Source: Chloroflexota bacterium (GTDB lineage Bacteria > Chloroflexota > Anaerolineae > Aggregatilineales > Phototrophicaceae). Taken from it: a stretch of 51,510 bases of DNA. This document shows positions 1-51,510 of the stretch, piece after piece. Location: assembly GCA_028875185.1 (NCBI GenBank), contig JAPPFH010000007.1, positions 1 to 51,510 of the forward strand, written 5' to 3'. Position numbers and translations under genes: made by a program. Numbering within the stretch: position 1 is the first letter of the stretch; each line of letters begins with the position of its first letter. Below the pieces are notes generated by a model, which was given only the letters and a program-made list of their open reading frames with translations, was not told where the DNA came from and did not search any database.

Positions 1-227
1 ATATCGGCACCGCCGTTATCGCGTTCGCCGCCCTCAGCTTCATCGGCTTGGGTCCCGAGCCATCATCGCCAGAGTGGGGGCGCATGGTCAGCATCGGCAT
101 CGACTTCTTCGATCAATGGTGGATGTGGCTCTTCCCAGGCGTAGCGATCGCCAGCCTGGTAATGGCATTCAACTTCATCGGCGATGGCTTGCGCGATATC
201 CTTGACCCGCGCCTGCGGGGTGAATGA
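1..227 (+). CDS. Peptide-type ABC transporter permease, DppC/OppC family (3' end only)
   Basis: The window opens inside this gene; reading from base 3 gives about 74 C-terminal residues ending in TGA at 225-227. The peptide has the closing pattern of DppC/OppC inner-membrane permeases: a hydrophobic stretch with SFIGLG, then PEWGRM, a WWMWLFPG segment leading into the last membrane helix, and the terminal GDGLRDILDPR motif. Family members import oligopeptides, nickel or other solutes with two ATPases and a binding protein, which must lie outside the window to the left. It is the last gene of its cluster, since what follows is an unrelated toxin-antitoxin-like pair. The family call is firm; the substrate is not knowable from this piece. 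Confidence 0.88.
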   Translation, partial: IGTAVIAFAALSFIGLGPEPSSPEWGRMVSIGIDFFDQWWMWLFPGVAIASLVMAFNFIGDGLRDILDPRLRGE

Positions 228-323
228 AGGCCTCCATACCGGTCGGAATGGCTCAGTTTCTGAATTTTGAATTACAATATGAAGAGTGAGTCTAGGGCAA
301 ACAAAAGCGCTGGACAATCAATT

Positions 324-629
324 ATGGCAATAGAAGCAATCCATACGCTTGACGACCTTCGCCAGCAGCGCGAGCGAATCCTAGCTCTCGCACAGCGACA
401 TCGGGTGCTCCAAATCGCCGTATTTGGATCGGTTCTGCGCGGAGCTTTAGGACTGAACAGCGATATCGACTTTCTGGTTGACTTCGAGCCAGACTACAGT
501 CTGCGCGACCATATCCGCCTCACGCAGGGCTTGCGGCAATTGCTCGGTCGTCGCGTCGAAGTGGTTGATCGACTGGCTCTCAGACCTGAACTACGAGACA
601 GTATCATTCGGGAAGCCCAGCCCTTGTGA
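324..629 (+). CDS. MntA-like nucleotidyltransferase (MNT-domain antitoxin)
   Basis: This 101-residue protein is a minimal nucleotidyltransferase. It has the fold's signature G35-S36-x10-D47-x-D49, with FGSVLRG followed by SDIDFLVDF, and a third acidic residue at D53. In MntA/HepT pairs this enzyme adds AMP to the HEPN toxin and so silences it. The next gene encodes a HEPN protein and its GTG start overlaps this stop codon (GTGA), so the two are translationally coupled. An open frame extends upstream to a TTG at 267 and an ATG at 279, but neither has a ribosome site and the extra residues are low complexity; the ATG at 324 fits family length. Confidence in the pair is high; activity is not shown. 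Confidence 0.85.
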   Translation: MAIEAIHTLDDLRQQRERILALAQRHRVLQIAVFGSVLRGALGLNSDIDFLVDFEPDYSLRDHIRLTQGLRQLLGRRVEVVDRLALRPELRDSIIREAQPL

Positions 630-1000
630 CCAGGGTCCAGCACATCTATTGCCGCGATATCCTCGATCGCATCCGGCGCATCGAAACTTACACTATTGGC
701 GGGAGAGATGCATTCCTCTCATCAGAGCTGTTACAAGATGGCGTCATAAGGAGTTTCGAGGTGATTGGCGAAGTGGTCAAACGCTTGGACCCGATGCTGC
801 AAGAGCAGCATCCTGACGTCCCCTGGAGCGACTTTGCCGGCTTCCGTGATATCTTGATTCACCAATATGACCGAGTTCGGGTTGATTTGGTTTGGAGATT
901 CACTCAGGAAGATCTTCCAGCGCTGAAACTAGCTGTTGCGGCGATTCTACTAGACCTTGAAGATTCGGATCGTTCAAGCGGCACAATGCACGACGGCTAA
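626..1000 (+). CDS. HepT-like HEPN ribonuclease toxin
   Basis: A 124-residue helical protein of the HepT family. The catalytic RNase signature R-x4-H-x-Y is present as R74-D-I-L-I-H79-Q-Y81, preceded by the usual helix containing VIGEVVKRL and a PWSDFAGFRD segment. HepT toxins cleave tRNA or other RNA unless AMPylated by the partner MNT protein. The gene starts with GTG overlapping the partner's stop by four bases, the classic arrangement for this type of toxin-antitoxin module. The position after Arg is Asp instead of the common Asn, which is seen in many HepT sequences. The chromosomal setting beside transport genes suggests a solitary module and not a large defence island. Confidence 0.85.
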   Translation: MTRVQHIYCRDILDRIRRIETYTIGGRDAFLSSELLQDGVIRSFEVIGEVVKRLDPMLQEQHPDVPWSDFAGFRDILIHQYDRVRVDLVWRFTQEDLPALKLAVAAILLDLEDSDRSSGTMHDG

Positions 1001-1037
1001 GTAGCAAATTGCGTATTCGGCGTCCTGTTTGGATCAG

Positions 1038-2063
1038 CTACACAAGCGTCCAATCAAAAACGACGCCGACATACTCGTCCTTGGCGCTCTTTAACCCCTC
1101 GTAAGCGCTCTCCGCCTCCGCCGGCGACAAGGTATGCGTATGCAGCGGCGCCGCCTTTAGCGCGCCGGAAGCGATCAAATCCATCGCGATCACGGAATTG
1201 CGCTCCATCGAGTGCTTAACATAAGCGTCCCGCGCCACCGGATAGCGCCACTCATGCGCCCCTTTGAAGGTGATGCTGCCGTGACCATGCAGATGAATAT
1301 AATCGAGTACGCTGCTGGTCAAGTCGGTCTCGTGGACGCCGCGCGGCGTACCCAGCAGAATCGCTTCGCCGTAGCGACCAACCAGCGGCAGCGCCGGCGG
1401 CAATGCTGCTGGGATGCCGGTCGCCTCGATCAGCGTCGACACCCCTTCTCCATCCGTGATCTCGCGCACTCGGTCAGCCACTGACGCGCCGTCACCCACT
1501 AAAGCCTGCGCAATACCGCAAGCGCGCGCGCGCTCGGCTCGCCCTTCGCTCAGGTCCAGCCCGATCACCGTCCCGCCTTGCAAGCCCGCCAGCTGCGCGG
1601 CGAAGTTGCCCACCGTGCCCAGCCCAACCACGCCGACATAATCGCCCAGCTCAATATTCGATATTCGCAGTGATGTCATCGCGATGATGGCCATGCGCGT
1701 GAATGGCGCCAACTCCAGCGGCAGCCCCGCCGGCGCCTTCAGGCAAATCGCCGTCGGGCGCGCTGTATCGACCAGGCTGTACTGCTTGTGCCCGCCCCAG
1801 AAATGCACCATATCGCCGGGCGCGACATCAGCTATTTCGCCGCCAACGTCTACGACTTCACCGACAGCGGCGTAGCCCGGCGTGCCCGGAAAGGGAAACC
1901 AGCGCTGGCTTCCCGATAAACAAGCGAGCTCAGTGGCGGCGCTGATCACCGAATAACGCGTTTTGACCAGCACATCACGCGCGCGCAGCTGCCCAATATC
2001 ATCGTCTATACGCTGCGTTTCGACTTGGTCGGGCGCCGTGAAAAGAACGCTTAGATTTTCCAT
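1038..2063 (-). CDS. Medium-chain dehydrogenase/reductase, threonine-dehydrogenase-like, lacking catalytic Cys
   Basis: The 341-residue protein has the MDR layout: an N-terminal GroES-like half and a central Rossmann fold with VGLGTVGN near residue 145. An acidic residue follows strand 2 (IGLDLSEG), favouring NAD(H) over NADP(H). The N-terminal SVISAATELACLSG segment matches the MDR subgroup that has 'ISAGTE' instead of a catalytic-zinc cysteine, and no structural four-Cys zinc loop is visible. It lies downstream of the sugar ABC genes on the same strand, so oxidation of an imported sugar, polyol or derivative is the natural guess. The 300 bp gap carrying repeats makes separate transcription possible. 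The substrate is unknown. Confidence 0.78.
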   Translation of the reverse strand: MENLSVLFTAPDQVETQRIDDDIGQLRARDVLVKTRYSVISAATELACLSGSQRWFPFPGTPGYAAVGEVVDVGGEIADVAPGDMVHFWGGHKQYSLVDTARPTAICLKAPAGLPLELAPFTRMAIIAMTSLRISNIELGDYVGVVGLGTVGNFAAQLAGLQGGTVIGLDLSEGRAERARACGIAQALVGDGASVADRVREITDGEGVSTLIEATGIPAALPPALPLVGRYGEAILLGTPRGVHETDLTSSVLDYIHLHGHGSITFKGAHEWRYPVARDAYVKHSMERNSVIAMDLIASGALKAAPLHTHTLSPAEAESAYEGLKSAKDEYVGVVFDWTLV

Positions 2064-2125
2064 GACGGTTGGGATTCCTTATATCTCTGGCGCGAAACTA
2101 CCCCCAGGCCCTTCCCCCAAAATGA

Positions 2126-2298
2126 CTGAGGACAGGACAGTTTTGCGGCGAGCGGAATTTCGTCGCAAATTACGTGTATTCTTGGGCTATTTCGGGCGAC
2201 CCATTGGGTCGCCCCTACAGTTTTCGCCAAGATAGATGCTTTCGAAGTCTAACTTGGGACATAAGTTTTCGATTAAACCAAACCTGTCCTGTCGTCAG
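2126..2298. repeat. 173-bp MITE-like segment with terminal inverted repeats
   Basis: The ends form a 15-base inverted repeat with one mismatch: bases 2126-2140 (core GACAGGACAG) against 2284-2298 (core CTGTCCTGTC). The interior has no gene and holds one copy of the palindromic repeat found throughout this flank. It fills most of the 300 bp gap between the dehydrogenase and the upstream permease gene. A nonautonomous miniature element is a reasonable reading, but I see no target-site duplication and no second copy in the window. Confidence 0.4.
2194..2220. repeat. Intergenic palindromic repeat, GGGCGACC subfamily
   Basis: A near-perfect palindrome GGGCGACC-CATT-GGGTCGCCC followed by CTACAG. 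It is the best example of a repeat family seen in most gene gaps of 1-9 kb and 45-49 kb. The arms would form a stable hairpin in RNA or in single-stranded DNA. Confidence 0.75.
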
Positions 2299-2363
2299 GG
2301 AGGGGTTTGGGGTGGGGGTGACAGAGCGCGCATCTACTACAATTGCCGCTCGTCCGCCCCCGT

Positions 2364-3233
2364 CTATTTGCTACCCGACGAAATGACGACGCCCTGAATA
2401 TAATAGCGCTGCAAGAGAATGAAGACCAAGATGCTGGGCAAGGTCATCACCATTGATGCCGCCATCAGCAGATGCTCGGTTGCTTGTCCGCCGGCGGAGA
2501 CGACCCGCTGGAAGTTCGCCAAACCCAGCGACAGCGTGTACTTCTCCGGCGTATTCAGGTAAATCAGCGGACCGAAGAAGTCGTTCCAGCTTTCGAGGAA
2601 GCCGATCACAACCATGGTGATGACCACCGGCTTCGACAGCGGCAAGATAATGCGGATGAAAATCCAGAAGGTATTCGCCCCGTCAATTTTCGCCGCTTCG
2701 TCCAGATCTTTCGGGATCGTCAAGAAGAACTGACGGAACAAGAATATAGCGAAGGCGCCGCCGCCGAACCAATTCGGGATGATGAGCGGATTATAAGTAT
2801 CAAGCCAGCCGAATGCCTTAAAGAGCAGAAAAGTCGGGATGATCGTCACCTGGTATGGCAGCATCAGCGTGCTCAGCAGCAGCAGGAAAAGGAAGTTCCG
2901 ATAAGGAAAGCGGAAGCGCGCGAATCCGTATGCAACCAATGCCGCCGACAGAATGCGCCCTGAAACCGAGAATACCGTCACAAAAACAGTATTGACAAAG
3001 AAACGCGCCAAGGGCGCCACATGCCAGATTTCAATATAGTTTTCAAAACGCCAGGTCTTGGGAATCAACTGCGGCGGCCAAAGAAACAGTTCGTTCACCG
3101 GCTTGAGCGACGATGAGACCGCCCACAAGAACGGCAGGGCAAAGATGATCGTCAGCCCGTAAGCGACGGCATAGAGCAATAGGTAGCGGATGATGCGCTT
3201 CACCCGCCAAGCCGGCAGCAAATCACTCAGCAA
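2364..3233 (-). CDS. Carbohydrate ABC transporter permease, MalG/UgpE type
   Basis: This 289-residue protein has six hydrophobic helices and the cytoplasmic EAA loop that docks the ATPase (EAAKIDGANTFWIFIRIILP, about residues 180-198), as in the MalG/UgpE class of sugar import permeases. It works in the inner membrane with the partner permease and binding protein encoded just upstream on the same strand. No ATPase gene is nearby, so a shared ATPase of the MsmX type is expected elsewhere in the genome. A repeat-bearing 270 bp gap separates it from the first permease gene, which is unusual for this normally tight pair. The sugar carried cannot be told from sequence. Confidence 0.92.
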   Translation of the reverse strand: MLSDLLPAWRVKRIIRYLLLYAVAYGLTIIFALPFLWAVSSSLKPVNELFLWPPQLIPKTWRFENYIEIWHVAPLARFFVNTVFVTVFSVSGRILSAALVAYGFARFRFPYRNFLFLLLLSTLMLPYQVTIIPTFLLFKAFGWLDTYNPLIIPNWFGGGAFAIFLFRQFFLTIPKDLDEAAKIDGANTFWIFIRIILPLSKPVVITMVVIGFLESWNDFFGPLIYLNTPEKYTLSLGLANFQRVVSAGGQATEHLLMAASMVMTLPSILVFILLQRYYIQGVVISSGSK

Positions 3234-3303
3234 TTCTCAAATCCTTTTTCGCGGTAGGGCGACTTTGACTCGTGGAAAATACGAAAGCGCAATAAGAAAA
3301 GAT

Positions 3304-3376
3304 TGTAGGAGCGTTTCGCCGAAACGCCCGCTGGCTTAGGAGGTGGCGAGTGGGCGAGACAAGTCTCGCCCCTACA
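3304..3376. repeat. Two intergenic palindromic repeats inside the ABC operon
   Basis: A first unit, TGTAGGAGCGTTTCGCC followed by GAAACGCCCGCTGGC (3304-3335), and a second, GGGCGAGACAAGTCTCGCC then CCTACA (3352-3376), face each other so that TGTAGG and CCTACA bound the whole segment. They sit between the two permease genes and would form hairpins in the operon mRNA, possibly affecting the relative expression of the downstream permease. Confidence 0.7.
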
Positions 3377-3502
3377 GATTTCGCTATGATTGCGGATGGA
3401 GTTAGGCGGCTTCCATAAATTTGACGACAAGAGACCGCGCAGAGAAGGCAGCGGTTTCAGCAGTGATTTCTGATCTTTGACTGGTTTCATATCCACAAGA
3501 AT

Positions 3503-4462
3503 CTAACTATCCTCCCCTTCGTAATAGACCCAGCGGCGCGATGTCCACAGTTGAAAGCCGGTGATCGCCAGCACGATAACGAAGAAGACCCAAGCCAGCG
3601 CCGATGCGTAGCCCATCTCCCAGAAATCGAAGGCGCTGTTGTACAAATGCAAGACGTAGAACAGGGTGGAGTTCAAGGGACCGCCGGGCGAAAACTGCTG
3701 CTGCCGGCCGCTGCTGGCGACATAAGCCAGCGTGAACATCTGCAGCGCGCCGATGACGCCGAGCACGGTGTTGAAGAGGATGACCGGCGATATGCTCGGC
3801 ACCGTGATATAGCGGAATTTGCCGACGCTGCCGGCGCCATCAATATCAGCCGATTCAAAGAGTTCCTTGGGAATGCCCTGCAGCGCCGCCAGGAAGATCA
3901 GCATGGTATTGCCACCAAGCGCGCCCCACAAGCTGATGATGATCAGCGCCGGCTTGGACGAACCGGGATGCCCCAGCCAAAGCGGACCATTGCCCAAGCC
4001 CAGCGCCGATATGATGGCGTTCATCAGCCCGATCTGCGGCTGAAAGATCCACAGCCAGAGGAAGGCGGCCGCCACCACCGGCGTCACCGAGGGCAGAAAA
4101 TACAGCGTCCGCAGCGCGACTCTTCCCGCGATTTGCTGATTGAGCAGCATCGCCAGCGCCAGCGAACCGGCAATGGCAAAAGGAACAAAGATGACAGTGT
4201 AATAAAGCGTATTCTCGATGGACTTCCAAAATAGCTTGTCGCCAAACATGTACTCATAATTGCTCAGCCCAGAGAAGCGCGGCGGGGTCACGATGTTGTA
4301 ATCCGTCAAACTGAGGTAAGCCGACGCGATCATCGGACCCACTGTGAAGACCAGGAATCCAATGATCCAGGGAGAGATATAGATAAAGCCTTGCAGCGCT
4401 TCCCTTTGACCCAAAGTCAAAGGCGTGCTCAAGCCAAGGCGCTGCTTGATTGGGGCGATCAT
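3503..4462 (-). CDS. Carbohydrate ABC transporter permease, MalF/UgpA type
   Basis: A 319-residue inner-membrane permease with a long N-terminal cytoplasmic leader, a first helix at about 25-50 (GFIYISPWIIGFLVFTVGP), and five further helices. The EAA-type loop is present in variant form (ELFESADIDGAGSVGKFRYITVP, about 200-222). It is the first membrane subunit of the sugar importer whose binding protein is encoded 110 bases upstream and whose second permease follows after a repeat-filled gap. Family members form the heterodimeric translocation pore for oligosaccharides, polyols or glycerol-phosphate. The length and loop are typical. The specific substrate remains unknown. Confidence 0.92.
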   Translation of the reverse strand: MIAPIKQRLGLSTPLTLGQREALQGFIYISPWIIGFLVFTVGPMIASAYLSLTDYNIVTPPRFSGLSNYEYMFGDKLFWKSIENTLYYTVIFVPFAIAGSLALAMLLNQQIAGRVALRTLYFLPSVTPVVAAAFLWLWIFQPQIGLMNAIISALGLGNGPLWLGHPGSSKPALIIISLWGALGGNTMLIFLAALQGIPKELFESADIDGAGSVGKFRYITVPSISPVILFNTVLGVIGALQMFTLAYVASSGRQQQFSPGGPLNSTLFYVLHLYNSAFDFWEMGYASALAWVFFVIVLAITGFQLWTSRRWVYYEGEDS

Positions 4463-4530
4463 CTCATTGCTCTTGTGGATATCTGTTGCAATGGCGATAT
4501 ATCATATCGCCCGAAGTTCAGAATTTAAGT

Positions 4531-4558
4531 GCGGGCGACATATTATGCCGCCCATACG
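4531..4558. repeat. Degenerate intergenic palindromic repeat
   Basis: GCGGGCGACATATTATGCCGCCCATAC lies between the binding-protein gene and the first permease gene. The arms GGGCG and CGCCC are kept, the interior is diverged. It belongs to the same repeat family as the copy at 2194-2220. Confidence 0.55.
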
Positions 4559-4572
4559 GTTTGACTCAGGCA

Positions 4573-5862
4573 TTATCCCAGTGCCGGCTTGTCCAGGATC
4601 GCCTGGGCGCCGGAATTGAGATCCTCGATGAGGTCTTCGACGCTCGCCAAGCCCAGCCACAGCGCTTGAATTTGGTCGCCGATGAACTTGAAGTGCTCGG
4701 TCTCGCGGAAGTTCGCAGGCAGCACCAGTGGCAAGGCATCAGCCATGACGCCGGAGAAGACGCGCAAGGTATCGCTCTCTTGCACCACGTCGTCCGCCAT
4801 TACTGCGGGCCGGCTGGCGGTGACGTTGTGCAGCTTGGTCACGCGCAACTGGGCGTCAAAGCTGGTGTTGTAATCCACCCATTTGAAGGCCTCCTCCGGG
4901 TTCTCGGTGAAGGAAGTCACGCAAAGCGGATCGAACTCGAACATGCTGCCGCGCTGCCCCGAGGGACCAATCGGCATCGGCGCAACGCCAACGATGCTCG
5001 GATCCTCGACGAATTGCGCGACGCCGCTTCCCCAGAAGCCCGACTGGAACATCGCTAGCTGGTTGGCGGCGAAGAGTTGATAGGGTCCCTGCAGCGCAGT
5101 GCCGGGAATAGGCGCGACCTTGTGCACATTGTAGAGATCGCTCTGGAACTTCAGCGCCGCGATCGATTCTTCCGAATTCAGAAGCGACTCGGTGCCATCG
5201 TCGTTGAGCGTGTCGCCGCCAAAGGCGCGGATGAAGACGATCGATGTGAAGTAAGAGCCTTCGGGATCGACAAAGCCCCAGATGCGCCGCTCGGGATCGG
5301 TCACCTCAATGGCGGCAGCCAGGAAGTCGTCCATGGTCCAGGTTTCGTCGGGGTAATCGACGCCGGCGTCGTCAAAGATGGTCTTGTTGAAGAACAAGCC
5401 GACGCGCCCCGGATGCGCCAGGATGGGAATCCCGTACAATTGGCCATTCAAGCGCGCTGCCGATGTCGTCGCCGGGTAATGCTCGTCTAGGTTATAGCCC
5501 AAGCTTTCAATGACATCGTCTATCGGCTGCAGAACGCCGGTCGCCGCCAGCCGAAAATAGCCTTCAATCGACGAAATCCAGATGACATCACCCATGGTGC
5601 CGCCGGCCGCCAGCGTATTGATCTTCTGGAAATATTCCGAACCAGGGAAGTCTTCGATGACAACATTCGCTTCGCCCGCCATGTCCTCATTGAATATATC
5701 CGCCCAATGCCGCTGCGCGTCGGCTTGGCGCCCGCTGCGCGTATGCGAGCGGATGGTGACACCGTCCTGGGCGAATGCGGGCAAACCCGAAGCCAGCAAA
5801 CCGCCGGCGGCCAAACCGCCCGACGCCTTCAGAAAGTCGCGTCTGCTAATGCCTCTGTACAT
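4573..5862 (-). CDS. Sugar ABC transporter substrate-binding protein with Tat signal
   Basis: This 429-residue extracytoplasmic binding protein starts with a twin-arginine signal (SRRDFLKA at 6-13, then a Gly/Ala/Leu hydrophobic stretch and a cleavage-like AFAQ near 29-32), so it is probably exported folded. The mature part has the class of MalE/UgpB-type family 1 binding proteins: GTMGDVIWIS in the N lobe, GIPILAHPGRVGLFFNKTIFDDAG near the hinge, and WTMDDFLAAA. The start is supported by a GAGGAG ribosome site 7-12 bases upstream of the ATG. It leads the operon with the two permeases downstream. A carbohydrate ligand is likely; which one is open. Confidence 0.92.
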   Translation of the reverse strand: MYRGISRRDFLKASGGLAAGGLLASGLPAFAQDGVTIRSHTRSGRQADAQRHWADIFNEDMAGEANVVIEDFPGSEYFQKINTLAAGGTMGDVIWISSIEGYFRLAATGVLQPIDDVIESLGYNLDEHYPATTSAARLNGQLYGIPILAHPGRVGLFFNKTIFDDAGVDYPDETWTMDDFLAAAIEVTDPERRIWGFVDPEGSYFTSIVFIRAFGGDTLNDDGTESLLNSEESIAALKFQSDLYNVHKVAPIPGTALQGPYQLFAANQLAMFQSGFWGSGVAQFVEDPSIVGVAPMPIGPSGQRGSMFEFDPLCVTSFTENPEEAFKWVDYNTSFDAQLRVTKLHNVTASRPAVMADDVVQESDTLRVFSGVMADALPLVLPANFRETEHFKFIGDQIQALWLGLASVEDLIEDLNSGAQAILDKPALG

Positions 5863-6025
5863 GATCCAAACTCCTCTAATGCTTAATCTTACGATAACGG
5901 CTTTTGTTTATAGTTTATCTCGCTTGATCTCCTCCTTGCAGAAGCTCACCCAGTCAGATAACCATAAAATATATCGCGCCACAAGTTTTTTGCAAGTTTT
6001 GCGACCAATCCGCCCGAAAAATATT

Positions 6026-6097
6026 TTGTAGGGGCGGCATGCCATGCCGGCCGCGCAGCTACCTCAAGCGATGGGCGTCTCGGCGAGCCCCCTACAA
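6026..6097. repeat. Intergenic palindromic repeat pair
   Basis: TTGTAGGGGCGGCATGCCATGCCGGCC at the left and GGCGAGCCCCCTACAA at the right bound a 70 bp segment with TTGTAGGGG / CCCCTACAA ends, like the pair at 3304-3376. It lies in the 357 bp gap between the divergent binding-protein gene and the RidA-like gene. The rest of that gap is AT-rich and probably carries the promoter of the ABC operon. Confidence 0.65.
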
Positions 6098-6219
6098 TTG
6101 GTTGGCGGGGCACGAGGCGGCCGCGTCAACTCGTCTATTGGGTATGGTCACCCGCACCGACGCGCCTATAATCCACGCATTGCCACGCAAACGAAGAAAG
6201 TTTCCCAGGAGGACTGCAA

Positions 6220-6657
6220 ATGTCACTCGACGACAAGGTCAAAGCGATGGGCATCGATATCGAGGACTTTACGCCATCGACCACGCTCGCCCCAGCGACC
6301 CGCATCGGCAACACGATCCTGGTGTCGGGCCACGTCTCCACCGGCTACCAAGGCAAACTCGGGCGCGACCTCGACATCGAAACCGGCAAAAAAGCGGCGC
6401 GCGTCTGCGCTGAGGACCTGCTCAAAGCCGCTTATACCATCACCGGCTCGGTCGACAAGCTGCGCCTGCGCCGGCTTTTGGGCTGCGTTAATTCGATGCC
6501 CGAATTCACCGACCAGCACTTGGTCATCAACGGCGCATCGGAGCTGTTCTGGGAGCTTTATGATGGCGAGCTCCATGCCCGCAGCGCCTTGGGATTCGCC
6601 TCCCTGCCCAATGGCTTCGCCGTCGAAATCGAAGCGATCTTCGAGATCGTGGAATAA
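6220..6657 (+). CDS. RidA family (YjgF/YER057c/UK114) protein
   Basis: A 145-residue member of the RidA superfamily, with the N-terminal motif ATRIGNTILVSGHVS (residues 26-40) and the C-terminal RSALGFASLPNGFAVEIEAIF (from 121). The conserved arginine of the active pocket (R121) and the PNGFAVEIE strand are kept, which in true RidA proteins bind the carboxylate of 2-aminoacrylate and other enamines for hydrolysis to 2-ketoacids. A strong AGGAGG site lies 7 bases upstream of the ATG. It stands alone between repeat-bearing gaps. It may belong to a divergent Rid subgroup (longer N-terminus, SVDKLRLRRLLGCVNS), so imine deaminase activity is probable, not certain. Confidence 0.88.
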   Translation: MSLDDKVKAMGIDIEDFTPSTTLAPATRIGNTILVSGHVSTGYQGKLGRDLDIETGKKAARVCAEDLLKAAYTITGSVDKLRLRRLLGCVNSMPEFTDQHLVINGASELFWELYDGELHARSALGFASLPNGFAVEIEAIFEIVE

Positions 6658-6690
6658 ACACAGAGAAGGTGTTTTTGACAGGCGCGGTGT

Positions 6691-6718
6691 CGGGCGACCC
6701 AATGGGTAGCCCCTACAA
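6691..6718. repeat. Intergenic palindromic repeat, GGGCGACC subfamily
   Basis: TCGGGCGACCCAATGGGTAGCCCCTACAA follows the RidA-like gene by 33 bases; one arm carries a C-to-A change. It may act as the 3' hairpin of that transcript. Confidence 0.7.
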
Positions 6719-6759
6719 TATCCATTTCATGGGATAACCGAAGAGGGGTAGATACACCC

Positions 6760-8043
6760 GTGCTAGGACGTATCCTCAGTCCCATTCGCGCATTCAACTC
6801 GCAAGCGCGTCTGTTCTTCGCCGTCATCGTCGGCTTGACCTTCGTCGCCGATGGCTTGGTGTCCGTGCTGCTCAATCTCTATTTGCTGCGCCTGGATTAC
6901 GGTACCGAATTCATCGGGTTGGTGAACGCGGTCGGCTTGCTGACTTTTGGCTTGGCTGCCTTGCCAGCTGGCATCCTCGGTTCGCGCATGTCCCCCACCG
7001 CGCTGATGAAGTTCGGCGCGTTTCTCTGCCTCTTCGGCGGCGTTCTGCTGCCAATGGCGGAGTGGCTGCCGCCCGGCTGGCGCGATCTTGGGCTGGTCGT
7101 CCCGCCGGCTCTGATGTTCTGCGGATTCGCTTTCTTCTTCGTCAATGGCGCGCCCTTTCTGATTAATGTGGTCGATGACGCCTACAAGCATCAGGCTTTC
7201 GCCCTGAAAGCGGCGCATTGGTCCTTGGCTGGTTTCTTCGGCAGCCTGGTCGGCGGCATCTTGCCGGGCGCAATCGCCGGTATGAACGGCTGGACGCTGG
7301 CCGACCCCCAACCTTTCCGCATCACCTTTGCCCTGGCGACAGTCGTGCTTGCGCTCTCCGCCGCCCTTTCACTGCGCATTCGCCCGCTGCCGCCGAAGCC
7401 CAAACGCTCGCCGCGGGAAGAAGCCCAAGATCGAACTGCCGGCGGTACGGGCTGGGCGTCTTCGATCCTGATGCTAATTGTCATTATGACCGTGATTCGG
7501 CTATTCCAGGTCGCCGGCTCGGCGACGGCGATGGTCTATTTCAATGTGTATATGGATCAGCAGCTGGCGGTGTCTACCGCGCTGATCGGCGCGATGGCGG
7601 CGATCGGCCGCCTGACCGGCGTGCCGACGGCGCTGCTGACGCCCGCTCTGGTCCAGCGCTGGGGCAATATCCGCGTTGTGATCGGGTCCTCGCTGGTGGC
7701 GACGCTCTGCCTGATTCCGATGGCTTTTGTGGAGCATTGGCTGGCTGCTTCCTTCGGTTACATTGGCGCGATCAGCATGATGTCCGTGCGCTATACCGCA
7801 TTCATCGTCTACATCCTCGATCTCGTGCCGCGTTCCTGGCAAGCGCTGATGGCGGGCACAGGAGAGGCGGCCGCCGGCATGAGCTTTGCCATGATGGCGC
7901 TGGGCGGAGGCTTCATCCTCGCCGCATTTGCCTTCCGCGACCTATTCCTCCTGGGCGCGCTCATCTCCTTCATCGGCACTGCGCTCTTCTGGCTCTACGT
8001 CTTGGCAAGCAAAAGCAAGCGCAAGCTCAAGCCAGCGCTCTAA
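6760..8043 (+). CDS. MFS transporter, 12 helices
   Basis: The 427-residue protein has about twelve hydrophobic helices in two halves joined by a cytoplasmic basic loop (LPPKPKRSPREEAQDR, about 210-226), the usual major facilitator layout. The helix 2-3 loop carries a recognisable GILGSRM variant of the MFS motif A. These carriers move small solutes with or against protons; the sequence does not reveal direction or substrate. Translation starts at GTG with an AGAGGGGT ribosome site about 10 bases before it. The gene is monocistronic: a repeat lies just upstream and a convergent gene downstream. Nothing in the immediate neighbourhood indicates the cargo. Confidence 0.88.
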   Translation: MLGRILSPIRAFNSQARLFFAVIVGLTFVADGLVSVLLNLYLLRLDYGTEFIGLVNAVGLLTFGLAALPAGILGSRMSPTALMKFGAFLCLFGGVLLPMAEWLPPGWRDLGLVVPPALMFCGFAFFFVNGAPFLINVVDDAYKHQAFALKAAHWSLAGFFGSLVGGILPGAIAGMNGWTLADPQPFRITFALATVVLALSAALSLRIRPLPPKPKRSPREEAQDRTAGGTGWASSILMLIVIMTVIRLFQVAGSATAMVYFNVYMDQQLAVSTALIGAMAAIGRLTGVPTALLTPALVQRWGNIRVVIGSSLVATLCLIPMAFVEHWLAASFGYIGAISMMSVRYTAFIVYILDLVPRSWQALMAGTGEAAAGMSFAMMALGGGFILAAFAFRDLFLLGALISFIGTALFWLYVLASKSKRKLKPAL

Positions 8044-8174
8044 AGCCAACACGAACAAGTAAACGCTTTCTTGAAGGGACCAGCGATTGCTATCGTCCGA
8101 TGCGCTGAACCGCTCTTCCGATATTCCATGCAGGGGCGCGCCTTGGGCCGCTCGCCATGAATAAGAGTCCGTTG

Positions 8175-8203
8175 ACGGGCGAGCCGCCGGCCCGCCCCTA
8201 CAT
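8175..8203. repeat. Intergenic palindromic repeat, variant arms
   Basis: ACGGGCGAGCCGCCGGCCCGCCCCTACATT lies in the 230 bp space between the MFS gene and the convergent sigma-ankyrin gene. The GGGCG / CGCCC arms and the CCTACA tail are retained. Confidence 0.65.
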
Positions 8204-8273
8204 TCAGATTCCGGTGAATTTGGGATCTTGTGTGAGCCGCGCTGTGACATGCAATCGGCTGTGGTGGAATCCG

Positions 8274-9932
8274 TCAAGCAGCGCCAGCCGCTTTCAAAAG
8301 GGCGATGACGTCGCCTCGATCGGTCTCATCCTCGAAGGGCGAGCGCGCCAATTCCAGCGGGCTGTGATTCCCGGCGGTCTCGCGCGCATTTAAGTCCGCG
8401 CCCCGCTCGACCAGGAAACGCGGCACATCGGTCAGCAGGCGGTAAACGCCGACATCTAGCGCCGCCTCAGTCAAATCCGGCAGCGGATCCAGAAACTGCT
8501 TGGGACCAAAGCAGATGGCGAAGTGCAGCGGCGTCTTGCCGTCAGCGGCGCGCGCGTTCACATCGGCGTCATGTTGCAGCAGCAAAGCCATCATCTCGAG
8601 ATGCCCGCCCTGCGCCGCCAGATGCAGCGGGCGCAAGCCGGCGCCCAAAACGTGATCGGCTGCTGTGGCGGCATGCGCCAGCCCGCCATCCTCCGACAGC
8701 AATTCTCGCGCTCGCGCCAGATCGCCCATGACGCTCGCCCAGAAGATATCGACCGCCCAGCCCAGATGCCGCAGCAGATGACGCGTCGCCTCGTAATTGC
8801 GGCGGTAGGCGATATCGCGCAAGGGCGTCGCGCGCCCGTATTTGCCCGAGCGCTCATATTCACGCAGCGGATCGGCGCCGTAATCCAGGTAGAACTGTAT
8901 TGTCTCCACATCGCGGCAGAAGGAAAGCAGCGTACTGGGACCGGGTCCGATCTCGTTGACCAGCGCCGGATTCTCATCAAGCCGCTCCTTGACGCCCGCC
9001 ATGTCGCCGAGCCAGGCGCATGCCCAGACATCAAGTTCGGCGCCGCGTTCCAGCAGAAAATCAACCATGCCCAGAGCGGCGTATTCCGGCATGAAGTCAG
9101 CCAGGTCGATGGCGTGAATCAAGGCGTTGAAGCGGTATTTCTCGTCGCGCGCGTTGATGTCGGCGCCATGCGCCAGCAGCATGTCGACAATGTCCATCCG
9201 CCCGTGCATCACCGCCACGTGCAGCGCCAGGGCGTCAGAGCCCCAGAGCGATGTGCGCACGTATCCGCTGGCGTTCGCCAAGCGGCTGTCTTCGGCGAGC
9301 ATGCGCTTCACCTCCTGGATATCGCCCGATTTCGCCGCATCAAAGAAACGCATAACTTGCTCGGTGAACCGATTGTCCCGCGAGGGGCGCTGCCCTGATA
9401 AGTCGCTCAAGTGCCTTATCCTTTCCTTCATCAACTTGCGCGCGTGATACAAGCGCGATTTCACCGTGCCGAGCGGAATCTCCAAAAAAGCCGCGATCTC
9501 ATGCTGCCGGTAGTCGTTCATATAATGCAGCAGGACGACTGCGCGCTGCGCCTCTGGCAAGGCGTCCAGCGCCGCTTCTACATCCTCCGCTAAAGCGCTG
9601 GTCTCTCGATCAAGACCGTTATCGAGGATTGCGATCTCGCCGACCTGCTCCAGCGAGATCAACGCCGGCTCCTTAACGCGCAGCCGCCGCTGCGCCTGCG
9701 TATACACAACTCGCCTGAACCAGCCGGGAAAAGCGGCTTCGTCGCGCAAGTTGATTAAGCCGTAAAAGGCGGCTATAAAAGCCTCCTGCGCCGCGTCTTC
9801 GGCATCCTGCCAATCGCCGAGCAGCGCATAGGCATAGCCGACCGCCATATCCTGAAAGCGCCGCAAGACTTCTTCAAAGGCGTCGCTGTTTCCTTTGCGC
9901 GCTGCGATAATCAGCCCGCTCAATTCTTCCAT
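8274..9932 (-). CDS. ECF sigma factor fused to C-terminal ankyrin-repeat domain
   Basis: A 552-residue fusion. Residues 10-85 form sigma region 2 (YALLGDWQDAEDAAQEAFIAAF, then PGWFRRVVYTQAQRRLR) and residues 117-172 region 4 with the helix-turn-helix (QHEIAAFLEIPLGTVKSRLYHARKLMKE). From about 200 to the end come ankyrin-type helical repeats, clearest at MDIVDMLLAHGADINARD, GLRPLHLAAQGGHLEMMALLL, DGKTPLHFAI and PRFLVERGADLNARE. ECF factors steer RNA polymerase to stress or transport promoters; no anti-sigma gene is adjacent, so the ankyrin part is the obvious candidate for control. I chose the ATG at 9932, 13 codons inside the longest frame, because AAGGAG lies seven bases before it. Confidence 0.9.
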   Translation of the reverse strand: MEELSGLIIAARKGNSDAFEEVLRRFQDMAVGYAYALLGDWQDAEDAAQEAFIAAFYGLINLRDEAAFPGWFRRVVYTQAQRRLRVKEPALISLEQVGEIAILDNGLDRETSALAEDVEAALDALPEAQRAVVLLHYMNDYRQHEIAAFLEIPLGTVKSRLYHARKLMKERIRHLSDLSGQRPSRDNRFTEQVMRFFDAAKSGDIQEVKRMLAEDSRLANASGYVRTSLWGSDALALHVAVMHGRMDIVDMLLAHGADINARDEKYRFNALIHAIDLADFMPEYAALGMVDFLLERGAELDVWACAWLGDMAGVKERLDENPALVNEIGPGPSTLLSFCRDVETIQFYLDYGADPLREYERSGKYGRATPLRDIAYRRNYEATRHLLRHLGWAVDIFWASVMGDLARARELLSEDGGLAHAATAADHVLGAGLRPLHLAAQGGHLEMMALLLQHDADVNARAADGKTPLHFAICFGPKQFLDPLPDLTEAALDVGVYRLLTDVPRFLVERGADLNARETAGNHSPLELARSPFEDETDRGDVIALLKAAGAA

Positions 9933-10102
9933 ACGCGCTCCTTCCAACTTGTATGCACTATAAAGAGCCATTGGAGCGCTGTAAGGTTCAATCGGAAAGC
10001 GTAGAACTTCCAGCCATGCTCAGCACACTCGCCCGCGCTCATCGATATTGGCAGGCTGGGCGACGTGGTAGAATAGACTAGCCGCTACCCAGGAGCGAGG
10101 GA

Positions 10103-13100
10103 ATGACACCCAACTTCGCGGATAAACTGCAAAGCTATATCGAAAACGTGAGCAGCGCGCGCAAGAGCCAGGCGCCAGAACGGCAGATCAGTCACCTGTT
10201 TCTAGGTTTTATCAGCGATGCTTTTGGCGTGAACTATGAAGATATTGAGCTAGAGCATCATGTAACGATGAGTAAGGTGCAGAAACATGGCTACGTGGAT
10301 GCCTTGCTGGGCGATCTGCTGATTGAGTTCAAGCGCGACATCAAGACTGAGCTTGGAAGCAATATCGAGCAGCTGCAAAATTACATGCGTGAAATGCCAG
10401 AATTGCATCGCTACGTTGGAATGCTAACCGATGGCGTCGACTTTCGCACTTACGTGCTCGACGATTCAGAAGACCTTAGAGAAGTCGACCAAGTCACAAT
10501 TAGCAACTCGGAGCCTGACACAGTTTATCTCTGGCTCGATGCCTATCTCTTCAGCAGCACGAATATCGAGCCGACCGCCGATGACATCGTGCAGCGCTTC
10601 GGCGTCAGAAGCCCGACCTTCCAGCTTGTTCAGCAAACGCTGACCCGGCTATTGAATGAGATCCAAGAGGACAAAGAGTTGGATGTCTGGCGCGGACAGT
10701 GGAAGGCGCTGCTTAGCAAGGTCTACGGCTCGGACATCGCCGACGACAACTTATTCATACGTCACACGTATTTGTCGCAATTCGCCAAATTGCTCGTCTT
10801 TGCCGCGCTCCAGGGCCGTCCGAACAAACTCGAAATCCCCAGCATTGTCAACGGCGAGGCGTTTCATCAACATGGCGTCAGCAATATCGGCGAGAACGAC
10901 TTCTTCTCCTGGCTGATGATGTCCGCTATTCGCGCTGAATCTATCAATTTCCTCTATGCCCTTTCCGCTGAGTTGCAGGTTTACGACCTTAGCGCCATTC
11001 GTCAGGACTTGCTCAAGCAGCTTTATCAAGACCTGGTTGATCCAGATACGCGCCACGACTTGGGCGAATATTATACGCCCGATTGGCTAGCGCAACTGAC
11101 ACTCGAAGAAATCAACTACCGCTCGCCGCAGAGTTTGCTCGATCCCGCTTGCGGTTCGGGAACCTTCCTGTTTAATGCTATACGCCGCCTCGCGGATAAT
11201 GGCTTGACCGGGCGCGCCCTGGTCGACTTCGCCTTGAACAATATCGTCGGCGCCGACGTGCACCCGCTGGCGGTGACGATTGCGCGTATCAATTATCTTC
11301 TGGCATTAAGCGAGCATCTGGAGACAAATAGCAGCGATGGCGATGTGCCGCCCCTACCCGTTTTTCTAGCCGACGCGCTTATCGGACCATTGACCTGCCG
11401 TGGCCCAGCGGCTGTCCCTATCGCCGTCGATGTGGAGAAAGACGAAGAATTCCGCATCCCGCTCGAATCCGCTGTAGACGAGGACAAACTCACCCGAACA
11501 ATCAACTACATGGATGATTTCGCGAAACTCGCCAACCCCGAAAATACGGCGGCCATGGCAGAGGTGTTCACAAGATGGGTGCAGGACATCTACGGCGGTC
11601 TGACCAATACGACCTTTCGCAACCTCTGGGCGAGCAACTTCCAACTGTTGGTCGATCTTATCCGCGACGGCCGCGACAGCATCTGGGCATATATCCTGAA
11701 GAATCTTTCGCGCCCTCTGGTGCTCGCGGAAAAGGGCTTTGACGTCGTGGCCGGCAACCCGCCCTGGCTCTCCTACCGCTATATCAACAGCCCGGTTTGG
11801 CAAGAAGAAGTGAAGGCGCTGTATACCCACTATGAGTTGATCGATTCCGGCGATGTCAAGCTCTTTACGCAGATGGACTTGAGCACGCTCTTCTTCGCCC
11901 ACGCCAAAGATCGCTACCTGAAAGACGGTGGTACTTTAGCTTTTGTCATGCCCCGCAGCGTGCTTACCGGCGCCAAACAGCACCGCCCATTTCAGCGGCA
12001 AGGCATGACGCGCATTCTCGATGTAGGCGAAGCCAGCCCCTTGTTCAATGTGCCCGCCGCCGTCATCATCTCGTCGGGCGGCGAAATCGTCAAATCGGAT
12101 ATCCCAACCAAAACCTACGCGGCGACCTTCGACAAACATGAACTTCCATTAATTGAAGCCGAGCCTCAAATGACCGTGGGCCAGACCGTGACGAACTTCG
12201 TCGACCCGAATATCGCCAGCATCTATTATTACGAGCTCTTCGCGCAAGGCGCGTCACTGGTCCCGCGCAACCTCTGTTTCGTCCATCCGCCGGGCTTACC
12301 AAACACACCTATCGTCGAGACCGATCCCGAGTTGGACAAAGACGCCAAAGCCCCCTGGAAAGGCATCAAATGGCAAGGAACGGTGCATAGCCCCTACATC
12401 TACGGCACCCTGCTAAGCAAACACCTGCTTCCCTTCGGCTGGCAAAAGCTCAACATGGTCGCCATGCCGGCCAAGCAGAACGAAGCGGGCAAACTCGAAA
12501 TGCTGGAAGACGTGTTGGGCTATGCCGTGGAGGGCTATCATAGGAGTTTCCTCACCTGGTTTGAGAAGATGAGCGACATCTGGGAAGAACGCAAAAGCAG
12601 CACAACGACAGAGACGCTATATGAATGGTTCAACTATCGGAACAAGCTAACCGCGCAGAACGCGAACGATCGATTTCGTGTCATATATGGTGGTAGCGGA
12701 ACGAATATCGCTTGCTGCGTCTTGGAGCTCGACTACGAGGAGTTAAGGATTTACCGACGCCGCGTTCGGCAGTTTGTCGTTGATACAAAGACATACTATT
12801 ATGCGCCGGACACGCTGGAAGAAGCGCATTATCTCTGCGCCGTTCTAAACGCTCCGGTTGTCAATGAAACGATAAAATCGCATCAGTCGCAAGGTTTGTG
12901 GGGAGAACGCGACATTCACCGTACCCCCTTCGAAGCCTGCGCCATTCCCATCTTCGACGCCGGCGATCCCGCCCATCTCGAGCTCGCCCGCTTGAGCATC
13001 GCCGCTCACGAGAAAATCGATGAGATGAAGGGCATGGAAGAAAACCGCTTGCTCAACGGCGGTCCTGGACGGGCAAGGGGAAGAGCGCGCGAAATCCTCG

Positions 13101-13147
13101 CCGCTGAAATCAGCGCGATTGACAAGCTAGTACGTCAAATATTGTAA
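10103..13147 (+). CDS. Type IIG-like restriction endonuclease-methyltransferase
   Basis: A single 1014-residue polypeptide that appears to both cut and methylate DNA. Near the N-terminus D66 and E75-F-K77 form a PD-(D/E)XK nuclease signature (GYVDALLGDLLIEFKRD). The middle is an N6-adenine methyltransferase: GEYYTP near 321, motif I DPACGSGTF (347-355) for SAM and motif IV N552-P-P-W. The remaining 400 or so residues should hold the target recognition region. The start follows an AGGAGCGAGGGA site directly. No separate specificity or helicase subunit for it is present; the downstream hsdR belongs to a different class. A BREX PglX is the main alternative, but the N-terminal nuclease signature argues against it. 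Confidence 0.85.
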   Translation: MTPNFADKLQSYIENVSSARKSQAPERQISHLFLGFISDAFGVNYEDIELEHHVTMSKVQKHGYVDALLGDLLIEFKRDIKTELGSNIEQLQNYMREMPELHRYVGMLTDGVDFRTYVLDDSEDLREVDQVTISNSEPDTVYLWLDAYLFSSTNIEPTADDIVQRFGVRSPTFQLVQQTLTRLLNEIQEDKELDVWRGQWKALLSKVYGSDIADDNLFIRHTYLSQFAKLLVFAALQGRPNKLEIPSIVNGEAFHQHGVSNIGENDFFSWLMMSAIRAESINFLYALSAELQVYDLSAIRQDLLKQLYQDLVDPDTRHDLGEYYTPDWLAQLTLEEINYRSPQSLLDPACGSGTFLFNAIRRLADNGLTGRALVDFALNNIVGADVHPLAVTIARINYLLALSEHLETNSSDGDVPPLPVFLADALIGPLTCRGPAAVPIAVDVEKDEEFRIPLESAVDEDKLTRTINYMDDFAKLANPENTAAMAEVFTRWVQDIYGGLTNTTFRNLWASNFQLLVDLIRDGRDSIWAYILKNLSRPLVLAEKGFDVVAGNPPWLSYRYINSPVWQEEVKALYTHYELIDSGDVKLFTQMDLSTLFFAHAKDRYLKDGGTLAFVMPRSVLTGAKQHRPFQRQGMTRILDVGEASPLFNVPAAVIISSGGEIVKSDIPTKTYAATFDKHELPLIEAEPQMTVGQTVTNFVDPNIASIYYYELFAQGASLVPRNLCFVHPPGLPNTPIVETDPELDKDAKAPWKGIKWQGTVHSPYIYGTLLSKHLLPFGWQKLNMVAMPAKQNEAGKLEMLEDVLGYAVEGYHRSFLTWFEKMSDIWEERKSSTTTETLYEWFNYRNKLTAQNANDRFRVIYGGSGTNIACCVLELDYEELRIYRRRVRQFVVDTKTYYYAPDTLEEAHYLCAVLNAPVVNETIKSHQSQGLWGERDIHRTPFEACAIPIFDAGDPAHLELARLSIAAHEKIDEMKGMEENRLLNGGPGRARGRAREILAAEISAIDKLVRQIL

Positions 13148-13158
13148 GAAGACCTCGG

Positions 13159-13318
13159 CTCAACCCCGCCCCAGTATCCTGGCGAAGCCGGCCCCGCTCC
13201 ACTCGACGCTATCGTGAAACGCGCTCAGCTGGTGATAGAGGCTGATGGCGAGCTCGTCATCGCGCCAGTCATAATCGGCAAGCGCAGCGAAAGGACTCTT
13301 GCCCGTCCGCCGGCCGCG
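13159..13318 (-). pseudogene. Duplicated 3' fragment of the radical SAM gene (left copy of a 160-bp direct repeat)
   Basis: Read on the minus strand, this segment encodes the last 50 or so residues of the radical SAM protein at 15947-16789 (shared stretches FAALADYDWRDDE and ISLYHQLSAFHD, ending at an equivalent stop). Aligned by eye without gaps to 15946-16105, I count 13 differences in 160 bases. It begins 11 bases after the Type IIG gene and ends where similarity to HsdR begins, so it marks a recombination junction. It has no start of its own and is not expected to make a protein. Confidence 0.88.
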
Positions 13319-15922
13319 CCCACCACCACGATGAATCCCGATTATCAGCGCAAGTATGAAGGCAATATCTTCGCCGTCCTGCGGCAGCTGTATTACAAAC
13401 CCGGCGCCAATCTCTCGCTCGATTTGGCGCTTTTCCTCAATGGCTTGCCCATCTTCACCGCCGAGCTCAAGAACAACTTCACCGGGCAGAATGCGCAGCA
13501 GGCCATGCGCCAGTACCGGGCGGATCACGACCCGAAAGAGCCGCTTTTCAAGTTCGGGCGCTGCCTGGCGCATTTCGCCATCGACCCCGATCTGGTTTAT
13601 GTGACCACGCATTTGCGCCGTGACGCGACCTTCTTCCTGCCTTTCAACAAGGGCAAGTATGGCGGCGCGGGCAACCCGCCGGCGCATGACAATTTCGCGG
13701 CGCATTATCTCTGGGAAGAGGTCTGGGCGCGGGACAGCCTGCTCAATCTGCTGGAGCAGTTCATCTACATCAGCGATAAAGATGGCAAGAAGGAAATGAT
13801 CTTCCCGCGCTATCATCAGTTGGACGCGGTGCGGCGCCTGCTGGCTGACGCCCGCGAAAATGGCGCGGGGCAGCGCTATCTGATCCAGCACAGCGCTGGC
13901 AGCGGCAAAAGCTACAGCATCGCCTGGCTGGCGCATCAACTCGCCAACTTGCACAACACGCGCGACCAGAAAGTCTTCGATACGGTGGTGGTCATCACCG
14001 ACCGCCGCGTGCTGGACCGGCAATTGCAGGCGGCGATACGGCAATTCGAGCAGACCCGCGGCTTGGTGGAAAACATCGACCGGACATCGCGGCAGCTCAA
14101 ACAGGCGCTTGAGGACGGCAAGCGGATCATTGTGACCACGCTGCAGAAGTTCCCCTACGTCGTCAATGAAATCGGCAAATTGTCGGGCAGCGCATTCGCC
14201 GTCATCGTGGACGAGGCGCATTCCTCGCAAAGCGGCGAGGGCGTGAAAAGCTTGAAAGCGACGCTGTCCCCGGCCGACGCGGCGCCGGACGAAGACGACC
14301 CCGACCCGCCAACCTGGGAAGACACGATTGTCGAATCTATGCGCGCGCGCAAGCAGCCGGGCAACATCAGTATGTTCGCCTTCACCGCCACGCCCAAAAA
14401 CAAGACGCTCGAACTCTTTGGCGAGCGCCGTCCCGCTGGCGGCTTCGAGGCATTCAGCCTTTACAGCATGCGCCAAGCGATAGAAGAGCGCTTCATCCTC
14501 GACGTCCTGGAGAATTACACCACCTACAAGTCTTACTGGCGCCTGCTCAAAAAGATTGATGAAGACCCGGAATATCCGAGCGGGAAAGCCAAACGCCTCT
14601 TGACCAAATATGTCGACGATCATCCGGAAAGCATCGGCAAGAAAATCGAAATCATCGTCGAGCACTTCCGCGAACATGTCACGCCGCAGATCCGCAACAA
14701 AGCCAAGGCGATGATCGTCACGCGCTCGCGCCTGCACGCCGTTCGCGCCTTCATGGCGCTTAAGCAATATCTAAGCCAGCAGGGTTATGACTATGGCGCC
14801 TTGGTCGCTTTTTCCGGGGCGGTAAACGACGGCGGCGTCGAGTTTACTGAAGCGAAAATGAACAGTTTTCCGGAGGCGCAAACGGCGGCGGCTTTCAACC
14901 AGGATGACAATCGTTTCCTCGTCGTCGCCGAAAAGTTTCAGACCGGCTTCGACCAGCCCCTGCTGGCCGCCATGTACGTCGACAAGCCCTTAAAAGGCGT
15001 TCATGCGGTGCAAACCCTGTCCCGCCTGAACCGGATACACCCGCAAAAGACTTCGACAATCGTGCTCGATTTCGTCAATCAAGCGCAGCATATCCAAGAG
15101 GCGTTTAAGCCTTACTACGAGGCGACCATCCTCAGCGAAGGCACGGACCATAATCTGCTATATGAGAAAGAGCGCCTGCTCGCCGATCATCACTTTCATA
15201 CGCAAACCGACGTAGATGCCGTTGCCGCCGCGACCATTATGGGAAAAGTCGACCAGAAGCAATTGAGATCGCTCCTTGCCCCGGTTCTTGAGCGGATAGA
15301 CGCGGCCCCCGAAGATGAACGGGCGGAATTCCGCAGCGATCTTACCGATTACATCCGCCTCTACGCTTTCCTGTCGCAGCTCATTCCCTTTGAAGATGTG
15401 AGGCTTGAAAAGCTCTACGAGTTCGCGCGCCATCTGCGGCGGCTTCTGCCCGCCGACCGCGAGCAGTTGCCGACCGAGATCCTCGACACTATCGACATCG
15501 ATTCTTATCGTCTGCGGCAAACAAGCGAAGGCTCGCTCACGCCGGACCGACGCCTCGACATGCTCGAGCCAATGTTAGAGAGTGAAAAATATGGCGCTAG
15601 TGAAGACGCCTTCGCGCCCCTTTCCGAGATTATCCAGTTTCTCAACGAGGTCTTCGGCGACGAATGGGAGCAGGCGTATAAGACGATAGCGGAGGTCAAG
15701 CAAGAGGTTTCTCGAGATCCGGGAGTGGCAAACGCGATCCGCATCAATCCGCCGGATAAAGCGCGCCCTACTGTGGATGGCGCCGTGATCGACGCTATAA
15801 CCAAGCGATATAAGAGCCACTTCAAGTTTTTCAAACGCGTGAATGACGACCCCTTCGTCAAGGGCTTTCTTCTCGACTGGTTCTTTGACGAGTTGCGCCA
15901 GCGCAAGAGCGAAGATTCCTAG
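13214..15922 (+). CDS. hsdR: Type I restriction enzyme R subunit, 5'-truncated, chimeric start
   Basis: Up to 902 residues of the HsdR motor-nuclease. D70 and E84-L-K86 with the following QAMRQY motif form the nuclease site; HSAGSGKS (227-234) is Walker A and DEAH (333-336) motif II of the SF2 translocase. Full HsdR proteins have roughly 100-130 more residues at the front. Here homology begins at about residue 40 (MNPDYQRKYEGN, ATG at 13331), and the first 39 codons read antisense through a copied radical SAM fragment. No hsdM or hsdS gene is in the window. The frame is intact and the nuclease motifs survive, so it may be a truncated orphan, a partly active protein or a decaying gene. GTG 13214 and ATG 13331 are both possible starts. 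Confidence 0.85.
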   Translation: MKRAQLVIEADGELVIAPVIIGKRSERTLARPPAAPTTTMNPDYQRKYEGNIFAVLRQLYYKPGANLSLDLALFLNGLPIFTAELKNNFTGQNAQQAMRQYRADHDPKEPLFKFGRCLAHFAIDPDLVYVTTHLRRDATFFLPFNKGKYGGAGNPPAHDNFAAHYLWEEVWARDSLLNLLEQFIYISDKDGKKEMIFPRYHQLDAVRRLLADARENGAGQRYLIQHSAGSGKSYSIAWLAHQLANLHNTRDQKVFDTVVVITDRRVLDRQLQAAIRQFEQTRGLVENIDRTSRQLKQALEDGKRIIVTTLQKFPYVVNEIGKLSGSAFAVIVDEAHSSQSGEGVKSLKATLSPADAAPDEDDPDPPTWEDTIVESMRARKQPGNISMFAFTATPKNKTLELFGERRPAGGFEAFSLYSMRQAIEERFILDVLENYTTYKSYWRLLKKIDEDPEYPSGKAKRLLTKYVDDHPESIGKKIEIIVEHFREHVTPQIRNKAKAMIVTRSRLHAVRAFMALKQYLSQQGYDYGALVAFSGAVNDGGVEFTEAKMNSFPEAQTAAAFNQDDNRFLVVAEKFQTGFDQPLLAAMYVDKPLKGVHAVQTLSRLNRIHPQKTSTIVLDFVNQAQHIQEAFKPYYEATILSEGTDHNLLYEKERLLADHHFHTQTDVDAVAAATIMGKVDQKQLRSLLAPVLERIDAAPEDERAEFRSDLTDYIRLYAFLSQLIPFEDVRLEKLYEFARHLRRLLPADREQLPTEILDTIDIDSYRLRQTSEGSLTPDRRLDMLEPMLESEKYGASEDAFAPLSEIIQFLNEVFGDEWEQAYKTIAEVKQEVSRDPGVANAIRINPPDKARPTVDGAVIDAITKRYKSHFKFFKRVNDDPFVKGFLLDWFFDELRQRKSEDS

Positions 15923-15945
15923 TATACGTTTGGTCGCGCTGGCTC

Positions 15946-16105
15946 CTCAACCCCGCCCCGGAATCCCGGCGAAACCAGCCCCGCTCCACTCGACGCAATC
16001 GTGAAACGCGCTCAGCTGGTGATAGAGGCTGATGGCGGGCTCGTCATCGCGCCAGTCATAATCGGCAAGCGCGGCGAATGGACTGCTGCCTGTGCGCCGG
16101 CCGCG
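15946..16105. repeat. Right copy of the 160-bp direct repeat flanking hsdR
   Basis: This is the genuine 3' end of the radical SAM gene and the partner of 13159-13318. The two copies bracket the truncated hsdR in the same orientation. About 8 percent divergence suggests the left copy came from a related strain or is an old duplication. Confidence 0.88.
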
Positions 16106-16789
16106 GCTGCCATCGCCGATGGCGAAGGTGTCGATGACGATGCGCTGCGCCCCCGTCGCCAGCAAGCGCTCGGCAAAGTCGTCTGAATATGGCAGGCAGG
16201 GCGATACCGCGATCTGCGCCGATACACCGCATTCGACCGCCCGCTTCACCGCCGCCAGCCGCCGCTCAATATGCGACTTCGCCGGACCATAAGGCAAATC
16301 GTGGCGGTCGGTCTCGATTGTCATGCCCAGCCAGGCGTAGGGAATCGCCGCGAGCCGATCGAGATCATCGACCACGGCGGGCGCGCGTGTCTGGATCAGC
16401 AGCAAATCGAGATCATCAAAACCCGCGAAGACCTCCAGGCAGCGCCGCGTCAACCGCAATTTGCGCTCAATCGGCTGGTAGGGGTCAGTGACCGGGCTCA
16501 TGAAGATGCGCAGCGCCGGTCGGTTCCGCGCGCGAGCGAGCTGCGCGTCCAGCAGTTCAGGCGCGTTCTCTTTAATGATCAGCGCCTCGCCCCAAGCCTC
16601 GCCTTCGCGCCGCCCGAAATGCCAATTGGGCAGCATCTGGGCATAACAGTATGCGCCGCAATACAGCTTGCCGAGCTGGCAGCCAGTCGCCCAGGAGAGG
16701 CTGTGCGTGTAGGGTCGCGCGCCGGCGGTGAGGAAGCCGCCCTTCTGTGGACTGAGGATGGACTTGGCTTGCTTGTAGCGGATGTTCAT
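15947..16789 (-). CDS. Radical SAM protein, SPL/Rv2578c-like
   Basis: A 280-residue protein similar to the spore photoproduct lyase-like radical SAM group of unknown role. The cysteine cluster sits at C37, C44 and C48 in WATGCQLGKLYCGAYCYAQ; the spacing x6 then x3 differs from the standard C-x3-C-x2-C, so the 4Fe-4S/SAM site is probable, not proven. Later conserved stretches are IFMSPVTDPYQPIE (about 95-108), LLIQTRAP, and GMTIETDR (about 155-162), which match this family's barrel strands. The 3' end is shared with the fragment upstream of hsdR, showing that rearrangement happened next to it. No partner gene suggests a substrate. Confidence 0.75.
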   Translation of the reverse strand: MNIRYKQAKSILSPQKGGFLTAGARPYTHSLSWATGCQLGKLYCGAYCYAQMLPNWHFGRREGEAWGEALIIKENAPELLDAQLARARNRPALRIFMSPVTDPYQPIERKLRLTRRCLEVFAGFDDLDLLLIQTRAPAVVDDLDRLAAIPYAWLGMTIETDRHDLPYGPAKSHIERRLAAVKRAVECGVSAQIAVSPCLPYSDDFAERLLATGAQRIVIDTFAIGDGSRGRRTGSSPFAALADYDWRDDEPAISLYHQLSAFHDCVEWSGAGFAGIPGRG

Positions 16790-16910
16790 GCCGCTTATGA
16801 TAGCAAGTGCGAGCCACAGTTCATAAACAATGTCTCTCGATTCTCGCCGCTAAGCCATGCTATCATATGCGGTATAGTCGCTAGCTACGACTTCGACAGG
16901 TACAAGAACA

Positions 16911-17150
16911 ATGAAACCCAAAGCCTACAATTTCGATTTTGGCATTGAAGACGATTATCTCGTCCTTACATGGACTAGGTTGCAGGACACTTCCGACGTA
17001 GATGCTCTGTTGAGCTATCCTGAACTTAAGATGCGCATCAAGTACCGTGATATCTCTACCGATACCGTTAGCGCCATGCTGCGAAACCTTGAAGTCCCCC
17101 ACCAGTTCTCACAAGCCATACTGACCCTGATTGCCGCGCAAGCCGCCTGA
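16911..17150 (+). CDS. Small hypothetical protein, possible partner of the following HEPN-like gene
   Basis: A 79-residue acidic-to-neutral protein (MKPKAYNFDFGIEDDYLVLTW...) that I do not recognise. It has a predicted strand-rich first half and a helical second half (STDTVSAMLRNLEVPHQFSQAILTLIAAQAA). Its stop at 17148-17150 is one base before the ATG of the next gene, so the two are almost certainly co-translated. Small size, position in front of an R-x4-H protein and location beside restriction genes fit an antitoxin-like partner, but this is inference from context alone. Confidence 0.6.
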   Translation: MKPKAYNFDFGIEDDYLVLTWTRLQDTSDVDALLSYPELKMRIKYRDISTDTVSAMLRNLEVPHQFSQAILTLIAAQAA

Positions 17151-17151
17151 A

Positions 17152-17784
17152 ATGGCTTACGACTACATAATACGAAGTGACCGTGAAGACGAGTGGCTTC
17201 AAGGGCAAGCGGCATCGTTGAGCCTCTTGGACGATACGCGGCAAATTGCGGGAGTTAGCTACTATCCAGTACACGGCGATCCTATTCTCGCCCGACTCGA
17301 AGACCGTGACCTTTTGTGCTATTTCATATATACGTTAAGCAGTTGGTGGGAGATCCCTCTCATTGATAGAATCAATTACAGCAGAGAAGACAATAACTTT
17401 GCCATAATCATGGACATAAACCCGGCGCCGGAAACGATGTACTGGCTGGAAAACACCCAGCGAAAGAATCCGGAGAACCGCTATAAGGACGGGCTGACGG
17501 CGATGTTTCCGCAGGTAGAATCCGACTCTGCCGATGCCATGTACAATCTGCTTAGAAATGGATTTGGGCACAATCTCTTCGGCAGAGAGCCGGGCAAAAT
17601 TAGATTCGATAATTCCTTTGACTGCCCACCCCAAGTCGACGAACACGATGTGCTGCTAGTGCCTCCAGTGCGACTAGCAATTTCCATGGTCAATGCATTT
17701 CTGGCGAAAATTGTCAGACTTCTGCTCTTTCCGCTGGACGAAGAAATGCGCATCTTTAAGTCTTATATGACCGGCAGCGCCTGA
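17152..17784 (+). CDS. Uncharacterised protein with HEPN-like R-x4-H motif
   Basis: A 210-residue protein with no family I can name. The notable feature is MYNLLRNGFGHNLFG, which contains R135-N-G-F-G-H140, the R-N-x3-H pattern of HEPN ribonucleases, placed in a predicted helix with a further helical segment after it (VRLAISMVNAFLAKIVRLLLF, about 172-192). The N-terminal half (ARLEDRDLLCYFIYTLSSWWEIP) does not resemble other known domains. The ATG at 17152 is preferred over a TTG seven codons earlier because it directly follows the upstream stop. The neighbours are restriction genes and a small possible partner. A HEPN fold would need structure prediction to confirm. Confidence 0.6.
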   Translation: MAYDYIIRSDREDEWLQGQAASLSLLDDTRQIAGVSYYPVHGDPILARLEDRDLLCYFIYTLSSWWEIPLIDRINYSREDNNFAIIMDINPAPETMYWLENTQRKNPENRYKDGLTAMFPQVESDSADAMYNLLRNGFGHNLFGREPGKIRFDNSFDCPPQVDEHDVLLVPPVRLAISMVNAFLAKIVRLLLFPLDEEMRIFKSYMTGSA

Positions 17785-17916
17785 TTTGCAGCCCGATAAA
17801 ATGCCCCTTCGGACACAACAGCCGACATTCCACTAAACCGCAATTCGAATAACCCTCGACATCCGCCGCGCTTCAGGTATAATCCATCGCTCATATTGAA
17901 AGACGGGAGCCAGATC

Positions 17917-18156
17917 ATGCCCGGTAAACGCAAAATCACCGGCACGAAGCCGCTATTCGGTCAATCGCGCAGTAAAGCCTTCAACACGGTCAAGCGCAAG
18001 TTCAAGCCGAATTTACAAAACAAACGTATCTACGTGCCCGAACTCGATCGCTGGGTGCGCGTCAAAATCACCGCCAAAGAGATCCGAACCATCGACAAGA
18101 TCGGCTTCATGGAATTTCTTAAACGCCGCAACATCCCCCTCAAGCAACTGCTCTAA
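17917..18156 (+). CDS. rpmB: Large ribosomal subunit protein bL28, cysteine-free form
   Basis: The 79-residue product matches bL28: ITGTKPLFGQSRSKAFN near the start, then RKFKPNLQNKRIYVPELDRWVRVKITAKEIRTIDKIG. It is part of the 50S subunit near the E site. The zinc-ribbon cysteines found in many bL28 proteins, such as the one in CDITGK, are absent (KRKITGTKP), so this is the zinc-free form. A longer frame starts at 17896, but the family begins at MPGK and GGGAG lies eight bases upstream of that ATG. The gene stands alone, as rpmB often does. A zinc-dependent paralogue elsewhere would suggest control by zinc supply. Confidence 0.92.
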   Translation: MPGKRKITGTKPLFGQSRSKAFNTVKRKFKPNLQNKRIYVPELDRWVRVKITAKEIRTIDKIGFMEFLKRRNIPLKQLL

Positions 18157-18177
18157 CTCGCTTATCGTATGCGCTGT

Positions 18178-18206
18178 GCGGGCGGCCGGGTCGGTCGCCC
18201 CTGTCG
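18178..18206. repeat. Intergenic palindromic repeat, degenerate
   Basis: GCGGGCGGCCGGGTCGGTCGCCCCTGTCG lies between rpmB and the AlkD-like gene and ends about 20 bases before the latter's GTG start. It is the last copy I see before 45.2 kb. Confidence 0.6.
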
Positions 18207-18227
18207 TCAGCCACCAGCCGGCTCGCT

Positions 18228-18932
18228 GTGAACCCCCACCATCAAGCCATTCTGCGCGAAATCCAAGCGGCCATACCCGGGCGCGGCCAGGTCAAACAGC
18301 GCCCGGAGCACGTGGGCACGACGCGAAAGTGGTACGGCTTATCGAACGCGCAGAGCCGCGCCATCCTGCTCGGCTTCATTGCCGCGCGCAAAGACCTCGG
18401 CTACGAAGAGTGGCTGGCGCTGATCGACGCCCTCTATCACGGCAACTCTTATGAAGAACGCTGCGCCCCGCGGACGCTTTTGCTCAAACTCCCGCGCTAC
18501 CGGCTGGCGCTGCCGCTCGCCCAGCTGGATGCCTGGCTCGGCTGCTTGAACGGCTGGGCGGAGGTCGATAGCACCTGCCAGACCGTCTTCACTGATAAGG
18601 ATCTCTTAGCGGATTGGGCGGGCTGGTCGGCTTTGCTCGATTCGCTCGCTGGCGACGAGAACGTCAACAAACGCCGGGCCGCGCTCGTCTTGCTGACGGC
18701 GCCGGTCTCGCAGTCGCCGGACGCGCGCATCCTCGACTTGTCATTTCAGTTGATCGACCGCCTCAAGGGGGAAAAGGACGGGCGCGTCACCAAGGCGATT
18801 TCCTGGCTTTTGCGCAAGGGCGTCAAGCAGCATCGCGAAGCGATCGCCGCCTATGTGGAAGCGGAAGCGCAGTCTCTGCCAGCCATCGCCGTCCGCGAGA
18901 CGCGCCGCAAACTGGCCACGGGCAAGAAGTAG
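18228..18932 (+). CDS. DNA alkylation repair protein, AlkD-like HEAT-repeat glycosylase
   Basis: A 234-residue all-helical protein of the AlkC/AlkD superfamily. Recognisable family positions are KWYGLSNAQSRAI (about 37-49), ALYHGNSYEERCAPRTLLLKLPR, the WAEVDSTCQTVF segment near 116, RRAALVLLTAPV, and the C-terminal KDGRVTKAISWLLRKGVKQHREAI. These enzymes use HEAT-like repeats to hold duplex DNA and remove bulky cationic bases such as 7-methylguanine without flipping the base. The W-x2-VD motif carrying the key Asp is present. Translation probably begins at GTG 18228, immediately after a palindromic repeat. It is not clearly co-transcribed with rpmB. Confidence 0.82.
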   Translation: MNPHHQAILREIQAAIPGRGQVKQRPEHVGTTRKWYGLSNAQSRAILLGFIAARKDLGYEEWLALIDALYHGNSYEERCAPRTLLLKLPRYRLALPLAQLDAWLGCLNGWAEVDSTCQTVFTDKDLLADWAGWSALLDSLAGDENVNKRRAALVLLTAPVSQSPDARILDLSFQLIDRLKGEKDGRVTKAISWLLRKGVKQHREAIAAYVEAEAQSLPAIAVRETRRKLATGKK

Positions 18933-18933
18933 C

Positions 18934-19767
18934 TCAATCGCGCGCCATATCGGCGTAATAATCCTTCACCAGATAATGGGTGTCACGCGGCGGCCGCGAC
19001 ATATATTCTTCCTGCGGCGGCACGTCCGGCAGCTTCATCGCGCCCGGGATCACATTTTTGTAGGGAATCGCGTCCAGGATATCGCGGATGACGTTGAGGC
19101 GCAGACGCCGTTTGTCGTTGGAGTTGACCTGACGCCAGCGGCATTCCGGGATATCGGTATGCTCTATCATGGCGTCTTTCGCGCGCGAGTATTCGACAAA
19201 GCGGTTCCGCCCTTCGATATCGATCGGGCTAAGTTTCCAGCGGCGCGCCGGGTTGGCCGCCCTGGCTTGGAAGCGGCGCTCTTGTTCGTCATCATCCACC
19301 GAGAGCCAATACTTCAGCAAGATGATGCCATCATGGACCAGCAGACGCTCGAAGTTGGGCGCGTCGCGCAAAAAGTCCCAGTATTGCCGGTCGCTGCAAA
19401 AGCCCATCACCCGCTCGACGGTGGCGCGGTTGTACCAACTGCGGTCGAACATCACGATCTCGCCGGCAGCCGGCAAATGCGTGACATAACGCTGGAAATA
19501 CCACTGCGTCAACTCACGATCGGATGGCTTGCCCAGCGCCACCAGGCGGATATCGCGCGGCTGCAGCGGCGCCATAATACGCTTGATCGTGCCGCCCTTT
19601 CCAGCTGCGTCACGCCCGTCAAACGTGATCATGACCCGCATGTCATTATCCTTGATCCAGTACTGCCATTTCACCAATTCGAATTGCAATCGAAGCAGTT
19701 CCGCTTCGTAGAATTTCCTTTTGAGCCGCGGCGGCCGGCCCGATTTGGACACTTTTCGCTTAGACAC
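18934..19767 (-). CDS. ppk2: Polyphosphate kinase 2 (single domain)
   Basis: The 277-residue protein is a one-domain PPK2. It has Walker A G51-RDAAGKGGT, the lid-side RDIRLVALGKPSDRELTQWYFQRYV, and Walker B-like FDRSWYNR (107-114), with the usual downstream KYWLSVDDDEQERRFQARAANP segment. PPK2 enzymes transfer phosphate between inorganic polyphosphate and nucleotides; single-domain forms may use NDP or NMP, and the subclass cannot be fixed from motifs alone. It converges with the AlkD-like gene with its stop only one base away. The start ATG gives a basic N-terminal tail (MSKRKVSKSGRPPRLKRK). Confidence 0.93.
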   Translation of the reverse strand: MSKRKVSKSGRPPRLKRKFYEAELLRLQFELVKWQYWIKDNDMRVMITFDGRDAAGKGGTIKRIMAPLQPRDIRLVALGKPSDRELTQWYFQRYVTHLPAAGEIVMFDRSWYNRATVERVMGFCSDRQYWDFLRDAPNFERLLVHDGIILLKYWLSVDDDEQERRFQARAANPARRWKLSPIDIEGRNRFVEYSRAKDAMIEHTDIPECRWRQVNSNDKRRLRLNVIRDILDAIPYKNVIPGAMKLPDVPPQEEYMSRPPRDTHYLVKDYYADMARD

Positions 19768-19957
19768 GAGACGCTCCAGACACTTGCGCGCTACCGATGC
19801 CCTAATAGATTAACAAATTTTTGCCGAATGGTCAGCTTCTGGCGCCCAACGAGAGCCGCTGAAGCTGGCTGCGCTTTCGGCAACAGCGGCGGGCTACCGA
19901 ACGAGGATTCTGTACTATAATCCACTGGTATCGAATCGGGAGGCATCGCTACAGCTT

Positions 19958-20938
19958 ATGGCGCTTACCGAACGCGCGTTTCGCGCCGCCAGCCTTGGGG
20001 ATCGCGCCAAGCCGAATTTTTTTATCGTAGGCGCGCCGAAATGCGGCACGACCTCTCTGCACGAATACTTGCAGCGGCATCCCAATGTTTTCATGCCCTT
20101 CTTCAAGGAGCCCCACTTCTTCGGCACTGACCTGGTCGGCTCCCGCTTTCGTCAATTCCGCAACAAGCCGGAGCGCTATCTTAAGCTCTTTCGCGATGCG
20201 CGCGGCGAAAAACGAATCGGCGAGTCGTCTCCCTGGTATCTGGCCAGCCATTGCGCGGCGGACGAGATCCACGCATACGATCCAGGGGCGAAGATCATCA
20301 TCATGCTGCGCAATCCGATTGATATGATGTATTCGATGTGGTCCCAGTTTCGCTACAGCGGCAATGAGCAGATCGGCTCATTCGAGGAGGCGCTGGCGGC
20401 AGAAGCCGATCGGCGAGCGGGCAAACGGATCCGCCGCGCCGCCCATTGCGTCACCGGTCTCTACTATCGAGAAATGGCGCGCTTCGCCGAGCAGGTTCCG
20501 CGCTATTTCGAGCGCTTCGGCCGCGAAAATGTAATGGTCATCATCTTTGACGATTTCCGTTCCGACACCCCAGCGGCTTATCGCGCCGTGCTCGACTTTC
20601 TAGATTTAGCGCCACAAGACGACATGACATTCGACATCCGCAATCCCAACAAAGAAGTGCGCCTCGAGTGGCTGCAAAAGCTCATTGTCGATAGCGGCTT
20701 TTCCCTAATGTTGCTGAAGGACCGGCTGACCTACCTGGCAACGACGCATTCGCTGGCGCCATTCTCATATCGGACGCGCGCGGTGGAAGGCGTAATCGCT
20801 GTCTACACCAAATACGAAAAACGATCTCCCTTGACGACGGCGCTGCGCGAACATCTGGCGGGAGAGCTGAAAAATGAGATCGACGCCTTGAGCGCCTTGC
20901 TCGATCGTGATTTATCGCACTGGTATCGGATTAGCTGA
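19958..20938 (+). CDS. PAPS-dependent sulfotransferase family protein
   Basis: A 326-residue cytosolic-type sulfotransferase. The 5'-phosphosulfate loop is FIVGAPKCGTTSL (22-34), followed by HEYLQRHPNVFMPFFKEPHFF, and the 3'-phosphate motif is IIIMLRNPIDMMYSMWSQ near 120. A later DDFRSDTPAAYRAVLDFLDL segment is typical of bacterial heparan/carbohydrate-type members. It would move sulfate from PAPS onto a hydroxyl or amino group of a sugar, lipid or other metabolite. A GGGAGG site lies about 12 bases before the ATG. It opens a six-gene run with gaps of 8-53 bases, so the acceptor is probably made or modified by the following enzymes. Confidence 0.9.
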   Translation: MALTERAFRAASLGDRAKPNFFIVGAPKCGTTSLHEYLQRHPNVFMPFFKEPHFFGTDLVGSRFRQFRNKPERYLKLFRDARGEKRIGESSPWYLASHCAADEIHAYDPGAKIIIMLRNPIDMMYSMWSQFRYSGNEQIGSFEEALAAEADRRAGKRIRRAAHCVTGLYYREMARFAEQVPRYFERFGRENVMVIIFDDFRSDTPAAYRAVLDFLDLAPQDDMTFDIRNPNKEVRLEWLQKLIVDSGFSLMLLKDRLTYLATTHSLAPFSYRTRAVEGVIAVYTKYEKRSPLTTALREHLAGELKNEIDALSALLDRDLSHWYRIS

Positions 20939-20946
20939 GCGAAGCG

Positions 20947-21999
20947 ATGACGGACGAAACCCGGCGACGCGTCAACTCTAGGGACAAGGGCGGATCACGC
21001 CGTCAGTTTCTCGTTCGCGCCGCTAGCATAGCGATCACGGTCGGGCTGCTGGCGGACTTGGTCGGGCGCGTGAACTGGGCAGAATTCGACCAATTGCTCG
21101 GGCGCGTCACCGCGACGAGCTGGCTTGGCGCGCTGCTCGCTTATTTGACGCTTAACTTGTTCCGCGCGCTGCGCTTCCGCATCCTGTTGGACAAGCGCGA
21201 CTCGCCCTGGCGCATTCTGGCGCCGATCACGCTCTATCACAATTTCCTGGTGCGCGCGCTGCCATTCAAACTGGGCGAGCTGTCATATATTCTCTTGCTT
21301 CGTTCGCGCCTGAATTACTCGATGGAAGAAGGGGTGAGCAGCCTCTTCGGCGCGCGTGTTTTGGAGCTGCTGATTATCGTTATGGTCTTCGCTTCAAGCA
21401 TACCAGCCAGCGCCGATGAGCTGGCAGCCCAGCGCGATGAACTCACGCTGGCAATCGCTGTTACCTTCGCTCTCAGCGTCATAGCGCTCTATTTCGGCGG
21501 AAACCTGATCCGAGCTTTTCAAAAGGCGGCGCGGCCGCTGGTGGCGCTGGCGGAGGGAAAACGCCCAGGGATCGCTGCTGGCGCCGACAAGCGCCTGCGG
21601 CAGTTGGCGGACGAAATGGACCGCATCCGCCAGCCGCGCCTCTTCCTCACGGCGCTCTTTACCACCTGCTTTACTTATACATCGTCCTTCCTCACCAACT
21701 ATATTCTGCTGGGCGCTTTGGGCGTCAATGTGGAGTTGCCCGTTTTCATCGCAATAATCAGCCTCGGCATGTTTGCGTCAGCCTTTCCCTTCACCGTAAG
21801 CGGCTTCGGCGTGGTGGAAGCGGCTTGGCGCTTCGGCTTGATGCAGTTTGCGAACATGCCGGATGGGGACGCCACCGCCGCTGGCTTTCTTTTGCATGGC
21901 TTTCAGATCTTCGCTGCCGCCGTTTACGGCTTGCTTGGCTATCTGCTTATTCATATCAGCGCGCCCATGCCCGCGCAAGGCGCGACAAACCAGAAATGA
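20947..21999 (+). CDS. Lysylphosphatidylglycerol synthase-type transmembrane protein (UPF0104/AglD-like)
   Basis: A 350-residue integral membrane protein with about eight helices. It matches the LPG-synthase transmembrane family: a first helix at 25-45, FRALRFRILLD after helix 2, LVRALPFKLGELSYILLLRSRLNYSMEEGVSSLFGARVLELL in the centre, and PFTVSGFGVVEAAWR near 280. Members without the catalytic GNAT-like domain are thought to flip or handle lipid-linked substrates. Only eight bases separate it from the sulfotransferase gene, so a sulfated lipid or lipid-linked glycan that crosses the membrane is a reasonable idea. Function is inferred from family and context only. Confidence 0.85.
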   Translation: MTDETRRRVNSRDKGGSRRQFLVRAASIAITVGLLADLVGRVNWAEFDQLLGRVTATSWLGALLAYLTLNLFRALRFRILLDKRDSPWRILAPITLYHNFLVRALPFKLGELSYILLLRSRLNYSMEEGVSSLFGARVLELLIIVMVFASSIPASADELAAQRDELTLAIAVTFALSVIALYFGGNLIRAFQKAARPLVALAEGKRPGIAAGADKRLRQLADEMDRIRQPRLFLTALFTTCFTYTSSFLTNYILLGALGVNVELPVFIAIISLGMFASAFPFTVSGFGVVEAAWRFGLMQFANMPDGDATAAGFLLHGFQIFAAAVYGLLGYLLIHISAPMPAQGATNQK

Positions 22000-22029
22000 T
22001 GACGGAAGAGAAACAAGAAAGGCGGCGCC

Positions 22030-22866
22030 ATGCCCTACCCTCTTGATCCTAACAAAATGTATTACATGCCAACACACTTTGGCCCGCGCGCTGGACCCAG
22101 GCAAGGTCCGGACGGCCGCAAGTTTGAGTGCGTCGACAATCCCTTGGGCGTCGCCTATAGCGTCAGCTTCTTGACGAACGCGCGGCAGTTGGAGCCTTTT
22201 CTCCCGCCGGGATTCGCGCTTGATGGCGAGCCGGTGGTCACTGTCTTCAGCAATCACATGACCGAGATCGAGTGGCTGGCGGGCCGCGGCTACAACGTCT
22301 TGGGCGTCAGCTTTCCCGTGAGCTTCACCGGCGAGCGCGACCGTGTACGCGGCAGCTTTCTCACCGTGCTTTGGGAAAACCTGACCGATCCGATTCTCAC
22401 GGGCCGTGAAGAGATCGGCTTCTCAAAGATCTACTGCGAGCTGCCCCCGCCGACGCAGTTGCGCGGCGACTACCACCTCATCGCCAGTTGGCTTGGCTTT
22501 AAGTTCCTCGACATTCATTTGTCTGATTTGCGGGAATTATCAGCCGAGGAAATACAAGCGCGGCAAGCCAATGCTACGAGCGATGGCACGTTGCACTACA
22601 AGTATATGCCGCGCACCGGCGAGTGGGGCAAAGCGGATATCGCTTACCCGGTATTGACGCCAGCAACGAACTCCAACCAGCGCACGCTCGAGCAGCGCGT
22701 CGGCTCGGGGAGTGTTCAGTTTCATCGAGCGCGCTGGGAAGATCTACCGACGCAATATAATATCGTCAACGCCTTTGCCGACTTGGAACTCCTGGAGTAC
22801 CGCGGCGCCAGCCTCACTAAGACTATAGGCGGCAAAGATATCAGCGACCAGCGGATTCTGCGCTGA
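22030..22866 (+). CDS. Acetoacetate decarboxylase-like family protein
   Basis: The 278-residue protein belongs to the acetoacetate decarboxylase superfamily. The hallmark ENLTDPILTGREEIGFSKIYCEL lies at about 116-138 and includes K133 at the place of the Schiff-base lysine and the acidic pair before it. The N-terminal half (LTNARQLEPFLPPGFAL) is also family-like. Many homologues are not decarboxylases but perform aldolase, dehydratase or related Schiff-base chemistry, and this one has a distinct N-terminus (MYYMPTHFGPR). It sits between the membrane protein and three SDR genes, suggesting a beta-keto or hydroxy-acid intermediate in a multi-step pathway. Confidence 0.82.
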   Translation: MPYPLDPNKMYYMPTHFGPRAGPRQGPDGRKFECVDNPLGVAYSVSFLTNARQLEPFLPPGFALDGEPVVTVFSNHMTEIEWLAGRGYNVLGVSFPVSFTGERDRVRGSFLTVLWENLTDPILTGREEIGFSKIYCELPPPTQLRGDYHLIASWLGFKFLDIHLSDLRELSAEEIQARQANATSDGTLHYKYMPRTGEWGKADIAYPVLTPATNSNQRTLEQRVGSGSVQFHRARWEDLPTQYNIVNAFADLELLEYRGASLTKTIGGKDISDQRILR

Positions 22867-22919
22867 AACCGGCGCAGGCTCTCGAACCAGAAGTTGCCTG
22901 AGATCAGGAGTATGGAGAC

Positions 22920-23741
22920 ATGATCGATTTGACTGGCAAAGTAGCTTTTGTCACTGGCGCGGCCGGGCGGAAAGGCATCGGCCACGCGATCGCCGTACGG
23001 CTTGCGGAGCGGGGCGCCAACGTGGCGGTCAATGACCTGCGCCCCTCCGAGAGCAGACGCCAAGGCTTGCAAGACCTCGTCGCTGAAATTGAAGGCTTGG
23101 GCGCGCGCAGCATAGCGGTGTATGGCGATGTGGCCGACAGCGCCGAGGTCGAGCGTATGTTCGCCCAGCTAGCGGTTCATCTTGGCCGGCTGGATATCAT
23201 GGTCAATAACGCCGCGGCGCCTTCAGGTCCCGATCGTGTTCCCCTGGTGGATCTGCAAGAAGAGCATTTTGACCGCGTGCAGCGGGTGAATGTGCGTGGG
23301 ACATATCTCTGTTGCCGCGCCGCCGCCCGTCAGATGCTCGCCCAGCGTGAAGGCGGCCGCATCATCAACATTTCATCGGTGATTGGCAAACACGGCGTGG
23401 CGCTTTACGCGGCTTATGCCGCCTCGAAATTCGCCATTCGCGGCCTCACGCAATCGCTGGCGCATGAGCTCGGCCCCGACGACATCACTGTTAACGCCAT
23501 CTGCCCCGGGCTTACCGAAAGCGAGCGCGTTGATGACCTGGCGCATGCGCTGCATCCCAGCAACGTTACCACGGGAGTTTTTCGCAGAGAGATATTCGAG
23601 CGCGCCATCCGCGAAAATTCGCTGAAACGCGTAGGCAAGACCGGCGATATCGCCGATGCCGCCGCCTTCCTCGCCAGCGACTATGCCAGCTATATCACCG
23701 GGCAGTCCCTGGTCGTTGACGGCGGCCACATTATGGATTAG
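22920..23741 (+). CDS. SDR-family oxidoreductase (first of three)
   Basis: A 273-residue classical short-chain dehydrogenase. It has the cofactor loop TGAAGRKGIG (12-21), NNAAAP for the NNAG strand, IINISSVIG with the catalytic Ser, and Y-A-A-S-K as the catalytic YxxxK. The C-terminus ends in GQSLVVDGGHIMD, the common SDR closing motif. The sequence after beta-2 (NDLRPSE) favours NAD(H). It is a close paralogue of the next gene, sharing length and the unusual 'TESERVDDLAHAL' region, so a tandem duplication is likely. A GGAG site precedes the ATG. It probably oxidises or reduces a pathway alcohol or ketone. Confidence 0.9.
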   Translation: MIDLTGKVAFVTGAAGRKGIGHAIAVRLAERGANVAVNDLRPSESRRQGLQDLVAEIEGLGARSIAVYGDVADSAEVERMFAQLAVHLGRLDIMVNNAAAPSGPDRVPLVDLQEEHFDRVQRVNVRGTYLCCRAAARQMLAQREGGRIINISSVIGKHGVALYAAYAASKFAIRGLTQSLAHELGPDDITVNAICPGLTESERVDDLAHALHPSNVTTGVFRREIFERAIRENSLKRVGKTGDIADAAAFLASDYASYITGQSLVVDGGHIMD

Positions 23742-23765
23742 GTAGATCAGTTCAGGAAGATAACC

Positions 23766-24587
23766 ATGTACGACTTGCGAGGTAAAGTAGCCTTGGTAAC
23801 GGGCGCGGCGGGCGCCGAGGGGATCGGGCGCGCGATCGCGTTAAGACTAGCGGAAGAAGGCGTTGACCTGGTCGTCAACGATTTAAGGGAAGAAGCCGGC
23901 TTTCGCTCCGGCTTACCCGAGACCGCCGATGCAATCGAGGCGCTGGGTCAACGGGCGCTGGCGGTCTATGCCGATGTCACGGATGCGGATCAGGTCGAAC
24001 GCATGGTCGCGCAAGCGTTAGGACAATTCGGCCGGATCGATATCCTGATCAACAACGCCGGCGCGCCGGCTGGACGGGATCGCGTACCGGTGGTCGAACT
24101 GGAGGAAGAGGCTTTCGATCTCGTTCATCGCGTCAATGTGAAAGGCGTCTTCCTTTGCTGTCGCGCGGTCGCTCGGCACATGCTCGCTCGGGGAGGCGGC
24201 GGCACGATTATCAACATTTCGTCAATGGCGGGTAAACAGGGCATGCCCCGATACGCCGCCTACTGCGCCTCCAAGTTTGCTGTGCGTGGCTTTACCCAAT
24301 CGCTGGCTCGCGAGCTCGGTCCAGAGGGGATCACCGTTTACGCCATCTGTCCCGGTCTAATCGCGAGCGAACGTATTGACGATATGGCGGCTGTCTTGGC
24401 GCCGCCCGGCGTCGACCCGGCCGACCATCGGGAAGAAATGATCACGCAATCCATACAGAAGTCGGCTCTGGGGCGAATGACGCAACAAGCTGATATCGCC
24501 AAGGTCGCCGCCTATCTCGCTTCCGACCAATCCGATTTTATGACTGGCGCGTCGGTGAGCGTCGATGGCGGCTCGCTAATGGACTAG
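23766..24587 (+). CDS. SDR-family oxidoreductase (second, paralogue of the first)
   Basis: A 273-residue protein of exactly the same length as its neighbour and alike along its whole length: TGAAGAEGIG cofactor loop, VVNDLREE after beta-2, NNAGAPAGRDRVPVVELEEEAFDLVHRVNVKG, INISSMAG, Y-C-A-S-K and a terminal VSVDGGSLMD. The conserved GRDRVPVVEL segment is shared with the first SDR (GPDRVPLVDL) and points to a common, specialised substrate. AGGAAG lies eight bases upstream of the ATG and only 24 bases follow the previous stop. The two may act on consecutive or stereochemically distinct substrates. Confidence 0.9.
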   Translation: MYDLRGKVALVTGAAGAEGIGRAIALRLAEEGVDLVVNDLREEAGFRSGLPETADAIEALGQRALAVYADVTDADQVERMVAQALGQFGRIDILINNAGAPAGRDRVPVVELEEEAFDLVHRVNVKGVFLCCRAVARHMLARGGGGTIINISSMAGKQGMPRYAAYCASKFAVRGFTQSLARELGPEGITVYAICPGLIASERIDDMAAVLAPPGVDPADHREEMITQSIQKSALGRMTQQADIAKVAAYLASDQSDFMTGASVSVDGGSLMD

Positions 24588-24620
24588 GCAGATAGACGGA
24601 AATCCGCGAAGGGAATCCAA

Positions 24621-25421
24621 GTGACAGAAGCACGGTTGCAAAACAAGATTGCGCTGGTCGTTGGCGCCGGATCGCGCGGGGAACCCGCCGGCACCGGCTA
24701 CGCAGCAGCAAAGCTGTTCGCGCAGCATGGCGCGTCAGTCGTCCTGGTGGACAATAATCGCGACCGTGCCGAAGCGACCGAGCGGGAGATCATCAAGGAG
24801 GGCGGAATTGCTTCCATCTTTGTAGCTGATGTCACCAGCGAAGACGATTGCCAAGCGATGGTGGACGCTTGTCGCGAACGACATAACCGGCTTGACATCC
24901 TCTTTAATAATGTCGCGACCCATGGATCGGGCAAGGTCACCGATGTTAGCAGCGATGAGCTAGATCGCGTTTTCGCCATCAATTTGAGGAGTATGATGCT
25001 AGCTTGCAAATACGCGATACCGCTAATGAAAGCCAGCGGCGGTGGCTCTATCATTAACGTATCGTCAATTGATGGTTTGCTAACCGGCATGCATCCCAAT
25101 GTACCCTATGCGGTAACGAAGGCGGGCGCCGCACACCTCGCTCGCGTCATCTCTGTGCATCACGGACGCGACAATATCCGCGCGAACTGTATTGCGCCGG
25201 GCCACATCTATGCGCCTTTCGTCAGCGCTATATCCGAGGACACACGCGCCTTGCGGAAAAGCGCCGCGCCACTAGGCAGCGAAGGCACGGCTTGGGATAT
25301 CGCCTGGGCATCGCTTTTCCTCGCAAGCAACGAAGCGCGCTGGATATCCGGCGTTGTTTTGCCGGTTGACGGAGGACTGCTTGCAGCCACTCCCTTGGCT
25401 GTCTACGACAACCTGCCCTAA
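24621..25421 (+). CDS. SDR-family oxidoreductase (third, divergent)
   Basis: A 266-residue short-chain dehydrogenase that is clearly less similar to the two preceding ones. The cofactor loop is longer and unusual (VVGAGSRGEPAGTGYAAA, 13-30), then VDNNRDRAE, NNVATHG in place of NNAG, INVSSIDG with Ser, and Y-A-V-T-K as the catalytic pair. The end is VVLPVDGGLLAATPLAVYDNLP. The start is GTG with GAAGGGA ten bases upstream. It closes the six-gene cluster; the next 550 bases hold no convincing gene. Confidence 0.88.
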   Translation: MTEARLQNKIALVVGAGSRGEPAGTGYAAAKLFAQHGASVVLVDNNRDRAEATEREIIKEGGIASIFVADVTSEDDCQAMVDACRERHNRLDILFNNVATHGSGKVTDVSSDELDRVFAINLRSMMLACKYAIPLMKASGGGSIINVSSIDGLLTGMHPNVPYAVTKAGAAHLARVISVHHGRDNIRANCIAPGHIYAPFVSAISEDTRALRKSAAPLGSEGTAWDIAWASLFLASNEARWISGVVLPVDGGLLAATPLAVYDNLP

Positions 25422-25972
25422 GCCCATTCGCGCATGCTAAGCTCACACGCGCGCTCATGAAACGGAGCGACATCAATAGACGAATCAGAACATACATTCT
25501 GGTACGAGTAAGGCTCTCACTCCCGCTGCGAATTCGACTTCGCCGGCAAGAAGTTCTTGCGAGCCGCGCCAAGCACGTGTATACTGTATAAATAGAACCA
25601 GCGCGATAATGAACAAGTGGCGAACTCGCTGTCGATTGACTTTTCCTGCGCCAGCAGGGAAGTCCAGATCAGCGTAAATGTGACGCCTTTCCGGCCTCAG
25701 TTTTGCGGATTGTAAGACGAGATCTACCAAGAACATGTAGTGATTTCTGAGCCAGGGAGCTCTGGCTCTACGCTTTAGTTCCGCTGCGGTTGGTAACGAC
25801 GCTGAAGAGGTGGCATCCCCTTCAGTCACTTCAAGCCACAATTTTCGCGCTAATAAAGAGGATCGGCCGGTGTTGGCGCAGCAGCCGATCCATCTTTTGC
25901 GAGCATCTGCCCACCGTGTGGGACAGTCTGCTTGTTATTTTATGGTAACCCGCGCGCCGGAGTTTTACAAGG
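25422..25972. other. 550-bp gene-poor leader before the primase-polymerase gene
   Basis: No credible gene is seen; the minus-strand frames here lack family resemblance and ribosome sites. The stretch contains a good sigma-70-like promoter reading right (25557-25585), a 7-bp hairpin GAGCCAG/CTGGCTC (25749-25768), and a further GATCGGC/GCCGATC pair (from about 25861). Its place before a primase gene and near par genes makes an origin or a regulatory RNA leader worth testing. I see no clear iterons or DnaA boxes. Confidence 0.5.
25557..25585 (+). promoter_or_regulatory. Candidate sigma-70 promoter
   Basis: TTGCGA at 25557-25562 and TATACT at 25580-25585 are separated by 17 bases. Transcription would run right into about 380 non-coding bases and then the primase-polymerase gene. 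A match of this quality can occur by chance. Confidence 0.4.
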
Positions 25973-28030
25973 ATGGGTAAAAAAGATGGTGCGGAAACGA
26001 TGAAAAATCAGACGGCGAATCTAAAGAATGTGTTGATACATCGGGCAAAACGTTTGGCGCAAGCGGGCTTTTCGCCGATCCCAGTCCACGGCAACAATGC
26101 GCCATCGGAGCCGAAACGACCAGCCTGCAGCTGGCGCGCTTTCCAACAGCGAGTGGCCACGGATAGGGAAATTGAAAAGGGCTTTCACGAGAAAGTGACA
26201 GCGCTTGGCATTGTTTGCGGCCGCGTTTCCAAGCTGCTGGTGATCGACTTCGACGATGTGTTGCGTTACCAACGGTTTTGCCGGCATCTTCCGCAATTCG
26301 CTGAAACCTACACGGTGAAGACCAAGCGTGGTTTTCATCTTTATTTTCGCACGAGTGAGAAGGTGCCGAGTCATCAGTTCGATGGAGGAGATATTAAAGG
26401 GGAGCGCTCCTATGTAGTGGCGCCGCCGTCCAGGATCGAGAGCTTCGTCTACCGCTGCGTCAAAGAGAGGGAGCAACTTGAAATCGGCAAGAGCGATGTC
26501 GATCAGCTGCTGAATTATTTCCATGTCAGCTCTTCGGTTCATACGCTAGCTGGCAGGCAGGTCCGAGAGCGCGAAGACATTGACGTGAGGCGACTGTACC
26601 GACGCCTGGCGCCACGGATTGGCCGCAATAATGCGCTGTACCGGACAGCGTCCGTGGCTAGAGACTCTGGTCAGCGTAAAGAGTGGGTTGAAAAGCAGCT
26701 TCTAGGGATACATGTCGAGGCGCCTGGTCGGCTTGGGCACACGAGAGAGTCAGGCGCGGAGCGTTGGCAAGAAGGGACGCGCACGATAGCGAGCGCATAT
26801 TCAAAGCAGGCTGGCGTAGCAAATGGAAGAGATACATTACCGAATTCCATCCGCGAGACGCTATTGAAGCGGCAGGGGTCAACCATTGTCGCGCGCCTCT
26901 TGGATATTTTCAAGTTAGCGGGCTGGCAGCCGGATGCGTTTTTCACACAGGGCGACGCGGTGAAGTTGGGAAAGCGATACGGTCTGAGTAGAAAGAGCGT
27001 CCTACAAGCGTTGACAGGGGACCTGAGCACTTACGACGGGCGGCATATTATCAGTAGAAGATATGTAGAATACCTGGACATTGGGGGACTTAAAGGGCGG
27101 GGACGCGGGCGCCCGCTGGAGTTGGCGTATCAGGCGCCGTCGGTGGCGAGGCTTCTGAGCGTGCTGAATGTGGCTCGGACGCCTGGCGATCGCTTGTATG
27201 TCGAGGATGTAAGAACTGCAAGGGCATATCGTTTGGCGGTGCATCGGGAGTATATTCGCCGGTTGTCACCGCGGTCGTCTTTACCGGTGTTGGCGGCTCG
27301 CCTGGGTGTGAACGAGCGGACGATCCGCCGATACAATCGCGCGCTGCAAGTGCGGTTGACAGCTTGTGTGGGCCGTTTGGCGTTGAGGCGCGAGACGCTT
27401 GCTTGCTTGCCGCAGCGGGGCTGGCGCGTTGGCAGCAATACGACGAATGGTGTTTGGTTGGAAACGGACGATGGGAGGCGGTTGCCGGCTTGGCGGAATA
27501 TTGGAGCTAAGTTAATAAGGGATGCGGAGCGTGAGGCGGCGATCTGTGTTAGACGCGCTTCAGTCTATAGTTTGGATGCGGAAGCGCGGCCTGCGGTTCA
27601 ATTCGAGCCTATGTCGCTGCGTCAGCTTTCGCGTTTGCTCATAATGCGAGACCAAGCGCCTGGGAAGGACGGTTTAGTGTCTCGGCTGAGGCAAGCGTTT
27701 GAGGGCGCTCGGGAGCGCGCGGCCGCGGTGCGATATGAAAAGGTTCAGCTGACCTTTGACAATGTAGCCGAGCGAATAGCGGAAGACAAAGTGGCGGAGA
27801 CGATCAGCGGTTACTTGTTGGCGCGGGACGGGTCGGGGCTGGAAGTGCGCCGTCCGGCGCGCCGGGGCATTGCGTATCGGATGCTGAAGGAGTATGGCAG
27901 CGGGAATGTATATTTGGCATTGCGCAGCTCATATAAGGAGGTAGTGATGTCGTTGGCTCGCCACGCCTTACGGGCTGACGATGCGGAGGCCGGATTGGAG
28001 TGGTTGGCGCGGGGCTTGGCTGGAGCGTGA
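25973..28030 (+). CDS. Bifunctional primase-polymerase (AEP/Prim-Pol) protein
   Basis: A 685-residue protein whose N-terminal 180 residues are an archaeo-eukaryotic primase domain of the Prim-Pol type: GFSPIPV (32-38), KRP-x3-W, GIVCG, the metal motif VIDFDD with D92 and D94, KTKRGFHLYF with H122, and GGDIKGERSYVVAPPS (138-153). Such domains prime and extend DNA on plasmids, phages and integrated elements. The remaining 500 residues show no helicase motifs; they hold helix-turn-helix-like segments (KRYGLSRKSVLQAL near 325 and ARLGVNERTIRRYNRAL near 444), so a DNA-binding replication initiator is plausible. Codon third positions look richer in G/T than the neighbours. Start ATG 25973 is likely; ATG 26000 is possible. 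Confidence 0.82.
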   Translation: MGKKDGAETMKNQTANLKNVLIHRAKRLAQAGFSPIPVHGNNAPSEPKRPACSWRAFQQRVATDREIEKGFHEKVTALGIVCGRVSKLLVIDFDDVLRYQRFCRHLPQFAETYTVKTKRGFHLYFRTSEKVPSHQFDGGDIKGERSYVVAPPSRIESFVYRCVKEREQLEIGKSDVDQLLNYFHVSSSVHTLAGRQVREREDIDVRRLYRRLAPRIGRNNALYRTASVARDSGQRKEWVEKQLLGIHVEAPGRLGHTRESGAERWQEGTRTIASAYSKQAGVANGRDTLPNSIRETLLKRQGSTIVARLLDIFKLAGWQPDAFFTQGDAVKLGKRYGLSRKSVLQALTGDLSTYDGRHIISRRYVEYLDIGGLKGRGRGRPLELAYQAPSVARLLSVLNVARTPGDRLYVEDVRTARAYRLAVHREYIRRLSPRSSLPVLAARLGVNERTIRRYNRALQVRLTACVGRLALRRETLACLPQRGWRVGSNTTNGVWLETDDGRRLPAWRNIGAKLIRDAEREAAICVRRASVYSLDAEARPAVQFEPMSLRQLSRLLIMRDQAPGKDGLVSRLRQAFEGARERAAAVRYEKVQLTFDNVAERIAEDKVAETISGYLLARDGSGLEVRRPARRGIAYRMLKEYGSGNVYLALRSSYKEVVMSLARHALRADDAEAGLEWLARGLAGA

Positions 28031-28077
28031 GGGTCGCGCGAGCGGCGTCAGCTGGTTGACGTGAAAGGGGCGCAGTT

Positions 28078-28097
28078 ACCGTTACACATGTAACGGT
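28078..28097. promoter_or_regulatory. Candidate ParB-binding palindrome, copy 1
   Basis: ACCGTTAC-ACAT-GTAACGGT: two perfect 8-base arms around a 4-base centre, in the gap between the primase-polymerase stop and the parB stop. The same arms and spacing recur at 28366-28385. ParB proteins bind 16-20 bp palindromes close to their own genes, so this is a candidate centromere (parS) of a sequence unlike the common chromosomal one. Confidence 0.65.
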
Positions 28098-28116
28098 TCT
28101 TCTGTCGGGTGAGCGG

Positions 28117-28145
28117 GCGCATCGAGCGATGCGCTTTTTGTTTTG
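28117..28145 (+). terminator. Rho-independent terminator of the primase-polymerase gene
   Basis: GCGCATC-GAGC-GATGCGC forms a 7-bp stem with a 4-base loop, followed by TTTTTGTTTT. It reads only in the plus direction and lies about 90 bases after the gene, just past the first palindrome. Confidence 0.8.
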
Positions 28146-28175
28146 CTGGTTGTGAGCTGAAGTGGGGTGGACGCC

Positions 28176-29384
28176 TTAGCCGGCAGATTCGTCGATGTCC
28201 GCCATGAGACGGAGCAGCTGTCTGATTTCAGCTTCGATCAGTTTGCGCAGCTTGGGCCGGTTGTGGATATCGGGCGAGTTGATCTCTTTGCGGAGTTTGT
28301 TGCGCCATTGGGTGGCGTCGGCTGCCAGGCGCGTAAGCGCGTCCTTCTTGCGCTTGCTTCGGGGAACCGTTACACGAGTAACGGTATCGAGGGCAGAGCG
28401 CATTTTTCGCAGCTCGCCTTCGCTCAGGTCTTCGTCATCGCCCTTGCGCCAGAGCTCGGCGGGAAGGCGCAAAAGCGCGCGATACTGACGCAACTGCCCG
28501 GCATCGGACAAGCCCATGGCGTTGAGCAGCCGCTCGCCCTGGCCGCGCGGGATACGCCAGCTAGACCCATCGGCGACTTGCGCGTAAAAAGCCTGCTCGC
28601 TATCGCAAGCGCCCAGATTGCGGAAATTGTGCCAGCCGTGCAAATCCATCAAGAGCAGCGATAGCTGTCGCGCGCGGCTGATCGCGTTGAGGTTGTCGCG
28701 CGCGTTGTTTTCACTCGCTTGGCGCCAGACATCGACCTGCGTGACGATGCGAGCCGGGATGCGCGACCAGTTGACGACTGTGCCATCGGGTCGTTTGTCG
28801 CCATCGCCAAACTTCCAATACAGTATGTGATAGGCGAGCCAGCGCCGTTCGCCCGTTTCGATTTCGTAATGGTCGTCGTGCTGCACGAGGCTGATAGGAT
28901 TGGACAAGCCGTCGCGGCGGATGCTCGCGGCTAAGTCAATCAGCTTCATCAGGGCGTATTCTTTGCTGGCGGCTATTGAGCTGGCTGGCGTTGATTCCCC
29001 GTCTTGGCTTTCGGCGCGTTCACCGCGGTCGGTCGCCTTGCCCATGAGGAAGCTGAGGATGTCATACTCCTTCTGCCCCTTCTCGAGCCCCACTTCAATG
29101 ATCCAGCGCTCGAAAATGTCTACGATATTTGTGGCCTGCAGCGCGAAGATATCGGTTATGTCGTGAGGAATACTGTAACGCGGTTGGATGGAATTTGGCT
29201 GAATCTCATGGATGCTGACCGCTTCAATTGGCTGGAATTCGCTATCTGCGGCCGCGATCTCTAGACCTAGTTCTCCCAAGCCAAAACCGATAGCATCGGC
29301 TGTTTTGGCGTCCAGCGTATTGGGATTGGAGAATAGCAGGTTTTCTTCGTCTTGTATTTTGCGTCGCCGTTCACGACTGCTCAT
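28176..29384 (-). CDS. parB: ParB/Spo0J-family partition protein
   Basis: A 402-residue ParB-like protein. The N-terminal CTPase/ParB domain appears split: [13 protein letters not shown] at 59-70 and then, after about 75 extra residues, [18 protein letters not shown] (151-168) with the hallmark [11 protein letters not shown] (176-186) and [17 protein letters not shown], the segment that follows in CTP-binding ParB proteins. Centre and C-terminus are helical and basic ([14 protein letters not shown]). ParB binds a palindromic centromere and spreads; ParA then moves it. The start codon overlaps the end of parA by 14 bases. One of the two candidate sites lies inside this gene. The insert in the N domain is unusual and marks a divergent, plasmid-type ParB. 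Confidence 0.87.
28366..28385. promoter_or_regulatory. Candidate ParB-binding palindrome, copy 2 (inside parB)
   Basis: ACCGTTAC-ACGA-GTAACGGT, with arms identical to copy 1 at 28078-28097 and a related centre (ACGA against ACAT). It lies within the 3' part of parB, where it encodes TVTRVTV. Centromere sites within or beside parB are common. Confidence 0.65.
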
Positions 29385-30168
29385 ACATCCGTTCCTCCAA
29401 CTGCTCTACCAGGCGCCAGGCGTCGTCGGCGGTGCCGCTGCTGGGGGCAAGCGAGAAGACGGTACGGCGCGCGCTCGCCACTTCGGTCCAGATCGTGCGC
29501 ACGGGAAGCGGCTTCCACACCAGACTGCCGAAGGTATCGTGCAGGCGGCGCAGATTGTCCTGATGCTCGAGGGTCCGGCCCCGGTACATCGTCGGCACCA
29601 CCCCGAGGACTTTGATATCATTCAAATTGTATTGCTGGCGAATCGGGCTGAACTGGTCTTTGTGCGTCAAGCTTTCCCGCAGACCATCAAAGCTCCAGGC
29701 TTCGCATTTTGTCGGATAGATGATGCCGTCAGTGGCCATGTAAATCGAAGAGTGCAGCAGAGACGGCGTCGGCGATGTATCAAAAAACACAAAATCAATT
29801 GCGTTGCGCAATTGATTGAATCGCTTCAAAACGGTGAAAGCATCGGATATGTTGCCAGCGATGCTCCGCGTCTCGATGTTTGAAGGCACGACCAGCAACT
29901 GACCAACAGTGCTGTTGGCTTCGTCCGGTACGTTGAAGCGCTCCGCCGGCACCGGGCGCAACACCTTCTGAAAGGGCGCGTTGCGTACGATCAGATCGTA
30001 AAAGCCAGGCTCCTTCGCCAAGCCGAATGCAATCGTGGCATGTCCCTGAGGATCGGCATCAACCAAGATAACGCGTTTGCCCTTAATGGCCAGACCAGCA
30101 GCCAAATGGGTAGCCAGGGTCGTCTTGCCAACCCCGCCTTTTTCGTTCAGAAGAGTGATGATTTTCAT
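29371..30168 (-). CDS. parA: ParA-family partition ATPase
   Basis: A 265-residue ParA/MinD-type ATPase. The deviant Walker A is K10-GGVGKTT (10-17), the switch region [15 protein letters not shown] (36-50) and Walker B-like [11 protein letters not shown] (about 126-136). It lacks the long N-terminal helix-turn-helix of P1-type ParA, so the separate winged-helix protein upstream probably does the autoregulation. The ATPase binds DNA when ATP-bound and is released by ParB, moving plasmid or chromosome copies apart. It is the second gene of a three-gene minus-strand operon (winged-helix, parA, parB), 14 bases after the first. Confidence 0.93.
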
Positions 30169-30182
30169 GACGCTTCACCCAT

Positions 30183-30428
30183 TTATTCAAGCCCGTACGT
30201 CCGGTCTATCGAATATCGATAGCCGGTAACGCCGTTGTGGAAAGTGTGTACATCCTTACGAAAAATGCCTTCGTCCACCAATTTGTCCATCATATCGATC
30301 AGGTGCGGCGTCTTCTTCCGATTCAGCCGATTGACGATCTCGGTACGCGTCAACGGCTGCGCGCTGCGAGCGACAATATCAATCATCAATTGGCGAGTCT
30401 CGGACAGGGGACGGTGATCTTGGGACAT
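30183..30428 (-). CDS. Small winged-helix DNA-binding protein
   Basis: An 81-residue protein with a winged-helix pattern: ETRQLMIDIVARSAQPLTRTEIVNRLNRKKTPHLIDMMDKLVDEGIFRKDV, followed by a wing-like strand pair (HNGVTGYRYSIDRTYG). It starts the par operon and is separated from parA by only 14 bases. Since this ParA lacks its own DNA-binding N-terminus, a regulator of the operon is the natural role. A 15-base palindrome overlaps the promoter just upstream and is a plausible operator. The family is not one I can name more exactly. Confidence 0.78.
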   Translation of the reverse strand: MSQDHRPLSETRQLMIDIVARSAQPLTRTEIVNRLNRKKTPHLIDMMDKLVDEGIFRKDVHTFHNGVTGYRYSIDRTYGLE

Positions 30429-30461
30429 AAGCTAGCAGACTCCGTCATTAAACTGTATAGA

Positions 30462-30499
30462 TACAATGCAATTGTAGCGTGAATTGTCGGATTGCGCAA
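30462..30499 (-). promoter_or_regulatory. Promoter with overlapping palindromic operator for the par operon
   Basis: On the minus strand TTGCGC (from 30499) and TACAAT (30476-30471) are 17 bases apart, a good sigma-70 pair. The -10 box is one arm of the palindrome TACAAT-GCA-ATTGTA (30462-30476), so a protein bound there would block RNA polymerase. The winged-helix protein is the likely binder. Confidence 0.55.
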
Positions 30500-30698
30500 G
30501 AGAAAAGGTTCAATTTGTTAGAATCTGTTACCGAACGCTAGAGGAGGACAAGAGCAAGTTATGCCTGCCCAAGGAGACGCCGCCTGAATAGAACAGATGT
30601 GCAACCATGGGTTCGGCATCGTTGCGCCGATGGATAATATCGCAGTCGGCGCGCTGTCGCCATATAATCATGAAGGTGAATCAGTTGGAGATGGGCGG

Positions 30699-32828
30699 AT
30701 GATCCTGGCTGACAAGGAATCGATTGCATTGACCGAGGCGCAGATGGCGGTAGCGCGGGCGCCGCTGGATGGCAAGACTTGGCTGGAGGGCATTGCCAGC
30801 AGTGGAAAAACGAGCGCCGGGGTGGCGCGCGTATTGCATCTGTTGGAACGGGGCGCGCCAGCCGAGTCGATCCTTATTTTCGTACCGCACCGTTCGCTGG
30901 CGCAGCCTTACATCACGGCGTTACGCGCGCAGAATGACTATCGAGGCGGGCACGTCTCGGTGGCGACCATCGGCAGCCTGGCTCAGCAGATGGTGGATAT
31001 GTTTTGGTTTCTCGTGGCGGACGCTGCCGGCTTTAAACATCCGCGCGATCTGCCAATTTTCCTCCGCTTGGAATTGGTGCAATATTTCATGACCCGCGCC
31101 ATCGAGCCGCTTGTCGATGAAGGGGATTACTTCGCTAGCGTGAGGATAGATCGGCCGCGCCTGTACAGCCAAATTGTTGACAATATGAATAAAGCGGCGC
31201 TGGTCGGCTTCCCTATCAGCGAGATCGGTTCGCGGCTGAAATCGGCGCTGGCCAGCGGCGTGGAGCAGGCGCATATTTTTGAAGACGCGCAGACCTGCGC
31301 CCTGGCTTTTCGCCGCTATTGTCTAAGCCATAATTTGCTTGACTTCTCGTTGCAGCTGGAGGTTTTTCGCGATCATGTTTGGGAGACGCCACAGGCTCGG
31401 CAATACCTGCGCGGACGCTGCAAACATCTGATTGCCGACGGCGTGGAAGAAGACAATCCCGCTTCTCATGCCCTGCTTGGCGATCTATTGGAAAGCTGCC
31501 ATTCGGCGCTGATCATCTACGACAGCGATGCCGGCTTCCGGCGTTTTCTGGGCGCGGATCCGGCTAGCGCGCGCCGCCTGGCCGACCGCTGCGATGTGCG
31601 GGCGGCGCTGGATGAATCCTTGGTGAGCGGGAGAGCGGTGAAGGCGCTCGGCTCTCAATTGGCGGCGCAGCTGAGCCCCTCACTCGCTGCGGCGGCCGGC
31701 GCCGATCCACGGCCCGCGCTGATTACCGAAGCGCATCGTTACCATCCGGAAATGGTGGACTGGGTCGCGCGGCAGGTTGACATGCTTGTTGGCCAGCGCG
31801 ATGCATCGCCGAATGACATTGTGATTCTGGCGCCATTCATGTCAGACGCGCTTCGCTTCGGCTTGGCTGATGGCTTGCGGCAACGCGGGATCCCAGTGCG
31901 CTCGCATCGGCCTTCGCGGGCGCTGCGCGACGAACCGGCCGCCCGCACCTTGCTGACGCTGGCGCGGCTGGCGCATCCGCATTGGGAACTGCCGCCGACC
32001 GATTTCGATATCGTTTTCGCCTTGATGGCCGCAATCAGAGATCTCGATATGGTGCGCGCCAAGCTATTGTGCGAGATGCTGTATCGGCACGGTCGTTTGC
32101 TGCCCTTCGACGAAGTGCGCGCCGTTGCGATGCAAGAACGCATTACATTCGCTCTGGGTGAGCGATATGATCGACTGGCCGCATGGGTAAATCGTTACAT
32201 CAATGGCGAGCGCGCCGATGCCATCGATATATTCTTCCGGCGTCTCTTCGGCGGATTGCTGTCGCGCGCCGGCTTCGGCTTTCACGATGATGTTGATGCC
32301 GGGAATACCGCCCAGAACCTCGTCGATTCCGCCCGTGGTTTCCGCTGGTCGCTTGACTTTTTTAGCCGCTATGATGAGGAAATCGATCTGGGGCTGGATT
32401 ATGTCAAAATGGTGGACCGCGGCGTCATCGCCAACTTTTATCTGCGCGACTGGATCGCTGATGCCGACGAGGGGGTGCTGATCGCGCCGGCTTATACTTT
32501 CTTGCTGAGCAATCGCCCGGTGGATTACCAGTTTTGGCTGAACATCGGCAGCGAGGGCTGGTCGCGCCGGCTGTATCAGCCCTTGACCCATCCCTACGTT
32601 TTGAGCCGTGCTTGGCTCCCCGGCGCGGTATGGACCGAAGACGATGAACAGCGCGTGAGCCGCGAGACACTCGGGCGGCTGCTGCTGGCTTTAACGCGCC
32701 GCTGTCGCAAAGCGATATACCTGGGCTACAGCGAGCTCAGCGAAAGCGGTTACGAGCAGCGCGGTCTGCTCTTGGAGACGATCCAAGGTCTGCTGCGGCG
32801 CCTTGCGCGGGAAGAGCGGCATGTTTAA
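30699..32828 (+). CDS. AddB/UvrD-like superfamily 1 helicase-related protein
   Basis: A protein of about 709 residues related to the AddB/UvrD group. Walker A is G31-IASSGKT (31-38). In place of the DEAQD motif is HLIADGVEEDNPASHALLGDLL, resembling the degenerate 'VDGF' motif of AddB, and a C-terminal block VLIAPAYTFLLSNRPVDYQFWLNIGSEGW is kept. ATP binding is likely; true helicase activity is doubtful. It overlaps the next helicase gene by eight bases and a nuclease gene follows, so the three act together, probably as a split AddAB-like DNA end-processing complex. The frame is open from ATG 30597, but ATG 30699 has GGAG eight bases upstream and starts just before the conserved region. An 8-codon frame at 30561 may be a leader peptide. 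Confidence 0.78.
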   Translation: MILADKESIALTEAQMAVARAPLDGKTWLEGIASSGKTSAGVARVLHLLERGAPAESILIFVPHRSLAQPYITALRAQNDYRGGHVSVATIGSLAQQMVDMFWFLVADAAGFKHPRDLPIFLRLELVQYFMTRAIEPLVDEGDYFASVRIDRPRLYSQIVDNMNKAALVGFPISEIGSRLKSALASGVEQAHIFEDAQTCALAFRRYCLSHNLLDFSLQLEVFRDHVWETPQARQYLRGRCKHLIADGVEEDNPASHALLGDLLESCHSALIIYDSDAGFRRFLGADPASARRLADRCDVRAALDESLVSGRAVKALGSQLAAQLSPSLAAAAGADPRPALITEAHRYHPEMVDWVARQVDMLVGQRDASPNDIVILAPFMSDALRFGLADGLRQRGIPVRSHRPSRALRDEPAARTLLTLARLAHPHWELPPTDFDIVFALMAAIRDLDMVRAKLLCEMLYRHGRLLPFDEVRAVAMQERITFALGERYDRLAAWVNRYINGERADAIDIFFRRLFGGLLSRAGFGFHDDVDAGNTAQNLVDSARGFRWSLDFFSRYDEEIDLGLDYVKMVDRGVIANFYLRDWIADADEGVLIAPAYTFLLSNRPVDYQFWLNIGSEGWSRRLYQPLTHPYVLSRAWLPGAVWTEDDEQRVSRETLGRLLLALTRRCRKAIYLGYSELSESGYEQRGLLLETIQGLLRRLAREERHV

Positions 32829-35061
32829 GCCGCGGCCCAAACAAGCTGAGGCGCTGGCTTATCGGCGCGGTTATATGGGCGTGGCCGCTGTGCCCGGCAG
32901 CGGGAAGACAGCGACCCTCTCTTATCTGGCGGCGCAGCTGCTAGCCGAGGCGGACTTCGCGGAAGGGCAAGAGATTCTAATTGTCACATTGGTGAATACA
33001 GCTGCTGCGAACTTCGCGCGGAGTCTCAATGAGTATGTAAAGGGGGACGGGCTGCTGCCAGGTTACGGCTATCGGGCGCGCACCTTGCACGGCTTGGCGA
33101 ACGATATCGTCCGCGGCAAGCCAACAGCCGCCGGGCTTGATGACCAGTTCACAATCGTTGATGAACGCGAGAGCAACGCGATTCTGGCGGAGGCGGTTGA
33201 TGCCTGGGCGCGCCGGTATCCAGAGGCGCCCGATGCCTACCTTGCGCCCGAGTTTGTGGACAAGGGTCACTATCGCACTCAGAAGTGGGCTGAGCAGCTG
33301 AGCGAGACGGCGCGGAATTTCATCAAGCAGGCAAAAGACAATCTGCTGACGCCCCTTGATGTCGGCAAGCTGCTTGACGCATATCCGGGCGAGCTGCTGC
33401 TGGCGGAGATCTGCGCCGAAATCTACAGCGATTATGATCGCGCCTTGGCTTATCGCGGGGCGGTCGATTTCCAGGATCTGATTCGCCTGGCTTTGAAAAC
33501 GCTGCGGCAGGAGCCAGCCTATCTGGCGTCCCTGCGGCAAAAGTGGGTCTTCATCTTGGAGGACGAGGCGCAGGACAGCTCGCGGCTGCAAGAAGACATC
33601 CTGGGTGAGCTGGCGGGGGAGGGCGGCAACTGGGTGCGCGTTGGCGATCCCAATCAAGCGATCTTCGAGAGCTTCACCACTGCCGACCCCAAGTTTCTGC
33701 GCGAGTTTATCGCCGCCGCTGGCGTTGACGGGCGCGAGCTGCCCAACTCCGGGCGCAGCACGCGCAGCATTCAAAGGCTGGCGAATCAGTTGATCGCCTG
33801 GTCGCTTGAGCATCCGCATCGGGCGATCCGCCAACGCATGCCGCTAAGCAAACCGTACATTCTGCCGACGCCGGCCGGCGATCCGCAGCCCAACCCACCC
33901 GACGATCCGACGGCGGTGGTATTATTCGCGGAAGCCTACAGCGCGGCAAAAGAAGCGCTAATGGTGACGGAATCTTGCAAGCGCTGGCTGGCGCGGAACC
34001 CCGAAAGCACGGCGGCGATCCTGGTGGCGCGCAACACGCGCGGCTCGGAGATCGTAAAGTTCTTGCGACAAGCCGGAGTGCCATACGTCGAGAATCTCAA
34101 TAGCAGCTCATCGACGCGCGCGGTTGTGGGCGCCTTGGCGCGCGTATTGGCGTACTTGGCTGATCCGAAGAGCGCGGGCAAGCTGGCGGAAGCCTACCGC
34201 GTGTGGCGGCGCGATGACCGCGCTGATCCCGCGGCGGCTGCCGAAATCAAAGCGGCGTCTGAGGCGCTGAAGCGAATCAAGCAAGTGGAGGACCTGGTCG
34301 CGCCCCGCTTGAGCGATTGGCTTGAAGACCGGATTGCGGAAAACGGCGACGAGGGACAATTCGCCGACTTAACAGCTTTTCGCGAGCAAGTGGGCGCATG
34401 GCTGCGCGCGGCCGAGATGCCCATTGACCAGTTGATTCTGACGATCGCCGGCGACATATTCCGCGATGTGAACGAGATCGCGACGGCGCACATGGTCGCG
34501 CTTTACCTGGCGCGCCTGGCGCAGACTCATCCGTTGATGCGTTCGCCGGAATTTGCCGCCGAGCTATACGATATCGCCAGCAACCGACGCCGCTTCACCG
34601 GCTTGAGCGATGACGAAGGGCAATTCGACCCGGACGCGCACAAGGGGGTAGTGACCGTGACTACGCTGCACAAAGCCAAGGGGCTGGAGTGGGATCGGGT
34701 GTACTTGATCTCGGCCAACAATTACGATTTTCCCTCTGCCGAGCCCAACGACAGCTTCATCGGCGAAAAATGGTTCATCCGCGATGACCTCAATTTGTCC
34801 GCTGAGGCGCTGGCGCAATTGAAAGCGCTGCATGACGCGAGCGGATATATTGAGAGCGCCGCCAGCCTCAACGCCCGCATCGAATACGCGGCCGAGCGCC
34901 TGCGCCTGCTCTACGTCGGCATCACGCGGGCGCGTAAAGCCTTGACCATCACCTGGAATACGGGAAGAGGGACGGCGACAGAAGCGACGCCGCTGCTGGC
35001 ATTGCGCACCTGGTGGGAAGGCGAGCGAGAGAAGGAGATGACGTGTGAGCCTCAACGCTGA
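32821..35061 (+). CDS. UvrD/PcrA-like superfamily 1A DNA helicase
   Basis: A 746-residue helicase with the complete set of UvrD motifs: Q-motif KPRPKQAEAL, Walker A G26-SGKT, Walker B D248-EAQD, VGDPNQAIF (motif III), VTTLHKAKGLEWDRVYL (motif V region) and LRLLYVGITRARKAL (motif VI). It would unwind DNA 3' to 5' with ATP. ATG 32821 is chosen over an upstream TTG because the conserved start follows it and it overlaps the previous stop. It lacks the C-terminal nuclease domain of AddA; the nuclease is supplied by the next gene, which overlaps its 3' end. This is the active motor of the proposed split AddAB-like complex. Confidence 0.9.
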   Translation: MFKPRPKQAEALAYRRGYMGVAAVPGSGKTATLSYLAAQLLAEADFAEGQEILIVTLVNTAAANFARSLNEYVKGDGLLPGYGYRARTLHGLANDIVRGKPTAAGLDDQFTIVDERESNAILAEAVDAWARRYPEAPDAYLAPEFVDKGHYRTQKWAEQLSETARNFIKQAKDNLLTPLDVGKLLDAYPGELLLAEICAEIYSDYDRALAYRGAVDFQDLIRLALKTLRQEPAYLASLRQKWVFILEDEAQDSSRLQEDILGELAGEGGNWVRVGDPNQAIFESFTTADPKFLREFIAAAGVDGRELPNSGRSTRSIQRLANQLIAWSLEHPHRAIRQRMPLSKPYILPTPAGDPQPNPPDDPTAVVLFAEAYSAAKEALMVTESCKRWLARNPESTAAILVARNTRGSEIVKFLRQAGVPYVENLNSSSSTRAVVGALARVLAYLADPKSAGKLAEAYRVWRRDDRADPAAAAEIKAASEALKRIKQVEDLVAPRLSDWLEDRIAENGDEGQFADLTAFREQVGAWLRAAEMPIDQLILTIAGDIFRDVNEIATAHMVALYLARLAQTHPLMRSPEFAAELYDIASNRRRFTGLSDDEGQFDPDAHKGVVTVTTLHKAKGLEWDRVYLISANNYDFPSAEPNDSFIGEKWFIRDDLNLSAEALAQLKALHDASGYIESAASLNARIEYAAERLRLLYVGITRARKALTITWNTGRGTATEATPLLALRTWWEGEREKEMTCEPQR

Positions 35062-35872
35062 TTTCGCCTTCACGCAGGGCAGCCTGGGTGATTTTGCCGC
35101 TTGCGCCCGCCGCTTCGAGCTCCGCTACATCAAGCGCATGCGCTACCCGGCGCTGGAAGTGGACGATCCCTTGCAATTCGAGGAGCGGACGCGCCAAGGC
35201 GCGCGCTTCCACAAGCTGGTGCAGCAGCATCTCTTGGGCGTGCCGGCGGAATTGCTGACGGCTTCGCTCGCGGATGATGAAGAACTGGCGCGCTGGTGGG
35301 CGAATTATTTGGCGCATGGCTTGATCGATCTGCCGGAGGCGCGTCATCCCGAAATCACCTTGCAGGCGCAGCTCGCCGGCCGCCGGCTGGTGGCGACTTA
35401 CGACTTGCTGGCGCTGGCGCCGGACGGACCCGCCGTCATCATCGATTGGAAGACTGGCGCGCGTGTACCGTCACAATCGGACTTGCGCGGGCGGATGCAG
35501 ACGATCGTCTATCGTTACGTGCTGGCGCAAGCGGGCGCCCATCTATACGCCGGCGAGAGCATACCGCCGGAACGCATCCGCATGGATTATGTCTATGTAG
35601 CGCGCGGCGGAGAGCGGATAAGCTTCAAATACTCGACGGCGCGGATGCGCGAAGATGAGGCGCTGCTGTCGCAAATGATTTCGGCGATAGCGTATGCTGA
35701 CGGATTTCCGCTGACCGATGACCTGCGGCGCTGCCGCTTTTGCAGTTACCGCTCGCTCTGTGACCGCGGCGAGGCTGGGCGGCTGGAAGATTTTGATCTG
35801 GACGAAGTTGAGGATGAAGCCGAAGAGATATTGACGCTGGATTTTGACCAGATCGCCGAGATTGAGTTTTAG
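35045..35872 (+). CDS. PD-(D/E)XK nuclease with Fe-S cysteines (AddB/Cas4-like)
   Basis: A 275-residue RecB-family nuclease. Active-site residues follow the Cas4/AddB layout: H56 (RQGARFHKLVQ), D120 (ATYDLLAL), D134-W-K136 (AVIIDWKTG) and Q152-x3-YRYVL. Four cysteines, C20 and C230-x2-C233-x5-C239, have the spacing that holds a 4Fe-4S cluster and ties the two ends of such domains together. The C-terminal 30 residues are strongly acidic. The GTG start lies within the end of the UvrD-like gene, so production is coupled. With the two helicase genes it forms a complete resection toolkit. A solitary Cas4 is less likely because no CRISPR array or cas gene is present. Confidence 0.88.
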   Translation: MSLNADFAFTQGSLGDFAACARRFELRYIKRMRYPALEVDDPLQFEERTRQGARFHKLVQQHLLGVPAELLTASLADDEELARWWANYLAHGLIDLPEARHPEITLQAQLAGRRLVATYDLLALAPDGPAVIIDWKTGARVPSQSDLRGRMQTIVYRYVLAQAGAHLYAGESIPPERIRMDYVYVARGGERISFKYSTARMREDEALLSQMISAIAYADGFPLTDDLRRCRFCSYRSLCDRGEAGRLEDFDLDEVEDEAEEILTLDFDQIAEIEF

Positions 35873-36025
35873 ATACGTCACTCCGGCGCAAAGCGGCGAC
35901 GATGAACCCAATGGCAAATTCTCGCGTAGAATCTCGGCGCGCTCGCGTCAACCTGCCGCCCTCGCCGGTAAAGCCTTGTTGACCACTTCGTCAGTATTGA
36001 GCGACACGTTTGAGCAAAGGAGAAC

Positions 36026-37228
36026 ATGATGAAAATCGACCGCGTCCGCAGCTTGCATGTCAGCGCCGAATGGGATTACCACGAGCCGCTCGGCGAAGCC
36101 CATCTCTCCCGGCCCGAGAGCATCTATAGCGATCTTGAAGCGCGCGTGCCGAGCTGGCCCGTGAATGATGTATCCAGCGGACCGCCGTACGCCGTTGACG
36201 CGCACTTTCTGCTCATCGATACCGATGAGGGCGTGAGCGGCATCTGCGGGCCCGTCGGCGACGAAGATATCGCCATCATCAATCGCACCTTCGTCGACAT
36301 CCTCATTGGTGAGGATCCGCATGCGATTGAACGCATCTGGGACAAGATGTACCGCCACTCAATCCACGGCCGCAAAGGCAGCCCGATGATGGCGCAGAGC
36401 AAGGTCGATCTGGCGCTTTGGGACCTCAAGGGCAAGCTCTTGAACGCGCCGGTTCATCAATTGCTGGGCGGGCCGAGCCGGGCGAAAATCCGCGCATACG
36501 CCTCCATGCTGGGTTACTCGGTCGATCCGCTAAAAGTGGTCGAGCGGACGCGGCAATTCCTGGCGCAGGGCTTCACCGCCTTCAAATGGTTCCTGCCCTG
36601 CGCGCCCAAGGATGGCGAGCCCGGCATCCGCCGAAACCTCGCGGTCATTCGGGCGGCGCGGGAGGCGGCGGGCCCCGATGTCGATCTGATGTTTGACGCC
36701 TGGAGCAGTTGGAATGTGCCCTACACACTGCGCATGATCGAACTGTCGCGCGAGTATCGCCCCTACTGGTTTGAGGAGCCGGTGCTGGCGGATTTGATCC
36801 CGCAATATGCCGAGCTGCGGGAGGAAGCGCGCGGCGTCTTCATCAGCGGCGGCGAGCACGAATACACGCGCTGGGGCGTCAAGGCATTGCTGGACGCGCG
36901 CGCGGTCGATGTGCTGCAAGCCGATGTGACCTGGGCTGGCGGGTTGAGCGAGATGACGAAGATTTGCGCCTTGGCTTCAGCCTACGACATCCCGGTGATC
37001 CCGCATCACGGCGGCTGGCCCTCGACCCATCTGATCGCTTCGCAGAGCTTGACGGCGTGCCCCATGCAGGAGTGGTTGATTCAGTATGGCCGCGCGCCCA
37101 ACGTCTTCTACAAGCACAAGCTGAATCCGGTAAATGGGCATATCGAAGTGCCGAATACGCCCGGGCTGAATATGGATCTGGCGGATGAAGGCTTGACCCT
37201 GCTCGAGGAGCGGGCGCTGACGGGCTGA
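36026..37228 (+). CDS. Enolase-superfamily dehydratase, L-rhamnonate dehydratase-like
   Basis: A 400-residue member of the mandelate racemase/muconate lactonizing group. Metal ligands D224 (LMFDAWSSWN), E250 (YWFEEPV) and E277 (GGEHEYTR) are in place, with the general acid/base H327 in IPHHGG and the WAGGLSEMTKI strand. The combination GEHEYTRWG, VLQADVTWAGG and IPHHGGWPS is characteristic of rhamnonate dehydratase-like enzymes, which remove water from a sugar acid to give a 2-keto-3-deoxy acid. AAGGAG ends four bases before ATG 36026; the second ATG, 36029, has better spacing. Its stop overlaps the recJ start. The exact sugar acid is uncertain. Confidence 0.85.
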   Translation: MMKIDRVRSLHVSAEWDYHEPLGEAHLSRPESIYSDLEARVPSWPVNDVSSGPPYAVDAHFLLIDTDEGVSGICGPVGDEDIAIINRTFVDILIGEDPHAIERIWDKMYRHSIHGRKGSPMMAQSKVDLALWDLKGKLLNAPVHQLLGGPSRAKIRAYASMLGYSVDPLKVVERTRQFLAQGFTAFKWFLPCAPKDGEPGIRRNLAVIRAAREAAGPDVDLMFDAWSSWNVPYTLRMIELSREYRPYWFEEPVLADLIPQYAELREEARGVFISGGEHEYTRWGVKALLDARAVDVLQADVTWAGGLSEMTKICALASAYDIPVIPHHGGWPSTHLIASQSLTACPMQEWLIQYGRAPNVFYKHKLNPVNGHIEVPNTPGLNMDLADEGLTLLEERALTG

Positions 37229-39525
37229 TGACGGGGCAGCGGCGTCCACGCAGGGAATGGCGGGAGGCGGCGCCGGCAGCTGTCCCCGCTTCGCTCGCCG
37301 AATTCGTCGGCGGGCATGACTTGGTGGCGCAGTATCTGGCGCGTAAAGGCATCACTTCGATTGCCGGGGCGCAGCGCTTCTTGTCGCCGCGCAAGTACAG
37401 TCCGGCGTCTCCCGAAGAACTGCCCGATATTGAGCGCGCCGTCGAGCGGCTGGGGCGCGCCATCCGTGACCGCGAGCGCATCCTCGTCTGGGGAGACTTT
37501 GATGTCGACGGCCAGACTTCGACCGCGCTGCTGTATTCGGCGCTGAACCGGCGGGGCGCGCGCGTAAGTTATCATGTGCCGAATCGCTTCAGCGAGGGGC
37601 ACGGCATTCATCCGCCGACCCTGAAGCGAAAGCTCGATGATGGCGTCGATCTCCTTCTGACCTGCGACACCGGCGTCAGCGCCCACGACGCCATCAACTA
37701 CGCGGCGAGCCGCGCGGTAGATACGATCGTCACCGATCATCATACCTTGCCCGAGACGCTGCCGGATGCCGTCGCCCTAATCAATCCGCGCCGCTTGCCC
37801 GCTGGACACCCCTTGCTTGAGCTGCCCGGGGTCGGCGTCGCCTACAAACTCATCGAGGCGCTAAACGGCGGTGATGACGCCGACCGCCTGCTCGACTTGG
37901 CAGCGCTGGGCATCGTCGCCGATGTCATGGCGCAGGTGGATGACACGCGTTATCTCTTGCAGCGCGGCTTGGAGAGACTGCGCGAGAATCAGCGGCTGGG
38001 CTTGAAGGCAATTTTGGAGCGGGCGGGGATAGCGGCGGCAGAGCTCAACGAAAGCGACATCGGCTTCGCGATTGCGCCCCGTTTGAATGCGCTGGGGCGG
38101 CTTGATGACGCCAACGCGGCGGTCGAGCTGCTGACGACTGACGATTGGGGGCGGGCGCGGATTCTGGCGAATTTGCTGGAGGGCTTGAATCAGCGGCGGA
38201 AGTTCTTGTCGAATCAGGTATACGAATCGGCGATCGCGCAGATTGAAGCCGCGCCCTGGCTTTTGGATTATGCGGCGCTCGTGCTTAGCCACGACGATTG
38301 GCACAGCGGCGTAATCGGCATCGTGGCTGGACGTCTGGTCGAAGAGTTCGGCATACCGGTCGTGCTGATAGCGACGCCTGATGAAACCGGGCGCGGCTCT
38401 GCGAGGTCGGTGGCGAGTGTAGATATTACAGCGGCTTTGCGGCGCGCCGCGAGCCACTTGGGGCGTTACGGCGGGCATAGTATGGCGGCCGGGCTGAGCT
38501 TGCCGGCCGAGCGGGTTTTCCAATTTCGGCGCGCGCTCTCGCGGGCGGTCCGCGAAAGTGCTGGCGACGCGCCCATGACGCCGATGCTGGCGATTGATGG
38601 CTATCTCGCCTTGGCGGACATCTCGCTGGGGCTAACCGCTGATATCGAGCGTCTGGCGCCCTTCGGCAATGGCAATCCGCCCTTGACCCTGGCGACGCGA
38701 AACCTAAAACTGGCAAGCCGCCGCGGGCTGGGACGGCGCGGCGAGCATCTGCAAGTGGAGGTCGAAGATGAGCAGGGGCGGCGGCAGCGGGTCATCTGGT
38801 GGCGGGGCGCAAGCGCAGACTTGCCGCGCGGGCGCTTCGATCTCGCTTATACCTTGCGAACCAGCGTCTACAAGGGGGAGCGTGAAGCGCTGGTCGAGTG
38901 GCTGGATTATCGTCCGCTCAGCGGGGCGCCGATTGAGCTTGAGCGCGAGGCGTCCACTTACGAACTGGTAGACAAGCGCCAGAGCGCGGAGCCGTATGCC
39001 GACCTGGCAAAGGCACGTAGCCGCTTTCCCGGCGCGCTGGTCTGGGCGGAGATGGAAGAGATTGACGGCGCGGTTGATCGACTGGCGCTGCGGATGAGCG
39101 AGACCTTGATCGTCGCGACGGTTCCGCCAGCGGCCGAGGTTTGGGCGGCGGCGCTGGCGACGGTGAATCCTGAACGGCTGGTCTTGTTTGGTTTGCGCCC
39201 GGACGCAGAGACGACGCGGGTTTTTCTGGCGCGTCTGGCGGCTTTGGTCAAATATGCCGTTAATCAACGGGATGGGGCTGCCGGGCTTGAGGCGCTGGCG
39301 GCGGCGCTGGGGGAGCGCGAGCGCAGCGTCCAGGTGGGATTGCAAGTGCTGCGCGCACTGGGTAAACTCAATTATCAGGTGCATGCGAGCGGCGAATATC
39401 GGATGAGATTGGCTGATGCCGCGCCGAACGATCAACTGGCGGCGCTGCAAAATCGGCTGCGGCTGCTGCTGCAGGAGACGCGCGCCTATCGCAACTATTG
39501 GCTGACGATGAAGATACAGGAATGA
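37228..39525 (+). CDS. recJ: Single-stranded-DNA-specific exonuclease RecJ
   Basis: A 765-residue DHH-family nuclease. Motif I is D90-FDVDGQTS, CDTGVSAHD follows, motif III is D170-H-H, and the DHHA1 domain carries GGHSMAAG (415-422) and an OB-like domain with APFGNGNPP. RecJ removes nucleotides from the 5' side of single-stranded DNA in recombination and mismatch repair. The last 200 residues, from about 560, are an extension beyond the core enzyme. The start ATG overlaps the stop of the dehydratase gene by four bases and an isomerase gene follows four bases after its stop, an unexpected catabolic setting. The helicase-nuclease operon lies just upstream, which may be the older functional link. 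Confidence 0.92.
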   Translation: MTGQRRPRREWREAAPAAVPASLAEFVGGHDLVAQYLARKGITSIAGAQRFLSPRKYSPASPEELPDIERAVERLGRAIRDRERILVWGDFDVDGQTSTALLYSALNRRGARVSYHVPNRFSEGHGIHPPTLKRKLDDGVDLLLTCDTGVSAHDAINYAASRAVDTIVTDHHTLPETLPDAVALINPRRLPAGHPLLELPGVGVAYKLIEALNGGDDADRLLDLAALGIVADVMAQVDDTRYLLQRGLERLRENQRLGLKAILERAGIAAAELNESDIGFAIAPRLNALGRLDDANAAVELLTTDDWGRARILANLLEGLNQRRKFLSNQVYESAIAQIEAAPWLLDYAALVLSHDDWHSGVIGIVAGRLVEEFGIPVVLIATPDETGRGSARSVASVDITAALRRAASHLGRYGGHSMAAGLSLPAERVFQFRRALSRAVRESAGDAPMTPMLAIDGYLALADISLGLTADIERLAPFGNGNPPLTLATRNLKLASRRGLGRRGEHLQVEVEDEQGRRQRVIWWRGASADLPRGRFDLAYTLRTSVYKGEREALVEWLDYRPLSGAPIELEREASTYELVDKRQSAEPYADLAKARSRFPGALVWAEMEEIDGAVDRLALRMSETLIVATVPPAAEVWAAALATVNPERLVLFGLRPDAETTRVFLARLAALVKYAVNQRDGAAGLEALAAALGERERSVQVGLQVLRALGKLNYQVHASGEYRMRLADAAPNDQLAALQNRLRLLLQETRAYRNYWLTMKIQE

Positions 39526-39529
39526 GGCT

Positions 39530-40291
39530 ATGGCTTACGAACAATCAGTATCATGGTGGTGCATCGCAAGGGAAAACACCGACTTGGTCGATATGCTGCA
39601 GACATGCAAAGCGATCGGCTATACGGCGATGGAACTGGTTCCGGTGGAGCAGTTCGCGCTCGTGCGGGATCATGGAATGAAGATCGCGACTCATGGACTG
39701 CACTGGGGAATACCGGTCGGCATCAACGATCCGGCGAATTGGGACGATATCAAGCGGCAGGCGGATGCCAACCTGAAACTGGCTGTCGAATGGGACATCC
39801 CCTACCTGATCGTCTTCAGCGGCAATCGCGAGGGCATGGATGACGAGCGCGGCGCCGAAAACGCAATCAAACACCTGGAGCTGCTGGCGCGCGATGCCGA
39901 ATCAGCCGGCATCGTCCTGATACTCGAATTGCTCAACAGCAAGGTGAACCACCCGGATTATATGTGCGACCGAACCGCGTGGGGCGTACAGGTGGTATCG
40001 GCGGTGGATTCGCCCAACGCCCGCCTGTTGTACGACATCTATCATATGCAGGTGATGGAGGGCGATGTCATCCAGACGATCCGCGACAACCATCAGTGGT
40101 TCGCCCATTATCACACCGCGGGCGTGCCCGGCCGGAATGAAATCGACGAGACGCAAGAATTGTATTATCCCGCCATCTGCCGCGCGATCGCCGAGACCGG
40201 CTTCGACGGCTATGTCGGTCAAGAATTTGTGCCGCTCGGCGATTGGAAGGCGGCTATGCAGTACGCTTATGACGCCTGCAACGTAGATTAA
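39530..40291 (+). CDS. Sugar isomerase-like TIM-barrel protein, hydroxypyruvate isomerase family
   Basis: A 253-residue xylose-isomerase-like TIM barrel. Likely metal and catalytic residues are E133 (ILELLNS), D169 (LLYDIYHMQ), H194 and E232 (GYVGQEF), and HYHTAGVPGRNEID is the family signature. Enzymes of this type isomerise hydroxypyruvate/tartronate semialdehyde or epimerise keto-sugars. It follows recJ by four bases and is in the same run as the dehydratase, so it probably handles a product or substrate of sugar-acid breakdown. The specific reaction cannot be read from the sequence. Confidence 0.85.
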   Translation: MAYEQSVSWWCIARENTDLVDMLQTCKAIGYTAMELVPVEQFALVRDHGMKIATHGLHWGIPVGINDPANWDDIKRQADANLKLAVEWDIPYLIVFSGNREGMDDERGAENAIKHLELLARDAESAGIVLILELLNSKVNHPDYMCDRTAWGVQVVSAVDSPNARLLYDIYHMQVMEGDVIQTIRDNHQWFAHYHTAGVPGRNEIDETQELYYPAICRAIAETGFDGYVGQEFVPLGDWKAAMQYAYDACNVD

Positions 40292-40297
40292 TTGATT

Positions 40298-41452
40298 ATG
40301 TCTGGGCAATACAAGATTCGACGAAATAACCAAGACGATTTTTCTGACCGCAAGACGGGCTACAACATAGCCAAGAGGGGCGGTGGCTGCTTAGAAAACA
40401 TTAAGTCATGTCTCGGTCTTATAATCCTGCTAACACTGTGTGGTCTCATCATAGTTGCCTTTACAGATGCACAGAACGCACAAGCACTAGATGATTCTTG
40501 TTTTCCACACAAAACTCTCTACACAGTCGCGCGAGTGGAATTAAGGGATGGCGATTCACGCTTCGCCAAAGAATTAGAGAAGACAAGAGTAAACAAAACG
40601 TACACAGTGGTTAGATCATATACGGACTGGTTATTTGGCTCGTGCTGGATTCAAACTACTCGTGGGTGGCTACTGCGCCGCCCTACGGGGAGCGTCATAA
40701 AACCTGGAGCCCCTCCTGCTCAGCAAACAGACAGCACATCGGCAACACATACCACGACGACCTCACCAAGTTGCTACTCATCCAGCAAAGCATACATCAC
40801 AGGCACGATGAATATCCGTTCTGGGCCCTCAACTGAAAATAGCAAAGTAGGAAGTGCAAGCCTGGGCGATTCGTTCACTGTATCACAATCCCAACGTGAA
40901 GGAGATTATTGTTGGCTCAAGATTGGTAAAGGCTGGATAGCCCAAACGGGTCGTGTGCAATCAACGAAGCCTGCCGTAAAGCCTTCAAGCGACCTGCCGC
41001 CAATAGAAGGCAGTGAATTGTTCAGACAGCACGTAATCGAAGCGTTTGAATTCCTTCGCACTAAATCGCCCAAGTGGTTCGATTATACTACGCCCAAAAT
41101 CCGCAAAGTTGTTGAATCGAGTTCGTCAAACGGGGCGGTTGGGTGGGTTACGCTAGCGAACCGCAACGCAAACCACGCAACAGTCTCGATACGTGGCAAC
41201 AGCATCCTAGAGGAGGGAGGCTGGCCGCTGTATGCCGTACTGGTTCACGAGGCTTGCCACATCCATCAATGGAACGATGGGAAATACCAAAAAAGTAAAT
41301 GGTTTAGTATCGACGGCGAGGATGAAAGAGAATGCTTTGGAGTACAGGCCCAAGCCATGTCGGAGATAGTCCCAAATGACCCGCTTATCCCCGTGACCAG
41401 GTGCTTCGCTAAGAAATACCCCTACCAGTACGTTTGCCGTGGAATTCAGTAG
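40298..41452 (+). CDS. Membrane-anchored SH3-domain protein with HExxH zinc-protease motif
   Basis: A 384-residue protein: a cytoplasmic basic head, one membrane helix (about 38-56), a first SH3-like region ending GWLLRRPTG, a Ser/Thr-rich linker, a bacterial SH3 domain (AYITGTMNIRSGPSTENSKVG...WLKIGKGWIAQTG), and a C-terminal domain with H317-E-A-C-H321 (LVHEACHIHQW). A downstream acidic stretch (GEDERECFGVQAQ) can supply the third zinc ligand. It is probably a cell-envelope metalloprotease held outside by its helix and targeted by the SH3 domains. Several cysteines suggest disulfides. Codons are clearly AT-richer than the surrounding genes, a sign of transfer. ATG 40298 is preferred over TTG 40292; no clear ribosome site is seen. 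Confidence 0.78.
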   Translation: MSGQYKIRRNNQDDFSDRKTGYNIAKRGGGCLENIKSCLGLIILLTLCGLIIVAFTDAQNAQALDDSCFPHKTLYTVARVELRDGDSRFAKELEKTRVNKTYTVVRSYTDWLFGSCWIQTTRGWLLRRPTGSVIKPGAPPAQQTDSTSATHTTTTSPSCYSSSKAYITGTMNIRSGPSTENSKVGSASLGDSFTVSQSQREGDYCWLKIGKGWIAQTGRVQSTKPAVKPSSDLPPIEGSELFRQHVIEAFEFLRTKSPKWFDYTTPKIRKVVESSSSNGAVGWVTLANRNANHATVSIRGNSILEEGGWPLYAVLVHEACHIHQWNDGKYQKSKWFSIDGEDERECFGVQAQAMSEIVPNDPLIPVTRCFAKKYPYQYVCRGIQ

Positions 41453-41466
41453 CTAACGAGGTTGTC

Positions 41467-41865
41467 ATGTGTGAGTTTAAGTTAGCAACCGTTGATGTAT
41501 TTGCGGCGATGTGTGTAATCGTGCCGATTGCGTTTGTATTTCATGCTTTGATATGGGAAGTCGGAAAGATAAGACGTCCTGACCAAAGCGGAGCAGAACT
41601 TTCGCGTCGGCGGTTATTTTGGTGCTTTGTAGCCGTTGCGTTGATGATGCTTGCAGGACAATTTCAGAACGCTTGCGAGACTCTTGAATGGCAAATCGTA
41701 TTTCTGATGATTTGCTCAGTGGGATTGTGGGAGGCAATCTTTTTCATGCTTGAGCCACCTGAGCGCAAACCACGAAAGACAGATAAAGGTCACGCACAAT
41801 ACGCTAACATCGTAAGGCATCAAGGGGCGCATCCGAAACCACAGGGTCGCAGATGGGTAAAGTAA
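41467..41865 (+). CDS. Small hypothetical membrane protein
   Basis: A 132-residue protein with three hydrophobic stretches: FAAMCVIVPIAFVFHALIW (about 12-30), RLFWCFVAVALMMLAGQF (about 48-65) and WQIVFLMICSVGLWEAIFFML (about 74-94), then a basic soluble tail rich in K/R/H. I do not recognise a family. It begins 15 bases after the metalloprotease stop and shares its AT-rich composition, so the two probably arrived together. ATG 41467 is chosen; the frame is open further up but overlaps the previous gene. Confidence 0.55.
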   Translation: MCEFKLATVDVFAAMCVIVPIAFVFHALIWEVGKIRRPDQSGAELSRRRLFWCFVAVALMMLAGQFQNACETLEWQIVFLMICSVGLWEAIFFMLEPPERKPRKTDKGHAQYANIVRHQGAHPKPQGRRWVK

Positions 41866-41979
41866 AGTCACTTGCTATCACTGCCCAAATGTGCTGTAAT
41901 TTCAGTAGTTCAAAGGGATTCGCCATGACTGAAAAGACTCAACAAAACACTGATATGTAGTTCCTCAATATTGCCATGC

Positions 41980-42906
41980 TCAGTACGATCCCCGATGCGG
42001 GAAGCGCCGCAGCAGCCCGGTGGGCTTGCGATATTGCTGCAGCAGGGCGATTCCACTGACGATAACAATCATGCCGATCAGCATCGTGCCAGTAATCTCT
42101 TCGCCCAGGAGCAGGACGCCGCCGATGCCGGCCACAATCGGAATGATGTACGTTGTCATCACCGCCGGCGTGGCGCCGAAGCGCTTGATATTGTAAAAGG
42201 ACAGCAGCAAGCCGAGGAAGGTGCCCACAACCGCCGAGTAGATCAGCGCCAGGACGCCGGCGCCGTCAACCGCGCTGAGGTCAAAGCCGACGGTCAAGAG
42301 CGAGAAGGGCGTCACCGCCAGCGCCGTGGTGAAGATGCGGATGCTGCCGACATCGTAGGCGTCATAACCGCGCAGGTATTTTCGCGCGTAAATGATCATC
42401 ACCGCGCTGAAGACCATCGCCACTAAAACGAGCAGGTAGCCGGTCGGTGCCGCGCCGGTCGCGTCCGGCAAGCCATCCTCGCCGCTCAAAGCCAGCAGCA
42501 GGGCGCCGCCCAGCGCCAGCGTGACGCCGAAAGCCTTGCGCCGATTGAGCAGCTCGTCCGGCAGAATGAAATGCGCCAGGCAGACGGTCAGCGCCGGTCC
42601 AGTCGCCAGCAGCAAGGACGTTACGCCGCTCGATTGATATTGCAGCGCGCTAATCACACAGACCATTGGTACGGCAGTGCCGAAGACGCCGAGCAAACCG
42701 GCGCGCTTCCATACTTCAATATCGCGCGGCAAACGGCGGCCAGTGACAATGGCGTAGACCAACAGCGCCATCCCGCTGGATATGATCATGCGAATGCCGA
42801 TATAGGTCGTAGGTTCGAACTGACCCAAGCTGAAGCGGGAAACTACCATCGACGAGCCGAAGAAAAAAGCGAGCAGTGCGACATAGGGTAGGGCGGCGAT
42901 ATTCAA
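41980..42906 (-). CDS. EamA-family (drug/metabolite) transporter
   Basis: A 308-residue inner-membrane protein with about ten helices arranged as two EamA repeats: the first from LPYVALLAFFFGSSMVVSRFS and the second from APTGYLLVLVAMVFSAVMIIYARKYL. A conserved GTAVPMVCVISALQYQSSGVTSLLLATGPALTVCLAHFIL segment closes the first repeat and LLLGEEITGTMLIGMIVIVSGIAL the second. Members export amino acids, nucleobases or other metabolites. The gene stands alone. Nothing nearby indicates the cargo. Confidence 0.88.
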   Translation of the reverse strand: MNIAALPYVALLAFFFGSSMVVSRFSLGQFEPTTYIGIRMIISSGMALLVYAIVTGRRLPRDIEVWKRAGLLGVFGTAVPMVCVISALQYQSSGVTSLLLATGPALTVCLAHFILPDELLNRRKAFGVTLALGGALLLALSGEDGLPDATGAAPTGYLLVLVAMVFSAVMIIYARKYLRGYDAYDVGSIRIFTTALAVTPFSLLTVGFDLSAVDGAGVLALIYSAVVGTFLGLLLSFYNIKRFGATPAVMTTYIIPIVAGIGGVLLLGEEITGTMLIGMIVIVSGIALLQQYRKPTGLLRRFPHRGSY

Positions 42907-43027
42907 TAGGGGCTTCCCCGCGTGGATGAGCGAACAGGCGGGGAGTTTACAGCAGAAGGTCAGGCAATGTAATGGGGAGAAAATCGCGGGGGCAGTGTGT
43001 TATGCGGAAGTTTATGCGCGATGGCGC

Positions 43028-43600
43028 TTAAACCAGCGAGAACAGCGCATCAAGCTCCAGCCTGAAGCCGGGCAAGCCGGGCTGTCCGTCAAGAGCGCCG
43101 CCTGTGCCGACTGTTTCGCTAATCGTCTTCCCGTTTTCCAGGCGCCAGGTCTCGGCGGTCTTTTCGTCCGGGTTCACGAGCCAGACCAGTGCCGTGCCAT
43201 TTTGCAAATAAACTTCGGCTTTGCGCCGTAGTTCGGGCAATGTGTTGCTCGGCGACAAGACCTCAACAGCTAAGTCCGGCATCACCGGCACGAAGCGCTT
43301 TGGAAAAGGTTGCGGCGCCCTATCGCGATGAACAAAACCGACATCTGGTCCAAGCAGCGTTGATCGGGAATCTGGCGGGTGGTAGCCGGTTTCTGTGGTT
43401 ATGCGCCCCAGCTCTCGCTCAAGTACGTATGCCCAAAGAAAATGCGCAATTAATGAGGCTATTAGACCGTGCTCACCTCCAGGTCGTGACATGAAAAGCA
43501 GTTCTCCGTCGATAAGATAAAAGAACTTGTTCTCGTTCTCCGGCAATTGTGACAACCGCCAAGCATCGTCAATGGTGTAAACTCGGTCTCGGACGATCAT
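43028..43600 (-). CDS. Uma2-family (DUF820) PD-(D/E)XK nuclease-like protein
   Basis: A 190-residue protein of the Uma2 family. It shows the order E-x(9-20)-LGPDVGFV, PDLAVEVLSPSN, and the K in ELRRKAEVYLQNGTALVWLVNPDEKTAEVW-like form, the PD-(D/E)XK core of these proteins. Uma2 genes are abundant in Cyanobacteria and Chloroflexota and their biological role is unknown, though transposon-associated and DNA-cleaving roles have been proposed. It is flanked by gaps of 110-120 bases and has no partner. Confidence 0.88.
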   Translation of the reverse strand: MIVRDRVYTIDDAWRLSQLPENENKFFYLIDGELLFMSRPGGEHGLIASLIAHFLWAYVLERELGRITTETGYHPPDSRSTLLGPDVGFVHRDRAPQPFPKRFVPVMPDLAVEVLSPSNTLPELRRKAEVYLQNGTALVWLVNPDEKTAETWRLENGKTISETVGTGGALDGQPGLPGFRLELDALFSLV

Positions 43601-43713
43601 CTTCGCCCTTCCTTTCCGATTCCGTCACTCCGCATTATAGTCGACAGCGATCAGAGATCAAAAGAATCCATTTCATTTGCAAACCTCGCTCTAATGGCGC
43701 CTAGGCAATCAGA

Positions 43714-45081
43714 TCACAGCCGTCGGCGCGGCGCCGTGTAGGCCGCGGGCGTCTCCATCTCATCCATCCAGCGCGCGAATTTGGCGTGCATCATTTGGCA
43801 AACATCGGGCCGCTCTTCCGCCAGATTGCGCTGATGCCCCGGGTCATTAATCGCGTCGTACAGTTCGATCGGCTCGCCCTCGAGCGCGAAGAGGAAATCC
43901 CATTCGCCATCACGAATTGTGCTTGGCGACACCTCAACCACGACGCGTTCGCTGTCGTCAACGATGAGCGTGGTGTTGCCAGCGGTATCGATCAACGATT
44001 GCGATGTGACCACGATATCATGCAGCCGGTCGACCTCGCCCCGCGCCAGCGGCAGCAGCGAACCCGCCTGCACGCGCGCGGGAGCGTCGATGCCCGCCAG
44101 TTCCAGCATGGTCGGCATGATATCGGGGATGCTGACCAAGCCCGATATCCGTTGATGTTCGTAACCGGGGATTTTGGCGAAGAGCGGAACGTGGCTGATT
44201 TCGTTGTGTTTTGGCGTCCGGTACGAGATCGCGCCTTGCTTGAAGCGCGCCATCGCCTCCATCACCGGAATCGTATTATCGGGCCAGCGGAAACGGCTCT
44301 TGCCGAAGATGCCAAACTCGCCGAAATAAAAGCCATGGTCGGAGACGAAGAAAATGGCGGTGTCCTCATAGACGCCGAGCGTTTTCAGTCGGTCAATCAA
44401 CAAACCGAACCAGCGATCGACCATCGTGATTTCGCCCATGTAAGTCGCTTTGGCGATTTCGAGATCGCGCTCGCTATAACCGGCTTCTTCCCAATCCCAA
44501 TAGGCGGGGTAAACCTGCTCGCCTTGGTAATCCGGCAGGTAGGGCTTGACGTAATGCGCCGGCGGATCCCAGGGTTCGTGTGGGTCCCAGGCGTCGATGT
44601 AGAGGAAGAATTTCTCTTCGTGATGCCGCTCAAGCCAATCCATCGCCGCTTTGAAAGTCTGCGGCGCGAAGCGATCATCTTCTTCCTTCCAGAGGCTGGT
44701 GACATCGGGGCGGCCCGAGGCTTCGCGCTGGCCGCGGATCCAGATGAAATCGTCAAAGCCGCGGTCGTAGCCATAGCCGTTGCGGATGAGAAAGGGATTG
44801 TCGCCGATGCCCATGGTTGTGTAGCCTGCTTTGGTCATCAAGCCAGCCAGCGTGATTTCATCCGGCGGCAGCGGACCCCAGGTCAAGTAGGTGAAGGTGA
44901 ATCGTCCGGTGGCGATATCGGCGCGCGTAGGCACTGTGGGGAAAGAGGCGGCGTGGCAGTCGTCAAAGACGAGCGCTTCACCCGCGAATTGCGTCAGGTA
45001 GGGCGCGATCACACGCTGGCTGCCATAGCTGGGCAAATGGTCCGCTCTGAGCGTATCGGTGACGACGCAGATGATGTTCAT
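43714..45081 (-). CDS. Sulfatase-superfamily hydrolase with Thr at the nucleophile position
   Basis: A 455-residue alkaline phosphatase/sulfatase-fold enzyme. Metal ligands appear in VVTDTLRADHL (D9) and FFVSDHGFYFGEFG (DHG), with YIDAWDPHEPWDPP and KHNEISHVPLFAKIPG also kept. The site that in sulfatases reads C/S-x-P-x-R, whose Cys or Ser becomes formylglycine, reads T49-V-P-T-R53. Formylglycine cannot form from Thr, so a classical sulfatase activity is unlikely; a phosphodiesterase or phosphonate/phosphate hydrolase using Thr as nucleophile is more plausible. No signal peptide is seen. It lies downstream of a sugar ABC cluster on the same strand. Confidence 0.85.
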   Translation of the reverse strand: MNIICVVTDTLRADHLPSYGSQRVIAPYLTQFAGEALVFDDCHAASFPTVPTRADIATGRFTFTYLTWGPLPPDEITLAGLMTKAGYTTMGIGDNPFLIRNGYGYDRGFDDFIWIRGQREASGRPDVTSLWKEEDDRFAPQTFKAAMDWLERHHEEKFFLYIDAWDPHEPWDPPAHYVKPYLPDYQGEQVYPAYWDWEEAGYSERDLEIAKATYMGEITMVDRWFGLLIDRLKTLGVYEDTAIFFVSDHGFYFGEFGIFGKSRFRWPDNTIPVMEAMARFKQGAISYRTPKHNEISHVPLFAKIPGYEHQRISGLVSIPDIMPTMLELAGIDAPARVQAGSLLPLARGEVDRLHDIVVTSQSLIDTAGNTTLIVDDSERVVVEVSPSTIRDGEWDFLFALEGEPIELYDAINDPGHQRNLAEERPDVCQMMHAKFARWMDEMETPAAYTAPRRRL

Positions 45082-45231
45082 GTTGCTACTCTCCTGGGTA
45101 ACGATTCAAAACACTAACACCAAGCACAACGAGCAGGATTGAGTACACCGAGAAAACAGCTTAGACCATCTATGCAAGTATGAGACAATCCAGCCAAGTG
45201 AATGAGGTATTGAGAAGAACCCCCATGTTTG

Positions 45232-45262
45232 TGTGGGCGAGCTGGTAGCTCGCTCCTACTCA
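45232..45262. repeat. Intergenic palindromic repeat, GGGCGAGC variant
   Basis: TGTGGGCGAGCTGGTAGCTCGCTCCTAC lies between the second sugar ABC cluster and the sulfatase-like gene. The arms GAGC/GCTC pair around TGGTA. Confidence 0.65.
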
Positions 45263-45295
45263 CAGACGCGCCACACAGACGATTTCCCAATGGGG

Positions 45296-46300
45296 CTAGC
45301 CCTTCACCGCGCCAGACGCGAGCCCGCGGATCAGGTATTTCTGGAAGAAGATGATCACGACCAGGATCGGCAGCGTGACCGACACGGAAGCGGCCGCCGC
45401 CAGCGTGACGTGCCCCGGGTCTTCGCCGCCGGTGAATTGCGCGATGCCGACCGGCAGCGTCCAGTTGATCTGCGTCAGGATGCGCGCCAGCAGGAAATCG
45501 TTGTAAGCCAGCAGCAGGGTGAACAAACCGGTGGTGATGATGCCGGGCCACATGATCGGCACGATCACCGAGAGGAAGGACTTCAGGCGGCCGGCGCCGT
45601 CGATCATCGCCGCTTCTTCAATCTCGCGCGGTATCTCCATGAAGAAGCTGCGCAGCATCCAGATGGTGAATGGCTGATTGGTCGCGACCAGGCAGAGTAT
45701 CAGCAGGATATGCGTATCGTACAAACCGGATAGCTGACCCAGGTAGTAGAAGGGCAGCACCAGCGCCATGCTGGGCAGCGATCGGAAAGCCAAGGCGATC
45801 ACGAGAATGTAAACGGAAACGACATGCCGGAAACGCGCCAGCCCATAACCAGCCAGCGCGCCGATGCTCAAGGAGACGCATACCGTGCCAATCGTCACAA
45901 TGACGCTGTTGATCAGGTAATCGTAGAACTCGGCTGTATTGACGATTTCCGGCAGCGCCAGCGCAACGATGACGCCGGCGAATATGCAGCCCATGTAAAC
46001 GATTGAGTTGGGCGCCGGGAGGCGATTGGCTGATAGGGCGATGACGACCAGGATGAAGAAGATCAGGATCAGCGCCAAGCCATAAGGCGCGAACGCTTCC
46101 GGCGCCATATTCAGCCAGAGCTCCGAATAATTATCGCCAGTGGGTGAGAATACAAAGCGCGGGACGCGGGCGTTGGCGTCCTTCGGCAGCTTGATCGAGC
46201 TCATGATCGTCCAGGTGAACGGCAGGATGTTATACAGCGTGAAAAGAGCCAGCGCGATATAGATTATGAATCTAGCGATGGGATTGTCAGTCCGGGTCAT
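45296..46300 (-). CDS. Carbohydrate ABC transporter permease, MalG type with extra helices
   Basis: A 334-residue permease with the family EAA loop (EEAAMIDGAGRLKSFLSVIVPIMWP, about 228-252) and a typical C-terminal half. It differs from usual MalG proteins by about 40 more residues in the first periplasmic loop, which form two added hydrophobic segments (YGLALILIFFILVVIALSA and IVYMGCIFAGVIVALALP, about 75-125). This gives about eight helices instead of six. The start codon overlaps the stop of the first permease by one base (TAATG), so the two are coupled. No ATPase gene is nearby. Substrate unknown. Confidence 0.9.
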   Translation of the reverse strand: MTRTDNPIARFIIYIALALFTLYNILPFTWTIMSSIKLPKDANARVPRFVFSPTGDNYSELWLNMAPEAFAPYGLALILIFFILVVIALSANRLPAPNSIVYMGCIFAGVIVALALPEIVNTAEFYDYLINSVIVTIGTVCVSLSIGALAGYGLARFRHVVSVYILVIALAFRSLPSMALVLPFYYLGQLSGLYDTHILLILCLVATNQPFTIWMLRSFFMEIPREIEEAAMIDGAGRLKSFLSVIVPIMWPGIITTGLFTLLLAYNDFLLARILTQINWTLPVGIAQFTGGEDPGHVTLAAAASVSVTLPILVVIIFFQKYLIRGLASGAVKG

Positions 46301-47169
46301 TAGTCTTCCTCCGTCTGCTCGCGATAAGTCATGACGAGGAATGGAACCAACACGACAAAGATGCCGAGGACGGTGAGCACGCTCATGGCGTTGGCTTTGC
46401 CGAGCCGGCCAAAAGTGAGCGCGACCTGAAAGTTGTAATACATAATGGTTTCGGAATCATAGATGGGATTCTGCGATGTCAGCACGAAGACGCTGTCAAA
46501 GACGCGATAGGCGTCCATGATCGAGATTAAGCCGATAAAGACAAATAGCGAGCGCAAATGCGGGATGGCGACATGCCACAATTGCTTCAGCCAGGACGCG
46601 CCATCGACGCGGGCCGCTTCCAATGATTCTTGCGGCAGCGTCTGTAAACCGGCGAAGAGCACAATCATGGCGAAGGGCGTCGCCGTCCAGATGCTATGGA
46701 AAATGATCAGCAGGGGCACCGTCGTGCTGTTCATGAACAGGCGGTACTCGAATAGCTGCTGCATCCAATACCAGTAGGGCCCGCCCCGATCGAACATGTC
46801 GCGGAAGATGAGCGTGCCCACGACCGGCGTCATCACGAAGGGCACCAGCGCCGCGGCGACGAATACCCCACGAAAACGCGTGACCTGATCCAGCAGCAGG
46901 GCGAACATCAAACCGAGGACAATGCGCGCCGGTACGGCGACGGCGATGAACAGCAGCGTAAATTCCAGCGAATCCCAAAACTCCGGATCGCCCAAGACTT
47001 CCTCGTAATTCTGAAAGCCCACCCACACCGGCGCGTCCAGATTGCGGAAGGTGATGTAGTGCAGCCCCAATACGATAGAAGCGAGCAAGGGCGCGGTCAT
47101 CAGCGCTAGCATGATGAATACGCTGGGGCCAACGAACAAGCTGAAAGTTCCTTTTTTCATAAGCGACAA
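46300..47169 (-). CDS. Carbohydrate ABC transporter permease, MalF/UgpA type
   Basis: A 289-residue inner-membrane permease with six helices and an EAA loop (ESLEAARVDGASWLKQLWHVAIPHLR, about 187-212). N-terminal LFVGPSVFIMLALMTAPLLASIVLGL is the first helix. It pairs with the downstream MalG-type protein, with the coding ends overlapping by one base, and with the binding protein encoded 120 bases upstream. The intervening AT-poor 120 bases include a possible hairpin-bearing stretch but no gene. It is clearly a sugar-class importer; the sugar is unknown. Confidence 0.92.
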   Translation of the reverse strand: MSLMKKGTFSLFVGPSVFIMLALMTAPLLASIVLGLHYITFRNLDAPVWVGFQNYEEVLGDPEFWDSLEFTLLFIAVAVPARIVLGLMFALLLDQVTRFRGVFVAAALVPFVMTPVVGTLIFRDMFDRGGPYWYWMQQLFEYRLFMNSTTVPLLIIFHSIWTATPFAMIVLFAGLQTLPQESLEAARVDGASWLKQLWHVAIPHLRSLFVFIGLISIMDAYRVFDSVFVLTSQNPIYDSETIMYYNFQVALTFGRLGKANAMSVLTVLGIFVVLVPFLVMTYREQTEED

Positions 47170-47290
47170 CCCGAATCTATAGGAAAGTCATACGTGGAAT
47201 TGCATCGACAAGACAGGCGTGGCAAAGTCATTAGACGAATGACCCCTCCTCTCGCGCAGAGAGAAGGGGTCAAAGAGATGCTGGGGCGGC

Positions 47291-48574
47291 TTAGCCCTCA
47301 ATGAAACCCTGGGTGGTCGCTTCGGCGGTATAGGCTTCGGCGGCGGCGTCCAGCAAGTCCGCGGCCGACATATCGCCGGTCACAATCTGCGGCAGCCATT
47401 GCCCCAATACGCCGTTCAACACCGCGCCGATAGCGGCGACGCTCGAGCCTTCGACGCCGCCATTGATGGTCTCAAAGACAGCCGGCAAATAGCGCGCGTC
47501 AGCTTCCGCGGCCACTGAATTGCGGCTAATGACGCCATAACCCGAAGCGCCTACCTGGCTCTGAACATCCAAGGCTTCCATCAGCACCTGGAAGACCAAA
47601 TCCGGGTCGTCGTCAATATTCGCCGGAATACCCAATCCAGCGCCGGTGCCGCCAGTCGCGGCGTAGGGTCCATCGGCGAGCGCTCTTGGCGCCGGCGCAA
47701 ACTCGATGCCGCCGACATAATCGGAGAAGTCCGGATCGTCCATGGCGGCCGCGCGGCTGGCCCAGGTGAATACCATCGCCAATTCGCCGGTGGCAATGCC
47801 GATCTGGCTGTCGTCAATACTGTAGGTCAAGCCTTCCGCGCCCATGCAAGCGTCAGTGATCTCGACTAACTTCTCCAGCGCCATCACACCTTCGTCGCCA
47901 TTGAAGGCGGGGGTATTGTCTTCATTGAGCAGATGACCGCCGAAGCCGAGCAGCAGGTCGCTGAATTCGAGACGCCAAGCCCAGCCGGCATGAAGCTGAA
48001 TGGTGAAGGGCAGCACAGTACTCTCGTCAGCGTACAACACGCCGCAAGCGTCAATCACATCGTCCCAAGTCTCGGGAACGGCAACCCCGTGCGCTTCCAG
48101 AATATCGGGGCGATAGAAGAGGTGGCGTGTATTCAGCTCCATCGGAAGCGCGTAAATGACGCCATCTATCGACATATCTTCGAGGCCGCCGATATCGGAG
48201 ATGTGGTAGGCTTCTTCATATTTGTCGATCAGGTCGTTCAGCGGCATCATCCAACCTTCCGCTGTATAGCTGTTTACCGTGCCTTGCGTCACCATGATGA
48301 TGTCATAGGGCGATGTGCCGCCAGCGCCCAGCGCCAGGCTTAACTGTTCTTGCGCCGCGCCGGATGACAGCAGCTGCGTGTTCACCTCGACATTGTCCAC
48401 CGCGTTGCAGGCTTCGAGTTCATCGGCGTAGAAATCGATGATGGGGTAGGTCCAGCCGATCATATTGATCTGCGCGGCGTTCTCCGGCGGCTCGAGCATG
48501 CAGCCGCCCATATCTTGCGCGGCCGCCGGCAGCATAAGCGCCAGCAGCGCGACTACTAGAATTGCCTTCCTCAT
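47291..48574 (-). CDS. Sugar ABC transporter substrate-binding protein with Sec signal
   Basis: A 427-residue family 1 binding protein. The first 20 residues (MRKAILVVALLALMLPAAAQ) are a Sec signal with an AAAQ cleavage-type end; there is no lipobox, unlike many Gram-positive homologues. The mature part contains GTSPYDIIMVTQGTV, ALPMELNTRHLFYRPDILEAHG near the hinge, and WDDVIDACGVL, all usual in this class. It leads the operon with two permeases. The other sugar cluster of the window uses a Tat signal instead, so the two importers differ in export route. Confidence 0.92.
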   Translation of the reverse strand: MRKAILVVALLALMLPAAAQDMGGCMLEPPENAAQINMIGWTYPIIDFYADELEACNAVDNVEVNTQLLSSGAAQEQLSLALGAGGTSPYDIIMVTQGTVNSYTAEGWMMPLNDLIDKYEEAYHISDIGGLEDMSIDGVIYALPMELNTRHLFYRPDILEAHGVAVPETWDDVIDACGVLYADESTVLPFTIQLHAGWAWRLEFSDLLLGFGGHLLNEDNTPAFNGDEGVMALEKLVEITDACMGAEGLTYSIDDSQIGIATGELAMVFTWASRAAAMDDPDFSDYVGGIEFAPAPRALADGPYAATGGTGAGLGIPANIDDDPDLVFQVLMEALDVQSQVGASGYGVISRNSVAAEADARYLPAVFETINGGVEGSSVAAIGAVLNGVLGQWLPQIVTGDMSAADLLDAAAEAYTAEATTQGFIEG

Positions 48575-48897
48575 GGAATTTCTCCTTAGTGGTTCACTAT
48601 CGAACGGAAATCAAAAGGGTGCGTATACTGAGCCAGCCGAACGCACCCTATGACGGAATATACCGCATCGTGACTGGAAAGCCAAGTTTTGAGTAGGATG
48701 GCGCAGGTCAATCGCTTCAAAATAGATTTGTACAAAACAGCGAGATATCATCCATTTTATGGATTCTGCAAGGCTTGTCCGCTACTGGTTGGTATTGCTG
48801 TTTTTCAACATGCAACAGATTTCTAAAGCTTCACCACAGAGGAAATGAGGAAACACAGAGGTCACAGAGGGACATATAGCCGCTTACACAAGGACGC

Positions 48898-48930
48898 TGT
48901 AGGGGCGTTTCGCTGAAACGCCCGCTGGCG
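48898..48930. repeat. Intergenic palindromic repeat, CGTTTCGC subfamily
   Basis: TGTAGGGGCGTTTCGCT then GAAACGCCCGCTGGCG matches the unit at 3304-3335 almost base for base, including the CGCTGGC tail. The two copies are more than 45 kb apart. Confidence 0.72.
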
Positions 48931-48953
48931 TATGGAGTGGCGGTCAGTGTCTA

Positions 48954-49024
48954 CGCGACCTACCAGGTCGCCCGACGGATAGAAATGGAATCTACAGGGG
49001 GTGACTTATTAAGTCGCCCCTGCA
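48954..49024. repeat. Two intergenic palindromic repeats, GACC and GACTT variants
   Basis: CGCGACCTACCAGGTCGCCCGACGG (48954-48978) and CTACAGGGGGTGACTTATTAAGTCGCCCCTG (48992-49022) follow the previous repeat closely, giving a cluster of three units within 130 bases. Confidence 0.65.
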
Positions 49025-49242
49025 TCTCACCCTCTTTTGCCAGCAAACAGATAGACCTCTGTGTCATCTGCGCTCTCTGTAGTTCAGAAGAATATAAAGC
49101 GATTGCCCTGGAAGTTGACAACGTCGTATTTTCCTGGGCTGGTTCCGCTTTATTCGCCTTTGAGCTTGCAGGGGAATATAATCTGGAACAAGTGCTAAAG
49201 GCATGCGCGGCATAGCTGTGAAGCGCGACGGGAGGGTTTGAT

Positions 49243-49998
49243 ATGGACAACGCAACTATTCAGCATGACGCGGGCGCTATCGCCGCCGAAATCAGCGAGC
49301 GCGGTTATTGCTTTCTCCCGTCGGTAATCGCGCCGGCAATGGCGGATGAAGCGCGCATGGCGCTGGAGCCGCTGCTGGACGAAGAAGCCACCGACGAAAT
49401 CCGCGGGGCGAAGACACAGCGCGTCGGCGGCATCGCCTACAAGCATCCAATTTTTGCCGATCTGCTGGCGCATCCGCTCATCGTGTCGATCTGGCAGAAA
49501 TACCTGGATGACGATGCAGTGATCTGCTCAACCTGGTCGGCCAACACCGCTTATCCCGGCTTCGACAAATACGGCTGGCATCCCGATTATCCCTACTGGT
49601 GGATCAACCAGCCCTGGCCCCTGGAAAAAGTCTGTGGGCAGACGATATGGCTGCTCGATGACTTCACTGAGGAGAACGGCGGCACCGGTTTCATGCCCGG
49701 CAGCCACCTGAAGGGCCATTCGCCGCCAAGAGAATGGAACGAGCATTGGCCCCCTGATGCGCGGATCTTGACTGGCGTACGCGGCAGCGCGCTGGTGTTT
49801 CATGGCGCCTTATGGCATTCGGCGCGCCCGAACCGCAGCGACCAAGCGCGCAGCGCGCTGCTCGGCATGTATACGCGTCCCTTCTTCCTGACGCAAGAAG
49901 ATATGCTGGCGCAACTGGACAAGGTGGAGAATCCGTCCGCGATGGTTCGGCAATTGATGGGCGCCGAGCGGCATCAACCGGGCATCATCGGCGGCTGA
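49243..49998 (+). CDS. Phytanoyl-CoA dioxygenase (PhyH) family protein
   Basis: A 251-residue Fe(II)/2-oxoglutarate oxygenase of the PhyH family. The metal triad is H113-x-D115 (WHPDYPYW) and H192 (WHSARPNRS), with R198 or R203 available to hold the 2-oxoglutarate carboxylate. GTGFMPGSHLKGHSPP is the usual substrate-lid strand. PhyH proteins hydroxylate diverse small molecules; fatty acyl-CoA is only one option. GGGAGG lies 6-11 bases before the ATG. It stands alone, with an epimerase gene converging on it 13 bases away. Confidence 0.9.
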   Translation: MDNATIQHDAGAIAAEISERGYCFLPSVIAPAMADEARMALEPLLDEEATDEIRGAKTQRVGGIAYKHPIFADLLAHPLIVSIWQKYLDDDAVICSTWSANTAYPGFDKYGWHPDYPYWWINQPWPLEKVCGQTIWLLDDFTEENGGTGFMPGSHLKGHSPPREWNEHWPPDARILTGVRGSALVFHGALWHSARPNRSDQARSALLGMYTRPFFLTQEDMLAQLDKVENPSAMVRQLMGAERHQPGIIGG

Positions 49999-50011
49999 CG
50001 CGTCCACGAAA

Positions 50012-50965
50012 TTAGAGCCCGCGATACGCTCGATACCATTCCCAGGTCTGCCATAGTCCGTCGCGGATGGAGACTGAGGGCGCAAAGCCCAGCAGTTCGC
50101 GCGCTTTGCGGTTGTCGCAAAAGGTGATTGGCGGGTCGCTCGGCGGCGTCGCTACAGATACAGTATTTATACGCTTGCCAGCAAATTCTTCAATGATCTC
50201 GACGAAGTCCTTCAGTGATATGGGCGCGCCACAGCCCAGGTTGATGACTTCATAGCCGAGCGGGCGGTCGAGCGCGGCTAAGATTCCCCGCACGGTATCG
50301 GCGATATAGGTCCAGTCGCGATGGATATCGCCGCCATTGAAGAGCTTGATTTCGTCGCCGGTACGCGTCGCTTCCATCAGCCGCCAGGGCATCATATCGG
50401 GGCGTCCGGCGGGTCCGTATACGTTGAAGAACCGCAGCGCCGTCACCTGCATATCGGCGAGGTTGCTGTAGGTATGAGCTAGCAGCTCAGCCGCCCGTTT
50501 GCTCGCCGGGTAGGCGGCCAAGGGACGGTCGGCGCTGTCGCTTTCGATGAAGGGGAGCATCTGCGTTTTGCCATAGACTGAGGACGTTGAGGCTAATACG
50601 AACTGCTTGATCTTCGCCGTCTTGGACGCTTCCAGCAGGTTCAGCGTGCCAGTAACGTTGACATCCATATAGAGCCGCGCCCGCTGGACGCTTTCGCGCA
50701 CGCCCGCCATCGCCGCCAAGTGCGCTACGTGCGAAACGTCATGCTCGCTGAAAAGGCGATGAATAAGGGCTTTGTCGCGGATGTCGCCCTCGATAATGAC
50801 GCATTTGTCATCGTGGCGCAGGCGCTCGGCGTTGTGGCGCTTGATTGCCGGGTCGTAATAATCGTTGAAGTTGTCGATGACGACGGCGCGTTCGCCCCGC
50901 TTGAGCAGCGCTTCGGCGACATGACTTCCGATGAAGCCGGCGCCGCCGGTAACGAGATAGGTCAT
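50012..50965 (-). CDS. NAD-dependent nucleotide-sugar epimerase (UDP-glucuronate/UDP-glucose 4-epimerase-like)
   Basis: A 317-residue extended SDR. It has TGGAGFIGSHVAEALL (7-22) for NAD, DNFNDYYDPAIKRHN, AAMAGVRESV, the STSSVYG strand and Y-P-A-S-K as catalytic pair, then RFFNVYGPAGRPDM and RDWTYIADTVRGI. The DNFNDYYDPxxK and AGVRxS motifs are typical of UDP-glucuronate 4-epimerases and close GalE relatives. It would invert C4 of a UDP-sugar for surface polysaccharide or glycolipid assembly. The gene is alone in the window. Confidence 0.88.
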   Translation of the reverse strand: MTYLVTGGAGFIGSHVAEALLKRGERAVVIDNFNDYYDPAIKRHNAERLRHDDKCVIIEGDIRDKALIHRLFSEHDVSHVAHLAAMAGVRESVQRARLYMDVNVTGTLNLLEASKTAKIKQFVLASTSSVYGKTQMLPFIESDSADRPLAAYPASKRAAELLAHTYSNLADMQVTALRFFNVYGPAGRPDMMPWRLMEATRTGDEIKLFNGGDIHRDWTYIADTVRGILAALDRPLGYEVINLGCGAPISLKDFVEIIEEFAGKRINTVSVATPPSDPPITFCDNRKARELLGFAPSVSIRDGLWQTWEWYRAYRGL

Positions 50966-51047
50966 GCTTTATTCCTTTGCATCGGTTGATGCTGGCAATG
51001 GTTCCAGGTATCACTACGGTACACGCGCCGCTAAATTGTTCACCACC

Positions 51048-51101
51048 TAAGAAAAAGAAAACCCACTCGACAAGGTTATTGCGCCAGTTGCGAGCGGGTT
51101 T
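51048..51101 (-). terminator. Rho-independent terminator of the small membrane-protein operon
   Basis: Read on the minus strand, AAACCCGCTCG pairs with CGAGTGGGTTT (11 bp with one wobble) around a 21-base loop, followed by TCTTTTTCTT. It lies 28 bases after the stop of the second small gene. Confidence 0.72.
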
Positions 51102-51128
51102 ACCTGACCAAAAGTATTGGGCAAACAG

Positions 51129-51305
51129 CTAGTTGGATGTTCGGTTCGCCTCGGTCTTTATCTGTTGCTCATGACCAGACTTGTCAAATTGAGTTCCCTT
51201 TTTCTTCCGCCGATTGTGGCGGTCAAGAAAAGCGAAGATGGCGATATATCCTATTATCAGTACAACGATGTAAAGGATCATCCACTCGGTTGACCACATT
51301 GTCAT
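51129..51305 (-). CDS. Small single-helix membrane protein (58 aa)
   Basis: A 58-residue protein: short N-terminus MTMWSTEW, one hydrophobic helix MILYIVVLIIGYIAIFAFL (about 9-27), then a strongly basic stretch DRHNRRKKKG and a polar tail. Its ATG overlaps the stop of the upstream small gene (ATGA), and GAGG stands 9-12 bases before it. No family is recognised. The layout, helix then positive segment, predicts the C-terminus in the cytoplasm. The coupling and the terminator after it argue that this is a real gene despite its size. Confidence 0.6.
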   Translation of the reverse strand: MTMWSTEWMILYIVVLIIGYIAIFAFLDRHNRRKKKGTQFDKSGHEQQIKTEANRTSN

Positions 51306-51445
51306 GATGGCGCCTCACTTACTGGGGAGTTTCTGAGCCTGTACTGAAGAAATCCACATACTAGGCAACTCAACACTCCTAATATCAAACCCAATATAGC
51401 AATAGAGCGCGTTGGAACATCGGGATCATCTGCTCGCAGATTCAT
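51302..51445 (-). CDS. Very small single-helix membrane protein (47 aa)
   Basis: A 47-residue protein: acidic head MNLRADDPDVPTRS, a hydrophobic helix IAILGLILGVLSCLVCGFL (about 15-33) with two cysteines, and a short basic tail. It shares the four-base ATGA overlap with the next small gene. A TATAAT box lies four bases upstream of the ATG, so the transcript would be leaderless or start from another promoter off the window. No family is recognised. Confidence 0.5.
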   Translation of the reverse strand: MNLRADDPDVPTRSIAILGLILGVLSCLVCGFLQYRLRNSPVSEAPS

Positions 51446-51449
51446 GAAG

Positions 51450-51455
51450 ATTATA
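51450..51455 (-). promoter_or_regulatory. Candidate -10 box of the small-protein operon
   Basis: TATAAT on the minus strand, four bases before the ATG of the 47-residue gene. I see no good -35 hexamer 16-18 bases away, and the spacing would place transcription at or after the start codon, so the assignment is weak. Confidence 0.3.
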
Positions 51456-51510
51456 CAATACGTCTTATGTGAAATGGATTTGCCAGAAATGGGCTGATGT
51501 CCAAAATGGT

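Follow-up and report, generated by a model that had tools for sequence, protein, structure and literature searches.

Chromosomal ParB proteins and their parS centromeres are usually seen as strongly conserved, with the passage from ParB to Noc as one well-studied switch in specificity. Noc is a ParB-family protein whose DNA specificity was switched through a few residues of the HTH; in our own alignment, the consensus half-sites of parS and NBS share TTC at the bases that correspond to arm bases 6–8 of the palindromes described below (PMC7383237). In the parts of the literature drawn on here, parS sites also occur within genes: parS-359 of B. subtilis lies within the parB gene and is a precedent for an intragenic parS (PMC4442127), and the parS sites of repABC systems (GTTNNCNGCNGNNAAC) are varied palindromes beside a replication–partition cassette, some of which fall within reading frames, the 5′ end of repB among them (PMC9040568). 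In the Ktedonobacteria, another class of Chloroflexota, dnaA, dnaN, parA, and parB are grouped at a single locus on the chromosome (PMC13289182). The word stem “Chloroflex-” is absent from the main text of a survey of the ParB fold (PMC12704722), and no paper on parS in this group, or on a parS that is embedded in a linker and diversifies along with its protein, emerged from the literature covered, mostly outside subscription journals.

The window analyzed here, one whole contig of 51,510 bases (C25), carries two palindromes at a divergent parB gene (Table 1). These are very probably the parS sites of a divergent ParABS system, one of them carried in the linker codons of its own parB, and the encoded ParB is predicted to bind both. 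The locus resembles canonical ParABS systems in the CTPase motifs of its ParB_N domain, its HTH, the adjacent ParA, and a symmetric site near parB, but its family varies arm bases 6–8 and no dnaA was found near it, unlike in the Ktedonobacteria, where dnaA is joined with parAB. The protein displays a ParB/KorB/Noc fold with an HTH DNA-binding domain, and its best fold match is KorB of plasmid RK2, with which it was compared at the protein level. Within 36 aligned sequences, the C and P motif residues Q67, P68, R69, G178, E179, R181, E225, N226, and R229 are invariant and R180 of the GERR motif is conserved in at least 90%; from these motifs only, CTP binding, hydrolysis, and clamp sliding are predicted. 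Box I is separated from the remainder of the window ParB by ~65 residues more than in Noc, and the Noc site (NBS, TATTTCCCGGGAAATA) has the arm TTTCCC, whereas the arm here is GTTAC and a parA is adjacent, which sets this protein apart from Noc. In addition, Noc and ParB half-sites differ at positions 1 and 6, whereas the family studied here varies the bases aligned with positions 3, 4, and 5. The likeness to repABC lies in variable palindromes beside a replication–partition cassette; here, however, the neighbor is a Prim-Pol gene (PF09250), no RepC family was found among matches at E ≤ 1, and the intragenic site occupies one homologous place, the 3′ linker of parB.

Table 1 Features of the parB locus and of the former dnaA place
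Feature	Position	Strand	Description
parS-like site 1	28078..28097	.	ACCGTTAC-ACAT-GTAACGGT; intergenic, between convergent Prim-Pol gene and parB
parS-like site 2	28366..28385	.	ACCGTTAC-ACGA-GTAACGGT; inside parB, codons 334–340, peptide TVTRVTV
parB	28176..29384	-	402 aa, divergent; ParB_N domain, Pfam PF02195 31.1 bits (cut-off 26.3)
parA	29371..30168	-	265 aa, Walker-type partition ATPase; Pfam AAA_31 E 3.2e-30; overlaps parB start
Prim-Pol gene	25973..28030	+	685 aa, convergent with parB; Pfam PF09250 60.4 bits
Small ORF upstream of parA	30189..30428	-	80 aa; PF08100 20.8 bits, weak, below cut-off
Codon of Gly296	28497..28499	-	Recognition helix; best covarying column for arm base 6
Codon of Gln300	28485..28487	-	Recognition helix; best covarying column for arm base 7
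Codon of Glu322	28419..28421	-	Best covarying column for arm base 8
Terminator-like hairpin with T run	28115..28136	+	Consensus match only; separate from site 1
Former dnaA place	genome G000, contig C147 (L243:6107-6552)		dnaA missing between its kept neighbors

Both palindromes, which the first-pass annotation had described from the window as two copies with identical 8-base arms, are present exactly as reported, site 1 starting 48 bases past the last base of the Prim-Pol stop codon. Its statement that the window holds no third copy is borne out even when up to three mismatches are allowed (2 matches, against a mean of 0.11 in 100 shuffles, of which one reached 2). Across the genome (4,372,157 bases), sites 1 and 2 are the only matches with ≤2 mismatches; seven more places, scattered, match with three, and the same pattern read backwards gives 29 matches with ≤3 mismatches. 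For comparison, chance alone would give ~0.0008 exact matches to the 16 fixed bases over this genome length (58% GC assumed). The size of 20 bp given earlier describes the two exact 20-mers, but since ACGT is the most frequent center of the intragenic copy in the 30 genus loci described below, the ideal site is better written as a palindrome of 20–22 bp, [TA]ACCGTTACACGTGTAACGGTA. The common chromosomal site had been called a different sequence. Canonical parS (TGTTTCACGTGAAACA) indeed has no match with ≤2 mismatches in this genome and differs from the consensus core CGTTACACGTGTAACG at four of 16 bases, its half-site departing at arm bases 3 and 7; the other 12 bases agree, however, and judged by these the window site is a relative of canonical parS rather than an unrelated sequence.

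We then evaluated the linkage of the site to parB across 151 genomes, the window's own included, in at least 96 of which ParB matches were found. Of the 34 genomes of the genus, 30 gave full-length parB orthologues (~69–100% identity; loci L006–L035), and all 30 carried both an in-frame copy inside parB, 207–225 bp before the stop codon, and a downstream copy 68–1431 bp after it, each with ≤2 mismatches over the 16 arm bases. Among the remaining four, G033 encodes a 59% identical ParB with four downstream sites and none inside parB, G015 has ParB matches on two contigs, G014 has no ParB match among the matches listed, and G031 has only a 45% identical one. In the window's own genome (93.8% complete), the parB carrying site 2 is the only ParB_N match found. 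Altogether, 56 places in 37 genomes matched the site with ≤1 mismatch, and 51 of these were located ≤2 kb from a ParB-family match; the five far from ParB matches comprise places with one mismatch each in G082, G087, G089, and G043, and a perfect copy in G042. Because the backwards-read pattern, which is not tied to ParB, also gives 32 matches with ≤1 mismatch in 30 of the 151 genomes (counted by hand), it is the linkage to parB and not the raw number of matches that constitutes evidence. The scatter without any link to parB that had been named beforehand as refuting a centromere is thus not what these genomes display, and the clustering around parB, together with the covariation at the recognition helix reported below, argues for the earlier proposal of parS-type sites of a divergent ParB. 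Separately, the perfect copy in G042 (L075:9947-9966; G042:C35:527946) shares its contig with a ParB 37 kb away and is a candidate distal parS.

The intragenic copy bears clear marks of selection on the DNA itself. Its two cores, CGTTAC and GTAACG, do not vary in the 30 orthologues, and entropies at the four-fold degenerate third positions of V335, T336, V338, and T339 are 0, 0.21, 0, and 0, compared to 0.81 at the central R337 and a mean of 1.25 (sd 0.41) over the 99 other four-fold columns of parB, only one of which equals 0. Six-base windows as invariant as each core number five of 1191 along parB, the site's own included, while the 20-base window at the site has one of the lowest entropies (0.25), though not the minimum, as its outer bases vary. 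These frozen synonymous positions are difficult to reconcile with the possibility that only the peptide T-V-T-x-V-T-V is conserved and that its codons are palindromic by accident. Palindromes do keep the same frame in distant homologues (15 of 16) and encode similar peptides, as such a peptide would require, but the amino acids at the center and ends of the site vary (R/P/G; V/I/L/A/K/Q; T/S/N) around constant cores, near-identical DNA occurs outside the gene in all 30 loci, and both arms change symmetrically in the wider family. Moreover, the encoded peptide (334–340) runs into a stretch of the predicted structure modeled with pLDDT < 50 (336–346), which sits between the DNA-binding part and the C-terminal helices of ParB. 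We therefore give almost no credence to an accident of peptide conservation.

For the downstream copies, the conserved stretch spans ~21 bases, within which the center, the second base, and, in seven of 30 loci, the fifth base vary, and the flanks are mostly unconserved. A consensus scan lists site 1 as terminator-like (8 pairs, 4 GC), and its position between convergent genes would suit a transcription terminator or mRNA hairpin at the 3′ ends of the Prim-Pol gene and parB. However, the adjoining hairpin at 28115–28136 has more pairs as well as a T run, and may itself end Prim-Pol transcription. The second copy lies in coding sequence well ahead of the stop codon and in the same frame in all 30 genus orthologues of parB, the arms are conserved in sequence and not just in pairing, and they covary with ParB residues across the family, all of which makes a terminator origin of the palindromes exceedingly improbable.

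Viewed as parS sites, the palindromes belong to a recurrent architecture in which a ParB gene carries a site of its own. We examined 102 loci with a parB frame among the ParB matches listed, 30 from the genus and 72 other ParB-family loci from relatives (one of them the divergent G033 copy), using a zone from 40 bases before to 100 bases after the place homologous to the intragenic site, or ≤10 bp after the stop codon. Perfect 8-4-8 palindromes were enriched 21-fold in this zone (21 of 10,933 positions, versus 44 of 474,272 elsewhere) and were found there in 21 of the 72 other loci, often with arms different from those of the window; 15 of the 16 in-gene palindromes were in frame 0. The other 51 loci had no perfect palindrome in the zone, including nine loci of a second genus paralogue. 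Arms found across the family include ACCGTAAC, CGCGTAAC, ACCGTCCA, AGTGTCGG, ACCGTGAC, ACTTCTCC, and others, while TCCGTGAT is present twice, once in parB and once downstream. A change in one arm is matched in the other, as expected for recognition by a symmetric dimer, and by eye the outer bases change least. Where two ParBs that passed the site rule were found in one genome, they used different arms in all seven cases (G038, G041, G042, G053, G060, G066, and G086), a hand count among the ParBs fetched, which are not all ParBs of those genomes. A site in linker codons would make protein and centromere travel as one gene, and its place inside parB may keep the two together when the cassette moves or changes specificity.

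Several further observations concern individual branches of this family. The second genus paralogue (348–364 aa, helix FENASRIRQYR, S296/Q300; L085, L158–L162, L165, L166, and L168) shows no clear palindrome at its loci, apart from a decayed GTTAC-like linker site in L168 (6/8), and may share its site or have lost it. ParBs with S296/E300 (L183, L184, L186, L189, L190, L191, and L193) are associated with GTCGG..CCGAC palindromes in parB or downstream, often with AATT as the center and, in L189, in several copies over ~1.3 kb. On viral contigs, exact sites of two arm classes occurred in 20 stretches, three of them in frame 0 inside a ParB-family gene (L244, L245, and L260, the latter on the contig of L219); the other 17 had no ParB-family gene in the stretch and may reflect chance in so large a collection.

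The variety of arms made it possible to compare protein residues with arm bases. From the 102 loci, 53 ParBs passed the site rule, and the 31 non-redundant ones among them (<65% identity) were used to scan ~345 alignment columns against each arm base; palindromes more than 10 bp past the stop codon were left out of the later counts, as these may be terminators. A single column stood out for each of three bases: residue 296 for arm base 6 (z 6.4, next 3.7), residue 300 for base 7 (z 9.9, next 4.3), and residue 322 for base 8 (z 7.4, next 3.8). In the structure model, a single helical turn separates residues 296 and 300, both of which lie in helix 295–304. When the window ParB was aligned by profile with B. 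subtilis Noc, our own counting placed residue 300 at N178, which contacts parS in Caulobacter ParB, and residue 322 at position 200, which adjoins residue 201, where ParB and Noc specificity is switched (PMC7383237).

Letter rules for bases 6–8 were written by eye from the relatives' set and applied to a hold-out of 17 ParBs from viral contigs fetched after the scan, 11 of which had a called site; among the six without, the nearly alike L231 and L232 carry a perfect in-frame palindrome outside the zone. Base 8 was C exactly when residue 322 was E in 11 of 11, and base 7 was A exactly when residue 300 was Q, H, or N in 10 of 11, with L220 as the exception. The rule for base 6 (G/S/A with T, T/V with A, K/R with A, D with G) held in only four of the seven cases to which it applied (L224, L228, and L233 fail) and did not cover the four others; it was loose already in the original set, where K/R goes with A, C, or T. 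In the pooled set of 42 non-redundant ParBs, of which 41 have equal arms at the base considered, C at base 8 was found with E in 32 cases and never without it, and another base once with E and eight times without; likewise, A at base 7 occurred with Q/H/N in 24 cases and once without, and another base once with these residues and 15 times without. On a tree of the N-terminal domains of these 42 proteins, bases 6, 7, and 8 changed at least 21, 14, and 9 times, respectively. Strictly independent, well-supported pairs number only 3–5 per trait, so that strict phylogenetic control is so far without power (median p 0.125–0.5), with most pairs in the expected direction. Overall, the covariation makes the recognition helix of ParB the probable reader of the arms, and site and protein appear to change together in a partly readable way.

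Taken together, these patterns are consistent with a model in which a ParB dimer would dock symmetrically on each site of 20–22 bp, arm bases 6 and 7 being read by the recognition helix (~295–304) with its residues 296 and 300, and base 8 by residue 322. As expected from its membership in the ParB family, the protein would then load as a CTP-dependent clamp, spread, and hand the locus over to ParA for segregation. One loading site would lie in the codons of the flexible linker between the DNA-binding and dimerization parts of ParB, and the second downstream, at variable distance. Some ParB-family proteins, such as KorB and RepB, also repress at palindromes, and with KorB as the best fold match, the sites could be operators for ParB autoregulation and not centromeres. 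Repression at palindromes has been described for RepB (PMC9040568). Neither copy occupies a promoter position for parAB, however: they are located 1.0–1.3 kb downstream of the parB start, in the 3′-terminal part of the gene or beyond it, which makes a purely regulatory role improbable; as ParB binding would be the same for operator and centromere, the two differ in function only.

Conservation of the surroundings bears on whether this ParABS system resides on a chromosome. In all 24 named genus loci (L087–L110), parA directly precedes parB and a convergent Prim-Pol gene lies ≤~1.6 kb from parB, and further window genes (SDRs, acetoacetate decarboxylase-like, UvrD-like helicase, and others) flank most of these loci, some of which are cut short. 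These 24 records are labeled as Chloroflexi, Chloroflexota, or Anaerolineae MAGs, possibly from sponges judging by isolate names. The window ParB (P0001) had no match in PLSDB or INPHARED at E 1e-5. An accessory plasmid or phage home was considered and is disfavored by these conserved flanks and the lack of matches in the two databases, both of which favor a chromosomal core locus; the locus is thus probably such a locus, and not a recent accessory plasmid. Prim-Pol homologues 29% and 33% identical to that of the window are also found near the ParBs of L073 and L081, which are themselves only ~40% identical; the Prim-Pol protein may therefore be the initiator of an old replication–partition module. 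The small ORF upstream of parA, possibly a winged-helix protein, has a 71% identical homologue in L080, L102, and L109.

A search for the DnaA C-terminal domain was negative in 28 of the 34 genus genomes, the window's own included, and positive in six, compared to 112 of 117 other relatives; dnaN was found in all 34. In the window's own genome, the neighbors of dnaA (transketolase, a small ORF, and a VWA protein) share one contig and retain their order, and the small ORF and VWA gene are separated by 446 bp, as against 0.9–1.0 kb plus dnaA in three dnaA-bearing relatives. This neighborhood is on another contig than parB, and the contigs are unordered. The DnaA family PF00308 gave two matches over cut-off in this genome, both in one 525-residue frame, at 42 and 37 bits, compared to 213 bits for the true DnaA of G023. 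GC skew along the window and contig parts of four relatives was weak and irregular, with local minima near parB in the window, in G023 (which has dnaA), and in G025, no clear minimum in G009 or G030, and no convincing origin near the locus. Because no DnaA boxes (TTWTNCACA) were found next to dnaA in three loci where that gene is intact, an oriC could not be assigned. Among free-living bacteria, loss of dnaA is known from cyanobacteria, together with irregular GC skew (PMC7198777).

This apparent loss of dnaA raises the question of how these genomes of 3–5 Mb start replication. One far-reaching answer would be that a plasmid-type module, consisting of a Prim-Pol initiator and ParAB with a linker-encoded parS, settled in the chromosome and took over both replication and segregation, allowing the loss of dnaA and adjacent DNA, while the wider ParB family would amount to a library of readable, orthogonal centromeres that a code of three residues keeps separate. 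The takeover of replication by an integrated module is known from the laboratory as “integrative suppression”. We regard this whole scenario as speculative and unlikely: the dnaA-less G014 and G031 have no orthologous ParB among the matches listed, and the locus shows no clear GC-skew origin.

For the ParABS reading itself, the significance lies in the apparent lability of the site. Within this ParB family, the site appears to have been altered on many occasions, at half-site positions other than those of the Noc switch, often while remaining inside the gene of its own ParB. Such natural protein–site pairs make the evolution of DNA-binding specificity directly testable and could yield orthogonal ParB–parS pairs for DNA labeling and plasmid design, and the centromere of uncultured bacteria would become readable from sequence.

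Finally, three minor observations were made alongside. In G028, two parB copies with sites are located on short contigs (C11 and C16; L089 and L088) with read depths of 69× and 12×, perhaps from two strains in one bin. A second ParA/MinD-like ATPase is encoded near an FtsW/RodA-family gene in the window's own genome (G000:C139:944-1732; L234), in which no second ParB match was found. Within the window (10103–15922), an HsdR-like gene (TIGR00348 E 2.9e-63, below cut-off) comes after one resembling a DNA methyltransferase, and the two are likely a restriction–modification system.
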